A stretch of DNA of 64,000 nt. It comes from Pseudomonadota bacterium. GTDB lineage: Bacteria; Pseudomonadota; Alphaproteobacteria; Rhodobacterales; Rhodobacteraceae. Position 1 is the stretch's first letter; every line of letters begins with the position of its first letter. The stretch spans positions 62,001 through 126,000 of the forward strand of contig JAIUPD010000003.1 in assembly GCA_020161615.1 (NCBI GenBank), given 5' to 3'. The notes beneath the pieces were generated by a model. The model was not told where the DNA came from. It searched no databases and worked only from the letters and a program-made list of their open reading frames with translations. Both the position numbers and the translations under genes were made by a program. Below, piece by piece: positions 1 through 64,000 of this stretch.

Positions 1-18
1 CTAGATCGCGGCCAGTGA

Positions 19-93
19 GCGGGCGTAGCTCAGGGGTAGAGCATAACCTTGCCAAGGTTAGGGTCGTGAGTTCGAATCTCATCGCCCGCTCCA
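19..93 (+). tRNA. tRNA-Gly (anticodon GCC)
   Basis: The sequence folds as a complete cloverleaf. Acceptor arms are GCGGGCG and CGCCCGC, with discriminator T at 90 and an encoded CCA end at 91-93. The anticodon loop reads TTGCCAA, placing GCC as the anticodon, and the T-arm contains TTCGAAT. It carries glycine for GGC/GGT codons, the commonest glycine codons in this GC-rich genome. It stands alone and is followed at once by an intrinsic terminator. Confidence 0.97.
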
Positions 94-97
94 GGAC

Positions 98-131
98 AAA
101 AAGGCCGGATCCTTCGGGACCCGGCCTTTTT
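98..131 (+). terminator. Intrinsic terminator of the tRNA-Gly gene
   Basis: Five A residues and GGCCGG pair with CCGGCC and five T residues around an inner CC-TTCG-GG hairpin, giving a UUCG-type tetraloop and a U-tract. It begins 5 bases after the tRNA CCA end, so it most likely ends the tRNA transcript. Confidence 0.85.
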
Positions 132-189
132 CGTTTCTCGCTTGAACAGACAAAAGAAACCGGGCCCCAAGGCCCGCTCTTCCTGTCTT

Positions 190-280
190 CTTTGCGCGTC
201 AAATATCCTCGGGAGGATTTTCAAGGAGGGTGGAAAACCCTCCTTGAAGCAGGGGGTGCGGGGGGCGGCAGCCCCCCGCC
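190..280. repeat. Intergenic palindromic element, copy 1 (single half)
   Basis: This is one half of an intergenic repeat family seen at seven places in the window. Read leftward from the typA stop it holds a GC hairpin (GCGGGGGGC/GCCCCCCGC), a second hairpin with a long perfect stem (TTCAAGGAGGGT/ACCCTCCTTGAA), a small ATCCTC/GAGGAT stem and the family tail GGATATTTGACGCGCAAAG. It lies directly behind typA, so here it could act as a 3'-end or terminator structure. Copies 5 and 7 do not sit in that position, so termination cannot be its only explanation. Confidence 0.8.
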
Positions 281-289
281 CTTTGCCCC

Positions 290-2110
<1,821 letters not shown>

Positions 2111-2179
2111 GATGCGTTTCCCGTGTGATTGCCGCGGGCGATAGTGGAAAAAGCGCCGCTTGGCCAGTGGGCGCAGGCG

Positions 2180-2193
2180 GTTCCCGCGGGAAC
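2180..2193. promoter_or_regulatory. 14-bp perfect palindrome between divergent genes
   Basis: GTTCCCGCGGGAAC lies in the 147-bp gap between typA (leftward) and the small secreted-protein gene (rightward). It could be an operator or a small hairpin. There is no further evidence for either. Confidence 0.3.
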
Positions 2194-2257
2194 TGCGTGC
2201 AATCGCGGCATCGGGCAGGCTGAACGGGCAAGAACACACCCTTTGCAGGAGCCCGCC

Positions 2258-2500
2258 ATGATCCGCGCCCTGGTCCTTCTGGCCCTCGTCACCACCTCGC
2301 CCGCCCTTGCCTCAGGCCCCGCCGGCGATACCGGCCGCCTGCGCGCCAACGGCCAGATCTGCCGCATGGTGCCGATTGGCCCCGACGATTGGGCGGTCGT
2401 GGGCGTGACCCACCGCCGGGTCTGCCAGACCATCGCGCAGGCGCCGGGTGTCCCCGCCGTCACCCCGCCGCCCCGGGTGGCGCAACTCCCCCGGCGCTGA
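2258..2500 (+). CDS. Small secreted protein, unknown function
   Basis: The predicted product is 80 residues, beginning with a signal peptide (MIRALVLLALVTTSPALAS, cleavage near residue 19). The mature part is short, Pro- and Arg-rich, and contains two cysteines that could form a disulfide in the periplasm. The start at 2258 has a clear AGGAG five bases upstream, whereas the longer frame from 2129 has no signal sequence. I do not recognise a family. The end is 3 bases from the stop of the convergent YitT gene. Confidence 0.6.
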   Translation: MIRALVLLALVTTSPALASGPAGDTGRLRANGQICRMVPIGPDDWAVVGVTHRRVCQTIAQAPGVPAVTPPPRVAQLPRR

Positions 2501-2503
2501 GGC

Positions 2504-3118
2504 TCAACTCGCCACGTACCAGTCGCGCCGGTGGTTCAGGGCGATCACCCCGTTCAGCACCAGCGCGCCCAGCATCGACCAGGCCACATTCGCCGCCGGC
2601 AGCACGGCGAAGGCCAAGGCAAAGAGCAGCGCGTCATGCACGATCTGCGTGACCCCCGCCCGGATGCCGTAGCGGTCCTGCAGGATCAGCGCCACGATGG
2701 ACACACCGCCCAGGCTGCCCGAATGCCGGAAGAGGCCCAAGAGCCCGACGCCCGCGCTGACCCCGAAGAGAACGGCCGCCGCGCCGGGGTGGATCCAGCC
2801 CAGGTGCAGAAGCGGTTTCAGCGCCTCGGCCAGAAGGGAGACCAGCGTGACGCTGCCCAGGCTCTTGGCGCAGAAGGCCGGCCCCCGCGCCCGCCAGGCC
2901 AGTGCGAAGAAGGGGATGTTGAGCGCGAAGAAGGTCAGCGAGAAATTCCAGCCCAGGGCATAGGCCAGGATCAGCGCCAGCCCCGCCGTGCCGCCGGTCA
3001 TCAGCCCCGCCGCACGCAACAGGTGCAAGCCCAGCGCGGCCTGCGCCGAAGCAAGGACGAGGCCCTGAAGGTCCTCGATGGGGCGGTGATGCGGTTGAGG
3101 CAATGGGTCAGCAATCAT
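2504..3118 (-). CDS. YitT-family integral membrane protein
   Basis: The 204-residue product has about five to six hydrophobic segments. It carries the YitT/DUF161 pattern GLMTGGTAGLALIL near residues 37-50 and a second GLLGLFRHSGSLGGVSIVAL repeat-like segment. It is an inner-membrane protein, possibly a transporter; the family has no firm substrate. The start MIADPLPQPHHRP at 3118 is preferred over an upstream extension of the frame that reads as non-coding. Its 3' end nearly touches that of the convergent small secreted-protein gene. Confidence 0.75.
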   Translation of the reverse strand: MIADPLPQPHHRPIEDLQGLVLASAQAALGLHLLRAAGLMTGGTAGLALILAYALGWNFSLTFFALNIPFFALAWRARGPAFCAKSLGSVTLVSLLAEALKPLLHLGWIHPGAAAVLFGVSAGVGLLGLFRHSGSLGGVSIVALILQDRYGIRAGVTQIVHDALLFALAFAVLPAANVAWSMLGALVLNGVIALNHRRDWYVAS

Positions 3119-3312
3119 GACCTTTATATGCGGTAATTCCGATACGGCGTCCAATGCATCCTGCGAAACCCTGCCTTGCGTTAACCGTCTGGCAAGCCGG
3201 AGGGTGCACCACGGTGGGACCGGGGCTGCGGCGCCCGGGATAGCGCTGCGCGTTCCAGGGACGCACAGGGCGGACGCGGCAGAAGCGACGCGGATCACCC
3301 GGAGTTTCCCCG

Positions 3313-3852
3313 ATGATGCCCGAAGTCCATGTCTTCATCGCCACCTCGCTCGACGGCTATATCGCCGATGTGCAGGGCGGGCTGGAATGGCTGATGATGA
3401 TGCCCGCGCCCGAGGACGAGGATCACGGCTATACCGCCTTCATCGAGGCGGTGGATTGCCTGGTCATGGGCTCGGGCAGCTTCCGGGCGCTGGCGGCGAT
3501 GCGCGACTGGCCGCATGACAAGCCGGTGGTGGTGCTCTCGCGCAGCCTCGGCCCCGAGGATGTGCCGCCGCATCTGTCGAACCGGGTGCGGGTGATGCGC
3601 GCCACGCCCCGCGCCGTGCTCCGGCAACTGGGGGCCGAGGGGATGCGGCGCGTCTATATCGACGGCGGCAAGGTGATCTCCAGCTTCCTGCGCGAGGGGC
3701 TGGTGCAGCGGCTGACCATCACCCGGCTGCCGGTGATCCTGGGGGCGGGTCTGCCGCTCTTCGACGATCCCGGGCCGCAATATCTGCTGCATCTGGAGAC
3801 CCGCAGCTGGCCGCATGGCTTCGTGCAATCGGTCTATCAGGTCGCGCCCTGA
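3313..3852 (+). CDS. Dihydrofolate-reductase/RibD-C-like reductase
   Basis: This 179-residue protein has the RibD C-terminal/DHFR-like fold. It begins VHVFIATSLDGYIA, has the CLVMGSGSFRAL segment, the nucleotide-binding VYIDGGKVISSFL stretch near residues 115-127, and ends with the LPVILGAGLPLF strand. Members are cytoplasmic NADPH-dependent reductases; the physiological substrate of this stand-alone type is not known. Two ATGs stand side by side at 3313 and 3316, either of which fits the GGAG upstream. It is divergent from the YitT gene. Confidence 0.85.
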   Translation: MMPEVHVFIATSLDGYIADVQGGLEWLMMMPAPEDEDHGYTAFIEAVDCLVMGSGSFRALAAMRDWPHDKPVVVLSRSLGPEDVPPHLSNRVRVMRATPRAVLRQLGAEGMRRVYIDGGKVISSFLREGLVQRLTITRLPVILGAGLPLFDDPGPQYLLHLETRSWPHGFVQSVYQVAP

Positions 3853-3982
3853 GCGGGGGGCGGCAGGACGGGCCCTGTTGCCCTTCCTACGCCGGGTTCC
3901 CGGGGGAACAGCGGGCGGGCCCGGGGCGCGGTAGGACAGGCTATCGCAACGCCGGATCACCGGCCCCCACGGAGCCCAGACC

Positions 3983-4198
3983 ATGACCGCCTCGCACCCC
4001 GCCCTCCGCTTCGCCCTCGCCGGCTTCCTCGCCCTCGCCGGCGCCGGCCATCTCCCGTCCGCCCAGGCCTCGACTCCGGCCTTCGTCGCCGACGCGCTCG
4101 GCCTTGGCGTGCAGGCGCTGCGCTTCTGCCGCCCGGGCGAGCGCCCGACCCGCCCCGGTCAATGCCTGATCCGCGGCACCACCCGCCCGCTCACCTGA
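3983..4198 (+). CDS. Small secreted protein, unknown function
   Basis: The product is 71 residues with a probable signal peptide (FALAGFLALAGAGHLPSAQAS, ending near residue 30). The mature part is about 40 residues with two cysteines (FCRPGERPTRPGQC). A GGAG lies about 10 bases before the start. Its shape resembles the small secreted protein at 2258-2500, although I see no clear identity between them. No family is recognised and it could still be a chance frame. Confidence 0.45.
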   Translation: MTASHPALRFALAGFLALAGAGHLPSAQASTPAFVADALGLGVQALRFCRPGERPTRPGQCLIRGTTRPLT

Positions 4199-4260
4199 CC
4201 GGCCCACCGCTCGCCGGGTCGCCGCCCGCCGCACCTTCTTGAGATCGGCGTCCCCGCCCC

Positions 4261-4590
4261 TCAATGCGGCGCGGCGTTCGAGAAAAGGTTGATGACCAGA
4301 ATCCCGGCCACGATCAGAGCCATGCCCAGGACAGCGGGCAAGTCGAGCCGCTGGCCGAAGAACACCGCCGCGATCATCGCGATCAGGCAGATCCCGGCGC
4401 CCGACCAGATGGCATAGGCCACGCCCACCGGCACGACCTTGAGCACCAGGGCCAGGAACCAGAACGCCACCGCATAAGCCCCCAGCGACAGCGCCGAAGG
4501 GCCAAGCCGCGTGAAGCCATGACTGGACTTCAGGGCGGCGGTGCCGATGGTTTCGAACAGGATGGCGATAGCGAGCAGGAGCCAGTGCAT
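4261..4590 (-). CDS. SMR-family exporter (SugE/Gdx or QacE type)
   Basis: This is a 109-residue, four-helix small multidrug resistance protein. The membrane-buried glutamate of the family is E13 (LFETIGT), and the GVAYAIWSGAG motif of helix 3 is present. SMR proteins work as antiparallel dimers that export cations in exchange for protons; SugE/Gdx members export guanidinium and QacE/EmrE members export quaternary cations. Sequence alone does not settle which. The start at 4590 is the ATG giving a normal SMR N-terminus. The leader holds a large hairpin (see separate entry). Confidence 0.9.
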   Translation of the reverse strand: MHWLLLAIAILFETIGTAALKSSHGFTRLGPSALSLGAYAVAFWFLALVLKVVPVGVAYAIWSGAGICLIAMIAAVFFGQRLDLPAVLGMALIVAGILVINLFSNAAPH

Positions 4591-4650
4591 GGGAGCCTCG
4601 GTCAGGAATCCGCCCTGTGTGGCAGGTTTCGGGAGCGGCCGAAAGGGGAA

Positions 4651-4686
4651 GCGGCGGGAGGCATGCTCCCGCGCCCCTCCCGCCGC
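4651..4686 (-). promoter_or_regulatory. Large hairpin in the leader of the SMR gene
   Basis: A perfect 11-bp stem (GCGGCGGGAGG/CCTCCCGCCGC) encloses a 14-base loop, 60 to 95 bases upstream of the SMR start codon. Guanidine riboswitches often control SugE/Gdx genes, but I could not match this leader to a known guanidine class, so it may be only a stable leader hairpin or part of the adjacent repeat. Confidence 0.3.
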
Positions 4687-4710
4687 GGAGAGGTGCCGCG
4701 GGTGAAGAGA

Positions 4711-4880
4711 CCCGGGGGCCGTCTGCCCCCGGACCCCCGAGGATATTTGCAGAACGAAGAGGGAGTTTAGGCGGGCGTTAACCTGCAATCTTCGTTCTTC
4801 AACTATCCTCGGGAGGATTTTCAAGGAGGGTGGAAAACCCTCCTTGAAGCAGGGGGCGCGGGGGGCGGCAGCCCTCCGCC
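4711..4880. repeat. Intergenic palindromic element, copy 2 (both halves)
   Basis: Two halves face each other. The left one (CCGGGGGC-CGTCT-GCCCCCGG hairpin, then GAGGATATTTGCAGAACGAA) points right. The right one (TCTTCGTTCTTCAACTATCC, then the 4811-4850 hairpin and the GGGGGGCGGCAGCC stem) is close to copy 1 in sequence. The right half sits behind nagA as a terminator would, but no rightward gene precedes the left half. The element fills most of the 343-bp gap between the SMR start and the nagA stop. Confidence 0.8.
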
Positions 4881-4933
4881 TCAGGTCGCCCGAGGCGCCC
4901 GCGGCAGCAGGGAACGCGGGCGAAACCCCTCCC

Positions 4934-6052
4934 TCAGCCCGCCTCCCCGGCGAACCAGCGGCGCGTCAGGCGCCAGCTTTCGTTCAGGTGCACCAGATCG
5001 GCCCTTGCGCCCGGCACCAGACGGCCCAGATCGGCCCGGCCCGCCAGGTCGGCCGGGCGACGCGTGGTCATGGCCAGTGCCTTGGCCCGGTCGATCCCGG
5101 CATAGCCCGTCATCCAGGCCAGCGCCTCGGGCATCGTCACATCGGCCCCGGCCAGCGTCCCGTCCGAGAGGGTCAGCCGCCCGTCGCGCCGGTGGATGGC
5201 GCGGTCGTTGAGCTGGAACTCGGTCGCCTCGGTCCCCGCCAGGGCCATCGAATCGGTCACGGCGAAAAGCCGCTCCTCCGCCATCCTTGCCGCCACCCGG
5301 AAGGGCGTCGGCGCCACATGCACGCCGTCGGGGATGATCCCCACCGCCGAGGAGCCGTCGAGCGCCGCGCCGGTCAGGCCGGGGGCGCGATGGCTCATCG
5401 GCGACATGGCGTTGTAGAGATGGGTCACCACCCCCGCCCCCGCGGCCATCGCGGCGCGGGCCTGCGCCTCGGTGCAATCGCTGTGGCCCAGGCTCACCAG
5501 GGCCCCCGCCCCTGCCAGCGCGGCGATCTGTTCGGGGCTTGCGGCCTCGGGCGCCAGCGTCACCATCAGCACCGGCAGGCGACGGGCCGCGTCGAGGAGG
5601 CGCTCCAGGTCCCATGCCTCCATCGGCCGGATCAGCGCGCGGTCATGCGCCCCCTTGCGCCTTGGGTCGAGGTGCGGCCCCTCCAGATGCAACCCCAGAA
5701 ACCCCGGTAGACCGGCCTGCGCCGCGCGGATCCCGGCGGCGATCACCGCGGCGGTGGTGTCGGGATCGGCGGTGATCAGCGTCGGCAGCAGCCCCGCCGT
5801 TCCCAGCCGCCGATGCGCGGCGCAGATCGTGGCCAGCGCCGCATCCGGGTCGCCCTGCCCCAGCAGCACGCCGCCGCCGCCGTTCACCTGCAGATCGACG
5901 AAACCGGGCGCCAGCAAGCCGCCGCCCAGGTCGATCCCCTCGCCCGTATCGGGGCCGAGGCCGAGGATACAGCCGTCCTCGACACTCAGCGCCGCTCCCT
6001 CATGCAGGCGCCAGCCATCGAAAATCTGTGCCCCGCGAAAGACTTGCCGCAT
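4934..6052 (-). CDS. nagA: N-acetylglucosamine-6-phosphate deacetylase
   Basis: The 372-residue enzyme removes acetate from GlcNAc-6-phosphate to give glucosamine-6-phosphate in the cytoplasm, in amino-sugar use and cell-wall recycling. It has the amidohydrolase layout: metal ligand E124 in HLEGPH, H190 in SLGHSD, H211 in THLYNAMS, the DGVH segment and the catalytic aspartate D267 in TDSMA. It lies 49 bases behind urtE in the same direction and may share the urea-transport transcript, although no other nag gene is nearby. Confidence 0.93.
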   Translation of the reverse strand: MRQVFRGAQIFDGWRLHEGAALSVEDGCILGLGPDTGEGIDLGGGLLAPGFVDLQVNGGGGVLLGQGDPDAALATICAAHRRLGTAGLLPTLITADPDTTAAVIAAGIRAAQAGLPGFLGLHLEGPHLDPRRKGAHDRALIRPMEAWDLERLLDAARRLPVLMVTLAPEAASPEQIAALAGAGALVSLGHSDCTEAQARAAMAAGAGVVTHLYNAMSPMSHRAPGLTGAALDGSSAVGIIPDGVHVAPTPFRVAARMAEERLFAVTDSMALAGTEATEFQLNDRAIHRRDGRLTLSDGTLAGADVTMPEALAWMTGYAGIDRAKALAMTTRRPADLAGRADLGRLVPGARADLVHLNESWRLTRRWFAGEAG

Positions 6053-6101
6053 GATCGCTCCCCGTTTTCCGCCCTGACATAAGCACAGGCGGCGGGGAAT
6101 G

Positions 6102-6803
6102 TCACACGGTCAGCCAGCGCCGCAGTTCCGCCTCGTTGGCGTCGATATCGGCCTTCACGCCCGCCATCACCGCCTCGCCCCGGTCCAGCACGACATAGCG
6201 GTCGGCCAGCGCCTTGGCGAAGTCGAAATATTGCTCGACCAGCACCACGGCCATGCCGAACTGGTCGCGCAGGTATTCGATGGCCCGGCCGATGTCCTTG
6301 ATGATCGAGGGCTGGATGCCCTCGGTCGGCTCGTCCAGCACCAGAAGCCGCGGCTGCATGACCATGGCCCGGCCGATGGCGAGTTGCTGCTGCTGCCCGC
6401 CCGACAGGTCCCCGCCGCGCCGGTTCATCATCTGAAGCAGCACCGGGAACAGCTCGAACACCGCATCGGGCGTCTTGCGCGCGCCGCGCGGCAGCGTGGC
6501 ATAGGCGGCCTCCAGATTCTCGCGCACGGTCAGCAGCGGGAAGATCTCGCGCCCCTGTGGGACATAGGCGATACCGCGTTTGGCGCGTTCTGGGGGCGTC
6601 AGGCGGGCGATGCTCTCGCCCTGCCAGGTGATCGTCCCGCCCGAGGGCGGATGCCGCCCGACGATTGCCCGCATCAGCGAGGTCTTGCCCACGCCGTTGC
6701 GGCCCAGCACCGTGGTGATCTGGCCTTCCTGGGCCGTGAGCGAGATGCCCTTCAGCGCCTGGGCCGCGCCGTAATGCAGCGTCAGATCCTTGATTTCCAG
6801 CAT
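6102..6803 (-). CDS. urtE: Urea ABC transporter ATPase UrtE
   Basis: This is the second ATPase of the urea importer, 233 residues, a LivF-type subunit on the inner face of the membrane. Walker A is GRNGVGKT (residues 34-41), the signature is LSGGQ (133-137) and Walker B runs into LDEPT (156-160). The EGIQPSIIKDI stretch is characteristic of UrtE. The start MLEIKDLTLHYG at 6803 lies one base before the urtD stop region, so the genes are translationally close; the longer frame from 6851 runs inside urtD. Confidence 0.93.
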   Translation of the reverse strand: MLEIKDLTLHYGAAQALKGISLTAQEGQITTVLGRNGVGKTSLMRAIVGRHPPSGGTITWQGESIARLTPPERAKRGIAYVPQGREIFPLLTVRENLEAAYATLPRGARKTPDAVFELFPVLLQMMNRRGGDLSGGQQQQLAIGRAMVMQPRLLVLDEPTEGIQPSIIKDIGRAIEYLRDQFGMAVVLVEQYFDFAKALADRYVVLDRGEAVMAGVKADIDANEAELRRWLTV

Positions 6804-6804
6804 C

Positions 6805-7572
6805 TTACCGCCCCAGATAGACTTCGATGACATCATCACGGGCCGACACATGGTCCAAGGACCCTTCGGCCAGGACCGAGCCCTGATGCAGCACGGTCAC
6901 CCGGCAATTCAGGGCACGCACGAAATCCATGTCGTGTTCGACCACGATCACTGTGCGTTCGCCGGCGATGGATTTCAGCAGCTCCGCCGTCTCCATCGTC
7001 TCGGCATCGGTCATGCCGGCCGCGGGTTCGTCGACCAGCAGCAATTGCGGCTCCTGCGCCAGCAGCATGCCGATCTCCAGCCATTGCTTCTGGCCGTGGC
7101 TGAGGTTGGCAGCGGTCTCGGCCCGCAAATGGGTCAGGCGGATGCGGTCCAGATACTCGGTCACCCGGCGGTTCTCTTCTGCCGAGCGGCGGTCGAAGAG
7201 GACGGGAAACACCCCGCGCGGCGCCTTCAGCGCCAGGCGGATGTTGTCCTCGACACTATGCGTCTCGAAGACCGTGGGTTTCTGGAACTTCCGCCCGATG
7301 CCGAGGCGCGCGACCCCGGCCTCGTCGATCTTGGTCAGGTCCGTGTCGCCATTCCAGATCACCTTGCCTTCATCCGGGCGGGTCTTGCCGGTGATGATGT
7401 CCATCATCGTCGTCTTGCCCGCGCCGTTCGGGCCGATCACCGCCCGGAGCTCACCCTTGGCGACGGCAAGCGACAGGCCGTTGATCGCCTTGAAGCCGTC
7501 GAAGGAACGGCAGACGCCATCGAGATAGAGTTGCGCCGCATTCAGGGGCGCGCCGATCAGGGCGGTACTCAT
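6805..7572 (-). CDS. urtD: Urea ABC transporter ATPase UrtD
   Basis: This LivG-type ATPase has 255 residues, with Walker A GPNGAGKT at 47-54, the signature LSHGQ typical of UrtD, and Walker B LLLVDEPAAGMTD. It pairs with UrtE to power urea import through UrtBC. Its start overlaps the urtC stop by 4 bases, indicating translational coupling. Confidence 0.94.
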   Translation of the reverse strand: MSTALIGAPLNAAQLYLDGVCRSFDGFKAINGLSLAVAKGELRAVIGPNGAGKTTMMDIITGKTRPDEGKVIWNGDTDLTKIDEAGVARLGIGRKFQKPTVFETHSVEDNIRLALKAPRGVFPVLFDRRSAEENRRVTEYLDRIRLTHLRAETAANLSHGQKQWLEIGMLLAQEPQLLLVDEPAAGMTDAETMETAELLKSIAGERTVIVVEHDMDFVRALNCRVTVLHQGSVLAEGSLDHVSARDDVIEVYLGR

Positions 7573-8669
7573 GCGGGCACCTCGGCGGCGGGTTTTGCCT
7601 GGCGCGGTTTCAGGCGGTCGAGCAGGCCCAGAAGCCCGTTCGGCAGGGCCAGCGTCACCAGGATGAAGAGCCCGCCCAGCGCGAAGAGCCAGAGGTCGGG
7701 GAAGGTCGCGGTCAGCCAGGATTTCAGCGCCACCACGACCAGCGCACCGATGGCGGCGCCCACCAGCGTGCCGCGCCCGCCCAAGGCCACCCAGACCACG
7801 ATCTCGATCGAGTTCGCGGGGGCGAATTCACCGGGGTTGATGATGCCGACCTGGGGGACATAGAGCGCGCCCGCCAGCCCCGCCATCATCGCCGAGACGG
7901 TGAAGACGAAGACCGAATAGCTTTCCACCCGGTAGCCCAGGAACCGGGTGCGGCTTTCGGCGTCCCGAACCGCGACCAGCACTTTCCCGGCCTTGGAGAT
8001 GGTGATGGCCCGCGCCAGCAGCATGCAGCCCGCCAGCGCCACCGCCGTCAGCACGAAAAGCGCGATGCGGGTCGAGGGCGCCGACAGCGAGAAGCCCAGC
8101 ACGTCGCGGAAATCCGTGAGCCCGTTGTTGCCGCCGAAGCCCATGTCGTTACGGAAGAACGCCAGCAGCAGGGCGAAGGTCAGCGCCTGGGTGATGATCG
8201 ACAGATACACGCCCGAGACACGGCTGCGGAAGGCGAACCAGCCGAAGACGAAGGCCAGCAGCCCCGGCACCAGCAGCGCCATGACGGCAGCAAACCAGAA
8301 CATGTCGAACCCATACCAGAACCACGGCAATTCGGTCCAGCCAAGGAACACCATGAAATCAGGCAGTTCCGGGTTGGCATAGACCCCGCGCGCCCCGATC
8401 TCGCGCATCAGGTGCATGCCCATGGCATAGCCGCCCAGCGCGAAAAAGGCGCCGTGGCCCAGGGACAGGATGCCCGCATAACCCCAGCAGAGGTCCAGCG
8501 CGACGGCCAGCAGCGCGTAGCACAGGTACTTGCCCATCAGCGGGATCAGATAGCTGGGCAGGTTCAGGGCCGAGGTGGAGGGCAGCGTGGTGGCGAGAGG
8601 CGCCAGCACGGTAACGGCGAAGAGCGCGGCCAGGAACAGCCCCAGGCGCAGGTCGATGAGGCGGGTCAT
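7569..8669 (-). CDS. urtC: Urea ABC transporter permease UrtC
   Basis: This 366-residue LivM-type permease has about ten membrane helices. It contains the family segments CWGYAGILSLGHGAFFALGGYAMG near residue 65 and GRGTLVGAAIGALVV near residue 300. It forms the membrane channel with UrtB. The stop of urtB and the start of urtC are 3 bases apart. Confidence 0.94.
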   Translation of the reverse strand: MTRLIDLRLGLFLAALFAVTVLAPLATTLPSTSALNLPSYLIPLMGKYLCYALLAVALDLCWGYAGILSLGHGAFFALGGYAMGMHLMREIGARGVYANPELPDFMVFLGWTELPWFWYGFDMFWFAAVMALLVPGLLAFVFGWFAFRSRVSGVYLSIITQALTFALLLAFFRNDMGFGGNNGLTDFRDVLGFSLSAPSTRIALFVLTAVALAGCMLLARAITISKAGKVLVAVRDAESRTRFLGYRVESYSVFVFTVSAMMAGLAGALYVPQVGIINPGEFAPANSIEIVVWVALGGRGTLVGAAIGALVVVALKSWLTATFPDLWLFALGGLFILVTLALPNGLLGLLDRLKPRQAKPAAEVPA

Positions 8670-8672
8670 GGC

Positions 8673-10283
8673 TCAGCCCTCGGCGGCACGGCCACGCTGC
8701 GGGAAAAGGCCGCGCGGACGTTTCTGGATGAAGAGGATGATGAAGACGAGGATGACGATCTTGCCCAGCACCGCCCCCGCCCAGGGTTCGAGGAACTTGT
8801 TGGCGACACCGAGGCTGAGCGCCGCGGCGAAGGTCCCCCAGAGGTTGCCGACGCCCCCGAACACCACCACCAGGAAGCTGTCGATGATATAGCCCTGTCC
8901 CAGGTTCGGGGACACGTTGTCGATCTGGCTGAGCGCCACACCGGCCAGCCCGGCGATGCCGGCGCCCAGCCCGAAGGTCAGCGCATCGACATAGCCGGTG
9001 CGAATGCCGAGATTGGCGGCCATCGGCCGGTTCTGCGTCACTGCCCGCATCTGCAGGCCGAAAGCCGAGTATTTCATCAAGAGGAGCAGGCCGAAGAACA
9101 CCGCCAGTGAGAAGATCACGATGGCGATACGCGGGCCGGTCAGGGTCAGTTCTCCGATCTGCCAGGCGCCCGACATCCAGTCCGGCGTACCGACCTCGCG
9201 GTTGGTGGGCCCGTAGATCGAGCGCACCGCCTGTTGCAGGATCAGGCTGACGCCCCAGGTGCCCAGCAGCGTCTCCAAGGGGCGGCCGTAAAGGTGGCGG
9301 ACGATCCCGCGCTCGATCAGCACGCCCACCGCGCCGACCAGCAGAAAGGCCAGCGGAATGGCGATGGCCAGCGAATAGCCGAAATATTCCGGGGCGTTGG
9401 TGCGGATGATCTGCTGCACCGTATAGGTCGTGTAGGCGCCCAGCATGACCAGTTCGCCATGCGCCAGGTTGATGACCCCCATGACGCCGAAGGTGATGGC
9501 AAGCCCGATGGCGGCCAGCAGCAGGACCGAGCCCAGCGACAGCCCGAACCACAGGTTCTGCGCCTGGCTCCACATCCGCTGGCGGCTCTCGGCCTCGGCC
9601 AGCGCCGCGCCCACCGCTGCGGCCAGTTCCGGCTCGGCGGCGTTGCGATAGGCGTTGAGCGTCTGTTGCACGACCTGGGCATTGGCCTCGCCGATCACCG
9701 CTACCGCGTCCAGTTTCGCCTGCAGCGGCAGGTCCGAGGCCAGGACCGCGGCGGCATGAGCCCGTGTCTGGGCGATGCGGATCGTGGCGTTCGCCTCGGC
9801 CGCCATCGCCTCGGCGAGGGCCTCGACCTGATCGGGGGACGGGGAGCGCAACGCGGCCTCGGCGGCGGCGAGGCGTCGGGCGGGATCGGGGTCCATCAGC
9901 GTCAGCACGCCCAGCGCCGTGCGGATCGAGCGGCGCAGCGCGTTGTTGACCCGCACCGCCTCGGTCGAGCGGCGGGCGACCGGGCCCAGATCCTCGCCCG
10001 TCAGCACATCCGTCGCTGTCTGGTTGTTGCGGCTGCCGGTGACGCGCACGAACCGGCCATCGGCACTGCGCTGTTCCAGCTCGCCCTCCAGCAGCGCGTC
10101 CAGCACCTGCGCGGCGCGCGGATCGCCCGTCTCGGCGATCTGGGCGACGATGGCGGCGCGGTCGTTGAAATTGCCGTCCGGCAGGCGGGCGATCAGATCC
10201 TCGAGCGTCTGGGCCGAGGCAAGGAAGGGCAGCACAACCGCCAGGCAGAAAGCCGCGATCAGCGTCAGGGGGCGAAAGGGCAT
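8673..10283 (-). CDS. urtB: Urea ABC transporter permease UrtB (long form)
   Basis: The 536-residue protein has the LivH-type permease in its C-terminal half, starting near residue 245 with a FGVMGVINLAHGELVMLGAY segment. Before it are a signal peptide (ends ...FLASAQ, residue 25) and about 200 residues of soluble, Ala-rich helical sequence expected to face the periplasm. This N-terminal extension is normal for proteobacterial UrtB, but its role is unclear. A stable hairpin separates it from urtA. Confidence 0.94.
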   Translation of the reverse strand: MPFRPLTLIAAFCLAVVLPFLASAQTLEDLIARLPDGNFNDRAAIVAQIAETGDPRAAQVLDALLEGELEQRSADGRFVRVTGSRNNQTATDVLTGEDLGPVARRSTEAVRVNNALRRSIRTALGVLTLMDPDPARRLAAAEAALRSPSPDQVEALAEAMAAEANATIRIAQTRAHAAAVLASDLPLQAKLDAVAVIGEANAQVVQQTLNAYRNAAEPELAAAVGAALAEAESRQRMWSQAQNLWFGLSLGSVLLLAAIGLAITFGVMGVINLAHGELVMLGAYTTYTVQQIIRTNAPEYFGYSLAIAIPLAFLLVGAVGVLIERGIVRHLYGRPLETLLGTWGVSLILQQAVRSIYGPTNREVGTPDWMSGAWQIGELTLTGPRIAIVIFSLAVFFGLLLLMKYSAFGLQMRAVTQNRPMAANLGIRTGYVDALTFGLGAGIAGLAGVALSQIDNVSPNLGQGYIIDSFLVVVFGGVGNLWGTFAAALSLGVANKFLEPWAGAVLGKIVILVFIILFIQKRPRGLFPQRGRAAEG

Positions 10284-10371
10284 GAGGGTCCCGGGTCAGA
10301 GGCGGCAGGCGGGGCGCGCCGCGCGGTCTTCAGCGAGGGGGCACGCGGGCGAACCCGCGCGCCATGGTGTC

Positions 10372-10404
10372 AAAAGGAGGGGGGCGGGAAGGAACGCCCC
10401 CCTC
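10372..10404 (-). terminator. Stem-loop between urtA and urtB
   Basis: A perfect 10-bp stem (GAGGGGGGCG/CGCCCCCCTC) with an 8-base loop is followed, in the direction of urtA transcription, by TTTT. It starts 11 bases after the urtA stop. It can act as a partial terminator or RNA 3'-end stabiliser so that more binding protein than permease is made. Confidence 0.75.
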
Positions 10405-10414
10405 TCGCGTCGGC

Positions 10415-11686
10415 TTATTCCGAGCCGCCGCAGGTGCCCGTTTCGGTGTTGAAGTTGCCGCAGGACAGCGGCGCGCGCCAGTCCGAGATCAGGGGCGCGG
10501 TTTCGGCCACGTAATCCGACCATTCGTCGCCCAGCACCAGACCCGCGGTTTCCCAGACGACCTCGAACTGGCCATCGGCCTGGATCTCGCCGATCAGCAC
10601 CGGCTTGGTGATGTGGTGGTTCGCCCCCATCGAGCTGATCCCGCCCGTCAGGTTCGGCACGGCCACGCCAACCAGCGCGTCGATCACCGCATCGGCGTCG
10701 GTGGTGCCCGCGGCCTCGACCGCTTCGACCCACATGTTGAAGCCGATGTAATGGGCCTCCATCGGGTCGTTGGTCACGCGGGTTTCGCTGCCGATATAGG
10801 CGTGCCAGGCGTCGATGAATTCTTCGTTCTCGGGCGTGTCGACCGACATGAAGTAGTTCCAGGCGGCCAGGTGGCCGACCAGCGGCGCGGTGTCGATGCC
10901 CGCCAGTTCTTCCTCACCGACCGAGAAGGCGATGACCGGGATATCCTCGGCCGAGATGCCCTGGGCCGCGAGTTCGTTGTAGAAGGGCACGTTCGCATCG
11001 CCGTTGATGGTCGAGACCACGGCGGCGGGACGGCCGGTCGAGCCGAAGTCGCGGATTTCCGACACGATCGTCTGCCAGTCGGAATGGCCGAAGGGCGTGT
11101 AGTTGACGATGATATCCTCGGCCGCGACGCCCTGCGCCAGCAGATAAGCCTCGAGGATCTGGTTCGTGGTGCGCGGATACACGTAGTCGGTCCCGGCGAG
11201 GTAGAAGCGTTCGACCCCGTTTTCCAGCAGGTAATCGACCGCCGGGACGGCCTGCTGGTTCGGCGCGGCGCCGGTGTAGAAGACGTTGCGCTGCGATTCC
11301 TGGCCCTCGTACTGGACCGGGTAGAAGAGGATCGAGTTCAGCTCCTCGAACACCGGCAGCACCGATTTCCGCGACACCGAGGTCCAGCAGCCGAAGACGA
11401 CCGAGACGCCCTGCCCCGAGATCAGTTCGCGCGCCAGTTCGGCGAAGCGCGGCCAGTCCGAGGCGGGGTCGACGACCACCGGCTCCAGCGGACGGCCCAG
11501 CACGCCGCCCTCGGCGTTCTGCTGTTCGATCAGCATCAGCATGACGTCGCGCAGCGTGGTTTCCGAAATCGCCATCGTGCCCGACAGCGAATGCAGGATA
11601 CCCACGCGGATGGGTTCGCCTTCCTGAGCCAGAGCGCCCGTGGCGAAAACCGCGCCGAGCGCGGTCGAAAGCAGCAGTTTTTTCAT
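10415..11686 (-). CDS. urtA: Urea ABC transporter substrate-binding protein UrtA
   Basis: The 423-residue periplasmic protein has signal peptide MKKLLLSTALGAVFATGALAQ and then the Leu/Ile/Val-type binding fold. Recognisable UrtA segments are IRVGILHSLSGTMAISETTLRD, VFGCWTSVSRKSVLPVFE and LFYPVQYEGQE. It delivers urea to UrtBCDE. The start at 11686 gives the signal peptide directly and has AGGGGA upstream. It is first in the leftward operon. I found no convincing sigma-54 promoter upstream, and no urease genes are in the window. Confidence 0.95.
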   Translation of the reverse strand: MKKLLLSTALGAVFATGALAQEGEPIRVGILHSLSGTMAISETTLRDVMLMLIEQQNAEGGVLGRPLEPVVVDPASDWPRFAELARELISGQGVSVVFGCWTSVSRKSVLPVFEELNSILFYPVQYEGQESQRNVFYTGAAPNQQAVPAVDYLLENGVERFYLAGTDYVYPRTTNQILEAYLLAQGVAAEDIIVNYTPFGHSDWQTIVSEIRDFGSTGRPAAVVSTINGDANVPFYNELAAQGISAEDIPVIAFSVGEEELAGIDTAPLVGHLAAWNYFMSVDTPENEEFIDAWHAYIGSETRVTNDPMEAHYIGFNMWVEAVEAAGTTDADAVIDALVGVAVPNLTGGISSMGANHHITKPVLIGEIQADGQFEVVWETAGLVLGDEWSDYVAETAPLISDWRAPLSCGNFNTETGTCGGSE

Positions 11687-12002
11687 GAATCCCCTGTCCT
11701 GTTGTCCTCCCGCGGCACCGTGGTGGCGCCCGGCGGGTTCTTGTGAAGTCCCGGTGGGCGAGAGATTGCCCAAGCCCACGCTATTTCCGGGGTCGCGCCT
11801 TTGTGACCGGCTTTAACCGTGCTGCGGGGCAGCAAACCGGGATCGCCGCGCAATTGGGCAGGCTTTGCCGTCCCGCGCGGCAAACTTGGGCGCGGCGCAC
11901 ATGTTTTCAGCCGGGCGGCCGGGCAAGATCCCGCGAGTGAAGCGGAATCAGGCAATGGCCCGGCCGGGTGATGTTTGGGGCGGCGCAGCCCCTGCTCCAC
12001 GC

Positions 12003-12018
12003 TGCATTGCAGAATGCA
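12003..12018. promoter_or_regulatory. Palindrome TGCATT-N4-AATGCA upstream of the TetR gene
   Basis: Perfect 6-bp arms surround GCAG, ending 10 bases before a TTGACA hexamer at 12028-12033. It is a plausible protein-binding site, perhaps for an activator or repressor acting on either divergent promoter. Confidence 0.35.
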
Positions 12019-12055
12019 AAGATTCACTTGACAGAGGGGCGGAATCCGGCTGGTT

Positions 12056-12075
12056 TTAATCAAGCGGTTAATTAA
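12056..12075. promoter_or_regulatory. Candidate TetR operator (TTAATCAA-GCGG-TTAATTAA)
   Basis: An imperfect inverted repeat with 7 of 8 matching arm positions lies 5 to 25 bases before the Shine-Dalgarno GGGAGGGG and TTG start of the TetR gene, downstream of a TTGACA at 12028-12033. The position suits autorepression. A clear -10 hexamer at normal spacing is not visible, so the promoter itself is uncertain. Confidence 0.45.
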
Positions 12076-12093
12076 GGCTCGGGAGGGGCGGCT

Positions 12094-12780
12094 TTGGCCC
12101 GACTGGCGGTGACGCGACCCGAAGGGGCGCCGGAACGCGGAGAGGCGCAGGAAGCGATCCTCGACGCGGCCGAGATCGTCTTCGGCGAAAGCGGCTTTCA
12201 CGGCGCCACCACGCGGGCCATCGCCGTGAGGGCGCAGGCGAATGCCGCGCTGATCCATTATTACTTCGGTTCTAAGGAAGCGCTCTACGAGGCGGTGATC
12301 GCGCGCCGCGCGGGCGCCATCAACGACGAACGCCGCGCCCGGCTGGCCGAGTTGCACGCCTCGGGCCGGGTGACACTGGAGGCGCTGCTGGACACGCTGC
12401 TGCGGCCGACGATCAGCCTGGGGCGCGATCCGACGCGGGGCGGCGCGCATTACACCCGTGTGCTGGGGCATGCGGCCTCGGGCACCGACGAACGCTCGCA
12501 CCGGGTGACCTCGGCCTATTACGACGCCATCGCCCGCGTCTTCATCGCCGAGATTGCCGCCATCGTCCCCGGCCTCAGCCGCGAGGGCGCGGTGCGGGGC
12601 TATCTCAACGCCATCGCCGTGGCGATCTCGCTCATGGCACCGACAGGCCGGGTCCAGGACCTGTCAGACGGAACCCTCGCCGACGACGATCTGGAGGAGA
12701 TGCTCGGCGGTGCCGTGCGTTTCGTCGCGGCGGGGATCCGGGCGCTGGCCGCGCCCGGCAGCAAACCCGGGGCGGCATGA
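12094..12780 (+). CDS. TetR-family transcriptional regulator
   Basis: This 228-residue protein has an N-terminal TetR helix-turn-helix (EAILDAAEIVFGESGF ... GATTRAIAVRAQANAALIHYYFGSKEALYEAV, residues about 16-65) and a C-terminal ligand domain resembling the CerR/DUF1956-like group. It starts with TTG, supported by GGGAGGGG 5 to 12 bases upstream. It is the first gene of a rightward cluster with a TRAP transporter and three enzymes, 32 bases before dctP. It probably represses the cluster until the transported compound or a breakdown product binds. Confidence 0.9.
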   Translation: MARLAVTRPEGAPERGEAQEAILDAAEIVFGESGFHGATTRAIAVRAQANAALIHYYFGSKEALYEAVIARRAGAINDERRARLAELHASGRVTLEALLDTLLRPTISLGRDPTRGGAHYTRVLGHAASGTDERSHRVTSAYYDAIARVFIAEIAAIVPGLSREGAVRGYLNAIAVAISLMAPTGRVQDLSDGTLADDDLEEMLGGAVRFVAAGIRALAAPGSKPGAA

Positions 12781-12812
12781 CCCCGGCGACGACCAACCGA
12801 GGAGGAGAGAGA

Positions 12813-13880
12813 ATGACCCATACGATCCGCCGGCTTCTGACCGGCACCGCCCTGGCGGCCCTGCTGGCCGGTCCCGCCCTGGCCGACGAGACCATCGACA
12901 TCACCATCGTCAACGGCCACCCGCCGATCTTCCTGTGGGTGAAGCACCTGACCGAGACCTTCATCCCCACCGTCAACGCAGCGCTGGAGGGCTCGGGCTA
13001 CACGATCAACTGGACCGAGGCCTATGGCGGCACGCTGGCCGGTGTCGGCGGCGAACTGGAGGCGATCGAGGACGGGCTGGCCGAGGTGGGCGTCGTACCC
13101 ACCGTCTTCATGCCCAACCAGCTGCCCCTGCAGAACGTGACCTACAACACGCCCTTCGGCCCCTCGGATCCGCGGGTGGTGATGGAGGCGATGGAGGTGC
13201 TTTATGACACCATCCCCGGCATGGCCGATAGCTGGAACACCTATGATGCGGTCTATCTGGGCGGCGGCTTCGCGCTAGACAATTACCTGCTGATGACCAA
13301 CTTCCCGGTCAATTCTATCGACGACCTGGCCGGGCACCGCATCGCCGCGCCGGGCCCGGCGGTCAACTGGCTTGAAGGCACGGGCGCGGTGGGTGTCGCG
13401 GGGAACCTCACGACCTATTACAACGACATCCAGACCGGGGTCTTCGACGGGGTGATCGTCTTCGCCACCGCCGCCGCCCCCGCCCGCCTGCAAGAGGTCG
13501 CGCCCTATGTCACGGTCACCGACTTCGGCGCGCAATCGGCGGGGGGCGTGATCGCGAACCAGACCTGGTTCGACGACCAGCCGGAACCCGTGCAGGCCGC
13601 GCTGCGCGCCGGTGCCGTGGCCTATCAGGAGGCCTATATCGCCGAACAGGCCCAGCGCGTCGCCGCCGCCATGGCGGTGATCGCCCCCGATGCCGAACAC
13701 CTGCACACGCTGGCGCCCGAGGAACGCGCCCGCTGGGCCGCGGCCCTGCCCGATGTTGCCGGGACCTGGGCCGCAGCCGCCGACGGCGCGGGCCTGCCCG
13801 CCACCGAGGTGCTGAACGCCTATGTGGGCGCGGTGCGGGCGGCGGGGGCGGACCTCGGCCGCGACTGGACGCAGCGCTGA
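12813..13880 (+). CDS. TRAP transporter substrate-binding protein (DctP type)
   Basis: The 355-residue periplasmic protein has signal peptide MTHTIRRLLTGTALAALLAGPALA. The DctP-fold body contains the TEAYGGTLAGVGGELEAIEDGLAEVG segment, where the substrate-binding lobe begins, and a central NDIQTGVFDGVIV. It should bind an organic anion and hand it to the QM permease. The start at 12813 has GGAGGAG before it; the frame from 12777 lacks a proper signal start. The bound compound is unknown; the neighbouring enzymes suggest a carboxylic acid. Confidence 0.92.
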   Translation: MTHTIRRLLTGTALAALLAGPALADETIDITIVNGHPPIFLWVKHLTETFIPTVNAALEGSGYTINWTEAYGGTLAGVGGELEAIEDGLAEVGVVPTVFMPNQLPLQNVTYNTPFGPSDPRVVMEAMEVLYDTIPGMADSWNTYDAVYLGGGFALDNYLLMTNFPVNSIDDLAGHRIAAPGPAVNWLEGTGAVGVAGNLTTYYNDIQTGVFDGVIVFATAAAPARLQEVAPYVTVTDFGAQSAGGVIANQTWFDDQPEPVQAALRAGAVAYQEAYIAEQAQRVAAAMAVIAPDAEHLHTLAPEERARWAAALPDVAGTWAAAADGAGLPATEVLNAYVGAVRAAGADLGRDWTQR

Positions 13881-13896
13881 TCCCTTCCTGACGCCG

Positions 13897-13924
13897 GGGC
13901 CGGGCCGCGCGCCCGGCCCGCTTT
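13897..13924 (+). terminator. Stem-loop between dctP-like and dctQ-like genes
   Basis: A perfect 9-bp GC stem (GGGCCGGGC/GCCCGGCCC) with a 5-base loop lies 16 bases after the dctP stop and is followed by GCTTTCC. It mirrors the hairpins after urtA and pstS and probably raises binding-protein mRNA over the permease part. Confidence 0.65.
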
Positions 13925-13937
13925 CCGTGGGATTTTC

Positions 13938-14489
13938 ATGGCTTCTCTCGTCTCCCTCCGCACGGGGATCGCCCCGTTCGACGCGCTGGCGCGGCTGGTC
14001 GACCGGCTGACGGCGCTGCTGTCGGCGCTGGGCACCGGGCTGATCCTGGCGGTCATGCTGCTGATCACCGTCGATGTGGTCGGGCGCTTCTTCTTCGGCC
14101 GTCCCATCGCCGGGGTGCCCGAGATGGTCGCCATGTCGATCCTCGCCATCGCTTTCCTGCAGATCGCCAACACCACGGCGCAAGGCAAGCTCACGCGCTC
14201 GGACGCGCTGCTGGGCGCGCTGACGCTGCGCCAGCCCCGGCTTGCCGAGGCGTTTGACGCGCTCCTGCATCTGACCGGGGCGCTGGTCCTGGGGGCGCTG
14301 GTCTGGTCCTTCTGGCCGCAATTCCTGCGCAGCTACGGCCGGGGCGAGATGGTGGGCACCGTGGGCCAGTTCCTGGCGCCGATCTGGCCGGTGCACGGCA
14401 TCGTCCTGCTGGGGGCGCTGATGATGCTGGTCGTCTTCCTGCTGCGCGGGCTGGCCCTGGCGATCCGCGCCGCACGGGGGCTGTCATGA
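13938..14489 (+). CDS. TRAP transporter small permease (DctQ type)
   Basis: The 183-residue membrane protein has four hydrophobic helices and the DctQ-type region VDVVGRFFFGRPIAGVPEMVAMSILAIAFLQIA near residues 52-84. It joins the large DctM permease to form the sodium-driven importer. Its stop overlaps the dctM start by 4 bases. Confidence 0.9.
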   Translation: MASLVSLRTGIAPFDALARLVDRLTALLSALGTGLILAVMLLITVDVVGRFFFGRPIAGVPEMVAMSILAIAFLQIANTTAQGKLTRSDALLGALTLRQPRLAEAFDALLHLTGALVLGALVWSFWPQFLRSYGRGEMVGTVGQFLAPIWPVHGIVLLGALMMLVVFLLRGLALAIRAARGLS

Positions 14490-15799
14490 GTGGCGTCGAG
14501 ATCGGCCTGTGGTCGCTGGCGGGGATCCTGGGCCTGATCTGGCTGGGGATGCATGTCTCGATCGCGCTGGCGCTGACCTCGTTCATCGGCATCTGGGCGC
14601 TCAGGGACAACCCGCAATACGCCTCGCGCATGCTGTCCCTGGCCACGCGCGAGAGCATTTCCTCCTACCTCTTCGGCGTCGTGCCGCTCTTCGTGCTGAT
14701 GGGACTTGTCGTCAGCCGCGCCGATATCGGCCGCGACACGTTCGACGTGGCCAACCGGGCGCTGGGGCGGCTGAAGGGGGGGCTCGGCATGGCCACCGTC
14801 GGCGCCAATGCCATCTTCGCCGCCATCACCGGGATTTCCATCGCCTCGGCCGCCGTCTTCACCAAGGTCGCGGTGCCCGAGATGATGCGCATCGGCCATA
14901 GCGCGCGCTTCGCCACCGGGGTCGTCGCGGGGTCCTCGGTGCTGGGGATGCTGATCCCGCCCTCGCTGCTCTTGATCCTCTACGGCATCATCGCCGAGCA
15001 ATCGGTGGGCTTTCTTTTCGTCGCAGGGATCGGCCCCGGGCTGGTGCTGACCCTGGCCTATATCGGCGGGATCGCCCTGATGGTGCGCTTCTGGCCGTCC
15101 TTCACCGGCGTGCCAAAACCCGCGCCGGCGGCCCTGCACGAGGGATCGTTGGCCCGAGACACGATGAACAAGCTCGCCCCCATCGCCCTCCTGATCGCGC
15201 TGGTGCTGGGCGGGATCTACGGCGGCGTGTTCACCCCCACCGAGGCGGGCGCCATCGGCGCTTTCGGCGCGATCCTGATCGCCATGGCGAAACGGCGGCT
15301 GGGCCTCAGGACGCTCTGGCAGGTGACGCTGGAGACCGGGCATATCACGGCCTCGATCTGCTTCCTGATCATCGCCGCCACCATGTATTCGCGCTTCCTG
15401 TCGCTTTCGGGCTTGCCGGTGGCGGTGACCGAATGGGCGACCGGGCTGGACCTGGGACCCACGGGCTTCGTGCTGATCTATTGCCTGATCCTGATCGTGC
15501 TGGGCACGATTCTGGACAGCTCCTCGATCCTGCTGATCACCCTGCCGCTGGTGCTGCCCATCGCCCAGGCGCTGCAGCTGGACCTGATCTGGTTCGGCAT
15601 CGTCACCGTCCTGGCGGTCGAGATCGGCCTGCTGACCCCGCCGCTGGGCATTTCGGTCTTTGTCATCAAGGGATCGCTCGACGATCCGTCGATCACGCTG
15701 GGCGACGTCTTCCGCGGCGCCCTGCCCTTCGCGGCGATCATGGTGCTGGTGCTGCTGCTGATCGTCCTTGTCCCCTCCATCGCCACCGGCCTCCTCTGA
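14486..15799 (+). CDS. TRAP transporter large permease (DctM type)
   Basis: This 437-residue, roughly 12-helix permease carries the DctM hallmarks GISIASAAVFTKVAVPEM, GSSVLGMLIPPSLLLILYGIIAEQSVG and TPTEAGAIGAFGA. It forms the translocation path for the substrate delivered by the DctP-type protein. It is translationally coupled to dctQ. Confidence 0.93.
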   Translation: MSGVEIGLWSLAGILGLIWLGMHVSIALALTSFIGIWALRDNPQYASRMLSLATRESISSYLFGVVPLFVLMGLVVSRADIGRDTFDVANRALGRLKGGLGMATVGANAIFAAITGISIASAAVFTKVAVPEMMRIGHSARFATGVVAGSSVLGMLIPPSLLLILYGIIAEQSVGFLFVAGIGPGLVLTLAYIGGIALMVRFWPSFTGVPKPAPAALHEGSLARDTMNKLAPIALLIALVLGGIYGGVFTPTEAGAIGAFGAILIAMAKRRLGLRTLWQVTLETGHITASICFLIIAATMYSRFLSLSGLPVAVTEWATGLDLGPTGFVLIYCLILIVLGTILDSSSILLITLPLVLPIAQALQLDLIWFGIVTVLAVEIGLLTPPLGISVFVIKGSLDDPSITLGDVFRGALPFAAIMVLVLLLIVLVPSIATGLL

Positions 15800-15811
15800 A
15801 AGGACCCTTCC

Positions 15812-16594
15812 ATGCGGATCATCGACCTCTCGGTCGCGCTTGAAACCGGCATCGCCTCGGACCCCGAGATGATGCTGCCCAAGATCCAGTATCAGGGCCA
15901 CAAGGAGACGCGCGAGCAGATCACCGGCTTCTTCCCGGGCCTGACGAACGAGGATCTGCCGGAGGGCGATGGTTGGGCGGTGGAATGGGTGCAGCTTTCA
16001 ACCCATAACGGCACCCATCTGGACGCGCCCTATCACCACCATTCGGTGATGGACCGCGCCCTTACCCCCGGCGGCCGCCCCGCGATCACCATCGACGAGG
16101 TGCCGCTGGAATGGTGCTTCCAGCCCGGCGTGAAACTGGATTTCCGCCATTTCCCCGATGGCTATGTGGCGACGGCCGCGGATGTGGAGGCGGAACTCGC
16201 CCGCATCGGCCATACCCTCAGCCCGCTGGAGATCGTCGTCGTCAACACCGCGGCCGGCGCCGCCTATGGCCAGCCCGATTTCCTGCTCAAGGGCTGCGGC
16301 ATGGGGCGCGAGGCGACGATGTATCTGCTGGAGCGCGGCGTGCGGGTGACCGGCACCGATGCCTGGTCCTGGGACGCACCCTTCCCCTATACCGCCCGCG
16401 CCTATGCCGAAAGCCACGACCCCTCGATCATCTGGGAGGGGCATCGCGCCTCGATGGAGATCGGCTATTGCCATATGGAAAAGCTCTCGAACCTCGACCA
16501 GCTGCCCGCGACAGGCTTCAAGGTCTCGTGCTTTCCGTTCAAGATCAGGAAAGCCTCGGCCGGGTTCACCCGCTGCGTGGCGATCCTGGACTGA
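15812..16594 (+). CDS. Cyclase-family hydrolase (kynurenine-formamidase-like)
   Basis: This 260-residue protein belongs to the metal-dependent cyclase/KynB family. The signature HNGTHLDAPYHH near residues 67-78 supplies the Zn/Mn ligands. Members cleave amide or ester bonds in small cyclic or acylated acids. The pathway is unknown here, but it lies between a TRAP importer and an SDR enzyme and 12 bases after dctM, so it probably acts early on the imported compound. AAAGGA precedes the start. Confidence 0.88.
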   Translation: MRIIDLSVALETGIASDPEMMLPKIQYQGHKETREQITGFFPGLTNEDLPEGDGWAVEWVQLSTHNGTHLDAPYHHHSVMDRALTPGGRPAITIDEVPLEWCFQPGVKLDFRHFPDGYVATAADVEAELARIGHTLSPLEIVVVNTAAGAAYGQPDFLLKGCGMGREATMYLLERGVRVTGTDAWSWDAPFPYTARAYAESHDPSIIWEGHRASMEIGYCHMEKLSNLDQLPATGFKVSCFPFKIRKASAGFTRCVAILD

Positions 16595-16669
16595 GCGGGA
16601 CAGAGCGCCAGTTGATGAGGGCGACAAGGACGGGTTCCCCGGGACCCGGCAGAGGACAAGGAGAGGGCG

Positions 16670-17548
16670 ATGTCTGAAATCCGTTTCGACGGCAGGGTGG
16701 CCATCGTCACCGGCGCGGGCGGCGGCCTCGGCCGGGCGCATGCCCTGGCGCTGGCGGCGCGAGGCGCAAGGGTCGTGGTCAACGACCTCGGTAGGGCCGA
16801 GGCCGTGGTGGCCGAGATCGAGGCCGCGGGCGGCGAGGCGATGGCCTCGACGGCCTCGGTCAGCGACAGCGCCGCAGTGGCGGCGATGGTGGCCGAGGTG
16901 ATGGACCGCTGGGGCCGCCTCGACATCCTGATCAACAACGCCGGCATCCTGAGGGACAAGAGCTTCGCCAAGACCCCGCCCGAGGGCTTCGAGGCAGTGA
17001 TCGACGTGCATCTGCGCGGCGCCTGGATCTGCTCGCAAGCGGTCTGGGAGCTCATGCGCGAACAGGGCTACGGGAGGATCCTGATGACCACCTCGTCTTC
17101 CGGGCTCTATGGCAATTTCGGCCAGGCGAATTATTCAGCCGCCAAGCTGGCCCAGGTCGGGCTGATGAACACGCTGGCCATCGAGGGCGAGAAACACGGG
17201 ATCCGCGTCAACGCGCTGGCCCCCGCCGCGACGACCCGGATGACCGAGGCGCTGCTGCCCCCCGGCACCGCCGAGCTGCTGGCGCCCGAGAAGGTCTCGC
17301 CCGGCGCGCTGTTCCTGGTCTCCGAGGCGGCGCCCACCAAGACCATCCTCACCGCCGGCGCGGGGGTCTTCGCCGTCGCCCGGATCGAGGAGACGCCGGG
17401 CATCGCGCTCGGCCCCGACGCCAGCCCCGAGGATGTCGCCGCGGCCTGGGAACACCTGGCCGCGCAGCCTGTCGACAAGACGGTCCAGGCCGCCTGGGCC
17501 CAGACCGCGAAATTCATCGCCATGGCAGGCGGAGGGACGACGCCATGA
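16670..17548 (+). CDS. SDR-family dehydrogenase
   Basis: The 292-residue cytoplasmic NAD(P)-dependent oxidoreductase has TGAGGGLGRAHA near residues 13-24, NNAG near 84-87, catalytic serines in MTTSSSGLYG and the YSAAK pair (Tyr and Lys) near residue 156. The NDLG after beta-2 and overall length resemble the 3-hydroxyacyl-CoA dehydrogenase domain of MFE-2 proteins, suggesting a hydroxyacyl-CoA or similar alcohol as substrate. It has a good AAGGAGAGG ribosome site and overlaps the next gene by 4 bases. Confidence 0.9.
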   Translation: MSEIRFDGRVAIVTGAGGGLGRAHALALAARGARVVVNDLGRAEAVVAEIEAAGGEAMASTASVSDSAAVAAMVAEVMDRWGRLDILINNAGILRDKSFAKTPPEGFEAVIDVHLRGAWICSQAVWELMREQGYGRILMTTSSSGLYGNFGQANYSAAKLAQVGLMNTLAIEGEKHGIRVNALAPAATTRMTEALLPPGTAELLAPEKVSPGALFLVSEAAPTKTILTAGAGVFAVARIEETPGIALGPDASPEDVAAAWEHLAAQPVDKTVQAAWAQTAKFIAMAGGGTTP

Positions 17549-18555
17549 AGAACCCTCTCGACGGCTTCACCGTCACCCGCGAGGACCTGTGGTTCGTGGG
17601 CGAAGACCTGCAACGCCCTGAATGCATCCTGGCCGAACCCGACGGATCGCTCTGGTCGGCGGATGCGCGCGGCGGCGTGGTGCATATCCGCCCCGACGGC
17701 ACACAGGCGCTGATCGCCCAGAACCTCGACACCCGCTTCGGCGCCACCCTGGACGAGGCCGACCGCTTCACCCAGGGGACGCTGCCCAACGGCCTGGCCT
17801 TCGATACCGATGGCTCGATCCTGATTTCGAATTTCGGGACCGACCGGCTCGAGCGGATGGCCCGCGACGGGCGCACGAATGTGGTGTTGGACACAATCGA
17901 CGGCACGCCCATCGGCAAGGTGAATTTCGTGCTCAGGGATGCGCGCGGACGGATCTGGCTGACGATTTCCACCCGGATCGTGAACTGGATGTCGGCGATC
18001 AGCCCGAGATATGCCGATGGCTATGTGGCGGTGCTGGACAACGACGGCGCCCGGATCGTCGCCGATGGCTTCATGTTCACCAACGAGATCCGCTTCGACG
18101 CCGCCGAGGAATGGCTCTATGTGGTCGAAACCACCGGCCGCCGCATCACCCGCCTGAGGATCGGCGAGAATGCCGAGGTGCTGGCGCGCGAGACCTTCGG
18201 CCCCGCCGATACCGGCGGCTTCATCGACGGCATCGCCTTTGACGCCTACGGCAATCTCTGGGGTACGCATGTGATGTCCGACCGGATCTTCGCGATCACG
18301 CCCGAGGGCGAGTTCCGGGTGATCCTCGACGACGACAATCCCGAACCCTCGGCCGCGCTTTACGAGGCTTTTGAGCGCGACGCGGTGACGCCCAACCACA
18401 TGCTGGCCTGCGGCGGGACCATCGCCCCCTGGTTCGCGTCGATCACCTTCGGCGGGCCGGATCTGAGGACGGTCTATATCGGCTCTCTCCGGGGCAACCG
18501 GATCCCGGGCTTCCGCAGCCCCGTCGCCGGGCTGCCGATGGCCCATTGGCGCTGA
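17545..18555 (+). CDS. SMP-30/gluconolactonase-like hydrolase
   Basis: This 336-residue beta-propeller of the SMP-30/LRE family has recognisable blades: CILAEPDGSLWSADARGG, TQGTLPNGLAFDTDGSILISNFG and GFMFTNEIRFDAAEEWLYVVET with its metal-binding Asn. Members hydrolyse sugar or hydroxy-acid lactones using a divalent metal. It is the last gene of the TetR-TRAP cluster, coupled to the SDR gene. A lactonase after a dehydrogenase suggests oxidation of a cyclic substrate followed by ring opening. Confidence 0.87.
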   Translation: MKNPLDGFTVTREDLWFVGEDLQRPECILAEPDGSLWSADARGGVVHIRPDGTQALIAQNLDTRFGATLDEADRFTQGTLPNGLAFDTDGSILISNFGTDRLERMARDGRTNVVLDTIDGTPIGKVNFVLRDARGRIWLTISTRIVNWMSAISPRYADGYVAVLDNDGARIVADGFMFTNEIRFDAAEEWLYVVETTGRRITRLRIGENAEVLARETFGPADTGGFIDGIAFDAYGNLWGTHVMSDRIFAITPEGEFRVILDDDNPEPSAALYEAFERDAVTPNHMLACGGTIAPWFASITFGGPDLRTVYIGSLRGNRIPGFRSPVAGLPMAHWR

Positions 18556-18570
18556 CTCCCCGGCGGCGCG

Positions 18571-18845
18571 GGGGTGGGGAGGCCGGGGGGTTTTCCACCC
18601 CCCGGACCCCCCGGAGGATATTTGAGGCGCAAAGATGCGAAAGCGGCGTGACCCGCAGGGGCCACGCCGCCATCTTCGCGCACGGTCATCGGCTTCACAG
18701 CCTGTACCGCGCTCTCATCATGCCCGATTAACCTTAATCAATCGTGACCTGCGCCCCTCTTTGCGCCCCAAATATCCACGGGGTTTCCAAAGGGGGGCGT
18801 GCCCCCCTTTGGGCAGGGGGTGCGGGGGGCGGCAGCACCCCGCCT
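18571..18845. repeat. Intergenic palindromic element, copy 3 (both halves, wide centre)
   Basis: The left half (18583-18605 hairpin, then GGAGGATATTTGAGGCGCAA) follows the SMP-30 gene. The right half (CTTTGCGCCCCAAATATCC, then the CCAAAGGGGGG/CCCCCCTTTGG hairpin at 18787-18812 and a GGGGGGCGGCAGC stem) follows pstB from the other side. About 120 bp of non-coding sequence separates them. At this convergent junction both halves are placed like 3'-end structures of their genes. They account for most of the 323-bp gap. Confidence 0.8.
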
Positions 18846-18878
18846 CCGGTCGCCCGAGGAAACCGAGGGCGAAACACC

Positions 18879-19715
18879 TCAGCCGATGCGGCCGGTGATA
18901 TAGGCCTCGGTCTGCTTTTCCTTCGGGTTGACGAAGATCTGCTCCGTCTCGCCGTATTCGATCAGCTTGCCCAGGTGGAAGAACGCAGTCTTCTGCGAGA
19001 CCCGCGCCGCCTGCTGCATCGAATGGGTCACGATGATGATCGTGTATTGCGCGCGCAACTCGTGGATCAGGTCCTCGACAATCGAGGTCGCGATGGGATC
19101 GAGCGCCGAGCAAGGCTCGTCCATCAGGATCACTTCCGGCCCCGTGGCAATCGTCCGCGCGATGCAGAGACGTTGCTGCTGCCCGCCCGAAAGCCCGGTG
19201 CCCGGCGCGTCCAGCCGGTCGGCGACCTCTTTCCACAGGCCCGCCTTCTTCAGCGAGCTTTCGACCAGATCGTCGGTCTCGGCCTTGGTCTTCACCAGAC
19301 CATGGATCCGCGGCCCATAGGCGATGTTGTCATAGATCGACTTGGGGAACGGGTTCGGCTTCTGGAACACCATGCCGACGCGCGCCCGCAGTTCCACCAC
19401 GTCGAGCGAAGGGTCGTGGATGTCGTCGCCGTCGATGGTGATCAGGCCGCCGACCTTGCAGCCCTCGATCGTGTCGTTCATCCGGTTGAAGCAGCGCAGG
19501 AAGGTGGATTTTCCGCAGCCCGAAGGACCGATGAAGGCGGTGACCGATTTCTCGGGGATCTCGATGGAGACATCGAAGATCGCCTGTTTCGGGCCGTAAT
19601 GCACCGTCACATCCCTGGCCGAGATGCGGCTCACGCTGCTCGCGACCGAGGCGGGGGCCGAGGGGCGGATGCGGCTGCCGCTCAGGGGCGCGCGGGATTC
19701 GGGGGTCGCGTTCAT
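18879..19715 (-). CDS. pstB: Phosphate ABC transporter ATPase PstB
   Basis: The 278-residue ATPase has a 25-30-residue N-terminal tail before the ABC domain. Walker A is GPSGCGKST, the signature LSGGQQQR and Walker [14 protein letters not shown]. It powers high-affinity phosphate import through PstCA. It is the last gene of pstSCAB; phoU and phoB, which often follow, are absent here because an intergenic repeat and a convergent gene come next. Confidence 0.96.
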
Positions 19716-19716
19716 C

Positions 19717-21078
19717 TCAGGCTTTCCTTTCCAGGCGGGTCCGCAGCCAGATCGCCAGCGCGTTGAGCAGGATCATCAGGCCCAGGAGCACGATGATCGC
19801 GGCGAAGGTGCGTTCCTCGAAGAAGTTCCGGTTCTCGTTGCCCTGCCAGAGGTATACCTGCACCGGCAGCGCGGCGGATTGGTCGAGGGGCGTCGCCGGG
19901 ATATTGGCGACGAAGGCGTTCATGCCGATCAGCAGAAGCGGCGCGGTCTCGCCCAGCGCCTGGGCCACGCCGATGATCGAGGCGGTCAGGATCCCCGGGA
20001 AGGTCACCGGCAGCACATGATGGAAGACCATCTGCATTTTCGACGCGCCGATCCCCAGCGCCGCCTGCCGCAGCGAGGGCGGCACGGCCCGCAGGGCCGA
20101 GCGGGTGGCGATGATGATCGTGGGCAGCGTCATCAGCGTCAGCACCAGACCGCCGACCAGCGGCGCCGACAGCGGCAGATGGAAGATGTTGATGAAGACC
20201 GCCGCGCCCAAGAGGCCGAAGACGATGGAGGGCACCGCGGCGAGGTTGTTGATATTCACCTCGATCAGGTCGGTGATGCGGTTCTTCGGCGCGAATTCCT
20301 CAAGATAGAGGGCCGAGGCCACGCCCACCGGCACCGCCAGCAGGATCACCACCAGCATCATGTAGAAGGACCCCATGAAGGCCCCCGCCAGACCGGCCGA
20401 GGCGGGCGAGGCGCGGCTGTCCACATTGGTGAAGATATGCCAGGCGAAGCTGCGGTGCACGGCGCCCGAGGCGATCAGAGCGTCGATCGTGTCGCGGGCC
20501 GGGCGGCTCAGTTGCTGGCGGCTGTCGGGCAGGTCGCGGCTGAGTTTGCCCTTGGCCCAGTTGTCGCCATCCGCCGACAGCAACAGCCGCACCGTCCGGG
20601 TCTGGCCGATCAGCGCGGGGTCTGCCGCCACCATGTCGCGCAGCACGAATCGGGCGCCCGAGTCGATGACCGAGACGGCCGAGCGGTCGTCGATCTCGAC
20701 CCCCGCGCCTGCGCCCTGCACCGAGGCGGTGATCAGCCGGTTCCAGTTGACCAGCGCCAGGCGGCGTTGCCAGGCCAGCATCTCGGCCTGGAAATCGGCC
20801 GCGGACTGGCCGGGCTGTTGCACCGGGCGCTCGGGGACGTTGATCACCGCCGGGTCAAAGAAGACCTCGGCATCGAGGTTGTATTGCCAGAAGGCCGGCA
20901 CGCCCTTCATCAGGATATTGCCGAAGAGCACGGCGACGAAGGCCATGGCCGCCAGCACCGAGGCCAGCCCCAGCAGCTTGAACCGCGTCTCGGCCCCGTT
21001 GCGGCGGGCCAGCGACTTGCGCACCTGCGCCCGGCGCCGGTCGTTGGCGGCGGCCTCGGTTTCCAGAATCTCGGTCAT
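19717..21078 (-). CDS. pstA: Phosphate ABC transporter permease PstA
   Basis: The 453-residue long-form PstA carries an N-terminal DUF3333-like region with one helix and a periplasmic stretch, then the six-helix permease domain ([40 protein letters not shown]). The long N-terminus is usual in alphaproteobacteria. Its start overlaps the pstC stop by 4 bases. Confidence 0.94.
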
Positions 21079-22442
21079 TCGTATTGCTCCCGGTATTTCC
21101 GGACGATGGCCAGCGCGCCGATGTTCAGCATCAGCGTGATGACGAAGAGGGTAAGGCCCAGCGCAAAGGCGACCAGCGATTGCGGCGAGGCGAAATCGGC
21201 GTCGCCGGTGAGGGCGGTGACGATGGTCACGGTGAAGGTCGAGGTCGGCTCGGCCGGGTTGAAGCGCAGGATCGGCGCATTGCCCGCGGCCAGCACCACG
21301 ATCATCGTCTCGCCGATGGCGCGGCTCACGGCCAGCAGGATGGCGCCGACGATGCCGGGCAGCGCGGCGGGGACGATGACCATGCGGATGGTTTCCGACT
21401 TGGTGGCGCCGAGGCCCAGCGAGCCGTCGCGCATGGCGCGGGGCACCTGGCGGATGATGTCATCGCTGAGCGAGCTGATGAAGGGGATGATCATGATCCC
21501 CATCACGATCCCGGCGGTCAGGGCCGACGTGGCGTTGACCCTCAGCCCCACCAGATCGCCGAGTCCCGAAAGCGCCGGACCCACCGTCACCAGGGCGAAG
21601 AAGCCGTAGACGATGGTCGGGATCCCGGCCAGCACCTCGATCACCGGCTTGATGACGTTGCGCAGCCGGGGATTGGCGTATTGCGTGAGCCAGATCGCCG
21701 ACATCAGACCCACCGGCAGCGCCACCGCCATCGCGATGACCGAGATCATCACCGTGCCCAGAAGCAGCGGCAGCATGCCGTAGCTGCCCGAGGCGTCGTT
21801 CGAGGTGGTGGAATAGCCGGGGTTCCAGACGGTGCCGAAGAAGAAATCGACGGGCGAGACGAAGGTGAAGAAGCGGAGTGTCTCGGCCACCAGAGAGACG
21901 ACGATGCCCAGCGTGGTCAGGATCGCCACCACCGAGCAGAAGATCAGGAGGGCCTTGATCGCGGCCTCGACATGGTTGCGGGCCCTCATCCGGGCGCTGA
22001 GGCGACCGCGCATCAGCACGAGCGCAGCCACGCCGAGGATCGCCCCAAGGCCGACCGCGGCCATGAGGAGCGTCGTGTTGAACCGCGCCAGATTGACGCC
22101 GGCGGCGGTTTCCCAGGCCTGCGCCTCGCCCGCCACGCCAAAGCCCGAGGCGATGTTGCGCAACCGGGCGGCAGCACCGGCGTATTCGCTGGTGCCGGGA
22201 GCGATCTCGGCCGGGATCTGACCGGCGATATACCAATCCTGCAGGGTGCCCGAGGTCACCAGCCACAGGAACAGGATGAGAAGAAGGGGCAGCGTGGCCC
22301 ACAGGGCCAGCAGCGCGCCGTGGTATTGCGGGCGGCTGTGCAAACGGCCCACACCCGCCAGCGCCTTGCTGCGCGAGACGCCCTGCTGATAGGCGACGGC
22401 CATCAGGGCCAGGACGAGGGCGGCAATCAGGAGGCTGGTCAT
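21075..22442 (-). CDS. pstC: Phosphate ABC transporter permease PstC
   Basis: This 455-residue long-form PstC has extra N-terminal helices and a periplasmic region before the permease core (IWLTQYANPRLRNVIKPVIEVLAGIPTIVYGFFALV). With PstA it forms the phosphate channel. A G-rich stem-loop lies between it and pstS. Confidence 0.94.
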   Translation of the reverse strand: MTSLLIAALVLALMAVAYQQGVSRSKALAGVGRLHSRPQYHGALLALWATLPLLLILFLWLVTSGTLQDWYIAGQIPAEIAPGTSEYAGAAARLRNIASGFGVAGEAQAWETAAGVNLARFNTTLLMAAVGLGAILGVAALVLMRGRLSARMRARNHVEAAIKALLIFCSVVAILTTLGIVVSLVAETLRFFTFVSPVDFFFGTVWNPGYSTTSNDASGSYGMLPLLLGTVMISVIAMAVALPVGLMSAIWLTQYANPRLRNVIKPVIEVLAGIPTIVYGFFALVTVGPALSGLGDLVGLRVNATSALTAGIVMGIMIIPFISSLSDDIIRQVPRAMRDGSLGLGATKSETIRMVIVPAALPGIVGAILLAVSRAIGETMIVVLAAGNAPILRFNPAEPTSTFTVTIVTALTGDADFASPQSLVAFALGLTLFVITLMLNIGALAIVRKYREQYE

Positions 22443-22473
22443 GCGCCGGGCTTCATCTTCGAGACAGGGGAGC

Positions 22474-22502
22474 GGCGCGCCCCGGGGGATCCGGGACGCG
22501 CC
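22474..22502 (-). terminator. Stem-loop between pstS and pstC
   Basis: A 12-bp stem with a 5-base loop (GGCGCGCCCCGG and CCGGGACGCGCC on the plus strand). The single mismatch in the DNA becomes a G-U wobble only in the leftward transcript, which favours a function in the pst mRNA. It starts 15 bases after the pstS stop and has no strong U-tract, so processing or stabilisation is more likely than full termination. Confidence 0.6.
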
Positions 22503-22517
22503 AACGATGGGGGGCCG

Positions 22518-23525
22518 TTACTGGCCGACGCTCACGCCGTTCATGAAGTTGTCGAGGGTCTGGGCGGTCTCTTCCGCCGGGGCGGGGATCATGCCCGCGG
22601 CTTCCAGACGGCCGCCGGCGCCCGCCATGGCGTCCGACAGGAAGAACTGGACGTATTCCTCGATGCCGGGAACCACGCCGATATGCGCGCCCTTGACGTA
22701 GAAGAACAGCGGACGCGACACCGGATATTCACCCGAGGCAACGGTTTCCAGCGAGGGCGTCACGCCCGACACCGTGGCAACCTGCAGCGTGTCGGTGTTC
22801 TGCTCGTAGAACGACAGGCCGAAGACGCCGACGGTATCGCTGTCCGAGGCCAGACGGGCCAGGGTCTCGGTATAGTCGCCGGCGATCTCGGTCACGTTGT
22901 CCTGACGCAGCGCGCCGCAGATTTCGTGGTCGGTGTCTTCGCCCATGACCTCTTCGCAGCCCGGGAAGATCACCTTCTCTTCGAAGACTTCGCGGGTGCC
23001 GTGGTTCGAGGCGGGGATCGCCATCATGATGCGCTGCGCGGGCAGCGACGGGTCGATGTCCGACCACAGCGTCGGCTGGGCGGTGCCTTCGGGCAGGTTG
23101 GCGGCAATCGCCATGTAGACGAAGCGCGGCTCCAGCGCGAAGTCGGGGCCATTGGCCGACGAGGCGAAGACGATGCCGTCATAGCCGATGCGGATTTCGC
23201 GGATGTCGGTCACGCCGGCGGCGGCACAGCTCTCGATTTCCGACGAGCGGATCGGGCGCGACGAGTTGGCGATGTCGATGGTTTCCGGACCGACGCCGGT
23301 GCAGAACTGGCGCAGACCGCCCGACGAACCGCCCGAGGCGACGACCGGGGTTTCGAACTCGGGGAAGGCCTGGCCGAATTCCTCGGCGACGATCGAGGCG
23401 AAGGGCAGAACCGTCGACGAGCCGGCGATCTGGATGTTGGTGCGGGTCTGGGCAAGCGCGGGCGCGGCCGTCAGGACGCCGGCAGCAGCGGCGATCGCGA
23501 GGAAGCTCGTGGTCTTGGCGAACAT
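22518..23525 (-). CDS. pstS: Phosphate-binding protein PstS
   Basis: The 335-residue periplasmic binding protein has signal peptide MFAKTTSFLAIAAAAGVLTAAPALAQ. The PstS-type body includes IQIAGSSTVLPFA and ASGGSSGGLRQFC, which bind phosphate oxygens, and ANSSRPIRSSEIE. The start at 23525 has AGGAG six bases upstream; a six-codon-longer start is possible but has no ribosome site. A four-unit Pho box lies about 70 bases upstream. Confidence 0.96.
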   Translation of the reverse strand: MFAKTTSFLAIAAAAGVLTAAPALAQTRTNIQIAGSSTVLPFASIVAEEFGQAFPEFETPVVASGGSSGGLRQFCTGVGPETIDIANSSRPIRSSEIESCAAAGVTDIREIRIGYDGIVFASSANGPDFALEPRFVYMAIAANLPEGTAQPTLWSDIDPSLPAQRIMMAIPASNHGTREVFEEKVIFPGCEEVMGEDTDHEICGALRQDNVTEIAGDYTETLARLASDSDTVGVFGLSFYEQNTDTLQVATVSGVTPSLETVASGEYPVSRPLFFYVKGAHIGVVPGIEEYVQFFLSDAMAGAGGRLEAAGMIPAPAEETAQTLDNFMNGVSVGQ

Positions 23526-23594
23526 GGATTTCTCCTGGGTCATTCGGGGTCCAGCCCCTGTCTTTCGAGGCTGTGCACCGGGTACGCCCGTTGC

Positions 23595-23634
23595 ATGACG
23601 CTTCTGTCACGTCCGCATGACAGTTCTGTAACAC
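23595..23634 (-). promoter_or_regulatory. Pho box array (four PhoB half-sites) upstream of pstS
   Basis: Read leftward the DNA is built of 11-bp units whose first seven bases are GTGTTAC, CTGTCAT, ACGTGAC and GCGTCAT, each followed by four bases. PhoB binds direct repeats of CTGTCAT spaced by 11 bp; one unit here is exact and the others are degenerate. The array ends 69 bases before the pstS start, as expected for a phosphate-starvation promoter in which the last unit replaces the -35 box. Confidence 0.78.
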
Positions 23635-23695
23635 CCGCCCGCAGATCGGGCGTCGCCGCGCCCTGGGTTTGCGGGTCGCTGGCGTTAACGCCTTG

Positions 23696-24607
23696 TTAAG
23701 GCTGGATCTCGCCCGCCCAGGGCGGATTCGCCCCCGCGCGGCTGACGGTGACGGCGGCGGCGGCGGATCCAAGCCGCAGCGCCGCCCGAATCGCCGATTC
23801 GTCGAGCGCGGCAAGCCCGGCACGACTCAGCAGTCCCGCGGTCGACAGGCTGGCCAGCACGCCCGCGTTGAACGTGTCCCCCGCGCCGACCGTATCGACC
23901 ACCGCCACGCGCCGCGCCGGTTCGACCACCCGGTGCCGGGCGCTGACCGCCGTTGCGCCCTTGCCGCCATCGGTCACCAGGACCAGCGCCGTGCCGCCCG
24001 CGAGCAGCCCGTGCACGAAGCCCTCGCCGTCCCCCCGCGCCAGCCAGCCCAGATCCTCGACCGAGAGCTTGACGATATCGGCCATGCCCAGCATCCGGTC
24101 GAGCCGCGCGCGATAGGCGGCTTCGTCCTGGATGAAGCCGGGGCGGATGTTGGGGTCGATCATGGTGACGGCCCCGGCCGCGCGGGCACGGCCCATCATC
24201 GCCTCATAGGCGCCGCCGCAGGGTTCTGCGACCAGCGATATGCCGCCGAAGAAACAGGCCTTGGCGGTGACGGAGGGCAGATCGGCCTCGGTCAACAGAC
24301 GCCCGGCGGTGTTCTCGTCGTAGAAAGCATAGGTGGCCTGCCCTGCGACCAGCCGCACGAAAGCCAGCGTGCAGGGCCGGGCGGCGGTGACGCAGGGGCT
24401 GGCGTCGACCCCGGCATCGGCCAGACGCGCGCGCAGCATGTCGCCAAAGAAATCGGCACTAAGGCCCGAGAAAAAGGACGTGGGCGCCCCCAGCCGGCCC
24501 AGCGCGATGGCGGTGTTGAAGACCGCACCGCCGGTATGCGGCGCAAAAGCCGTGCCGTCCTGCACCGGCAGCATGTCGATCAAGGCCTCGCCGCAACACA
24601 GGATCAT
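23696..24607 (-). CDS. Fructokinase / PfkB-family sugar kinase
   Basis: The 303-residue cytoplasmic kinase starts CCGEALIDMLP with the GGAVFNTAIALGRLG substrate region and ends with the PfkB signature DTVGAGDTFNAGVL near residues 238-251, which holds the catalytic aspartate. It most likely phosphorylates fructose. It is divergent from a ROK repressor, with a palindromic operator in between. Confidence 0.88.
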   Translation of the reverse strand: MILCCGEALIDMLPVQDGTAFAPHTGGAVFNTAIALGRLGAPTSFFSGLSADFFGDMLRARLADAGVDASPCVTAARPCTLAFVRLVAGQATYAFYDENTAGRLLTEADLPSVTAKACFFGGISLVAEPCGGAYEAMMGRARAAGAVTMIDPNIRPGFIQDEAAYRARLDRMLGMADIVKLSVEDLGWLARGDGEGFVHGLLAGGTALVLVTDGGKGATAVSARHRVVEPARRVAVVDTVGAGDTFNAGVLASLSTAGLLSRAGLAALDESAIRAALRLGSAAAAVTVSRAGANPPWAGEIQP

Positions 24608-24655
24608 CGACCCCTCCCCCGATTCCCTCGCGGCCCATAAAGCCGCTGTGCCGCG

Positions 24656-24700
24656 GGCCTGTCAATTAATAACTCATTCTGATTTATTTATTGACAGGCC
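24656..24700. promoter_or_regulatory. 45-bp palindromic operator between fructokinase and ROK genes
   Basis: The arms GGCCTGTCAATTAATAA (24656-24672) and TTATTTATTGACAGGCC (24684-24700) match at 16 of 17 positions around an 11-base centre. Each arm contains TTGACA reading outward, so the -35 boxes of both divergent promoters appear to lie inside the operator. For fructokinase, TTTATG at 24641-24636 sits 18 bases from its TTGACA. The ROK repressor encoded next door is the obvious ligand. Confidence 0.75.
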
Positions 24701-24737
24701 GGCCCCTGCGCCCCAAAGCTGCCGCCCGGAGGAACCG

Positions 24738-25889
24738 ATGCAGAACCCCGGCACCAATCAGACCGGCATGCGCCAGGGCAACGAGCGTCTGGTGCTGACG
24801 CTCTTGCGCCGCCACGGCCCGCTGCCGAAGGCCGGGATCGCCCGCATGACCGGCCTCTCGGCGCAGACGGTCTCGGTGATCATGCGCGCGCTCGAAGACG
24901 AGGGGCTGCTGGCCCGCGGCACCCCGCAGCGCGGCCGCGTCGGCCAGCCCTCGGTGCCGATGGCGCTGGCGGCCGAGGGGGCGTTCTTCCTCGGGCTGAA
25001 GATCGGGCGGCGCTCGTCCGAAATGGTGCTGGTCGATTTCCTCGGCCGGATCCGCGACCGCCGCCTGTGCCGTCACGATTGGCCGACGCCCGAGGCCGCG
25101 CTCGATTTCGCCGACAGCGCCGCGCAAGAGCTGACGGCGGGGTTGCCCACCGCCCTGCGCCCCCGCGTCGCCGGGATGGGCGTGGCCCTACCCTTCCGCC
25201 TCTGGGACTGGCCCGACAGCCTCGGCGCCCCGGCCCGGGCGATGGAGGCGTGGCGCGGGACCGACCTGCGCGCCGCGCTGGCCGCCCGCCACGGGGTCGA
25301 GGTCTTCCTCGAAAACGACGCGACGGCGGCCTGCGGGGCGGAACTCGTGTTCGGGACCACACCCCTGCCCGCCGACTTCCTGCATGCCTATGTCGGGTTC
25401 TTCGTCGGCGGCGGGCTGGTCCTGGATCATCGGCTCTTCCCCGGCCGACGCGGCAATGCCGCAGCCCTTGGCTCACTGCCGGTGACAGGCAGCGGCGGTC
25501 GGCGCGCGCAGCTTCTCGCGCAGGCCTCGACCGCCCGGCTCGAAGCCGCCCTTCTCGCCCGGGGCCTGCCGGCCGAGAGGCTCTGGACCTCGCCCGACCG
25601 ATGGGAGATCCCTGAGGACCTGCTCGCCCCCTGGATCGCCGAGGCCGCCGAGGGCCTCGCCCAGGCGGCCGTTGCCGCGCTCGCGCTTCTCGATATCGAG
25701 GCGATGGTGATCGACGGCTGGATGCCGGGCGGGATCCGCAAGCGGCTGGTCGCGGCGACAGGGGCCGCCCTGCACAGGCAGGATCGGGCGGGGCTCGACC
25801 CGCTGCGGCTGATCGAAGGCAGCCTCGGCCCCGACGCCCGCGCCCTCGGCGCCGCCGCCCTGCCGCTCGCCGCCCGCTACCTGGCCTGA
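24738..25889 (+). CDS. ROK-family transcriptional repressor (FrcR-like)
   Basis: The 383-residue protein has an N-terminal winged helix (NERLVLTLLRRHGPLPKAGIARMTGLSAQTVSVIMRAL, residues about 14-50) and a ROK sugar-binding domain. The Zn motif of classical ROK kinases (CxCGxxGCxE) is replaced by a cysteine-free segment, so it is a regulator and not a kinase. The start at 24738 has GGAGGA upstream; the frame extends much further but into the divergent gene. It probably senses fructose or a related sugar and represses itself and the fructokinase. Confidence 0.88.
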   Translation: MQNPGTNQTGMRQGNERLVLTLLRRHGPLPKAGIARMTGLSAQTVSVIMRALEDEGLLARGTPQRGRVGQPSVPMALAAEGAFFLGLKIGRRSSEMVLVDFLGRIRDRRLCRHDWPTPEAALDFADSAAQELTAGLPTALRPRVAGMGVALPFRLWDWPDSLGAPARAMEAWRGTDLRAALAARHGVEVFLENDATAACGAELVFGTTPLPADFLHAYVGFFVGGGLVLDHRLFPGRRGNAAALGSLPVTGSGGRRAQLLAQASTARLEAALLARGLPAERLWTSPDRWEIPEDLLAPWIAEAAEGLAQAAVAALALLDIEAMVIDGWMPGGIRKRLVAATGAALHRQDRAGLDPLRLIEGSLGPDARALGAAALPLAARYLA

Positions 25890-25928
25890 CGGGATCGCTG
25901 CCCGAGCCTGGGCTGTGTGTCTGTCGGT

Positions 25929-26153
25929 AACCCGGTGGGTTTTCCGCCCCCGTTCCCCAGGAGGATACTTCTGGAACGACGAGGCAGCGGCGTTCCTGCC
26001 GCAAGAGGGTTAACGCTGCCTGTCGCAGCGCCCTCCCCCACCAGCCCGCACCGGCAAGCAACCAACGGCGCGGCGAGCGGCTGGCCCTCCTTCATCGTTG
26101 TTCCGAAAATATCCGGGGGCGTTCGGGCCGCTGGCCCCCCGATGCGGCCCGCC
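25929..26153. repeat. Intergenic palindromic element, copy 4 (diverged halves)
   Basis: The left half at 25929-25985 (GGTGGGTTTTCCGCCCCC, then GGAGGATACTTCTGGAACGA) follows the ROK gene. The right half at 26096-26153 (TTGTTCCGAAAATATCCGGG, then GGGCCGCTGGCCCCCC) follows the FrcK-like gene. These belong to the GAACGA subtype and are more diverged than copies 1 to 3. No gene is evident in the remaining ~110 bp. Confidence 0.65.
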
Positions 26154-26765
26154 TCAGCCTGTCGCGACGGTGAGATCTGCCTGCCGCGACCCTGCCACCA
26201 CCGCGCGGATGTTCGGCAGGTCGTTCCCCCGGATCCAGTCGCGCGCCCTGTCGCGGCTCCACCCCAGCGCCAGCCAGCGGGCCATGAGCCGCGCCTCCAG
26301 CACCGGCTCGGGCACCGCCAACCGGATGGTCAGGTCCCAGAACGGCGCCAGATCCGCCCAGGGTGGCCCGTCCAGCAGCAGGTAATTGCCCTCGACCAGC
26401 ACGATCCGCACCGGCGGCCCGATCTCGCGCGCCGCAGCCCGCGCGAGGTCCAGCGCCCGGTCGAAGACCGGCACCAGCACCGCGCGGTCATCGGCCCTGA
26501 GCCGCGCCAGGTCGCGCACCAGAGCGTCCGTGTCGAAGGTCCAGGGCGCGCCCTTGCGCGACCGCTGGCCGCGCGCCTCAAGCACCGCATTGTCCAGGTG
26601 ATAGCCATCCATCGGCAGCACCGCCGCCCCCGGACCCAGCGCCTTGGCCAGCCCCTCGGCCAGGGTCGACTTGCCCGATCCCGGCGGCCCGGCCAGGGCC
26701 ACGAAACGGCGTGACGGCCCGCTGCCCAGCCGGGACCGGATCGCCGCCGCCAGATCCCCGGTCAT
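26154..26765 (-). CDS. Uridine/pantothenate-kinase-like P-loop kinase (FrcK/YggC type)
   Basis: The 203-residue kinase has Walker A AGPPGSGKST near residues 25-34, the PMDGYHLDNAVL segment typical of this group and LVEGNYLLLDGPPW around residue 123. FrcK is found with fructose ABC transporters in rhizobia, and YggC is the enteric homologue. The true substrate here is unknown; the nearby fructokinase and ROK regulator suggest a sugar. No frcBCA transporter genes are present. Confidence 0.82.
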   Translation of the reverse strand: MTGDLAAAIRSRLGSGPSRRFVALAGPPGSGKSTLAEGLAKALGPGAAVLPMDGYHLDNAVLEARGQRSRKGAPWTFDTDALVRDLARLRADDRAVLVPVFDRALDLARAAAREIGPPVRIVLVEGNYLLLDGPPWADLAPFWDLTIRLAVPEPVLEARLMARWLALGWSRDRARDWIRGNDLPNIRAVVAGSRQADLTVATG

Positions 26766-26775
26766 GGCGCCTTGG

Positions 26776-27279
26776 TCATACCGGGGTTCCGGCGAGATGC
26801 TCGCGCAACGAGGTTCCCAGGATGCGCCGCCACAGCGCCCGGTAGCGGGTGTTCAGATCCTCGGGCACCGGGCCGATGGCGTGATGCCGTACCAGCAGCC
26901 GGCTGCCGGTCGCCGTCTGGGAAAGATCGAAATGCACCCGCCCCGCGACCACGCCCTGCACACCGAACCAACCGTTCAGATAGAGCCGCCGTGCCGGCTC
27001 GATCGCGTCGATCACACCCCAGATGACCGCTGCGCCACCGGCGCCGGTCTCGACCATCGCGGCCCCAAGCTCAGGGGGCAGCGACATGCGTCCGGTGGGC
27101 CCGGTCAGCCGCACATCGCCCGGCCACCATGCATCGAGCGACAAGGTCAGCGCCGTGAACAAGGCAGCGCAGGTCGAGGTGAAATCGTACTCCTGCCGGA
27201 TTTCTAGACCCGGTACCCCATGTCCGATCAAGGCACCCCCTTTGCGGCTCCGATCAAAGAGCCGGCTGGCCGGTAACAC
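26776..27279 (-). CDS. SRPBCC-fold protein, unknown function
   Basis: The 167-residue product resembles START/AHSA1-like ligand-binding proteins, with a predicted beta-rich core (LEIRQEYDF ... RMSLPPELGAAMVET ... GRVHFDLSQTATGSRLLVRHHAIG). A GTG at 27279 is the longest start but has no good ribosome site. A TTG at 27231 preceded by AAGGGGG is an alternative that would shorten it by 16 residues. It lies 10 bases upstream of the FrcK-like gene, so they may be co-transcribed. The upstream DNA is AT-rich for this genome. Confidence 0.62.
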   Translation of the reverse strand: MLPASRLFDRSRKGGALIGHGVPGLEIRQEYDFTSTCAALFTALTLSLDAWWPGDVRLTGPTGRMSLPPELGAAMVETGAGGAAVIWGVIDAIEPARRLYLNGWFGVQGVVAGRVHFDLSQTATGSRLLVRHHAIGPVPEDLNTRYRALWRRILGTSLREHLAGTPV

Positions 27280-27358
27280 CTGAACACACTAAACGCGATA
27301 AACCCTTGGTTTGGCTAGAGGTAATAGCGACATTTTCCACGTCAATCGACGAGGGATG

Positions 27359-28132
27359 TCAAAAACCCCGCCACCGGCGCCAGATCAGCGCGGCACGGCG
27401 CAGGATTTCCGCCTCGGCCAGCCCCCCCCCCTGGGCAAGCGCGGGCCGGGCGCGGGCGCGGCGCAGCACGCCCTCGGCCCGCCAGGCGGCCCAGAGCGCG
27501 GGCCGGGTCCGGGGCGGCAGATCGCGGCGCAAGGCCGGCCGCGCCCGCCAGATCCGCTCCAGCCCGGTCTGCGCCAGCGCCGCCAGCGCCTCGCCCTCGG
27601 GCAGGCCGCGCCGGCCGGCGGCCTTGAGCGCGGGCAGCGCCAGCAGGTAATTCGCCAGCCCCTGCGCCGCGCCCAGGTCGGCCGCGGCCGGGCTGTCGGG
27701 CCCGCCCAGCGCCAGCACCGCGGCGCGCATCAGCGCCCCCCCGGTACCGTCGAGATACTCCCAGAGCGCGGGCTCCCCGTCGAAGGGCCGGGCGGTGCCG
27801 ATCTCGGCCTCGCGCGCGTCGATCATCGCGTGAAGGGGCGCCGCGGGCAGCCCCGCGCGGATCAGCGCCTGCAGGGGCGCCGCCACCTCATGCGCCTTCA
27901 TCTCTTCCAGATCCACGACCTCGCGCCAGAATTGCAGCCGCATGTGGGCGATCATCGGCTCACGCGTGACCCATGGCGCGCGCGCCAGTTCCAGATTGAA
28001 GGCATAGAGCGGGAACAGCGCGGCCCGCGCTGCCACCGGCGCCGCCATCGCGGCCAGGAAGCGGTCGGGATCGCCCTTGTCGACAAGGGCGGCGCAGGCA
28101 TTGATCGCGTCACGGTCCATGGCGCGCGGCAT
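27359..28132 (-). CDS. Squalene/phytoene synthase-like protein
   Basis: The 257-residue protein has the phytoene-synthase-superfamily helical pattern (LFPLYAFNLELAR, MRLQFWREVVD, ALQALIRAGLPAAPLHAMIDARE). The two Asp-rich metal motifs of true prenyl synthases are not conserved. It is close in length and pattern to the NDUFAF6-like branch, linked in mitochondria to complex I assembly. Enzyme activity is therefore doubtful and an assembly-factor role is only an inference. Confidence 0.75.
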   Translation of the reverse strand: MPRAMDRDAINACAALVDKGDPDRFLAAMAAPVAARAALFPLYAFNLELARAPWVTREPMIAHMRLQFWREVVDLEEMKAHEVAAPLQALIRAGLPAAPLHAMIDAREAEIGTARPFDGEPALWEYLDGTGGALMRAAVLALGGPDSPAAADLGAAQGLANYLLALPALKAAGRRGLPEGEALAALAQTGLERIWRARPALRRDLPPRTRPALWAAWRAEGVLRRARARPALAQGGGLAEAEILRRAALIWRRWRGF

Positions 28133-28153
28133 AGCGCGGCGCGGGGTCGCGCG

Positions 28154-29137
28154 CTAGCCCCCGTTCAGGAAGGCCGCGACGCGGGCCAGGGTTTCGGGAT
28201 CGTCCACCACCGACAGATGCGAGGCCCCGGTCAGCGCATACTGCCCCCGGTCGGTCAGGGCGCTGAAAGTCGGCTCATAGGCCTCGGCCAGAAAAGCCTC
28301 GTCCGCGCGCCCCGCCAGCAGCAGGAAGGGCGGCAGCGCCGCGATCTCGGCCCGCCAATCGCGCCGCGGCGCGTAGGAGGTGTTCAGGCGAAAGGAATAG
28401 GCCCGCGTGGCCGTGGCCCCCTGCGGGCCGTCCAGCACGCTGTCGGGAAAGCGGAACTGGATCACGGGCAGATGATTCAGCACCCGGATGCCGACTGCAT
28501 TCAGCATGGTCAGCCCGATGATGCGCCGTGTCATCACCCGGGCCCAGCCACCGGACTCGGGCCGCGCGGTCGGCGCGTCGTATTGCACGAAGGGCGCCAG
28601 CAGCACCGCCCGCTCGATCAGCGCGCCCTGATCGCCACCCGCGAAGCGGATCACCAGACCGCCGCCCGAGGAATGGCCCAGCATCGCCACCCTCTGCCCG
28701 GGCCGGGCCTGATCGGCGATGAGGTCGGCAAGATCATCCTCGAATTGGCCGATGTAATCGATATCGCCACGGCGCGCGGGCGCCGGCCCATGTCCGCGCA
28801 AATCCGGCGCCACCACGTCGAACCCCGCCGCCGCCAGACCGGCGCCCAGCCGGGCGAATTGCGCGCCATGCCAGCCCGAGCCATGCACGGCCACCACCAG
28901 CATCGCGTCTTCCCGGGCCGCGTCCCAGCGCCGATAGCCCAGCTCGGCGCCGTCCCGTGCTCGGTAGCGTTGCAGATCGGGCAGCGCGCTGCCGCTCAGC
29001 GCGCTGAAATCCAGCCCCCCGCCCTCGGCCCTGAGATCCTCGACCGGGCGGTCGCTGGCGATCAGGCCCAGGGCGATCCCGCCGGAAATGGCAAGGCTCA
29101 GCGCCGCCGAAATCGCAATCTTGCTCAACAGATTCAT
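28154..29137 (-). CDS. Alpha/beta hydrolase (lysophospholipase-like), membrane-anchored
   Basis: The 327-residue protein has an N-terminal hydrophobic helix (residues about 6-28) that can anchor or export it. The hydrolase fold follows: HGSGWHGAQF oxyanion region, nucleophile elbow GHSSGGG, DVVAPDLRGHG, and a late GASHLSV histidine. It is expected to cleave esters or lipids at the membrane or in the periplasm. Its start overlaps the stop of the methyltransferase gene by 4 bases. Confidence 0.85.
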   Translation of the reverse strand: MNLLSKIAISAALSLAISGGIALGLIASDRPVEDLRAEGGGLDFSALSGSALPDLQRYRARDGAELGYRRWDAAREDAMLVVAVHGSGWHGAQFARLGAGLAAAGFDVVAPDLRGHGPAPARRGDIDYIGQFEDDLADLIADQARPGQRVAMLGHSSGGGLVIRFAGGDQGALIERAVLLAPFVQYDAPTARPESGGWARVMTRRIIGLTMLNAVGIRVLNHLPVIQFRFPDSVLDGPQGATATRAYSFRLNTSYAPRRDWRAEIAALPPFLLLAGRADEAFLAEAYEPTFSALTDRGQYALTGASHLSVVDDPETLARVAAFLNGG

Positions 29138-29817
29138 GCAGGCTCCACCACCAACAGACGATAATCGTAACTCTCGCCCCAGCGCTTCCAGAGCGCGATC
29201 TCGGCCCGGAAGGCGGCGACCAGATCGGCGTCACGCTCCCCGGCCAGCGCGACCTCCAGCGGGTCGTAATAGCGCGCCCAGCCGGCGCGGCCGATCCAGC
29301 GCGCGCCCAGCACCCGCCAGCCCGCCGCCGCGACCTCGGCCTCCAGCGCCGCGGCATCGCGCATCGCGACGCCTTCGGCGGCGAAGAAGTCGGTCACCGC
29401 TTGCGGCCGCGCCGGCCCGGCCCAGCACAGATCCGAGAAGGCCACCCGCCCGCCCGGGGCCAGCACCCCGCGCCAGGCGTCCAACGCCCGGCCGATGCCG
29501 AGGTTATAGACCGCGCCCGCCGACCAGATCAGGTCCCAAGGTCCCCGGGGCGGCGCGGCCATATCGCCCTGCCGGGCGCTGACCGCCGGATATTTGCTGG
29601 CGACCAGGGCCACGAAGTCGGGCGCCGCATCCAGGGCCATGACGCGCCCCTGCGGCGCCGCGGCCAGCAGCATCCCGGTATCCGCCCCCGTACCGCAGCC
29701 CGCGTCCAGAATGCGCGCATCGGCCCGGGTTCCCGCCACGCCCAGCGCCCAGCGCAGGCTTTCGGCATCGCCCGGTCCGGCGCGGTCCAGCCGCAGGAAA
29801 AGGTCCACAAGGCTCAT
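29134..29817 (-). CDS. Class I SAM-dependent methyltransferase
   Basis: The 227-residue protein has motif I ILDAGCGTGADTGML near residues 36-50, then VMALDAAPDFV and the GDMAAPPRGPWDLIWSAGAVYNLG core. It methylates an unknown small molecule. The start MSLVDLFLRLDRA at 29817 has a GGAGGT six bases upstream and is preferred over an 11-codon extension. It is coupled to the downstream hydrolase. Confidence 0.86.
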   Translation of the reverse strand: MSLVDLFLRLDRAGPGDAESLRWALGVAGTRADARILDAGCGTGADTGMLLAAAPQGRVMALDAAPDFVALVASKYPAVSARQGDMAAPPRGPWDLIWSAGAVYNLGIGRALDAWRGVLAPGGRVAFSDLCWAGPARPQAVTDFFAAEGVAMRDAAALEAEVAAAGWRVLGARWIGRAGWARYYDPLEVALAGERDADLVAAFRAEIALWKRWGESYDYRLLVVEPA

Positions 29818-29894
29818 GCCGCACCTCCGGCGCTGCGCGTGATCGGCCACTCACGACTCATGGTGCCGAGGCCTAGTCCCGGGTGCCCCACGCG

Positions 29895-31520
29895 TCAACC
29901 CAGCGCGGCGACAGCCCCGTCCTGGATAAGTTTCCACTGGATCGCATCCAGCAGCGCGCTGAACGAAGCATCGACTATGTTCGGGCTGACCCCGACCGTG
30001 GACCAGCGCCGCCCGCTGCCATCCTCGCTGTCGATGATGACGCGGGTCACGGCCTCGGTCCCGCCCTGGGTGATGCGGACCTTGAAATCCACCAGTTGCA
30101 TGTCCTCGATCGAGGCCTGATAGGGTCCCAGATCCTTGGCCAGCGCCTTGGCCAGCGCGTTGACCGGGCCGCGGTCGGTGCCGGTCTCGTCGGTCGATTC
30201 ACTGACCGAGAGCACCTTGTCCTTGCCGATCTTCACCACCACCACCGCCTCGGACACGCTGACCATCTGGTCGTAGCGGTTCTTGCGCCGTTCGACCGTG
30301 ACGCGGTAGCGCTTGATCTCGAAGAAGCGCGGCAAGAGGCCCAGCTCGGCCCGCGCCAGCAGTTCGAAACTGGCCTGGGCGCCGTCATAGGCATAGCCCT
30401 GATCCTCGCGCGCCTTGACCACATCGAGGATGCGGGCGAGCCGCGGATCGCCGGGCGCCACCTCGATCCCCGCCGCGGCGAGGCGCGCGCGCAGGTTCGA
30501 CTGGCCGGCCTGGTTCGACATGGGGATGACGCGGGCATTGCCGACCAGCGCCGGGTCCACATGCTCATAGGTCGTGGGATCCTTGAGGATCGCGCTCGCA
30601 TGCAGCCCCGCCTTGTGGGCAAAGGCCGAGGCCCCGACATAGGGCGCGCTGCGCAGCGGCACCCGGTTCAGGATGTCGTCGAGCTGCCGCGAGAGCCTGA
30701 CCAGCCCGCTCAGGGCCTCCCGCGCCACGCCGGTCTCGAAGCGGCTGGCATAGGGTTCCTTCAGCAAGAGCGTTGGGATGAGACTGGTCAGATTGGCGTT
30801 GCCGCAGCGCTCGCCCAGCCCGTTCAGCGTGCCCTGGATCTGGCGCACGCCCGCATCCACCGCTGCCAGCGAACAGGCCACCGCATTGCCGGTGTCGTCA
30901 TGACAATGGATGCCCAGCCGGTCGCCGGGGATGCCCGCCGCGATCACCTCGGCCACGATCCGCCCCACCTCGGCCGGCAGCGTCCCGCCGTTGGTGTCAC
31001 ACAGCACAACCCAGCGCGCGCCCGCCTCGTGGGCCGCTTTCAGGGCCTCCAGCGCGTAGCCGGGGTTCGCCTTGTAGCCGTCGAAGAAATGCTCGGCATC
31101 GAACAAGGCCTCGCGCCCCTCGGCCACCATATGCGCGACGGACTCGCGGATATTGACCAGGTTTTCTTCCAGCGTGATGCCCAGCGCGGTGGTGACGTGG
31201 AAATCATGGGTCTTGCCGACGAGGCACACCGCGCGCGTCCCGGCGTTCATCACCGCCGCCAACACCTCGTCATTGGCGGCCGAGCGCCCGGCCCGCTTGG
31301 TCATGCCGAAAGCGGTGAAGGTGGCCTTCAGATCCGGCCGCGTCTCGAAAAAGTCGCTGTCGGTCGGATTCGCGCCGGGCCAGCCGCCCTCAATGTAATC
31401 GACCCCTAGCGCGTCCAGCGCGCTGGCGATGGCGGCCTTCTCGGGGGTCGAGAATTGCACGCCCTGGGTCTGCTGCCCGTCGCGCAGGGTGGTGTCGTAG
31501 AGATAAAGGCGTTCGGTCAC
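29895..31520 (-). CDS. cimA: (R)-citramalate synthase CimA
   Basis: The 541-residue protein condenses pyruvate and acetyl-CoA to citramalate, opening the threonine-independent route to isoleucine. It has the DRE-TIM start LYLYDTTLRDGQQ, the metal site HCHDDTGNA, and a C-terminal LeuA-type regulatory domain (VRITQGGTEAVTRVI). The GTG start at 31520 has GGGAG six bases upstream and gives the expected N-terminus. Length and the TQGVQFS segment after the active-site arginine favour CimA over 2-isopropylmalate synthase. Confidence 0.9.
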   Translation of the reverse strand: MTERLYLYDTTLRDGQQTQGVQFSTPEKAAIASALDALGVDYIEGGWPGANPTDSDFFETRPDLKATFTAFGMTKRAGRSAANDEVLAAVMNAGTRAVCLVGKTHDFHVTTALGITLEENLVNIRESVAHMVAEGREALFDAEHFFDGYKANPGYALEALKAAHEAGARWVVLCDTNGGTLPAEVGRIVAEVIAAGIPGDRLGIHCHDDTGNAVACSLAAVDAGVRQIQGTLNGLGERCGNANLTSLIPTLLLKEPYASRFETGVAREALSGLVRLSRQLDDILNRVPLRSAPYVGASAFAHKAGLHASAILKDPTTYEHVDPALVGNARVIPMSNQAGQSNLRARLAAAGIEVAPGDPRLARILDVVKAREDQGYAYDGAQASFELLARAELGLLPRFFEIKRYRVTVERRKNRYDQMVSVSEAVVVVKIGKDKVLSVSESTDETGTDRGPVNALAKALAKDLGPYQASIEDMQLVDFKVRITQGGTEAVTRVIIDSEDGSGRRWSTVGVSPNIVDASFSALLDAIQWKLIQDGAVAALG

Positions 31521-31546
31521 ACCAAGCTCCCGGGGCAAAGGGTGAC

Positions 31547-31696
31547 GGTGCGTGCAAGCACGCACCCTACGGGGCGGGACTTTGCAGGATGCGTGCTTGC
31601 ACGCATCATCCCGAGGCGACGGATCAGGGCCTCGTAGGGTGGGGTTTCACCCCACCACCCCCGTTCGCGCTTGGTGGGGTGAAACCCCACCCTACG
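31547..31696. repeat. Cluster of REP-like palindromes between cimA and cysS
   Basis: Four hairpins are packed into 150 bp. GGTGCGTGC-AA-GCACGCACC is at 31547-31566 and GATGCGTGC-TT-GCACGCATC follows at about 31588-31607. Then a perfect 25-nt inverted repeat with arms 31633-31657 and 31672-31696 begins CGTAGGGTGGGG; each arm also folds as GGTGGGG-TTTCA-CCCCACC. The shared CCCTAC/GTAGGGT edges show these are members of one REP-like family. They differ from the GGATATTT elements elsewhere in the window. Confidence 0.85.
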
Positions 31697-31707
31697 GGCG
31701 ACGCTCA

Positions 31708-33144
31708 TCACAGCCCCTCCAGCTTCGCCGGATCGAACCCCGCGCCGGGCACCAGCTCCACGCCTTCCTTCGACATCCGCACCTCGACCCCGGCGGCGAT
31801 CAGCGCCGATTTGAGCGCGTCGACCGGGGCAAAATCCTTGGAGGCCATGGCGGCGGCGCGGAGCGCATGCATCTTTTGCGCGAGATGCGCCAAACGGGAC
31901 GTAGAACCAGCGCCGAAAGACATTACGAACGACGCTTGCGCCCGGTTATACTCGGCGCGGGCATCGTCGGACAGGAAGCCCATGAATCTCGCGTGATCCA
32001 GCAACTTCTGTGGTTGTGACCTGAGCGCTCGCAAGTATGTCAACGCGAGGTGAGTGTTCAAGTCGTCCCCGAGTGCCTCCAACAGCTTCTCGTCAGCCTG
32101 AAAATCCTCCGCCGGAGCCGGATGCAGGTCGCAGGTCAAATGCATCCAATCGTCGAGCGCCTGTTTGGCCTCGCGCGCCTTCTCCGCCGTCCAGTCCATC
32201 GGCTTGCGGTAATGCGTGGACAGCATGACAAACCGGATCACCTCGCCCGGATAGCCCTGCTCCAGGAGTTCCCGCACGGTGAAGAAATTGCCCAGCGACT
32301 TGGACATCTTCTTGCTTTCGACCAGCAGCATCTCGTTATGCATCCAGACGCGGGCGAAATCGGCGCCGGGATGGGCGCAGCAGCTTTGCGCCACCTCGTT
32401 CTCGTGGTGCGGGAATTGCAGGTCGATGCCGCCGCCGTGGATGTCGAACGAGGCGCCGAGCAATTCATAGCTCATCGCCGAGCATTCGATATGCCAGCCG
32501 GGCCGCCCCCGGCCCCAAGGCGAGTCCCACCCCGGCAGCGAGGCATCGGACGGTTTCCACAGCACGAAATCCATCGGATCGCGCTTGTAGGGCGCGACTT
32601 CCACGCGGGCGCCGGCGATCATGTCATCGACCGACCGACCCGAGAGCCGCCCGTACTCGGGATAGGACCGCACGTCGAACAGCACATGGCCCGAGACCTC
32701 GTAGGCGTGGCCGCGCTCGATCAGCCCCTCGATCATGGCCACCATCGCGCCGATATACTGGGTCGCCCGGGGTTCTGCGGTCGGGCGCAGCGCGCCCAGC
32801 GCGTCCATGTCGGCGTGATACCAGCCGATGGTTTCCTCGGTCCGCTGGTGGATCAGCTCCTCCAGCGTTCCCACGGCGCCAGCCTCCTGCCGGGCTAGGG
32901 CGGTGGCGTTGATCTTGTCGTCCACATCGGTGAAATTGCGGACATAGGTGACATGCTCCTCGCCATAGACATGGCGCAGGAGCCGGAACAGCGTGTCGAA
33001 GACCACCACCGGCCGGGCATTCCCCAGATGGGCGCGGTCATAAACCGTGGGGCCGCAGACATACATCCGCACGTTCCGGGGGTCGAAGGGAGTGAACTCC
33101 TCCTTCGAGCGGGTGCGCGTGTTGTAGAGCCGGATGGCGGTCAT
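31708..33144 (-). CDS. cysS: Cysteinyl-tRNA synthetase
   Basis: The 478-residue class I synthetase charges tRNA-Cys in the cytoplasm. It has the Zn ligand C30 in [10 protein letters not shown], the HIGH-type HLGN at 39-42, a second Zn region [14 protein letters not shown], and the KMSKS loop. Part of the C-terminal third (about 31880-32180) uses rarer codons such as ACA, CGA, TCA, CAA, CCA, AGA and GTA, unlike the rest of the gene, though the reading frame and fold are intact. That may mark an old recombination event. Confidence 0.96.
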
Positions 33145-33346
33145 GGCCTCTCCCCTATCCGCATTCCATAAAGAAACACCCCCGCGCGGGGTGGGCTGCG
33201 AACTTTTCTTGGGGAAAAGACGACCGCCCCGCGCGAGCCTCAGCTCAGCGGGTAATGCAGCAAATGATGATGCGCAGCGTCGTCATGGGTCTGGCGATAG
33301 CACCACGGCCCCGGCCGCGCAAGCACAGAGCGCAGGGCCCCAGCGT

Positions 33347-34279
33347 TCAGCGCCCCATCGGCCCGACCGGGCGTCGCCGCCCGGCGCGGATCTCGCGCCA
33401 GGTCATGATCAGGCCGCCCGCCACGACGATCAGCGCGCCCAGGATGCTGACGCTGTCGGGCCAGAGGTCGAAGACCAGGATGTCATAGGCCGCGGCCCAG
33501 AGGAGCGTCGCGTACCAGAAAGGGGCGACGAAACTCGCCTCGGCCCGCTGGTTGGCGCCGAGATAGAGGATCTGCGCCGAGACCATGATCGTGCCCAGCG
33601 CCACCAGCAGCGCCCAGACGCCCGCGCCCTCGGGCCAGACGAAGACCGGGATCGCGGCCAGGCAGGCGATCACCGTCCCCATGCCGTTGTTGATGGCCAT
33701 CGTCCGGCCCGGCGGTTCGGTGGTGGCCAGCCGCTTGATGGCGATGGCCTCGATCCCCATGGCGGCGGCGGCGCCCAGCGCCAGCAGGGCCGCGGGCTGG
33801 ATCATGCCCGCCCCGGGCCTGAGCAGCACCAGCGCCCCCGAGAGGGCCACCAGCGCCGCCAGCCAACGCCAGGGGCCGACCTTCTCGCCCAGGATGACGC
33901 CCGCGAAGAGCATGGTGGCGACCGGCGACAGGAAGCTCAGCGCGTTCACGTCGGACAAGGGCAGATGCCGGGCCGCGCTGAACATGAGGAAGGTCGCAAG
34001 CCACCCCAGCCCCGTCCGCAATGCGTGCAGACCCCAGTTCGGCCGCGGTGCGCCGCCCGGCGGCTCGCTCCAGGCGCGCAGCCCGGCGACGCGGCGCATG
34101 AGCAGGAAACTGGCGACGGCGAGGAAGCCGAAGAGAAACCGCGCCTGGCTGAGCATCAGGGCCGGGACCGTCATCCCCATCGTGCCATTGCCCAGCGCCT
34201 TGGCGATGAGCGTCGTTGCCGCGACCAGCATCGTGCAGGTCAGCATCAGGGCGACGGCGAGCGGGAGGGAGGGGCGCAT
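33347..34279 (-). CDS. DMT-superfamily (EamA) transporter
   Basis: The 310-residue protein has ten hydrophobic helices in two EamA repeats (LSFLSPVATMLFAGVILGEK in the first, PFWYATLLWAAAYDILVFDLWPD in the second). It is an inner-membrane exporter or permease for an unknown metabolite. The start MRPSLPLAVALML at 34279 gives a first helix; the upstream extension is not membrane-like. The 200 bp between it and cysS holds nothing I can identify. Confidence 0.86.
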   Translation of the reverse strand: MRPSLPLAVALMLTCTMLVAATTLIAKALGNGTMGMTVPALMLSQARFLFGFLAVASFLLMRRVAGLRAWSEPPGGAPRPNWGLHALRTGLGWLATFLMFSAARHLPLSDVNALSFLSPVATMLFAGVILGEKVGPWRWLAALVALSGALVLLRPGAGMIQPAALLALGAAAAMGIEAIAIKRLATTEPPGRTMAINNGMGTVIACLAAIPVFVWPEGAGVWALLVALGTIMVSAQILYLGANQRAEASFVAPFWYATLLWAAAYDILVFDLWPDSVSILGALIVVAGGLIMTWREIRAGRRRPVGPMGR

Positions 34280-34340
34280 GCAGGGATCCGCGTCAGGGCA
34301 GCGGCACCCTAGACGCTTCACAGGCGAATGAAAAGCCGGG

Positions 34341-34694
34341 CTACCCGTCCCGCGGACCCCGGACCAGCGATTGCACGACATAGACGAGGATGGCGAAACC
34401 GACCGCGCCAACAGCGGCAATGCCGCCCAGCACCAGCCAGTCGATCGGCCCGCCCATGTCCGACAGTTGCGACGAGGTGACGGCCAGCACGAACCAGACC
34501 GCGCCGATGGCCCCCACCGGCATCGACAGTTGCGCCCAGAGGAATTTCCGCATGCTCATCGCCCGGTCGCGGATCAGCACATAGAGGTAAAGCCCGGTGA
34601 TCAGCGCCGCGAGGGCGACGAGCGCCCAGAAGACGCCCTGTCCGAACATCTCTTCCCAGACGGCGATGAGGGTGGCGAAGGTCAGGTCTTTCAT
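34341..34694 (-). CDS. DUF5368-like membrane protein
   Basis: The 117-residue protein has three hydrophobic segments (FWALVALAALITGLYLYVLI, PVGAIGAVWFVLAV, IDWLVLGGIAAVGAVGFAILVYVVQ). I recognise it from memory as DUF5368, a small family often beside SQR-type flavoproteins in Rhodobacteraceae. The start at 34694 has GAGGAG upstream, which overlaps the last codons of the SQR gene, so the two are coupled. It may anchor SQR or carry electrons or sulfur across the membrane; this is inference. Confidence 0.72.
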   Translation of the reverse strand: MKDLTFATLIAVWEEMFGQGVFWALVALAALITGLYLYVLIRDRAMSMRKFLWAQLSMPVGAIGAVWFVLAVTSSQLSDMGGPIDWLVLGGIAAVGAVGFAILVYVVQSLVRGPRDG

Positions 34695-34704
34695 CGCAGC
34701 CTCC

Positions 34705-36021
34705 TCAGGCCAGGCCGCGCAGCATGGCATTATAGGTGGGTTTCAGGGCGACTTCCTTCATCAGCCACGAGATCCAGAGCTCCTCGAGCGGCGCGATGAT
34801 CCCGGGGAACGAGGGGGTCAGGTTGTCGTTGTAATCGAATTCGATCAGCATGGCCCGGCCGATGCGGGTGATCATCGGGCAGGAGGTATAGCCGTTGAAG
34901 GTCGCCGTCCCCTCGCGCCCGGCCAGTTCCGACACCAGGTGATCCTCGACCACCGGCTGGTGCCATTTGACGCTGGCCGCGGTCTTGCCCTTCGGCACCC
35001 CGGCGATGTCGCCCAGGCCAAAGATGTTGGGATAGCGCAGGTGGCGCAGCGTCTGGCGGTCGACCTCGATCCAGCCCTGATCCAGCCAGCGGTCGCCCCA
35101 GCTGAGGCCCGAGTCGCGGATCACTTGCGGTGCGCGCTGGGGCGGGATGACGTTGATGAAATCATAGGCCGTGGTCACATCGCCCTCCGGCGTGGCATAG
35201 GTCGCCTCGCGCCGCTGGGGATCGATGGCCTTGAGCACATGGTCATGGCGCACCGCGATCCCGCGCTCGTCGAACAACTGCCGGACGCGGTGATGGACGA
35301 TCGGCACGCCGAACAGCGTCTGGTTCTGGGCGTTGTAGGTCAGTTGCACCCGGTCGCGGTTGCCCTTGCGGCGGGCGATATCCTCGGCCAGGAAGGTGAT
35401 CTTCAGCGGCGCCCCGGCGCATTTCATCTCAGTCGCGGGACGGCCGAACAGGCCCACCCCGCCCCGGTCGGTGAAACGGTCCAGTTCACGCCAGCTGAGT
35501 TCGGCGTATTCCGGTCCGGCGTAATGCGCGCTGACCCCATCGCGCCCCACCAGGTCCAGCGAAAAGCCCTCGATCGCGTCCCAGTCGAGTGTGAGCCCTG
35601 TCGCCACGATCAGGTAATCATAGGCCAGCACGCGGCCGCCCGTGGTGGTGACGGTCTGCGCCACCGGGTCCAGCCCGGCCGCATGCTCGGGCACCCATTC
35701 CACGCCCCGGGGCAGCCAGCCGGCGGTCGGGCTGACGGCATAGCCGGCGGGCTTCAGCCCTGCCGCGATCAGGGTGAAACCGGGCTGATACCAATGCTGC
35801 TGGCGGGCATCGACAACGGTGATGGTCGCCCCCTCCAGCCGATTGGCCAGGCGGTTGGCCATGGCCGTGCCCCCGGCGCCCGCCCCCAGGATGACGATCC
35901 GCGCCGAGGTCCGCAGCCTTTCCGCCCGGGCGCCCCGCCCCGAGGCCGCCAGCGCCGCCCCGCCCGCCGCCAGTCCCAGAAAGGCGCGGCGCGAGGCATT
36001 CAGGGTCAGGGGGCGTGCCAT
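34705..36021 (-). CDS. Type II-like sulfide:quinone oxidoreductase with Tat signal
   Basis: The 438-residue flavoprotein begins with a twin-arginine export signal (SRRAFLGLAAGGAALAAS, residues 10-27), then the FAD-binding IVILGAGAGGTAMANRL (residues 42-58). It has the two redox cysteines of type II SQR, C201 in EMKCAGAPLK and C381 in GYTSCPMIT. It should oxidise sulfide to bound sulfur and pass electrons to quinone. The start MARPLTL at 36021 has GGAGA five bases upstream; MKIGDA, six codons earlier, is possible. A Tat signal on this SQR type is unusual. Confidence 0.87.
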   Translation of the reverse strand: MARPLTLNASRRAFLGLAAGGAALAASGRGARAERLRTSARIVILGAGAGGTAMANRLANRLEGATITVVDARQQHWYQPGFTLIAAGLKPAGYAVSPTAGWLPRGVEWVPEHAAGLDPVAQTVTTTGGRVLAYDYLIVATGLTLDWDAIEGFSLDLVGRDGVSAHYAGPEYAELSWRELDRFTDRGGVGLFGRPATEMKCAGAPLKITFLAEDIARRKGNRDRVQLTYNAQNQTLFGVPIVHHRVRQLFDERGIAVRHDHVLKAIDPQRREATYATPEGDVTTAYDFINVIPPQRAPQVIRDSGLSWGDRWLDQGWIEVDRQTLRHLRYPNIFGLGDIAGVPKGKTAASVKWHQPVVEDHLVSELAGREGTATFNGYTSCPMITRIGRAMLIEFDYNDNLTPSFPGIIAPLEELWISWLMKEVALKPTYNAMLRGLA

Positions 36022-36128
36022 GGCGTCTCCGATCTTCATATTCCATATATCGAATGTATTTGCGTGTTCGCGGCCCGGAAGACAAGCGGCCGCGCTGCGA
36101 CAGCCTGTCGCGCCCCGCCGTTCCTTGA

Positions 36129-36150
36129 GACCAGTATTGGGACCAGTATT
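36129..36150. promoter_or_regulatory. Tandem direct repeat GACCAGTATT upstream of SQR
   Basis: Two copies of GACCAGTATT at 36129-36138 and 36141-36150 are spaced 12 bp apart. On the leftward strand the second one supplies AATACT at 36150-36145, which is where a -10 box would lie for a promoter activated from the FNR box at 36173-36186. The repeats could be the operator for the divergent Rrf2 regulator. Confidence 0.5.
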
Positions 36151-36172
36151 CCCCGGGGGCGAGGGCGGGGAT

Positions 36173-36186
36173 TTGATCTCAATCAA
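36173..36186. promoter_or_regulatory. FNR/FnrL-type box (TTGAT-CTCA-ATCAA)
   Basis: The site matches the FNR consensus TTGAT-N4-ATCAA at all ten fixed positions. Its centre is 41.5 bp from a predicted leftward start near 36138, the class II activator position, with AATACT as -10. It lies between the SQR operon and the Rrf2 gene, so low oxygen (FnrL) or nitric oxide (a Dnr/Nnr-type regulator) may control one or both. Confidence 0.75.
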
Positions 36187-36255
36187 GGCGGGCACGGGAA
36201 ATAAACGTAACCCTGTCTCGCATCTATCCCTGTTCCTGGTATCCCGGAGATCCCG

Positions 36256-36747
36256 ATGCGTCTGACGACCCGCACCAACCTCGCCCTGCGCACGCTGATG
36301 GTCTGCGCGGTCAACCCGGACCGGATCGTGCGCAAGAGCGATGTCGCGGTGGCGATCAACGCCTCGGAAAACCACCTGGCGCAGGTGGTCAACCAGTTGG
36401 GACAATCGGGCTTCATCACCACGATGCGGGGCCGGCACGGCGGTTTCACCCTGGCGCGGCCGGCCGATCAGATCAGCGTCGGCGATGTGTTCCGCACCTT
36501 CGAGGCCGATCTGCCCTTCATCGAGTGTTTCTCGGCCGACAACACCTGCCCGCTGAAGGGCGTCTGCCGCATGTCCTCGCATCTGACGCGCGCGGTCGAG
36601 GCTTTCTATGCCTCGCTGGACCCGCTGATGCTGGGCGAGCTGGTCGAGTGCAACGATGGGCTGGAAGCGATCCTGTCGCTGGACGAACACAGGCGGATCG
36701 CCAGCGCCGCGCGCTGTTCGCACCACGGCGGGACCCGGGTTCACTGA
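36256..36747 (+). CDS. Rrf2-family Fe-S transcriptional regulator
   Basis: The 163-residue protein starts MRLTTRTNLALRTLM with the Rrf2 winged helix (ENHLAQVVNQLGQSGFITTMRGRHGGFTLAR). It carries three cysteines, C91, C98 and C104, able to hold a Fe-S cluster. The C-x6-C-x5-C spacing lies between those of NsrR, IscR and RirA, so the signal (NO, O2, sulfur or iron) cannot be assigned. It is divergent from the SQR operon and is the obvious candidate to regulate it. Confidence 0.88.
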   Translation: MRLTTRTNLALRTLMVCAVNPDRIVRKSDVAVAINASENHLAQVVNQLGQSGFITTMRGRHGGFTLARPADQISVGDVFRTFEADLPFIECFSADNTCPLKGVCRMSSHLTRAVEAFYASLDPLMLGELVECNDGLEAILSLDEHRRIASAARCSHHGGTRVH

Positions 36748-36750
36748 CCC

Positions 36751-37359
36751 TCAGAAAGTGATCCTGAGCCGGTCGCGCATGATCTCGATGCGCGAAAACC
36801 GCTCCAGATAGCCCATGCCCAGAAGCGAGCCGTGCAGCTCGCCCTCATTGACCAAGGCGCGGACCCGGCGTGCGTCGTGCCCTTCCAGCGACACACGGTC
36901 CAGCGTCACTTGCGCGGTGCGGGTCACGCCATTCGCCGTCCGGGCGATGCCCAGATAGCGCAGATCCTCGGGCCCGAAGCCCAGTTTCGCCGCGTCCTGC
37001 TGGGTCAGCACCATCTCGCTGGCGCCGGTGTCGACGATGAAGCGCACCGGCGTCACTGCCCCGTTGGGGCCTGTGATGTCCAGCGTCAGGTGAAACTGGC
37101 CATCGAACGAGCGTTGCAGGACCAGCCCCTCGCCATCCTCGGTCTGCACGGCGACATTGGCGAAGGGCAGCGATTGCCAGAGGCCATAGGCGGCAGCGGC
37201 ACCCACGAAGATCAGCGCCCAGAGAATCGCGTGCCGCAGGAAGGTAACAACCCGCCCCCGCATCGCCACCAGCGCGTAACTGCCCAGCACCACCAGCAGC
37301 ACCGTGAGATACACGAGGCGTTGGATCTGCTCGTCGGTCAATTGCTCGAGGGCGGGCAT
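36751..37359 (-). CDS. Retropepsin-like membrane aspartic protease (TIGR02281 type)
   Basis: The 202-residue protein has two N-terminal helices (residues about 15-33 and 42-62). A single-lobe aspartic protease domain follows, with catalytic D110 in FIVDTGAS and the second conserved segment GSLLGMGYLERF. Such clan AA proteases work as dimers, probably on the periplasmic side, with unknown substrates. GGAGG precedes the start. Confidence 0.87.
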   Translation of the reverse strand: MPALEQLTDEQIQRLVYLTVLLVVLGSYALVAMRGRVVTFLRHAILWALIFVGAAAAYGLWQSLPFANVAVQTEDGEGLVLQRSFDGQFHLTLDITGPNGAVTPVRFIVDTGASEMVLTQQDAAKLGFGPEDLRYLGIARTANGVTRTAQVTLDRVSLEGHDARRVRALVNEGELHGSLLGMGYLERFSRIEIMRDRLRITF

Positions 37360-37449
37360 CGGGCCTCCGCTGGGGTGTGACCCCGGATGTAGGGCGCCGG
37401 GGGCGGCGCTGGAAGAGGGCGCGCCGTCACAGGCCCGTCAGGTCGCGGC

Positions 37450-38061
37450 TCAGATCACCCCGGCCGCCCGCGCCCCGTTCAGCACGAATTGCACCGACAG
37501 CGCCGCCAGCAGCATCCCCAGCAGCCGCGTCACCACCATCTCGCCCGTGCGGCCCAGCAGCCGTTCGATGGGCGGCGCCAGCAGGAAGAAGACGAAGCAC
37601 GAGGCGATGACGACCAGCATGACGCCAAGAACCGCGGCGGTGCCGGTCCAGCCCTCGACCTGATTCATCAGCAGGATCATCGAGGTCATGGCCCCGGGTC
37701 CGGCAATGAGCGGCATGGCGAGGGGAAAGACCGACGGATCGGGCACGGTCGCGGCATGCCCCTCGCGCCGCTGCTGGCGGCGGTCGAACAGCATGTCCAG
37801 CGCGGTCAGGAACAACAGCACCCCGCCCGAGATCTGGAAGGCGGGCATGGTGATGCCGATGGTCGTCAGGATCTTTTCGCCCGCCAGCGCGAAGATCGCG
37901 AGCAGCCCCGCCGCGATCAGGCAGGCCCGCACCGCCACCGCCCGGCGCTGACGGGCATCCATCCCGGCGGTCAGCGGGATGAACAGCGGCGCCAACCCCA
38001 CGGGGTCGATGATCACGAAGAGCGTGACGAAAGCGGTGGCGAGGAAGGCGATATCCGGCAT
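37450..38061 (-). CDS. MarC-family integral membrane protein
   Basis: The 203-residue protein has six helices, the MarC opening FVIIDPVGLAPLFIPLT near residues 15-31 and the IAGPGAMTSMILL segment near residue 120. Despite the name, the family has no proven drug-resistance role; it is an inner-membrane protein of unknown substrate. Confidence 0.9.
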   Translation of the reverse strand: MPDIAFLATAFVTLFVIIDPVGLAPLFIPLTAGMDARQRRAVAVRACLIAAGLLAIFALAGEKILTTIGITMPAFQISGGVLLFLTALDMLFDRRQQRREGHAATVPDPSVFPLAMPLIAGPGAMTSMILLMNQVEGWTGTAAVLGVMLVVIASCFVFFLLAPPIERLLGRTGEMVVTRLLGMLLAALSVQFVLNGARAAGVI

Positions 38062-38165
38062 TCGCTCAGGCTTTCCGCAGACGGGCGCAAAGTCAACGCT
38101 CCTGTGAGTTGACCCTCGCGGGCGGGGCTGCCTAGGCTGGCCTGCCCTGGCCTGGAAAGCCCCTG

Positions 38166-39044
38166 ATGCCGCGTCTTCTGCCCGCGATCCTTGCTGTCGC
38201 TCTGTCCGGCCCCGCGCTGGCGCAGGATCTCGTCGGCCCCGGGGAAATCGCGCTCGACGGGGCGATAGCGCGCTGCCGGGGCACCGGGCCGGACCCGGTT
38301 TTCTGGTCCTGTCTGGCCGAGGCCGGGGTGCCCGCGGGCGGCATCGCTTTCGCCCGGCGGCTGGCTGAAGATCCGGTAATCGGCGGCCCCGGCCTCATGA
38401 TCGGCTTCACCGAGTTGGGCGCGGTCGATCTGGCCGAGGTGCTGTTTCCCTTTCTCGCCAATACCAACGAGCAGACGCTCTTCGTCAACGGCGCGGCGGG
38501 TGTGGTGCAGCCGCTGGCGCTGGAGCCGCAGACCGCCGGGGACTTGCAATCGCAGGCGATCCTCGCCGCGCATCCGCAGGCCTTTCCCTCGCTCAGGCTG
38601 GCGGTTCTGGGCCATCGCGCCCGGGGCTCGCATCAGCGTTTCGTCGCCACCGATGCAGTGACCGATGGTTGCCGGGCCTGCCCCGTGGTCGCCGTGGCGC
38701 TGACGGCTTATGTTTTCGAGGCAGGCGCGCTGAGCGGGGTCACGGCGCTGGGCTGGATTCCGCCCGCGCTGGCCGATGACGAGGCCCGGGCCACGGCGCT
38801 GGCCGAGGGCGACCTGCAGGCGCTGCAAGTGGCGCTGACGCTGCGGGGCTACGAACCCGGGACGATGGATGGACGAGCGGGCGAGGCCACATCCCGCGCT
38901 TTGCAGCAGTTCCTCACCGAGTTCTGCCTGCCGGTCGAGGCGGGGCTGGGCGATGCGGCGCTGGCGATCCTGTCCGCGCCCCCGCCCTATCTGGACCCGC
39001 CGCCCTGCCAGCCCCGGGAAAGGAATGCCGGAACGAATGACTGA
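38166..39044 (+). CDS. Secreted protein with peptidoglycan-binding-like domain
   Basis: The 292-residue product has signal peptide MPRLLPAILAVALSGPALAQ and a roughly 190-residue region I do not recognise, with several cysteines (ARCRGTG, WSCLAEAG, GCRACPV). The C-terminal part (DLQALQVALTLRGYEPGTMDGRAGEATSRALQQF, near residue 220) looks like a PG_binding_1 three-helix domain. It is likely periplasmic and cell-wall associated. Confidence 0.75.
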   Translation: MPRLLPAILAVALSGPALAQDLVGPGEIALDGAIARCRGTGPDPVFWSCLAEAGVPAGGIAFARRLAEDPVIGGPGLMIGFTELGAVDLAEVLFPFLANTNEQTLFVNGAAGVVQPLALEPQTAGDLQSQAILAAHPQAFPSLRLAVLGHRARGSHQRFVATDAVTDGCRACPVVAVALTAYVFEAGALSGVTALGWIPPALADDEARATALAEGDLQALQVALTLRGYEPGTMDGRAGEATSRALQQFLTEFCLPVEAGLGDAALAILSAPPPYLDPPPCQPRERNAGTND

Positions 39045-39057
39045 CATTAAATGTCAG
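39041..39057. other. Perfect 17-bp palindrome at convergent gene ends
   Basis: CTGACATT-A-AATGTCAG overlaps the stop of the secreted PG-binding-like gene and lies 4 bases from the stop of the ABC-F gene. It could be a small bidirectional 3'-end hairpin, but no U-tract follows on either strand. Confidence 0.4.
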
Positions 39058-39061
39058 CCAT

Positions 39062-40912
39062 TCACTTCTCAGCGTTTTCAACCGCTTCCACGGCTTTCAT
39101 CCACATCGCCTCGGCCCGGTCCAGCCCGTCCATGACCTCGGCGTATTTGCGGTTCCAGACATCGAGGTCGCCCTTGCGGCCATCCTCGTAGAGCGCGGGA
39201 TCGGCCAGTTTCTTGGCGAGCTTCTCGCGCATGTCCTCCAGCTTCTCGACCCGCTGCTCGCATTTGCGCAACTCGGCCTTCAGCGCCAGAACTTGCTCGC
39301 GCGTGGCCTTGGGCTTGGCGGCTTTCTCGGCCTTGGGCTTCTTCTCGCCCTCGTCGCCGCCCAGAAGCAGCGCGCGGTAGCTGTCCAGATCGTCCTCATA
39401 GGGCGCGACGCCGCCATCCTTGACCAGCCACAGCCGGTCCGCCACCAGCGACAGCAGGTGCATGTCGTGGCTGACCAGCACCACGGCGCCGGAATAGGCG
39501 GTCAGCGCCTCAACCAGCGCCTCGCGGCTCTCGATATCGAGGTGGTTGGTCGGTTCGTCCAGGATCAGCAGATGCGGCGCGTCGATGGTGGCCAGCAGCA
39601 GCGAGAGCCGCGCCTTCTGCCCGCCGGAAAGCCGCCCCACCACGGTTTCCGCCTGATCCGCCATCAGCCCGAAACCCGCCAGACGCGCCCTGAGACGCGG
39701 CTCGCCCTCGGTCGGACGCAGGCGGCGGACGTGCTGCACCGGGGTCTCGTCGAGAAACAGCTCATCCACCTGATGCTGGGCGAAATAGCCGACGCGCAGC
39801 TTGGACGAGACGGTCATCTGCCCGCCCCGCGCGTCAAGTTTGCCCGCCAAGAGCTTGGAAAGCGTGGATTTCCCCTCGCCGTTGCGCCCCAGAAGCGCGA
39901 TCCGGTCGTCCTGGTCGATCCTGAGCGACAGCTTGCGCAGCACGATCGTTTCGCCATAGCCGACCGACACGCCCTCCATGGCGATGATCGGCGGCGACAA
40001 CTCTTCGGGCGTCGGGAAGGTGAAGACGTGTTTCGCGGCCTCGGCGGGCGCGGTGATCGGCGTCATCTTTTCCAGCTGCTTGACGCGGGACTGCGCCTGC
40101 CGCGCTTTCGAGGCCTTGGCCTTGAAGCGGTCCACGAAAGCCTGCAGATGCGCGCGCCGCGCGTCCTGCTTCTTGGCCTCGGCGGTCAGGACCGCGCGTT
40201 GTTCGGCGCGGGTCTTGGCGAAGGTATCGTAGCCGCCGGTGTAGAGCGTGAGCTTCTTGTCCTCCAGATGCAGGATCGCGCCGACCGCCCGGTTCAGAAG
40301 CCCCCGGTCGTGGGAGATCACGATCACCGTATGCGGATATTTCGCCAGATACGCCTCGAGCCACAGCGCGCCTTCGAGGTCGAGGTAGTTGGTCGGTTCG
40401 TCCAGCAGCAAAAGGTCGGGCTGCGAGAACAGCACCCCCGCCAGCGCCACCCGCATCCGCCAGCCGCCCGAGAAATCGGAACACGGCATCAGCATTTCCT
40501 CGGCCGTGAAGCCCAGGCCCTTGAGGATGGTGGACGCCCGCCCCTCGGCCGACCAGGCGTCGATATCCGCCAGCCGCGCCTGGATCTCGGCGATGCGGTG
40601 GGGATCGGTCGCGGTCTCGGCCTCGGCCATCAGCCCCGCGCGTTCGGTATCGGCGGCCAGCACCGTATCCAGCAGCGAGGTCGAGGACGAGGGCACCTCC
40701 TGCGCGACGCCGCCGATGCGGGCGCGGCTGGGCAGGCTGATCGCGCCCCCCTCGGCCACCAGCTCCCCCCGGATCAGCCGGAAGAGCGTGGTCTTGCCCG
40801 AGCCGTTGCGCCCGACGAGGCCCACCTTGTGACCGGTCGGAATACGGGCCGAGGCCCCCTGAATCAACGGGCGGCCGTCGACGGAATAGGAAAGATCGGT
40901 GATGCTCAACAT
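39062..40912 (-). CDS. ABC-F family ATPase (Uup/YheS-like)
   Basis: The 616-residue protein has two ABC domains and no membrane segments. Walker A sites are GRNGSGKTT and GRNGEGKST, signatures DFSGGWRMR and LSGGQKARL, and both Walker B ends read LLDEPTNYLD and ILDEPTNHLD. A charged coiled coil (residues about 545-616) ends it. ABC-F proteins bind the ribosome E site and help stalled translation or DNA-linked processes (Uup). The start at 40912 is the canonical MLSITDLSYS; the longer frame is not homologous. Confidence 0.92.
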   Translation of the reverse strand: MLSITDLSYSVDGRPLIQGASARIPTGHKVGLVGRNGSGKTTLFRLIRGELVAEGGAISLPSRARIGGVAQEVPSSSTSLLDTVLAADTERAGLMAEAETATDPHRIAEIQARLADIDAWSAEGRASTILKGLGFTAEEMLMPCSDFSGGWRMRVALAGVLFSQPDLLLLDEPTNYLDLEGALWLEAYLAKYPHTVIVISHDRGLLNRAVGAILHLEDKKLTLYTGGYDTFAKTRAEQRAVLTAEAKKQDARRAHLQAFVDRFKAKASKARQAQSRVKQLEKMTPITAPAEAAKHVFTFPTPEELSPPIIAMEGVSVGYGETIVLRKLSLRIDQDDRIALLGRNGEGKSTLSKLLAGKLDARGGQMTVSSKLRVGYFAQHQVDELFLDETPVQHVRRLRPTEGEPRLRARLAGFGLMADQAETVVGRLSGGQKARLSLLLATIDAPHLLILDEPTNHLDIESREALVEALTAYSGAVVLVSHDMHLLSLVADRLWLVKDGGVAPYEDDLDSYRALLLGGDEGEKKPKAEKAAKPKATREQVLALKAELRKCEQRVEKLEDMREKLAKKLADPALYEDGRKGDLDVWNRKYAEVMDGLDRAEAMWMKAVEAVENAEK

Positions 40913-41054
40913 GATGCCGCCGCTTAGCAGAAGCGCCGGGCAGGCGCCAGCCGGGGCGCGCCCTTTGCGGGGGGCCCCGATGCGGTCGCCTATATCAGGG
41001 AGCTTGCAATTCCCCGCATCCTCGCCTTTGGTGGCGCGACTGTCCGAGAACACC

Positions 41055-42230
41055 ATGCATCGCACCCCTCCCCACCTTGGAACGCTGGTCCTGCTGACCG
41101 CGCTGCCGGTCCTCACGCTCAACATGTTCCTGCCCTCGCTGCCGGCGATGACGAGGGATCTTGGCACCGACGAGGCGGGTCTGGCGCTGGCAGTCTCCGG
41201 CTACATGATCTTTTCGGCCGTGCTGCAGCTGGTCATCGGCCCGGTCAGCGACCGGATCGGCCGGCGCCCGGTCGCACTGGCGGCGCTGGTCCTTTATGCC
41301 GGGGCCTCGCTGGGCGCGGCGCTGGCGCAATCGGCCGGGATCTTCATCGCCTTCCGCCTGGCGCAGGCCTTCATCGTTGCCGGCACCGTCATGTCGGCCG
41401 CGATCATCCGCGACCTTTACCCGCCGAGCGAGGCCGCAGGCCGGATGGGCGCGGTCAGCGCCTCGATGGCGCTGGCGCCGATGCTGGGGCCGACCATTGG
41501 CGGCATACTCGACACCTATATCGGCTGGCGCGCGGTCTTCGGGCTTTATGCGGCGCTGGGGGGAGCGGGGCTGCTCATCGCCTTTCTGGACCTGGGCGAG
41601 ACGAAACAGGCGGGCGGCCGGAAGCTGAGGCTCGCCGATTACGGCGCGCTTCTGGCCGCGCCGCGCTACTGGGCCTTCGCGCTCTGCCAGGCGTTTTCGC
41701 TGGGGGCATTTTTCGTCTTCGTCTCGGGCGTGCCCTTCGTCGCCCATGCGCTCTGGGACCTGTCGCCCGCCTGGATCGGCGCCGGGATCGGCTCGATCAC
41801 CGGCGGGTACATGCTGGGCTCGGCGGTGACGGCGCGGATGGCGCCGCGGCTGGGGATCCATCGGCTGATCGTCGCGGGGCGGATCATTCCCACGCTCGCG
41901 CTGAGCCTGGCGCTGATCCTGTTCCTGATGGGCGCCTCCTCGCCCTATCTGATGTTCGGGGCGACGATTTTCGTGGGCATCGGCAACGGGTTGACGGTCG
42001 CCAATGCCAATACCGGCGCGCTGTCGGTGCGGCCGGATCTGGCCGGAACCGCCGCCAGCCTGGGCGGGGCGCTGGCGGTGGCGCTGGGCGCGCTCCTCAG
42101 CTGGTTGACGCTGGCCGCGCTGGCGATCAGCGCCGCCCCCGGGGTGTTGCTGGGGATCCTGCTGGGCGCGGTGCTGGTTTCGCTGGCGGCCGGGCTGGTG
42201 GCCGTGAGGCTCGACCGCGCGGCGCTCTGA
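41055..42230 (+). CDS. MFS drug-efflux transporter (Bcr/CflA type)
   Basis: The 391-residue protein has 12 helices, an N-terminal [21 protein letters not shown] typical of Bcr/CflA, and the motif-A region [14 protein letters not shown]. It should be a proton-driven exporter of drugs or dipeptide-like compounds. The start at 41055 is the ATG just before helix 1. It is divergent from the ABC-F gene, with 142 bp between the starts. Confidence 0.88.
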
Positions 42231-42352
42231 GCGCGGCGCCCCCTCAATCCCCGGCTTTTCAATCCCCGATGCCCATGATAAGGCCCGGGCCTGATTTCAT
42301 CCGTCCACCGGCGGCCGGGCATGGGGCCCGCCGCGCATCCAGAGAGACCCAA

Positions 42353-42775
42353 ATGGCCATCGAACGCACGCTGTCGATCATCAAGCCCGACGCGACCAAC
42401 CGCAACCTGACCGGCAAGATCAACGCCAAGTTCGAGGACGCGGGCCTGCGCATCGTCGCGCAGAAGCGCATCCACCTGTCGCTGGCCCAGGCCGGCAAGT
42501 TCTATGAAGTGCACAAGGACCGCCCCTTCTATGGCGAGCTGTGCGACTTCATGGCCTCGGCCCCGGTCGTCGTGCAGGTTCTGGAAGGCGAGAACGCCAT
42601 CGCCAAGAACCGCGAAGTGATGGGCGCCACCAACCCGGCCAACGCGGCCGAGGGCACCATCCGCAAGGAATTCGCCCTCTCGGTCGGCGAGAACTCGGTG
42701 CACGGCTCGGACGCGCCGGAAACCGCGGCCCAGGAAATCGCCTATTTCTTCTCGGGGCTGGAACTGGTCGGCTGA
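42353..42775 (+). CDS. ndk: Nucleoside diphosphate kinase
   Basis: The 140-residue enzyme moves the gamma-phosphate from ATP to other nucleoside diphosphates. It has the opening [15 protein letters not shown], the catalytic histidine H117 in [13 protein letters not shown], and standard length. A strong hairpin lies behind it. Confidence 0.98.
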
Positions 42776-42798
42776 CCGTTTCTTCCTGACGAAAACAC

Positions 42799-42824
42799 AA
42801 AGGGCGGGGATTTCCCCGCCCTTT
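42799..42824. terminator. Bidirectional intrinsic terminator, ndk / transglycosylase
   Basis: A perfect stem AAAGGGCGGGG/CCCCGCCCTTT with loop ATTT lies between the ndk stop and the stop of the convergent lytic transglycosylase. The A and T edges supply a short U-run in either direction, so it can serve both genes. Confidence 0.85.
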
Positions 42825-42826
42825 CC

Positions 42827-43312
42827 TTATCGGCAGCGCCGGTTGGTCTCGCGTTGCGCCAGCCCGGTTTCGACCAGCAGGCAGCGGTCGCGGGCGTCGT
42901 AGTAATAGCCACGCGCATAGAACATGACGGCGCGGTCCATGTCGCCCTCGGACAGGATCCAGGCGCCGCGCAGATACCGTCCGGCGTAGCGCAGGTTCAC
43001 CTCGGGATCGAGCAATTCGCGCGGCTCGCCCCGGAAGCCCATGGTGCGGGCGGTCTGCGGCAGGATCTGCATCAGCCCCCAATAGGGGCCATTGCGGGCA
43101 TCCGCCCGGTAATCGGATTCGCGCTGGATCACGCGGTGCAGCAGCGCTTCGGGGATCTCCAGCTCATCGGCGGCGCGGCGGATATGGGCGCGCATCTGCG
43201 CCGTTTCGCCGGGATAGAGGCGCGATGGCACCTCGGGCGCCGGGTCCCGGCCGCCACCGCAGGCCGCAAGAAGCAGGGTCAGGGCGGTCAGGGCCGCAGT
43301 CAGACGCATCAT
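42827..43312 (-). CDS. Lipoprotein lytic transglycosylase (SLT domain)
   Basis: The 161-residue protein has a lipobox LLAAC with C18, so it is likely membrane-anchored in the periplasm. The Slt-type domain has catalytic E65 in RESDYRA, then GPYWGLMQILPQTA and the AGRYLRG helix. It cleaves peptidoglycan glycan strands with formation of anhydromuramic acid. It overlaps the upstream TfoX-C gene by 4 bases. Confidence 0.9.
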   Translation of the reverse strand: MMRLTAALTALTLLLAACGGGRDPAPEVPSRLYPGETAQMRAHIRRAADELEIPEALLHRVIQRESDYRADARNGPYWGLMQILPQTARTMGFRGEPRELLDPEVNLRYAGRYLRGAWILSEGDMDRAVMFYARGYYYDARDRCLLVETGLAQRETNRRCR

Positions 43313-43680
43313 CCGTTCCTTGCCGGTTTGGCGGCGCCCCGCCTGGGGCCCGCCGGGTCGATCACGCCGATCTCATCGAGGATCGCCTCGATCCCTTCAA
43401 TACCCTCCTTCGCGCCATGCGCGGCTTTCAGCGCATCGAAACGCTGGCGCAGCGCGTCCTTTTCGGCGCCCTTGCAGTCGTTCCAGGGGCGGCCCTGCAG
43501 CGCCATGTGCAGGACGTAATAGCCGATGAAATGCGGCCGCTCGCCCGAGTCCAGCAGGCGCCGATAGGCCGCATCGGCGCCGAGCCGGCGCAGCGTCTCG
43601 GCGTCCGGGATACCGGCGCGGATCATCGCCTGTTCCGAGGCGGGACCGAGGTTGGGAATCGAGGAAATGGGGGTCGCCAT
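43309..43680 (-). CDS. TfoX C-terminal-domain protein
   Basis: The 123-residue protein begins with the helix-hairpin-helix of the TfoX C-terminal domain (ISSIPNLGPASEQAMIRAGIPDAETLRRLGADAAYRRLL, residues about 5-43), followed by about 80 residues with no match I recognise. Stand-alone proteins of this type have no known role; the HhH may bind DNA. It is coupled to the transglycosylase gene, an arrangement I cannot explain. Confidence 0.78.
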   Translation of the reverse strand: MATPISSIPNLGPASEQAMIRAGIPDAETLRRLGADAAYRRLLDSGERPHFIGYYVLHMALQGRPWNDCKGAEKDALRQRFDALKAAHGAKEGIEGIEAILDEIGVIDPAGPRRGAAKPARNG

Positions 43681-44171
43681 GCGCCAGACCCTGCCCCCAA
43701 GGCGCGGCTTTTGGCAAGGGTCGGCACGGGGGCTGTGCAAATGTCAGATTTATCGCAGCGGGGAGCGGATTTCGGTGGAATTCCGCAGGCCGGACCGCCG
43801 CTCTCACCCCGATTGCTGCGGCGCGGCAGCGTCGGACATTTGTGGACAAGGGGACGGCAGCTGACCAGGGCGGGAGGCGGAGGGAGTTCGTGTACGGGTC
43901 CGGGTTTCGATACCTTTCAGGCAATGAAATTAAATGTCTGTCAATTATATATTTCAGTGCACTATCGGGAATTTCTGCGAACTGGAACGCATCCAACCAC
44001 CGGAGCATCCGTCCCACGCCTTGCCCCTCCATCGCCCCGAATCCATCCCGATCCGCGACACCCGCCCAAACCCTTATTGTCAGGCTTTTGAATGTCAGAC
44101 ATGAAATTCCACAAATCCGCTTGTCCACCCGTTTCCCCCGCCCTAGCCTGAGGAAAACCCCGGAGTGAGCC
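43681..44171. other. 491-bp divergent intergenic region with an AT-rich pocket
   Basis: No convincing gene lies between the TfoX-C gene (leftward) and ppk2 (rightward). The segment 43915-43965 is very AT-rich for this genome (AATTATATATTTCAG near 43943). The motif AATGTCAG or close variants occurs at 43740, 43834 (inverted), 43933 and 44091, the last as the palindrome ATGTCAGACAT (44092-44102). These could be regulator half-sites for ppk2. GGAG lies about 7 bases before the ppk2 start. Confidence 0.5.
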
Positions 44172-45050
44172 ATGGATCTTCCCTTCGACGGCGCCATCTC
44201 GCGCTATTACGAAACCGAGGCGCCGGCGGCGGTCCGCACGGCCGTCGCCGAGGGCGGCAAGAAGGACATCCTGACCGAGGGTTTCCCCTATGACCGCTGG
44301 ATGAGCAAGGACGCGTACGAAGAGCGAATGAAGGCGCTTCAGGTGGAGCTCGTGAAATTCCAGCGCTGGGTCGAGGCCAGCGGCCAGCGCATCGTCGTCA
44401 TCTTCGAGGGCCGCGACACCGCCGGCAAATCGGGCGCCATCAAGCGGGTGAGCGAGAACCTGAACCCCCGCGGCGCCCATGTGGTCGCGTTGTCCAAACC
44501 CACCGACCGCGAGCGCACGCAATGGTATTTCCAGCGCTACATCGCCCATATGCCCGGCGCCGGCGAGATCGCCTTGATGGACCGTTCCTGGTACAACCGC
44601 GGCGTGGTCGAGAAGGTCTTCGGCTTCTGCACCGAGGCCGAACGTGCGCATTTCTTTGACCAGCTCCCGGGGTTCGAGCAGGCGCTGGTCGATGACGGGA
44701 TCCGGCTGATCAAGCTGTGGTTCAACGTCGGTCAGGCCGAACAGCTGCGCCGGATGCTCGACCGTGAGAAGCATATCCTCAAGCAATGGAAACTCTCGTC
44801 CATCGACGTGAAGGGCCTGTCGAAATGGGACGAGTATACCGAGGCGATCGGCGAGACCTTTGCCCGCTCGGACTACCCCTATGCACCCTGGACGGTGATC
44901 CGGGGCGACGACAAATACCGCGCGCGGCTGGCCGCCGTGCAGCGGGTGCTCAGGGATTTCGACTATGACCGCAAGGATGCGGAGGCCATCGGCGCCCCGG
45001 ATCCGAAGATCATCGGCGGTGTGGATCTGTGGCCGGGACGCGCAGACTGA
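44172..45050 (+). CDS. ppk2: Polyphosphate kinase 2
   Basis: This 292-residue class I-type PPK2 uses polyphosphate to phosphorylate nucleotides (ADP or GDP, or the reverse). Walker A is GRDTAGKS (residues 80-87), the lid region KPTDRERTQWYFQRY follows, and Walker B is MDRSWYNR (136-143). Its last 41 bases overlap the 3' end of the convergent gene at 45010-45624. Confidence 0.95.
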   Translation: MDLPFDGAISRYYETEAPAAVRTAVAEGGKKDILTEGFPYDRWMSKDAYEERMKALQVELVKFQRWVEASGQRIVVIFEGRDTAGKSGAIKRVSENLNPRGAHVVALSKPTDRERTQWYFQRYIAHMPGAGEIALMDRSWYNRGVVEKVFGFCTEAERAHFFDQLPGFEQALVDDGIRLIKLWFNVGQAEQLRRMLDREKHILKQWKLSSIDVKGLSKWDEYTEAIGETFARSDYPYAPWTVIRGDDKYRARLAAVQRVLRDFDYDRKDAEAIGAPDPKIIGGVDLWPGRAD

Positions 45051-45624
45051 CCGACATCTCCGCAGGCGGTGGCGCGTCGGAAACCCAGATCACCGGCCCC
45101 TGCCCGGCCAAAGCTGCCCCGGTGGCATGATCGCCCTGCAGCATCGCCAGCCCCGCCCCCGCCGCGGGACCCAGCGCCCCCATCAGCGCATGGGCCGAGG
45201 GGGCAGCGCCCGGCGCGGGCTTCCACAGCAGCCCCTGCCCGGCCCCGGCGATCAGCAGCCCCGCCACCCGCGCCAGCGGCACCGCCGTGGCAGTCACCAG
45301 CACCGCGGGTCCGGCGAAGGGGAGCGTCCAATCCTCGGGCTCGGCCACCGGATCGCCCGCCGCCTCATAGGCGCGCAGCGCCCGCAGCAGCGGTGCGCTG
45401 GCGGCATAGGCCGCGCGCAAGGCCGCGCCCGAGGCCCGGGCGGGCTTCAGCCCCGCCCGGGCTCGCGCCACATCCCCCGCCTCGGCGCAGGCCAGCCGTG
45501 CCAGCGGCAGGCCGGGCACCGCGATCAGCCGGTCCGACAACGGCGCCATCCAGCGCCCGCCCAGATAGAGGACGAAAAGTCTCTCGCTCAGCTCGGCCCG
45601 GAAATCGGCGGCGGCGCCTTCCAC
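45010..45624 (-). CDS. Unknown protein, possibly aldehyde-dehydrogenase-derived
   Basis: The 204-residue frame has normal coding composition. It starts one base past the cvpA stop, so it is probably translated with cvpA. LYLGGRWMAPLSDRLIAVPG and GPAVLVTATAVPLARVAGLLIAGAGQGLLWKPAPGAAPSAHALM recall the beginning and cofactor region of aldehyde dehydrogenases, but the length is under half and no catalytic Cys or Glu motif is seen. It may be a degenerate or repurposed ALDH fragment. It overlaps ppk2 tail to tail. Confidence 0.6.
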   Translation of the reverse strand: MEGAAADFRAELSERLFVLYLGGRWMAPLSDRLIAVPGLPLARLACAEAGDVARARAGLKPARASGAALRAAYAASAPLLRALRAYEAAGDPVAEPEDWTLPFAGPAVLVTATAVPLARVAGLLIAGAGQGLLWKPAPGAAPSAHALMGALGPAAGAGLAMLQGDHATGAALAGQGPVIWVSDAPPPAEMSVSLRVPATDPHRR

Positions 45625-45625
45625 C

Positions 45626-46183
45626 TCAATTGGCGGTGCAGCTCGAGGTCAGTTCCTCGTAGCGGGCGACGATCCAGTTCGGCGCATCTTCGGGCAGATT
45701 CTCGGTGATCGCCGCCTCGACCCGCGAGAACAGCGCGATGGAGCGCGAATTGTCGATCATCGGCACCGTGCCCTCGGGCACCGCACGCTGGAAGACGATC
45801 AGCGCCACGGCGATCAGCAGGATCCCCCGCAACACACCAAAGAAGAAGCCGAGCCCCTGGTCGATCCCGCCCAAAGCCGAATTGCGGATCAGGCTGGAAA
45901 AGAGCGGCGTGAACAGCGCCATGACCACCAGCATCACGGCAAAGACCGCGGCAAAGGCGGCGATGATGGTCAATTCGCAGGAATCGCCCAGAATGTCGCC
46001 GACATAGGGGATCTCGCGCACCAGGGGCTCGACCGTCGGCGCCAGCACGAAGGCGACGATGGCGGCGACGACCCAGCCGGCGATGGCGAGGAGCTCGCGC
46101 ACCAGACCCCGCGAATAGGCCAGGATCGCCGAGACGACGATGACCAGCGCGACGGCCGCATCGACCAGGGTGAAAGTGTCCAT
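45626..46183 (-). CDS. cvpA: CvpA-family membrane protein
   Basis: The 185-residue protein has four helices and the CvpA pattern DAAVALVIVVSAILAYSRGLVRELLAIAGWVVA near residues 7-40 and GGIDQGLGFFFGVLRGILL. CvpA proteins affect envelope homeostasis and, in some bacteria, colicin V production. The start at 46183 has GGTAGGA upstream. It lies 43 bases behind radA. Confidence 0.9.
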   Translation of the reverse strand: MDTFTLVDAAVALVIVVSAILAYSRGLVRELLAIAGWVVAAIVAFVLAPTVEPLVREIPYVGDILGDSCELTIIAAFAAVFAVMLVVMALFTPLFSSLIRNSALGGIDQGLGFFFGVLRGILLIAVALIVFQRAVPEGTVPMIDNSRSIALFSRVEAAITENLPEDAPNWIVARYEELTSSCTAN

Positions 46184-46226
46184 TCCTACCGCTCCCTCGG
46201 GTCTCGACCCGTCTTCCGCCGGCGCC

Positions 46227-49932
<3,706 letters not shown>

Positions 49933-49941
49933 GGAAGTCGC

Positions 49942-50853
49942 ATGGTCGTCGCGGCCGTTCTTGCCGGCCTGATCCCCAGCTTCCTGCTGGTGGCTCTGGG
50001 CGGTCTGGTGCGCCAGCGGTTGTCCGAGAACGCCTGGACCGGCCTCGACCGGCTGAATTTCGAGATCCTGTTTCCGGCGCTGCTGTTCACCGCCGCCGCC
50101 AGCCGTCCGATGGATCTGGGCCGGGTGGCGGTGATCGGGCCGGCGGTCTGGGCGATCCTGACGCTGGGGCTGGTCGCGGGCTATGCCGCGCGGCGCTTCG
50201 GCCCGCCGCGGTTCCTCGATTTCGCCGGAAGCTGGCAGACGGCCTGGCGCTTCAACACGGCGATGGGATTCGTCGCGGTTGGCACGCTGAGCCTGGCCGA
50301 TGCCGGGATGATGGCCGTTGTGGCCGGGATGGCGGTGCCGCTGGCCAATATCTTTGCCGTGGGGGCGCTGTCGCGGGGCGGCGGGTTGGGGCTTTGGGCC
50401 ACGATCCGGCGGGTGGCGCTGAACCCGTTCCTGCTGGCCTCGGTCGCGGGCGTGCTGGTCGGCATCAGCGGCTGGACCCCGCCCGCGCTGATCCTCGGCC
50501 CGCTCGATCTGCTGGCGCAGGCGGCGATTCCCGTGGCGCTGCTGTCGGTCGGAGCGACGATGGATTGGCGGGCGCTGGGGCGGATGGATGCCTTCAGCGC
50601 CGTGCTGGTGGGGGTGAAGCTGCTGCTTCTGCCCGCCGCCACGCTGGGGGTCTGCCTGCTGCTGGGCACCGACCCCGGGCTCGCGCAGGTGCTGACCATG
50701 TTCGCGGCGCTGCCGACGGCCTCGGCCGCGCATGTCCTGGCCTCGGCTTTCGGCGCCGACCGGATGCGGGCGGCCACGGTGGTGGCGCAATCGACGCTTC
50801 TGTCGGCGCTCACACTGCCGCTCTGGATCTCGCTGGTTGAATTCTTGACCTGA
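49942..50853 (+). CDS. AEC-family transporter
   Basis: The 303-residue protein has ten helices and the auxin-efflux-carrier-type layout (LNFEILFPALLFTAAASRP in the first half, GLAQVLTMFAALPTASAAHVLASAFG in the second). It exports or exchanges a carboxylate such as malate or malonate. It starts 9 bases after fadH, with AAGGAAG overlapping that stop, so the two are co-transcribed. Confidence 0.87.
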   Translation: MVVAAVLAGLIPSFLLVALGGLVRQRLSENAWTGLDRLNFEILFPALLFTAAASRPMDLGRVAVIGPAVWAILTLGLVAGYAARRFGPPRFLDFAGSWQTAWRFNTAMGFVAVGTLSLADAGMMAVVAGMAVPLANIFAVGALSRGGGLGLWATIRRVALNPFLLASVAGVLVGISGWTPPALILGPLDLLAQAAIPVALLSVGATMDWRALGRMDAFSAVLVGVKLLLLPAATLGVCLLLGTDPGLAQVLTMFAALPTASAAHVLASAFGADRMRAATVVAQSTLLSALTLPLWISLVEFLT

Positions 50854-50901
50854 CGGACACAATCGCCGCGAGAACCGGAAACGATCCCCAAAGATCGTGA
50901 A

Positions 50902-50926
50902 AATTGTTCTGAATTTCCAGACAATT
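50902..50926. promoter_or_regulatory. Inverted repeat upstream of the LysR gene
   Basis: AATTGT at 50902-50907 and ACAATT at 50921-50926 flank a partly symmetrical CTG/CAG core in an AT-rich stretch 90 to 115 bases before the LysR start. It could be an autoregulatory LysR site. A separate ACGATC/GATCGT hairpin lies at 50881-50898 behind the AEC gene. Confidence 0.4.
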
Positions 50927-51015
50927 GTCCCACCAATACCCCGGCTGCGCCCAGATCGCGCCGCAATTGAGGTGTGTAACGGAAACATCGAAACAGTCTG
51001 GGTTACGGGTGAAGC

Positions 51016-51921
51016 ATGGACCGTCTGACCGAAATGGAAGCCTTTGCCACGGTGGTCGACCAGGGAGGATTCACCGATGCGGCGCGGAAGATGGGGATCT
51101 CGAAATCCGCCGTCTCGAAGCATGTCTCGTCGCTGGAAGCGCGCCTCGGCGCCCGCCTTCTGAACCGCACGACGCGGCGGGTCAGCCCGACCGAGATCGG
51201 CCTCGTCTATTACGACCGCGCCCGGCGGGTGCTGAACGACGCGGGCGAAGCCGACAGCATCGTCACCGCCATGCAATCGGCCCCCTCGGGCGTGTTGCGC
51301 ATGTCGGTCGCCACCGATTTCGGCGTCAGCCTGCTGTCGCCGGTGCTGGACGAATTCCTGACCGAATTCCCGGAAATCAGCGTCAACATGGTGCTGAAGA
51401 ACCGCTATGTGGAGCTGATCAGCGAAGGCTTCGACATGTCGATCCGCGTGGGCGAGATGGAGGACAGTTCGCTCCGCGCCCGCAAGATCACCGAGACGAC
51501 ACAGCGCCTGATCGCCGCGCCGCGCTATTTCAAGGCCCATGGCCGGCCGGTCCGCATCGACGACCTGAACGAACACCGGCTGTTGCATTATTCCAACCAG
51601 GCCAGCGCCAACGTCTGGAAGATCACCGCCCCCTCGGGCGAGGTGCGGCAGGTGCGGGGCACCGGCTGGCTCACGGTCAATGACGGGCAATCGCTGCTCA
51701 ACGCCGCCGTGAAGGGCCTCGGCATCGCCTATCTGCCGAGCTTCCTGTACCACGAGGCCATGGCGCGGGGTCTGGTCGAGGATGTGATCCCCGAACTGCC
51801 GCCGACCACGCTGGGCATCTATGCCGTCTATCCGCCCGGCCGCTTCACGCAGCCCAAGGTGCGGGCTTTCATCGATTTCCTGGTCGAGCGTTTCGCCGAC
51901 AAGGGCCCCGATATCTGGTGA
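51016..51921 (+). CDS. LysR-family transcriptional regulator
   Basis: The 301-residue protein has an N-terminal LysR helix-turn-helix (MEAFATVVDQGGFTDAARKMGISKSAVSKHVSSLEARLGARLLNRTTR) and the usual effector domain. The SAVSKHV recognition helix and GLGIAYLPSFL segment place it near the CrgA/PtxR-like group. Its targets are unknown; the AEC transporter and flavoenzyme upstream are candidates. A strong terminator follows. Confidence 0.92.
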   Translation: MDRLTEMEAFATVVDQGGFTDAARKMGISKSAVSKHVSSLEARLGARLLNRTTRRVSPTEIGLVYYDRARRVLNDAGEADSIVTAMQSAPSGVLRMSVATDFGVSLLSPVLDEFLTEFPEISVNMVLKNRYVELISEGFDMSIRVGEMEDSSLRARKITETTQRLIAAPRYFKAHGRPVRIDDLNEHRLLHYSNQASANVWKITAPSGEVRQVRGTGWLTVNDGQSLLNAAVKGLGIAYLPSFLYHEAMARGLVEDVIPELPPTTLGIYAVYPPGRFTQPKVRAFIDFLVERFADKGPDIW

Positions 51922-51964
51922 GTTTCCTGCTCTGACCTTGTTCCCTCAGGTCAGAGGATTGACC

Positions 51965-51993
51965 TGGCCGGCCGAAAGGCCGGCCATTTTTTT
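51965..51993 (+). terminator. Intrinsic terminator of the LysR gene
   Basis: A perfect 9-bp stem TGGCCGGCC/GGCCGGCCA with GAAA tetraloop is followed by seven T residues. It lies 44 bases after the LysR stop and is the best terminator in the window. Confidence 0.95.
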
Positions 51994-52024
51994 GGCGCGA
52001 TGAGGCCCGCGCGGGACCGGGGGC

Positions 52025-52165
52025 TTACTTCTTGCCGCCCTTGACCGGCGCGCTGCCGCCCTTGCCGGTGCTCAAGGGCGTGACCGACCCCTTGTCGACG
52101 CTGCCGGCGTTCGTGCGGGTCAGGCCGCCGCTGGCTCCGTTGCCGCCTTTGCTGTCCTTGCTCAT
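52025..52165 (-). CDS. Lys/Gly-rich micro-protein (46 aa), paralogue 1
   Basis: The product is a basic, low-complexity 46-residue protein ending SAPVKGGKK and beginning MSKDSKGGNGASGG. Codon choice is GC-rich as in real genes and AAAGGA stands before the start. An in-frame ATG at 52204 with AGGA upstream would add 13 residues (MTNESEIRKGYQG), but these use atypical codons. It shares composition and C-terminal VKG..GKK with the 36-residue protein at 52408-52518. I know no function; such proteins may bind nucleic acid or be disordered stress proteins. Confidence 0.6.
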   Translation of the reverse strand: MSKDSKGGNGASGGLTRTNAGSVDKGSVTPLSTGKGGSAPVKGGKK

Positions 52166-52327
52166 GCCCTGGTATCCTTTCCGTATCTCTGATTCGTTGG
52201 TCATAATGCGTTCCTGCCGATGACGCGGATCGGGTCGCGCGGACCGGCGCCGACCGAAAGACAGGCCGACGCTGCCAGCCTAGCGCAATCGGCGAGCGGG
52301 TCAAAAGCAAAGAGCGGCAGCGCAGAC

Positions 52328-52354
52328 AAAAGCCCGGCACCTGGGGTGCCGGGC
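52328..52354 (-). terminator. Intrinsic terminator behind micro-protein 2
   Basis: A perfect 10-bp stem GCCCGGCACC/GGTGCCGGGC with loop TGG is followed, reading leftward, by TTTT. It lies 54 bases after the stop of the 36-residue gene, which supports that gene being expressed as its own unit. Confidence 0.8.
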
Positions 52355-52407
52355 AGGTCATTCCTGAACGCGGGTCGGATGCGCGACTTACGCGCCCCGC
52401 CCTGGCC

Positions 52408-52518
52408 TCACTTCTTGCCGCCGGTGCCCTTGACAGGCGCCGCGCCCTTGGCCGGTGCGCCCTTGGCCGGGGCTCCCTTGCCGCTGCCTTTGGGATCTGC
52501 CTTCTTGGTGTCAGCCAT
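52408..52518 (-). CDS. Lys/Gly/Ala/Pro-rich micro-protein (36 aa), paralogue 2
   Basis: The 36-residue product starts MADTKKADPKGSGKGA, holds KGAPAKGAPAKGAAPVKG repeats of an AP-KGA unit and ends TGGKK. About a quarter of residues are lysine and none are aromatic. AGGAGGAG lies eight bases before the start, and a strong terminator follows, so a gene is likely in spite of its size. The repeat resembles the tails of histone H1-like proteins. It is a likely paralogue of the protein at 52025-52165. Confidence 0.65.
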   Translation of the reverse strand: MADTKKADPKGSGKGAPAKGAPAKGAAPVKGTGGKK

Positions 52519-52696
52519 CTCCGCTCCTCCTGTGCGGAACCCCTCTGCCCGGCGGGGATATCCCGCGCGGGGGGAGGGCATGGGCCGCAGCGCGGCCCGT
52601 GACAAAGACGATATACCCGGCGCTGATTCCGTCAATAGATCCAGTACACTGCCCCCTCATCGGCGGGGGAAATCCGCCACCCCGGCCGCCCTGCCC

Positions 52697-54088
52697 TCAG
52701 GCAACGCGCAGATAGGCGGTGAGACCGGTCTTCTGATGCTCGATGACATGGCAGTGAAAGGCCCAATCGCCGGGATTGTCGGCGACGAGCACCACCTCCA
52801 TCGTCTCCTCGGCCAGCAGCATCGCGGTATCGACCCAATTGCCCGAAACCGCCCGCCGGTTCGAGCGCAGGGGCTTGAAGACCAGGCCGTGCAGGTGGAT
52901 CGGGTGGTCGTTCGGGCTCTCGTTCCTGAGCCGGAGGATATAGCTTTGCCCCAGCCGGAGTTCCGCCAGAGGCCCGGTGCCCGAGGCATCGCCGGGCCAG
53001 GCCACCCGGTTGATCGACCAGAACGTATAGCCCAGCGAGCCGCAGAAGCCGTTATTGACCGGCGCGTCGCTGGGCGACCAGCCGAAGACGAAGTCCAGAA
53101 CCTCGGCCCCGGTCACGTCGGGCTCGGGCAGCGGGTTGGGCGCCAGCGGCGCAAGATCACCGAGGTCGCGGCGCAGATCCGCCCCGACCGCGCGCAGCCT
53201 GAGCAGCACGCGCGGCCCGCCCGGCTGGTCGTTAAGAACCGCCAGTTCCGCCCCCTCCTGCCCCGGCGCCCGGATCGCCAGGTCGGCGCGCTGCCCGCAT
53301 CCCAGCACCAGCGGCGCCTCGGCCGAGGGCCAGAGCACCGGGTCGAGCACCGGATGGCCGTCCAGCGCGATCACCCGCCCCTCGGTCCCCGGCACCTGCA
53401 GCCGGTAGATGCGGGTCGTATCCGTCGCCGCCAGCCTCAGCCGCACAAGACCGCCCGCGGGCACGTCATAGACCGGCTCCGAGGCCCAATTCGCGGTCAT
53501 CAGCGTCCCGAAGGTGCCGTTCCGCGCCGCGCCCCTTGCCGTGTAGAGGTCGATGAACTGGCTGTCCTCGCCCAGCCGCCAGTCGCGCAGATTGACCGGA
53601 AGGTCGAGGTCGAAGGCGGGGTCGCGCTCGTCCTCGACGATCAGCAGGCCGGTCAGGCCCTTGGCCATCTGCTCCATGGTGGTGCAATGCGGGTGATACC
53701 AGAAGGTCCCGGCATCCTGCGGCGTGAACGCATAGGTGTAGCGGTCGCCCTGCCCCAGCGGCACCTGGGTCAGATAGGGCACGCCATCCATGACATTGGG
53801 CAACCTGAGCCCGTGCCAATGCATCGAGGTATAGGCGTCGAGCGTGTTCAGCACCTCGGCCTGGAAGGGCTGGCCGCGGCTGAGGCGCAGGACCGGCGGC
53901 GGGGCATCGGGCGAGAGGCTGACCATGCCTTCGGTCGGCGTCGATTCAAGCGCGTAGCGGGCATTCTGGATGGTCAGCGCCAGCGGTTCGGCCTTTGCCT
54001 GCCGCCCGAGGCCCAGCCCGCCCAGGAGCGAGAGCCCGGCGAGGCCCGAGGTGGCGAGGAACTGGCGGCGATTCATGGCGAAGCTCAT
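52697..54088 (-). CDS. Multicopper oxidase with Tat signal
   Basis: The 463-residue periplasmic oxidase has a Tat signal (NRRQFLATSGLAGLSLLGG, residues 6-24). The four copper motifs are H90-W-H92-G, H132-P-H134, HPIHLHG and HCHVIEHQKTGL. The last ends in Leu at the axial type 1 position, typical of higher-potential laccase-like enzymes. It oxidises a substrate (metal ion or phenol) and reduces oxygen to water. No Met-rich CueO insert is obvious, so a copper-defence role is unproven. Confidence 0.92.
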   Translation of the reverse strand: MSFAMNRRQFLATSGLAGLSLLGGLGLGRQAKAEPLALTIQNARYALESTPTEGMVSLSPDAPPPVLRLSRGQPFQAEVLNTLDAYTSMHWHGLRLPNVMDGVPYLTQVPLGQGDRYTYAFTPQDAGTFWYHPHCTTMEQMAKGLTGLLIVEDERDPAFDLDLPVNLRDWRLGEDSQFIDLYTARGAARNGTFGTLMTANWASEPVYDVPAGGLVRLRLAATDTTRIYRLQVPGTEGRVIALDGHPVLDPVLWPSAEAPLVLGCGQRADLAIRAPGQEGAELAVLNDQPGGPRVLLRLRAVGADLRRDLGDLAPLAPNPLPEPDVTGAEVLDFVFGWSPSDAPVNNGFCGSLGYTFWSINRVAWPGDASGTGPLAELRLGQSYILRLRNESPNDHPIHLHGLVFKPLRSNRRAVSGNWVDTAMLLAEETMEVVLVADNPGDWAFHCHVIEHQKTGLTAYLRVA

Positions 54089-54160
54089 GGCGCGACTCCC
54101 GGCGTTACCTGAGTCTTTCTATCAGAGTTGAGCGGCAGGGCGAGATCCGCTGATGTCGCA

Positions 54161-54320
54161 CCCCGGGGGACGGACGAAGGGGGCCGTCTGCCCCCCCTCT
54201 TGGCCTGACGGCTGTCCGGCCCGGCGCTTGCGCGCCGGGCGTTCGGGCCTGACGACGCGCCACCGGCGCCTCGTCCGCGCGGCCCTCACCCCCGAGGATA
54301 TTATGCGCAAAGATGCGCGG
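54161..54320. repeat. Intergenic palindromic element, copy 7 (orphan right-pointing half)
   Basis: GGGGGCCGTCTGCCCCCC, a GCCCGGCGC/GCGCCGGGC hairpin and the tail CCCCCGAGGATATTATGCGC with CAAAGATG form a right-pointing half. Both flanking genes run leftward, so no rightward gene ends in front of it. This again argues against a simple terminator. No partner half is visible in the gap. Confidence 0.65.
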
Positions 54321-54338
54321 TTTGACGATGGCAATCCC

Positions 54339-55841
54339 TCAGACGTCAAACTTCACGCCCTGCGCCAGCGGCAGGCTGGCCGAGTAGTTCACCGTATTGG
54401 TGGCGCGGCGCATGTAGCCTTTCCAGGCGTCCGACCCCGATTCGCGCCCGCCGCCGGTCTCTTTCTCACCGCCGAAGGCGCCACCGATCTCGGCGCCCGA
54501 GGGGCCGATGTTGACATTGGCGATGCCGCAATCCGAGCGTTGCAGGAAATCCTCGGCCTCGCGCAGGTTCAGGGTGAAGATGCAGGACGACAGGCCCTGT
54601 GGCACGCCGTTCTGCAGCGCGATGGCTTCGTCCAGCGTCTCGTAGCCCATGACATAGAGGATGGGGGCGAAGGTTTCCTCGCGCACCACGGCGGTCTGGG
54701 CGGGCATCTCGACGATCGCGGGCTCGACATAGGACCCGCCCTGCGGGGCGTTGGCTGCGGCCCGGCCGCCGTGGACGATGCCGCCCTCGGCCCGGGCCTG
54801 TTCCAGCGCCGCCTGCATTCGGGCCTGGGCGCCCGCGTCGATCAGGGGGCCGACCAGCGTGGTGCCCTTGCGCGGATCGCCCACGGGCAGGCTGGCATAG
54901 GCGCGGATCAGCCGTTCGACCAGCTGGTCGCGGACCGAATGATGGGCGATCAGGCGGCGCAGCGAGGTGCAGCGCTGGCCCGCCGTGCCGACGGCCGAGA
55001 AGACGATGGCGCGCACCGCCATGTCGAGGTCAGCGGAGGGCGCGACGATCATCGCGTTGTTGCCGCCGAGTTCCAGGATCGATCGGCCGAAGCGTTTCGC
55101 CACCTCGGGCCCGACGATGCGGCCCATGCGGGTAGAGCCGGTGGCCGAGACGATCGGCACCTCGGGCGAGGCGGTCAGCGCCGCGCCCAGCTCGGCCCCG
55201 CCCACCACCACCTGCATCAGCCCCTCGGGCGCGTCGCCGAAGCGGGCCAGCGCCCGCTCGAAGATCTTCGCGCAGGCCAGCGCAGTAAGGGGCGTCTTCT
55301 CGGACGGTTTCCAGATCACCGGATCGCCGCAGACCAAGGCCAGCGCCGCGTTCCACGACCAGACGGCGACGGGGAAGTTGAAGGCAGTAATGACGGCGCA
55401 GGGGCCCATCGGATGCCAGGTCTCGCGCATCACATGGCCGGGGCGTTCGGAGGCGATGGTCAGCCCGTAGAGTTGACGCGAGAGGCCGACGGCGAAGTCG
55501 CAGATGTCGATCATCTCCTGCACCTCGCCCAGCCCCTCGGAGACGATCTTGCCCGCTTCCAGCGTGACCAGCGCGCCGAGCGCCGCTTTCGAGGCGCGCA
55601 GCTCTTCGCCCAGCAAGCGCACCAGCTCGCCCCGGCGCGGAGCCGGAACCGTCTTCCACGCGGCAAAGGCCGATTGCGAGCGGGCGATGACGGCGGGCAT
55701 GTCGGCGGCCGCGGTCTCGGTCAGGCGGGCGATCTCGGCCCCGTCGATGGGGCTGTGGACGGCCAGCGTGCCACCGTTGAGCGTGGCGGCGTCGAGACCG
55801 CAGGCAGCGAGGATCTCGGCGGCGGTGGACAGGTCGGTCAT
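54339..55841 (-). CDS. ALDH7-type dehydrogenase (aminoadipate-semialdehyde dehydrogenase-like)
   Basis: The 500-residue NAD-dependent enzyme has FNFPVAVWSWN, KPSEKTPLT, GSTRMGRIVG, catalytic Glu in LELGGNNA and catalytic Cys in GTAGQRCTS, and the C-terminal ALDH7 block FGGEKETGGGRESGSDAWKGYMRR. ALDH7 members oxidise alpha-aminoadipic semialdehyde in lysine breakdown. The start at 55841 has GGAGA upstream; the frame stays open for over 400 more codons, but that part is not ALDH and overlaps other genes. Confidence 0.9.
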   Translation of the reverse strand: MTDLSTAAEILAACGLDAATLNGGTLAVHSPIDGAEIARLTETAAADMPAVIARSQSAFAAWKTVPAPRRGELVRLLGEELRASKAALGALVTLEAGKIVSEGLGEVQEMIDICDFAVGLSRQLYGLTIASERPGHVMRETWHPMGPCAVITAFNFPVAVWSWNAALALVCGDPVIWKPSEKTPLTALACAKIFERALARFGDAPEGLMQVVVGGAELGAALTASPEVPIVSATGSTRMGRIVGPEVAKRFGRSILELGGNNAMIVAPSADLDMAVRAIVFSAVGTAGQRCTSLRRLIAHHSVRDQLVERLIRAYASLPVGDPRKGTTLVGPLIDAGAQARMQAALEQARAEGGIVHGGRAAANAPQGGSYVEPAIVEMPAQTAVVREETFAPILYVMGYETLDEAIALQNGVPQGLSSCIFTLNLREAEDFLQRSDCGIANVNIGPSGAEIGGAFGGEKETGGGRESGSDAWKGYMRRATNTVNYSASLPLAQGVKFDV

Positions 55842-55902
55842 GAGAAATCTCCGGGTCTTTGTGGCCCGGAGGATAGGCGTCCGGGCGCCCGGGCGAAAGG
55901 GG

Positions 55903-56217
55903 TCACCGCCGCTCAGGCGGCACCCCGACGAGGCGGTTGACCATCTCGGCAATCTCGGCCGCGCTCCAGGGCGAGTGGTGGCGGCGGGTGGCGCCCGGGT
56001 GATGGGCCAGCCCCAGCGCCTTGCCCGCGCGGTGGTTCTGCCGGGGCCGGATCGGGCGCGGCCGGAGATTGCCGCCGCAGGTCGGGCAGACATCGCGCAA
56101 CACCTGCTCGGCGCAATCGGCGCAATAGGTGCATTCGTAGCTGCAGATCCGGGCCTCGGCCGAGTCGGGCGGCAGGTCGCGGTCGCAAAGCTCGCAATTG
56201 GGGCGCAGGTCGAGCAT
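55903..56217 (-). CDS. DUF1272-domain putative zinc-binding protein
   Basis: The 104-residue protein opens MLDLRPNCELCDRDLPP and has CSYECTYCADCAE and CPTCGG, giving eight or so cysteines for two zinc sites in the first 50 residues. The second half is basic with a PWSAAEIAEMVNRLVG helix. DUF1272 has no known function. It lies 61 bases upstream of the ALDH gene in the same direction and is divergent from the GlxA-type regulator. Confidence 0.8.
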   Translation of the reverse strand: MLDLRPNCELCDRDLPPDSAEARICSYECTYCADCAEQVLRDVCPTCGGNLRPRPIRPRQNHRAGKALGLAHHPGATRRHHSPWSAAEIAEMVNRLVGVPPERR

Positions 56218-56276
56218 GGGTTCCTCCAGGGTTGGCCCCCTTGATGACAGGCCTGCGGCCCGGCAGAAATGACAAC

Positions 56277-57230
56277 ATGCCCTCCGATTCCGCCATGATC
56301 GCGTTCTTCCTGTTCCCCGGAACCAAGCTTCTGGACGTGACCGGCCCGTTGCAGGTCTTCGCCGATGCGCGGCCGGGGTATCGGGTTGCGCTGACCTCGG
56401 CCAGCGGGGGGCGGATCGTCACCGATACCGGCGTGGCGCTGGAGACGGTGCCGCTGGCGGCAGCGGGGCCCATCGACACGCTCATCGTTTCGGGCGGGGA
56501 GGCGGCGCGGGGCGCAGCGGCGGATCCTGTGCTGCAGGTGGCGCTGGCGCAGGCGGTGCCGGGGGTGCGGCGGCTGGGGTCCGTCTGCGTCGGCGCCTTC
56601 ATCCTGGCGGCGGGCGGCTGGCTCTCCGGGCGGCGCGCGGTCACGCATTGGGAATACTGCGACCGGCTGGCGGCAGGCTGGCCCGAGGTCAGGGTCGAGC
56701 CCGACGCGATCTTTACCGAGGACCGGGGCGTCTGGACCTCGGCCGGGGTAACGGCCGGGATCGACATGGCCCTGGCCATGGTGGAACAGGATCGCGGCCG
56801 GGCCGAGGCTTTGCGGCTGGCGCGCGACATGGTGCTGTACCTCAAGCGGCCCGGCGGGCAACGGCAGTTCAGCCAGCCGCTGCGGCAGCAGATGGCGGCG
56901 CGGGACGGAAGGTTCGAGGGGCTGACAGGCTGGATCGCCGACCATCTGGCCGCGGATCTGTCGGTCCCGGCGCTGGCGGCGCGGGCGGGCATGTCCGAAC
57001 GCAGCTTCGCCCGGCTCTTTCGGCAGGTGACGGGCCTTCCCCCGGCCCGCTACGTCGAGGAAGCGCGGGTCGAGGCCGCGGCCGAGGCGCTGGCACGGGG
57101 CGAGGTCACCCGCAAGCAGGCGGTCGCGGCCTTTGGCTTCGGCCAGGAGGAACGCATGCGGCGGGCGTTTCACCGCTGCAAGGGGGTGGCGCCCTCGGCC
57201 TGGCAGGAGCGGTTCGGTACGAAACCTTGA
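56277..57230 (+). CDS. GlxA-type AraC-family regulator (DJ-1 plus AraC domains)
   Basis: The 317-residue protein has an N-terminal DJ-1/PfpI-like domain (FFLFPGTKLLDVTGPLQVF, and GSVCVGAFILAAGGWLSGRRAVTHW with the nucleophile-elbow Cys) and a C-terminal AraC double helix-turn-helix (DLSVPALAARAGMSERSFARLFRQVTG). Such regulators often control amine or methylated-amino-acid use; the inducer here is unknown. The start at 56277 is one of three close ATGs and has no strong ribosome site. Confidence 0.88.
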   Translation: MPSDSAMIAFFLFPGTKLLDVTGPLQVFADARPGYRVALTSASGGRIVTDTGVALETVPLAAAGPIDTLIVSGGEAARGAAADPVLQVALAQAVPGVRRLGSVCVGAFILAAGGWLSGRRAVTHWEYCDRLAAGWPEVRVEPDAIFTEDRGVWTSAGVTAGIDMALAMVEQDRGRAEALRLARDMVLYLKRPGGQRQFSQPLRQQMAARDGRFEGLTGWIADHLAADLSVPALAARAGMSERSFARLFRQVTGLPPARYVEEARVEAAAEALARGEVTRKQAVAAFGFGQEERMRRAFHRCKGVAPSAWQERFGTKP

Positions 57231-57302
57231 CCGCATGGCGTCTTGTCCCCGGGGCGGGAGTGCCTATTCTGGGATTCCGTCCAAACGACCTGGGGGTCGC
57301 CG

Positions 57303-58010
57303 ATGCTGGAAGTGCTTCTCTCCGGGGCCATGGCGCCCTTCACCGCCGCGCTGGCGCTGCTGCTGGGTCTTCTGGCGCTGGAACTGGTCATGGGGCTGGT
57401 GGGTGGGTCGCTCTTTGCCAGCGGCGGGCCCGACGCGCCGGACCTCGACCCCCCCGCGATCGACACGCCCGACGCCGAGCTGCCGGACTTCGACGGGTTC
57501 GAGGTCGACAGCCCCGACTTCGACACGCCCGAGGCGCTGCCCGAACCCGCGGTTTCCGGCCTCGGCGCGATCCTCGGACTGGGCCGGACCCCTTTCATGA
57601 TCTGGCTCGCCTCGGCGCTGCTGGGATTCGGCGCGGGCGGGATGGCGGTGCAGAGCCTTGCCGACGGCCTGACCGGCAGCCCCCTGCCCGCCTGGCTGGC
57701 GACCCTGCCAGCGCTGCTGGCGGGCTGGGGCGTCGCGCGGGGCTTCGGCGGGCTCTTCGCCCGGCTGGTCCCCAAGGACGAAACGCAATCGGTCAGCGAG
57801 ACCCAGCTCGGCCGCCGCCGCGGCATCATCACCCAGGGCACCGCGGCGCGCGGCCGCCCGGCCGAGGTGCGGGTCACGGACCGGCATGGCAATGCCCATT
57901 ACCTGCGCGCCGAACCGCTCGAGGATGCGGCGCAGCTTGCCCAAGGCACCGAAGTTCTGGTGCTGCGCGACCACCGGCGCGGCCTTTACCGGCTGATGCC
58001 GCTTGAATAA
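57303..58010 (+). CDS. YqiJ-like membrane protein with OB-fold (flotillin partner)
   Basis: The 235-residue protein has an N-terminal helix (residues about 10-30) and an acidic Pro/Asp-rich linker (APDLDPPAIDTPDAELPDFD). Two more helices follow, then a C-terminal OB-fold (GRRRGIITQGTAARGRPAEVRVTDRHGNAHYLRAEP). YqiJ-type proteins are encoded with flotillin YqiK and probably form an NfeD-like membrane complex with it. It ends 27 bases before the flotillin gene. Confidence 0.82.
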   Translation: MLEVLLSGAMAPFTAALALLLGLLALELVMGLVGGSLFASGGPDAPDLDPPAIDTPDAELPDFDGFEVDSPDFDTPEALPEPAVSGLGAILGLGRTPFMIWLASALLGFGAGGMAVQSLADGLTGSPLPAWLATLPALLAGWGVARGFGGLFARLVPKDETQSVSETQLGRRRGIITQGTAARGRPAEVRVTDRHGNAHYLRAEPLEDAAQLAQGTEVLVLRDHRRGLYRLMPLE

Positions 58011-58037
58011 GCCCTTCTCACTGAACGGAGTTCTTTC

Positions 58038-59684
58038 ATGGCCTTTACATCCCTGCTGACCCTGGTCGGCGCCATTCTCGTCTTTCTCATCCTTCTGGCC
58101 CTGGTCCTGGGCCGCCTCTATCGCCGCGCCACGCGCGAGGTGAGCCTGGTCAAGACCGGGGCGGGCGGCAAACGGGTGATCATGGACGGCGGCACCATCG
58201 TCATTCCGTTGCTGCACGAGGTGAACCGCGTCAACATGAAGACCCTGCGGCTGGAAGTGAAGCGCGACAACGAGGCGGCGCTGATCACCAAGGACCGGAT
58301 GCGGGTGGATGTGGGCGTGGAATTCTACGTCTCGGTCAGTCCGACCGACGAAGGCATCGCCCGCGCCGCCCAGACGCTCGGCGCGCGAACCTTCGACGTG
58401 GACCAGCTGCGCGAGATGATCGAGGGCAAGCTGATCGACGGCCTGCGCTCGGTCGCGGCGCGGATGACGATGGACGAATTGCATGAAAGCCGGGCGGATT
58501 TCGTGCAGGAAGTGCAGAATGCGGTGTCCGAGGATCTGCTGAAGAACGGGCTCTCGCTCGAATCCGTCTCGCTGACGGCGCTGGACCAGACGCCCTTTGC
58601 CGCGCTCGATGAAAACAACGCCTTCAACGCGGTGGGGATGCGGCGGCTGGCCGAGGTGATCGCCACCTCGAAGAAGGAACGCGCCCAGATCGACGCCGAT
58701 GCCGAGGTCTCGGTGCGCCGGGCGGCGATGGAGGCGCAGCGCCACAAGCTGCTGATCGAGCAGGACGAGGAACAGGCCCGCATCGAGCAGGCGCAGCGCA
58801 TCGCCACGCTGAAGGCCGCACAGGAGGCGCAGATCGCCGCCGACAACGAGAACTCGGCCCGCGAGCGCGAACGCGCCCGGATCGCGCGGGAGGAAGCCAT
58901 CCGCTCGCGCGAGATCGAGCGCGAGCGGACCCTGCGCGAGGCCGAGATCGCCAAGGAACGCGAGCTGGAAGTGGCCGATCAGGAACGCCAGATCATCGTC
59001 GCCAAGAAATCCGAGGAGGAAAGCCGGGCCCGGGCCTCGGCCGATCTGGCCCGGGCCGAGGCGACCAAGGCGATGGAGGCGGTGACCACGGCGCGGCAGG
59101 TGGCCGAGGCCGAGCGCGTCAAGCAGATCGCCCTGATCGAGGCCCAGCGCGAAGCGGAACGCGAGGCCACCCGCATCCGGCTGGCGGCGCAGGCCGAAAA
59201 GGACGCGGCACAGGACCGGGCCGAGGCCCGGCGCGAGGAGGCCCGGGCCGAGGCCGATGCCATCTCGATCCGCGCCGAAGCCAAGAAGGCCGACATGCTG
59301 GCCGAGGCCGAAGGCAAGCGCGCCATCACCGAAGCCGACAACGCGATTTCTCCTGCCATCGTGGCGATGAAGGTGGATCTGGCGCGGCTCGAGGCCTTCC
59401 CCTCGATCATGGCGCAGATGGTGAAGCCGGTGGAGAAGATCGAGTCGATCAAGATCCATTACGTCGGCGGTCTGGGCGGCCCGGGCGGCGGCGGCGCCGC
59501 GGGTGCGCCGGGCGAGAAGCCGGTGGTCAATCAGGCGCTCGATTCGATCATGGGCATGGCGGTGCAGATGCCCGCCCTCAGGAAGCTGGGCGAGGAGCTG
59601 GGGCTGTCGATGGAAGGCGGTATCGCCGGCATGGCCGAAGGGGCGTTGGCCGCGAAACCGGTGACTCCGGCGTCCGAGGAGTGA
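58038..59684 (+). CDS. Flotillin-family protein (YqiK type)
   Basis: The 548-residue protein has one N-terminal helix (residues about 9-27) and a band-7/PHB domain (VSLVKTGAGGKRVIMDGGTIVIPLLHEV to about residue 190). A very long Glu/Ala-rich coiled coil (about 210-435) with EAER/AEAK repeats and a Gly-rich tail follow. Flotillins oligomerise at the inner membrane and organise lipid-ordered patches. It forms a pair with the YqiJ-like gene. Confidence 0.92.
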   Translation: MAFTSLLTLVGAILVFLILLALVLGRLYRRATREVSLVKTGAGGKRVIMDGGTIVIPLLHEVNRVNMKTLRLEVKRDNEAALITKDRMRVDVGVEFYVSVSPTDEGIARAAQTLGARTFDVDQLREMIEGKLIDGLRSVAARMTMDELHESRADFVQEVQNAVSEDLLKNGLSLESVSLTALDQTPFAALDENNAFNAVGMRRLAEVIATSKKERAQIDADAEVSVRRAAMEAQRHKLLIEQDEEQARIEQAQRIATLKAAQEAQIAADNENSARERERARIAREEAIRSREIERERTLREAEIAKERELEVADQERQIIVAKKSEEESRARASADLARAEATKAMEAVTTARQVAEAERVKQIALIEAQREAEREATRIRLAAQAEKDAAQDRAEARREEARAEADAISIRAEAKKADMLAEAEGKRAITEADNAISPAIVAMKVDLARLEAFPSIMAQMVKPVEKIESIKIHYVGGLGGPGGGGAAGAPGEKPVVNQALDSIMGMAVQMPALRKLGEELGLSMEGGIAGMAEGALAAKPVTPASEE

Positions 59685-59690
59685 AGGAAA

Positions 59691-59856
59691 AGCGGGGGCT
59701 CCTCGCCCCCGCGCCCCCTCGCCAAAGGGGGGCACGTTCCCCTTTGGAAACCCCGTGGATATGTGGGGAACGACGAGGGGATCAGGGATCCGTTAGCCCC
59801 GTTTTTGCGTCTCAACTATGCCGGGGGAGTCGGATGCTGGCCCCCCGAGGCCGGAA
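59691..59856. repeat. Intergenic palindromic element, copy 6 (both halves)
   Basis: The left half follows flotillin: an AGCGGGGGCT stem, the CCAAAGGGG/CCCCTTTGG hairpin at 59722-59747, then GTGGATATGTGGGGAACGA. The right half (TTTTTGCGTCTCAACTATGC, then GGGGGAGTCGGATGCTGGCC) faces it from the side of the corrinoid gene. The halves combine the GAACGA and GCGCAAA subtypes in one element. Confidence 0.7.
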
Positions 59857-59890
59857 CGGGCGGGCGGGTAGACCGGGGGGCGCAACAGCA

Positions 59891-59921
59891 AGAGGGCCCC
59901 TGCCGATGGCGGGGGCCCTCT
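59891..59921 (-). terminator. Hairpin behind the corrinoid-protein gene
   Basis: A 14-bp stem with one mismatch (AGAGGGCCCCTGCC/GGCGGGGGCCCTCT) lies 36 bases after the corrinoid stop. The following bases reading leftward are TGCTGTTG, a weak U-rich stretch. It probably ends that transcript. Confidence 0.65.
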
Positions 59922-59956
59922 GTGTTCCGTTCGAGAACGCGCCCCTTCTGGGGCTC

Positions 59957-60661
<705 letters not shown>

Positions 60662-60792
60662 GGCGGGGTCTCCGGATAGAGGTCTCTGGATCCGTAGATG
60701 CGGCAGGAAGCCGATGGCAACTGATCCAATCCCGACATGCCCCGGATAAAAGACGACAGCAAGCTCAGGTTTCCATCCGGGCCTTGAAAATT

Positions 60793-60807
60793 GTTCATGT
60801 TATGTTC
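60793..60807. promoter_or_regulatory. SOS box (GTTC-N7-GTTC), predicted LexA site
   Basis: GTTC at 60793-60796 and GTTC at 60804-60807 are separated by exactly seven bases, the LexA site known from Rhodobacter and other alphaproteobacteria. It ends 11 bases before the start codon of the radical SAM gene, so bound LexA would block its transcription. The surrounding bases are AT-rich. I saw no second copy in the promoters I inspected. Confidence 0.72.
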
Positions 60808-60818
60808 AAGTTTGATTC

Positions 60819-61916
60819 ATGCCGCCCCGCATCCCGCCCCTGCCCCCGACCGATCCCGCCCTGCGCGCCCCCGCGCGGGGCACCCTGGCCCAGCCCACCC
60901 CGCGCTACGACCGCGAGGCGCGGGAATGGGAGCATGACGGCTGGGACCTGCCCGAGGAGGAGCATCTGCGCCGGCGCGAGGTCAGCGTCGAACGCCCCCG
61001 GTCGGTCATCGCCTGGAACCAGTCGCCCGACCTGGGCTTCGACCGGGCGGTGAATTCCTATCGCGGTTGCGAACATGGCTGCATCTATTGCTATGCGAGG
61101 CCGAGCCATGCCTATCTGGGCCTCTCGCCGGGTCTCGATTTCGAGACGAAGCTGGTGGCGCGGCCCGATGCCGCCCGGGTTCTGGAAAAGGAGCTGGGGC
61201 GCAAATCCTATGTCGTGCGGCCGATGGGGCTGGGCACCAACACCGATCCCTGGCAGCCGATCGAGGCGCAATACCGCGTCACCCGATCCGTGCTGGAGGT
61301 GCTGTGGAACTGGCGCCATCCGGTCAGCATCACCACCCGGGGCGCCCTGATCGAGCGCGACCTCGACCTGTTGGGCGCGCTGGCGGCCGAGGGGCTGACC
61401 GAGGTCGGGATCAGCGTGACGACGCTGGATGCGGGGCTGGCCCGGGCGATGGAGCCGCGCGCGCCCAGCCCGGCCCGGCGGCTGGCGATGATCCGGGCGC
61501 TCAGCGGCGCGGGCGTGCCCGTCAGGCTGATGATGGGGCCGGTGATCCCGGGGCTGACGGATCACGAGATCGAGGCGCTGATGGAAGCGGGGCGCGAGGC
61601 GGGGGCGCGCACCGCCTGGTACGCGCTGCTCAGGCTGCCGCTCGAGGTCTCGCCGCTCTTTCAGGACTGGCTGGCGCGGCACCGGCCGAACCATGCGGGC
61701 AAGGTGATGAAACTGCTGCGCGAGATGCGGGGCGGGCGCGACAACGATCCCGATTTCCACAGCCGGTTCCGGGGCGAAGGGCCCTATGCCGATCTGCTCC
61801 GCGCCCGGGTCGTCGCCGCGCGGCGCCGTCTGGGCTATGCCCAGCGCCTGCCCGCGCTGGATTGCGGCAAGTTCCGCCCGCCGCCGCGGCCGGGCGATCA
61901 GCTGAGCCTGTTCTAA
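60819..61916 (+). CDS. PA0069/Rv2578c-family radical SAM protein, SplB-like
   Basis: The 365-residue protein has the radical SAM 4Fe-4S motif C84-x3-C88-x2-C91 (RGCEHGCIYCYARP), then GLGTNTDPWQPIE, SITTRGALIERDLDLL and GVPVRLMMGPVIPGLTD of the SplB-like (spore photoproduct lyase) group. It ends with QLSLF (residues 361-365), the consensus pentapeptide that binds the replication sliding clamp. With an SOS box at its promoter it is probably a DNA-damage enzyme; its reaction is unknown. No clear Shine-Dalgarno is visible. Confidence 0.88.
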   Translation: MPPRIPPLPPTDPALRAPARGTLAQPTPRYDREAREWEHDGWDLPEEEHLRRREVSVERPRSVIAWNQSPDLGFDRAVNSYRGCEHGCIYCYARPSHAYLGLSPGLDFETKLVARPDAARVLEKELGRKSYVVRPMGLGTNTDPWQPIEAQYRVTRSVLEVLWNWRHPVSITTRGALIERDLDLLGALAAEGLTEVGISVTTLDAGLARAMEPRAPSPARRLAMIRALSGAGVPVRLMMGPVIPGLTDHEIEALMEAGREAGARTAWYALLRLPLEVSPLFQDWLARHRPNHAGKVMKLLREMRGGRDNDPDFHSRFRGEGPYADLLRARVVAARRRLGYAQRLPALDCGKFRPPPRPGDQLSLF

Positions 61917-61989
61917 GGCCGCAAAAGCCGCGGGCGGGCGCCCGAAGGAACCCGCCCGTTGCCCGTTTCCGATACTGCGCCCCGAGGGA

Positions 61990-62262
61990 TCAGACGCAGG
62001 GACCGGTGTAATAGGTGCCGTCGCCGTTCGAATAGGCGCATTGCCCGCTGGCCGTGTTGCGCGCAACGAGCGCACCAGCGGCAGCGCCACCCAGGGCCGC
62101 CACGACGGTCCAGTTCGGGTTGGCGTCAAAGGCATCGGCAAGAATCAGACCGCCCGCAGCGCCGGCGAGGCCGCCGACCACGGTGCGTTCGTTCTGGGAC
62201 ATGGTGCAGGCCCCGAGCGCCAGGCTGGCGGTAGCGACAGTGGCGAGGATCACGGATTTCAT
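61990..62262 (-). CDS. Small glycine-zipper lipoprotein
   Basis: The 90-residue product has a lipobox LALGAC with C19, then two Gly/Ala-rich helices (VVGGLAGAAGGLILADAF at 28-45 and VVAALGGAAAGALVA at 53-67) of the glycine-zipper 2TM kind, and a C-terminal CAYSNGDGTYYTGPC likely closed by a disulfide. It is a membrane-anchored lipoprotein, perhaps in the outer membrane, of unknown role. Confidence 0.82.
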   Translation of the reverse strand: MKSVILATVATASLALGACTMSQNERTVVGGLAGAAGGLILADAFDANPNWTVVAALGGAAAGALVARNTASGQCAYSNGDGTYYTGPCV

Positions 62263-62420
62263 GAAAAGGTCTCCTGTTGGGTTCCGGCGAAATAACGCAC
62301 GGTTCCGTGAGAGGTTCCATGTTCCGGGCGAAAAATGAAGGCACGCCGCCGTGAAGCGGCGAAATACCGCTCAGACGGTCCCGGCCGCGCGGGATGCACG
62401 GCCGGGTTGCGGGGCCGGTC

Positions 62421-63452
62421 TCAGGCCTCGGACAGCATGTCCTTGACCATGGGGATCACCTGCTCGCCGTAAAGGCGCAGCGCCTCCAGGTTCTTTTCAT
62501 GCGGCACGGGACCGGTGGTGTATTTCAGATCGAACCGCTGCACGCCCAGGCCCTTGACCGCGCGCACGATCTTGCGCGCCACCGTCTCGGGCGAGCCGAC
62601 GAAGAGCGCGCCATGGGCGACTTCCGCCAGATACCGGTCCTTGGTCGTGGGCGGCCAGCCGCGTTCACGCCCGATGCGGCCGAACATCGCCTGGTAATGC
62701 GGCCAGAGGATCTCGCGCGCTTCCTCATCCGTGGCGGCGACGAAGCCCGGGGAATGCACGCCGATCGGCTTTGCCTCGGTCCCGAACTGGTTCACCGCGC
62801 GGTGGTAGAGTTCGACATAGGGTTTGAAGCGCAGGGGATCGCCGCCAATGATCGCCAGCATCAGCTGCAGATCCTGCCGCGCCACGCGCACCACCGATTC
62901 CGGGCTGCCGCCGACGCCGACCCAGGTGGTCATCGGCTGGCCGAGGCGCGGATAGACCGTCGCATTCCTCAAGGGCGAACGGGTCTTGCCTTGCCAGGTC
63001 ACGCTCTCCTCGCGCAGGAGGCGCGCGAAGATGTCCAGCTTCTCCTCGAAAAGCTGGTCGTAATCGTTCATGTCATAGCCGAAGAGCGGGTAACTCTCGG
63101 TGAAACTGCCGCGGCCCAGGATCGGCTCGGCCCGCCCGTTCGAGACCGCGTTCAGCGTCGAGAAGCGCTGGAACACCCGCACCGGATCGTCGGTCGACAG
63201 GATCGTGACCGCGGTGCCCAGCTTGATGCGCTTGGTGCGGCCGGCGATGGCGCCCAGCACGATCTCGGGCGCCGAGATGGCGAAATCGTCGCGGTGGTGT
63301 TCACCGAGGCCGATGAAGTCGATGCCGAGTTCATCGGCATAGGCCGCTTCCTCGACCACATCGCGCAGCACCTGGTCCATGGGTTTCGGCTGGCCGTCGG
63401 CGCCGGTGCTGATGTCGCCAAACGTGTCGAGGCCGAGGGAAATGTCGGTCAT
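62421..63452 (-). CDS. LLM-class flavin-dependent oxidoreductase
   Basis: The 343-residue luciferase-like monooxygenase has a TIM-barrel pattern: LGIDFIGLGEHHRDDFAIS, IKLGTAVTILSTDDPVRVFQ and the GRGSFTESYPLFGYDMNDYDQLFEEKLD insertion. It uses FMNH2 from a separate reductase and oxygen on an unknown substrate. The PDR reductase upstream in the same direction could provide electrons. Confidence 0.9.
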   Translation of the reverse strand: MTDISLGLDTFGDISTGADGQPKPMDQVLRDVVEEAAYADELGIDFIGLGEHHRDDFAISAPEIVLGAIAGRTKRIKLGTAVTILSTDDPVRVFQRFSTLNAVSNGRAEPILGRGSFTESYPLFGYDMNDYDQLFEEKLDIFARLLREESVTWQGKTRSPLRNATVYPRLGQPMTTWVGVGGSPESVVRVARQDLQLMLAIIGGDPLRFKPYVELYHRAVNQFGTEAKPIGVHSPGFVAATDEEAREILWPHYQAMFGRIGRERGWPPTTKDRYLAEVAHGALFVGSPETVARKIVRAVKGLGVQRFDLKYTTGPVPHEKNLEALRLYGEQVIPMVKDMLSEA

Positions 63453-63532
63453 GGGAACTCCTGTTTGCCCTCAGCTAAGCCTGCGCGCCCTTTCCGTAAA
63501 GGCGCGAGAACGCAAGCGGGCTGTGCAGCGGC

Positions 63533-64000
63533 TCACAGATCGACGGTCAGCACCCCGGCCGCCTCCCGGGCCCGCGAACAGCAGAGGATGACGCGGTTCT
63601 CCCGTTCCGTGGCCGAGAGCACATAGTCGCGATGTTCAATCCCCTCCGGCGTGTGATGCGTGACCGCGCAGACGCCGCAGATCCCGTCCGAGCATTTGGT
63701 GGGGACAGTGATGCCCACCGCTGCCAGCGCCTCGGTCGCCGATTGGTCAGGGGCCACGGGCACGTCGCGGCCGCTTTTCGTCAGGCGCAGGGTGAAGGGG
63801 TTGTTCACCCAATCGGGCGCCTCGGGAACGGCGAAATATTCGCGGGACAGCGCATCCTCGGGCCAGCCCTGCGCGCGGGCGGCCTCAAAAACGCCATCCA
63901 TGAAGCCGCCGCCGCCGCAGGTATAGAGCTTGGCGCCCGGGGTATAGGGCGGGATCAGCGTGGTCAGGTCCACGCGTGGCCCGTCGGTCTTCACATGCGT
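63533..64000 (-). CDS. PDR/VanB-family oxidoreductase, C-terminal part (cut by window edge)
   Basis: The 155 visible residues hold the end of an NAD-binding domain (KLYTCGGGGFMDGV) and a plant-type 2Fe-2S ferredoxin domain with C-x4-C-x2-C (PTKCSDGICGVCAVT) and a fourth Cys in ILCCSRAREA. It is the reductase of a Rieske-type oxygenase or demethylase such as VanB. The frame stays open to base 64000 and the real start lies beyond; the first in-frame GTG at 63994 is internal. Confidence 0.88.
   Translation of the reverse strand, partial: THVKTDGPRVDLTTLIPPYTPGAKLYTCGGGGFMDGVFEAARAQGWPEDALSREYFAVPEAPDWVNNPFTLRLTKSGRDVPVAPDQSATEALAAVGITVPTKCSDGICGVCAVTHHTPEGIEHRDYVLSATERENRVILCCSRAREAAGVLTVDL

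Follow-up and report, generated by a model that had tools for sequence, protein, structure and literature searches.

The window, by which we mean the whole stretch of 64,000 nucleotides analysed here, carries a gene for a radical SAM protein that is preceded by a candidate LexA operator and ends in a pentapeptide resembling the ligands of the beta sliding clamp (Table 1). In an NCBIfam profile search the product exceeds the 360-bit cut-off of NF033668 (PA0069 family radical SAM protein, a model of the "hypoth_equivalog" class) with 459.7 bits (5.6e-138), its residues 20-365 falling on profile positions 3-348, and Pfam Radical_SAM (PF04055) is matched at 8.6e-16. The CxxxCxxC motif to which an earlier note on this DNA had drawn attention is present as C84-x3-C88-x2-C91, each position being Cys in 114/114 proteins of alignment A1. 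By domain and motif the protein belongs to the radical SAM enzymes, with [4Fe-4S] binding and SAM cleavage as predicted properties. To the PA0069 family, of which it is a member and which was found above cut-off in 171/398 sampled Pseudomonadota genomes, the present work adds an operator and a reading of the tail as a clamp ligand.

Table 1. Positions of the gene and of its observed and predicted features in the window
Feature	Positions	Strand	Basis
Candidate -35 element TTGAAA	60784..60789	+	putative; read from sequence
Predicted LexA operator GTTCATGTTATGTTC in promoter spacer	60793..60807	+	sequence, conserved in relatives
Weak candidate -10 element AAGTTT	60808..60813	+	putative; position only
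PA0069-family radical SAM protein, 365 aa	60819..61916	+	NF033668 and Pfam Radical_SAM
CxxxCxxC [4Fe-4S] cluster motif C84, C88, C91 (CEHGCIYC)	61068..61091	+	alignment
T-N-T-D-P-W-Q-P-I-E loop, residues 140-149	61236..61265	+	alignment; T140 at SPL-like Cys position
Variable linker, residues 340-360	61836..61898	+	pairwise identity, length variation
QLSLF, predicted beta-clamp-binding peptide	61899..61913 (stop 61914-61916)	+	alignment, Pol IV likeness

The comparisons draw on 110 related loci, namely the best-scoring 30 from a genome survey and 80 from a second search. Those termed alpha (105) comprise the survey's same-class loci and the second-search loci, minus five titled otherwise, and retain two with odd titles (L065, Enemella; L102, Mycobacterium). 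The non-alpha sample was hand-picked (38 of the 65 matching "same phylum" genomes), and evidence from Actinomycetota and Gemmatimonadota consists of five plasmid-collection records (L182, L183, L185, L187 and L188). For alignment A1 the 155 proteins were reduced to 114 by the removal of 38 near-identical sequences, two short ones (L084, L095) and L184. The counts given below do not represent independent events, because sampling was best-scoring or by hand, near-identical sequences occur among the loci, and L011 and L071 are the identical contig.

The neighbours of the gene in the window presumably encode a corrinoid protein, a small lipoprotein and a luciferase-like oxidoreductase, the first of these lying upstream on the reverse strand (59957-60661). 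An upstream cluster whose representative has an acidic start resembling that of the 59957-60661 gene recurs in 27/110 loci, so that local gene order seems conserved, with no evident link to repair. Downstream, an open frame falls in a cluster represented by an RNase HII in 51/110 loci, a count made at cluster level with only the representative identified (L118:2899-3951, PF01351). A functional link between RNase HII and the PA0069-family gene at the replication fork is conceivable.

The probable LexA operator and its counterparts in other lineages

The box GTTCATGTTATGTTC, of the form GTTC-N7-GTTC, ends 11 bases before the ATG at 60819, exactly as the earlier note had placed it. A single box of this kind proves little, since the bare pattern is common both in the window (3 matches against 1.07 expected, and at least 3 in 10/100 shuffles) and in the genome (102 sites against 62 for the reversed control pattern), a frequency that would suit a chance match devoid of regulatory role. 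Conservation argues otherwise. A box lies upstream in 103/103 alpha loci with 300 bases of upstream sequence (L084 and L093, with less, were dropped, L093 nevertheless having a box), at a density of 3.37 per kb upstream versus 0.020 per kb elsewhere (9 sites in 447,844 bases); the reversed pattern has 5 sites in the upstream stretches. Boxes of the same type occur in the window genome 39 nt before lexA and 2 nt before an ImuB-like gene, and 94 nt separate a further one from the recA match that follows it.

The placement of the box is equally regular among 36 Rhodobacteraceae-type loci, picked by title and aligned on the box itself, where it takes up the spacer that separates a -35 element of the TTG type from a -10 of the form TA...T. 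T-T-G is commonest at positions -8 to -6 of the box (29, 20 and 26 of the 36), the pattern T15-A16...T20 marks the -10 (26, 30 and 25 of the 36), and an in-frame ATG follows the box by 11-14 nt in 32/36. In the window gene the TTG-type -35 lies one base further upstream than in these relatives, and the -10 agrees with theirs in position, its own sequence being weak. Both the spacer geometry and the short distance to the ATG make this look like an operator embedded in a promoter that yields a nearly leaderless message.

Other lineages keep the gene under different operators, each of which we take to be the LexA type of its own lineage. Among 44 non-alpha Pseudomonadota loci, 24 have CTGT-N8-ACAG, 2 have TTAG-N6-TACTA, none has the alpha type, and 18 have none of these. 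The CTGT type is confined to upstream sequence in these loci (24 sites in 19,994 upstream bases, 0 in 80,144 bases elsewhere), and was seen in 0/105 alpha loci. Of four actinobacterial relatives, two (L185, L188) carry an exact GAAC-N4-GTTC upstream, and L182 and L187 show near-matches only, recognised by eye. The statement in the earlier note that the mycobacterial Rv2578c has been listed near LexA boxes found no confirmation in the literature covered. Retention of the gene across lineages, with the site exchanged for whichever LexA type is local, argues strongly for SOS control in many of them. A fortuitous box is scarcely credible against this background, and was rejected on its conservation in all 103 alpha loci together with its replacement by another operator type in 26/44 non-alpha Pseudomonadota loci. 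A promoter operator of the lineage-specific type, retained among orthologues, marks this gene as a likely member of the LexA regulon, and induction by DNA damage is predicted for the window gene, which is almost certainly under SOS control with LexA as its probable repressor. The SOS control proposed in the earlier note is thus borne out by the operator retained throughout the alpha loci; that note had held that absence of tail and box from close orthologues would tell against its proposal, and both proved to be conserved.

The 18 loci lacking these patterns imply either that some lineages do without SOS control of the gene or that the operator there is of an unrecognised kind. The tail is retained in all 18, with Q..LF terminal or one residue short of the end, which makes it the more constant feature of the two. 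Two of them with betaproteobacterial titles (L073, L117) have neither a CTGT nor a GTTC-N7 site and carry upstream instead GAAC-N4-GTTC, a type otherwise met here in Actinomycetota. Several non-alpha proteins (L147, L149, L155, L162-L164, L169) end in QGSLF or QGELF, their genes being without the CTGT, TTAG and GTTC-N7 patterns; others (L145, L146, L152, L172, L180) have Gly at the same tail position and yet possess a box, so that a weaker tail need not go with a missing box.

The C-terminal pentapeptide

The consensus QL[SD]LF is a clamp-binding motif, and QLSLF does constitute the last five residues of the window protein, as had been reported. Among 155 proteins (the window protein and 154 from the loci), Q..L[FLI] is strictly terminal in 139, lies within 9 residues of the end in a further 11, and is missing in 5. 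In A1, Q361 is one of 21 invariant columns, Q..L[FLI] is present in 110/114 and the narrower Q[LM].L[FLI] in 84/114. The preceding segment behaves quite differently: mean pairwise identity is 0.33 over residues 340-360 versus 0.66 in the pentapeptide, and the linker from F352 to Q361 ranges from 5 to 26 residues. Such endings are uncommon in the surrounding DNA: in the 110 loci, none of the 1162 other open frames of at least 150 codons, a count that takes in shadow frames, ends in Q..L[FL]. The strict QLxLF-stop DNA pattern occurs at 3 places in the 4.87 Mb genome, as against 6 for its reversed control; 2 of the 3 are real stops, those of the window gene and of DinB/DNA polymerase IV (L139), a clamp-binding translesion polymerase. 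Both proteins end in the identical QLSLF, although the domain of the polymerase is unrelated to that of the window protein. The genome has a single match to DnaN.

A motif of the QL[SD]LF type in a flexible, variable context is what characterizes clients of the beta clamp, and there is accordingly a strong probability, judged from sequence, that the QLSLF tail binds the clamp. The peptide might instead pack against the enzyme core or bind some other partner, as a short helix at residues 360-363 of the predicted structure could suggest (a model of the single protein). We think this improbable, given the low confidence of the tail block in that model (62, where 299/365 residues reach 90 or more), the variable length of the linker, the identical peptide in Pol IV and the occurrence of such a tail in a second radical SAM family, described below.

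The tail extends beyond NF033668. The Rv2578c family (NF038135, Actinomycetota) is a sister family with 36-41% identity to the window protein over matched parts; the latter scores 214.8 bits against a cut-off of 430, and so lies outside it. L182 and L185 pass this cut-off, and L187 and L188 were reached from L185 by tblastn. All four records end in a related peptide (QLTLL, QLRLL, QESLF or QEPLF), the type of LexA site being a further difference from the window gene. The clamp-type tail pointed out in the earlier note is thus conserved in Pseudomonadota and in these four actinobacterial relatives.

Relation to spore photoproduct lyase and to a second radical SAM family

The solved fold closest to the predicted structure is that of spore photoproduct lyase (SPL, or SplB; PDB 4FHC, 4K9R, 4RH0), which provides the top six matches in Foldseek and VIA, in line with the kinship of fold that had been noticed at the outset. 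The two share the CxxxCxxC cluster and a D-P...E loop, but identity is only 13-17% and the fourth Cys of SPL is not conserved in the window family. Sequence searches of the PDB brought up nothing beyond weak or spurious hits (UVR8, SkfB, NifB and others), and the SPL models TIGR04070 and TIGR03886 showed no match to the window protein at E 0.001. In the loop, D143 and Q146 are each present in 114/114 proteins of A1, while position 140 is occupied by T (72), I (13), A (8), V (8), S (7) or G (6) and by Cys in 0/114. The corresponding loop in the SPL-like loci L209-L211 (253-281 bits, below the TIGR04070 cut-off of 400) reads S-C-Y-[TA]-D-P-L-[GA]-I-E. This correspondence was anchored by eye on the D-P of those loci; the hhalign profile comparison covered residues 159-284 only, at 78%, and did not align this part. 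We take Cys140 of SPL to be its hydrogen donor; as the position is never Cys in the window family, the chemistry may differ. On the predicted model, the likeness to SPL is one of common fold, which does not of itself imply common function.

A true SPL drafted into the SOS response, repairing 5-thyminyl-5,6-dihydrothymine or ordinary pyrimidine dimers by SPL chemistry, would account for the structural matches, for the retained D-P...E loop and for the weak contacts of remote relatives (L182, L183, L184) with SPL models (1.6e-5 to 2.2e-4). The usual SPL lesion is the spore photoproduct, which forms in spore DNA, and to our knowledge alphaproteobacteria make no such spores. We set this explanation aside as quite unlikely on the lack of any SPL model match to the window protein and on the absence of Cys from the SPL position in all 114 proteins; it is the reading assumed in 2012, when the product was called a predicted photolyase in the available text of that report (PMC3323433).

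The tail also separates the families, being absent from all eight SPL-type proteins compared (L201-L205, above the TIGR03886 cut-off, and L209-L211, below that of TIGR04070; the weak TIGR03886 matches L206-L208 were not counted as SPL type). It is likewise absent from six distant relatives (L184, L190-L194, L189 having been left out for its frame breaks), among which L190 ends in EQLGF, a partial likeness. We therefore rejected the idea that the superfamily as a whole carries the tail.

The same pairing of LexA-type box and clamp-like tail is found in TIGR03916 (rSAM_link_UDG), which we take to be COG4277, an SOS-linked radical SAM family separate in sequence from PA0069. In the best-scoring 35 loci, which are not a random draw (L195-L200, L212-L240), a LexA-type site lies near the start in 33 (30 of the alpha type, 3 of the CTGT type), and a clamp-like peptide stands at the end or within 6 residues of it in 30 (exactly terminal in 21), the five misses ending in QLGFGF or QLSLAL. 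TIGR03916 was above cut-off in 6/41 genomes of the taxonomic family and 52/299 of the phylum, and is absent from the window genome. One of the two TIGR03916 proteins scanned has a weak match to the helix-hairpin-helix, a DNA-binding motif (26.4 bits, cut-off 27), and the name of the family refers to a uracil-DNA-glycosylase partner. SOS control of the COG1573-COG4277 pair is already published, according to the available text (PMC8565304). The tail of TIGR03916 was not met in print, in searches that paired radical SAM proteins with the clamp.

Proposed role, earlier reports and distant relatives

These observations suggest a scheme in which LexA would occupy the operator in the promoter spacer until DNA damage removed it, releasing a message that, from the geometry in relatives, is probably leaderless and starts at about the ATG. 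The product, predicted to fold as a partial barrel of the radical SAM kind and closest among solved structures to SPL, would cleave SAM to a 5'-deoxyadenosyl radical able to abstract hydrogen from a damaged base, and its flexible tail would dock in the pocket of DnaN that Pol IV also occupies, and would so bring the enzyme to lesion-bearing forks or gaps. As the loop that bears the hydrogen-donor Cys in SPL is conserved without the Cys, either the lesion or the route of radical quenching is probably unlike that of SPL. The reaction we favor is one that directly reverses, or opens, a base that is crosslinked or bulky.

We consider SOS control very likely, recruitment by the clamp likely, and chemistry on DNA lesions plausible. 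In finer terms, that the window protein acts on DNA is quite probable, and the conjunction of LexA repression, clamp binding and action on DNA in one enzyme, as read from the sequence features, is on balance probable; these confidences are not independent, a clamp client being the more likely to act on DNA. Whether the reaction would be direct reversal of a lesion, as opposed to some other modification, we judge to be evenly poised. A radical SAM enzyme modifying a non-lesion target, such as a repair protein, a tRNA or normal bases that mark damage, with the clamp serving tolerance or signalling, is a less likely account, given that SPL is matched clearly better than the families with such targets, and that TIGR03916, with the same tail, has the weak helix-hairpin-helix match and the glycosylase-partner name. 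There is perhaps an even prospect that PA0069/Rv2578c and TIGR03916, as two separate families, represent a class of SOS-induced, clamp-tethered radical SAM enzymes that reverse lesions other than the spore photoproduct. We know of only one bacterial DNA lesion directly reversed by radical SAM chemistry, in spores. If the proposal is correct, radical chemistry on DNA would be a general part of the damage response directed to sites of replication, and the existence of a class would place such chemistry on damaged bases at the fork, alongside the translesion polymerases.

The regulatory part of this proposal has precedents. LexA control of splB was predicted in alpha- and beta-proteobacteria in 2012 (PMC3323433) and extended, for splB/COG1533, to Bacteroidetes in 2021 (PMC8565304), so that the word "undescribed", as the earlier note applied it to the enzyme, finds no support in that form. 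As far as the available text of these reports indicates, the genes are probably the same as those treated here, SOS control was predicted from LexA sites, and the product is described as a photolyase or as a radical SAM protein of DNA repair; neither main text contains the words clamp or dnaN. In the available portions of other sources, SplB-like genes are reported in operons with ImuB-C genes (PMC3765255), an S. venezuelae radical SAM gene is listed in a LexA regulon table (PMC9380542), and a P. fluorescens gene labelled SplB changed in level after polyphenol treatment (PMC5435343). The literature covered, in which subscription papers and preprints were mostly out of scope so that absence is not established, yielded no link between radical SAM proteins and clamp binding. 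As far as these searches show, the clamp-type tail and its presence in two radical SAM families are new, as are, over the same literature, the missing SPL cysteine and the geometry of an operator within the spacer. The 2012 paper, in its available text, raised the question of what an SOS-regulated "SplB" does outside spores (PMC3323433); that role can now be put to direct test, since from the tail one can predict where the protein acts, what it binds and which mutation should separate its functions.

Phage relatives are distant, 0 of 6 records covering 80% of the query. On the Runella slithyformis plasmid pRUNSL02, typed as conjugative (L184), a tailless, distant relative of the radical SAM type (1887-2735) directly precedes a gene whose annotated product has a UvrD-helicase domain (2732 onward), and distant relatives on Haladaptatus and Nostoc plasmids (L194:103-2442 and L192:338-2400) adjoin genes annotated as three-Cys-motif partner protein TcmP.
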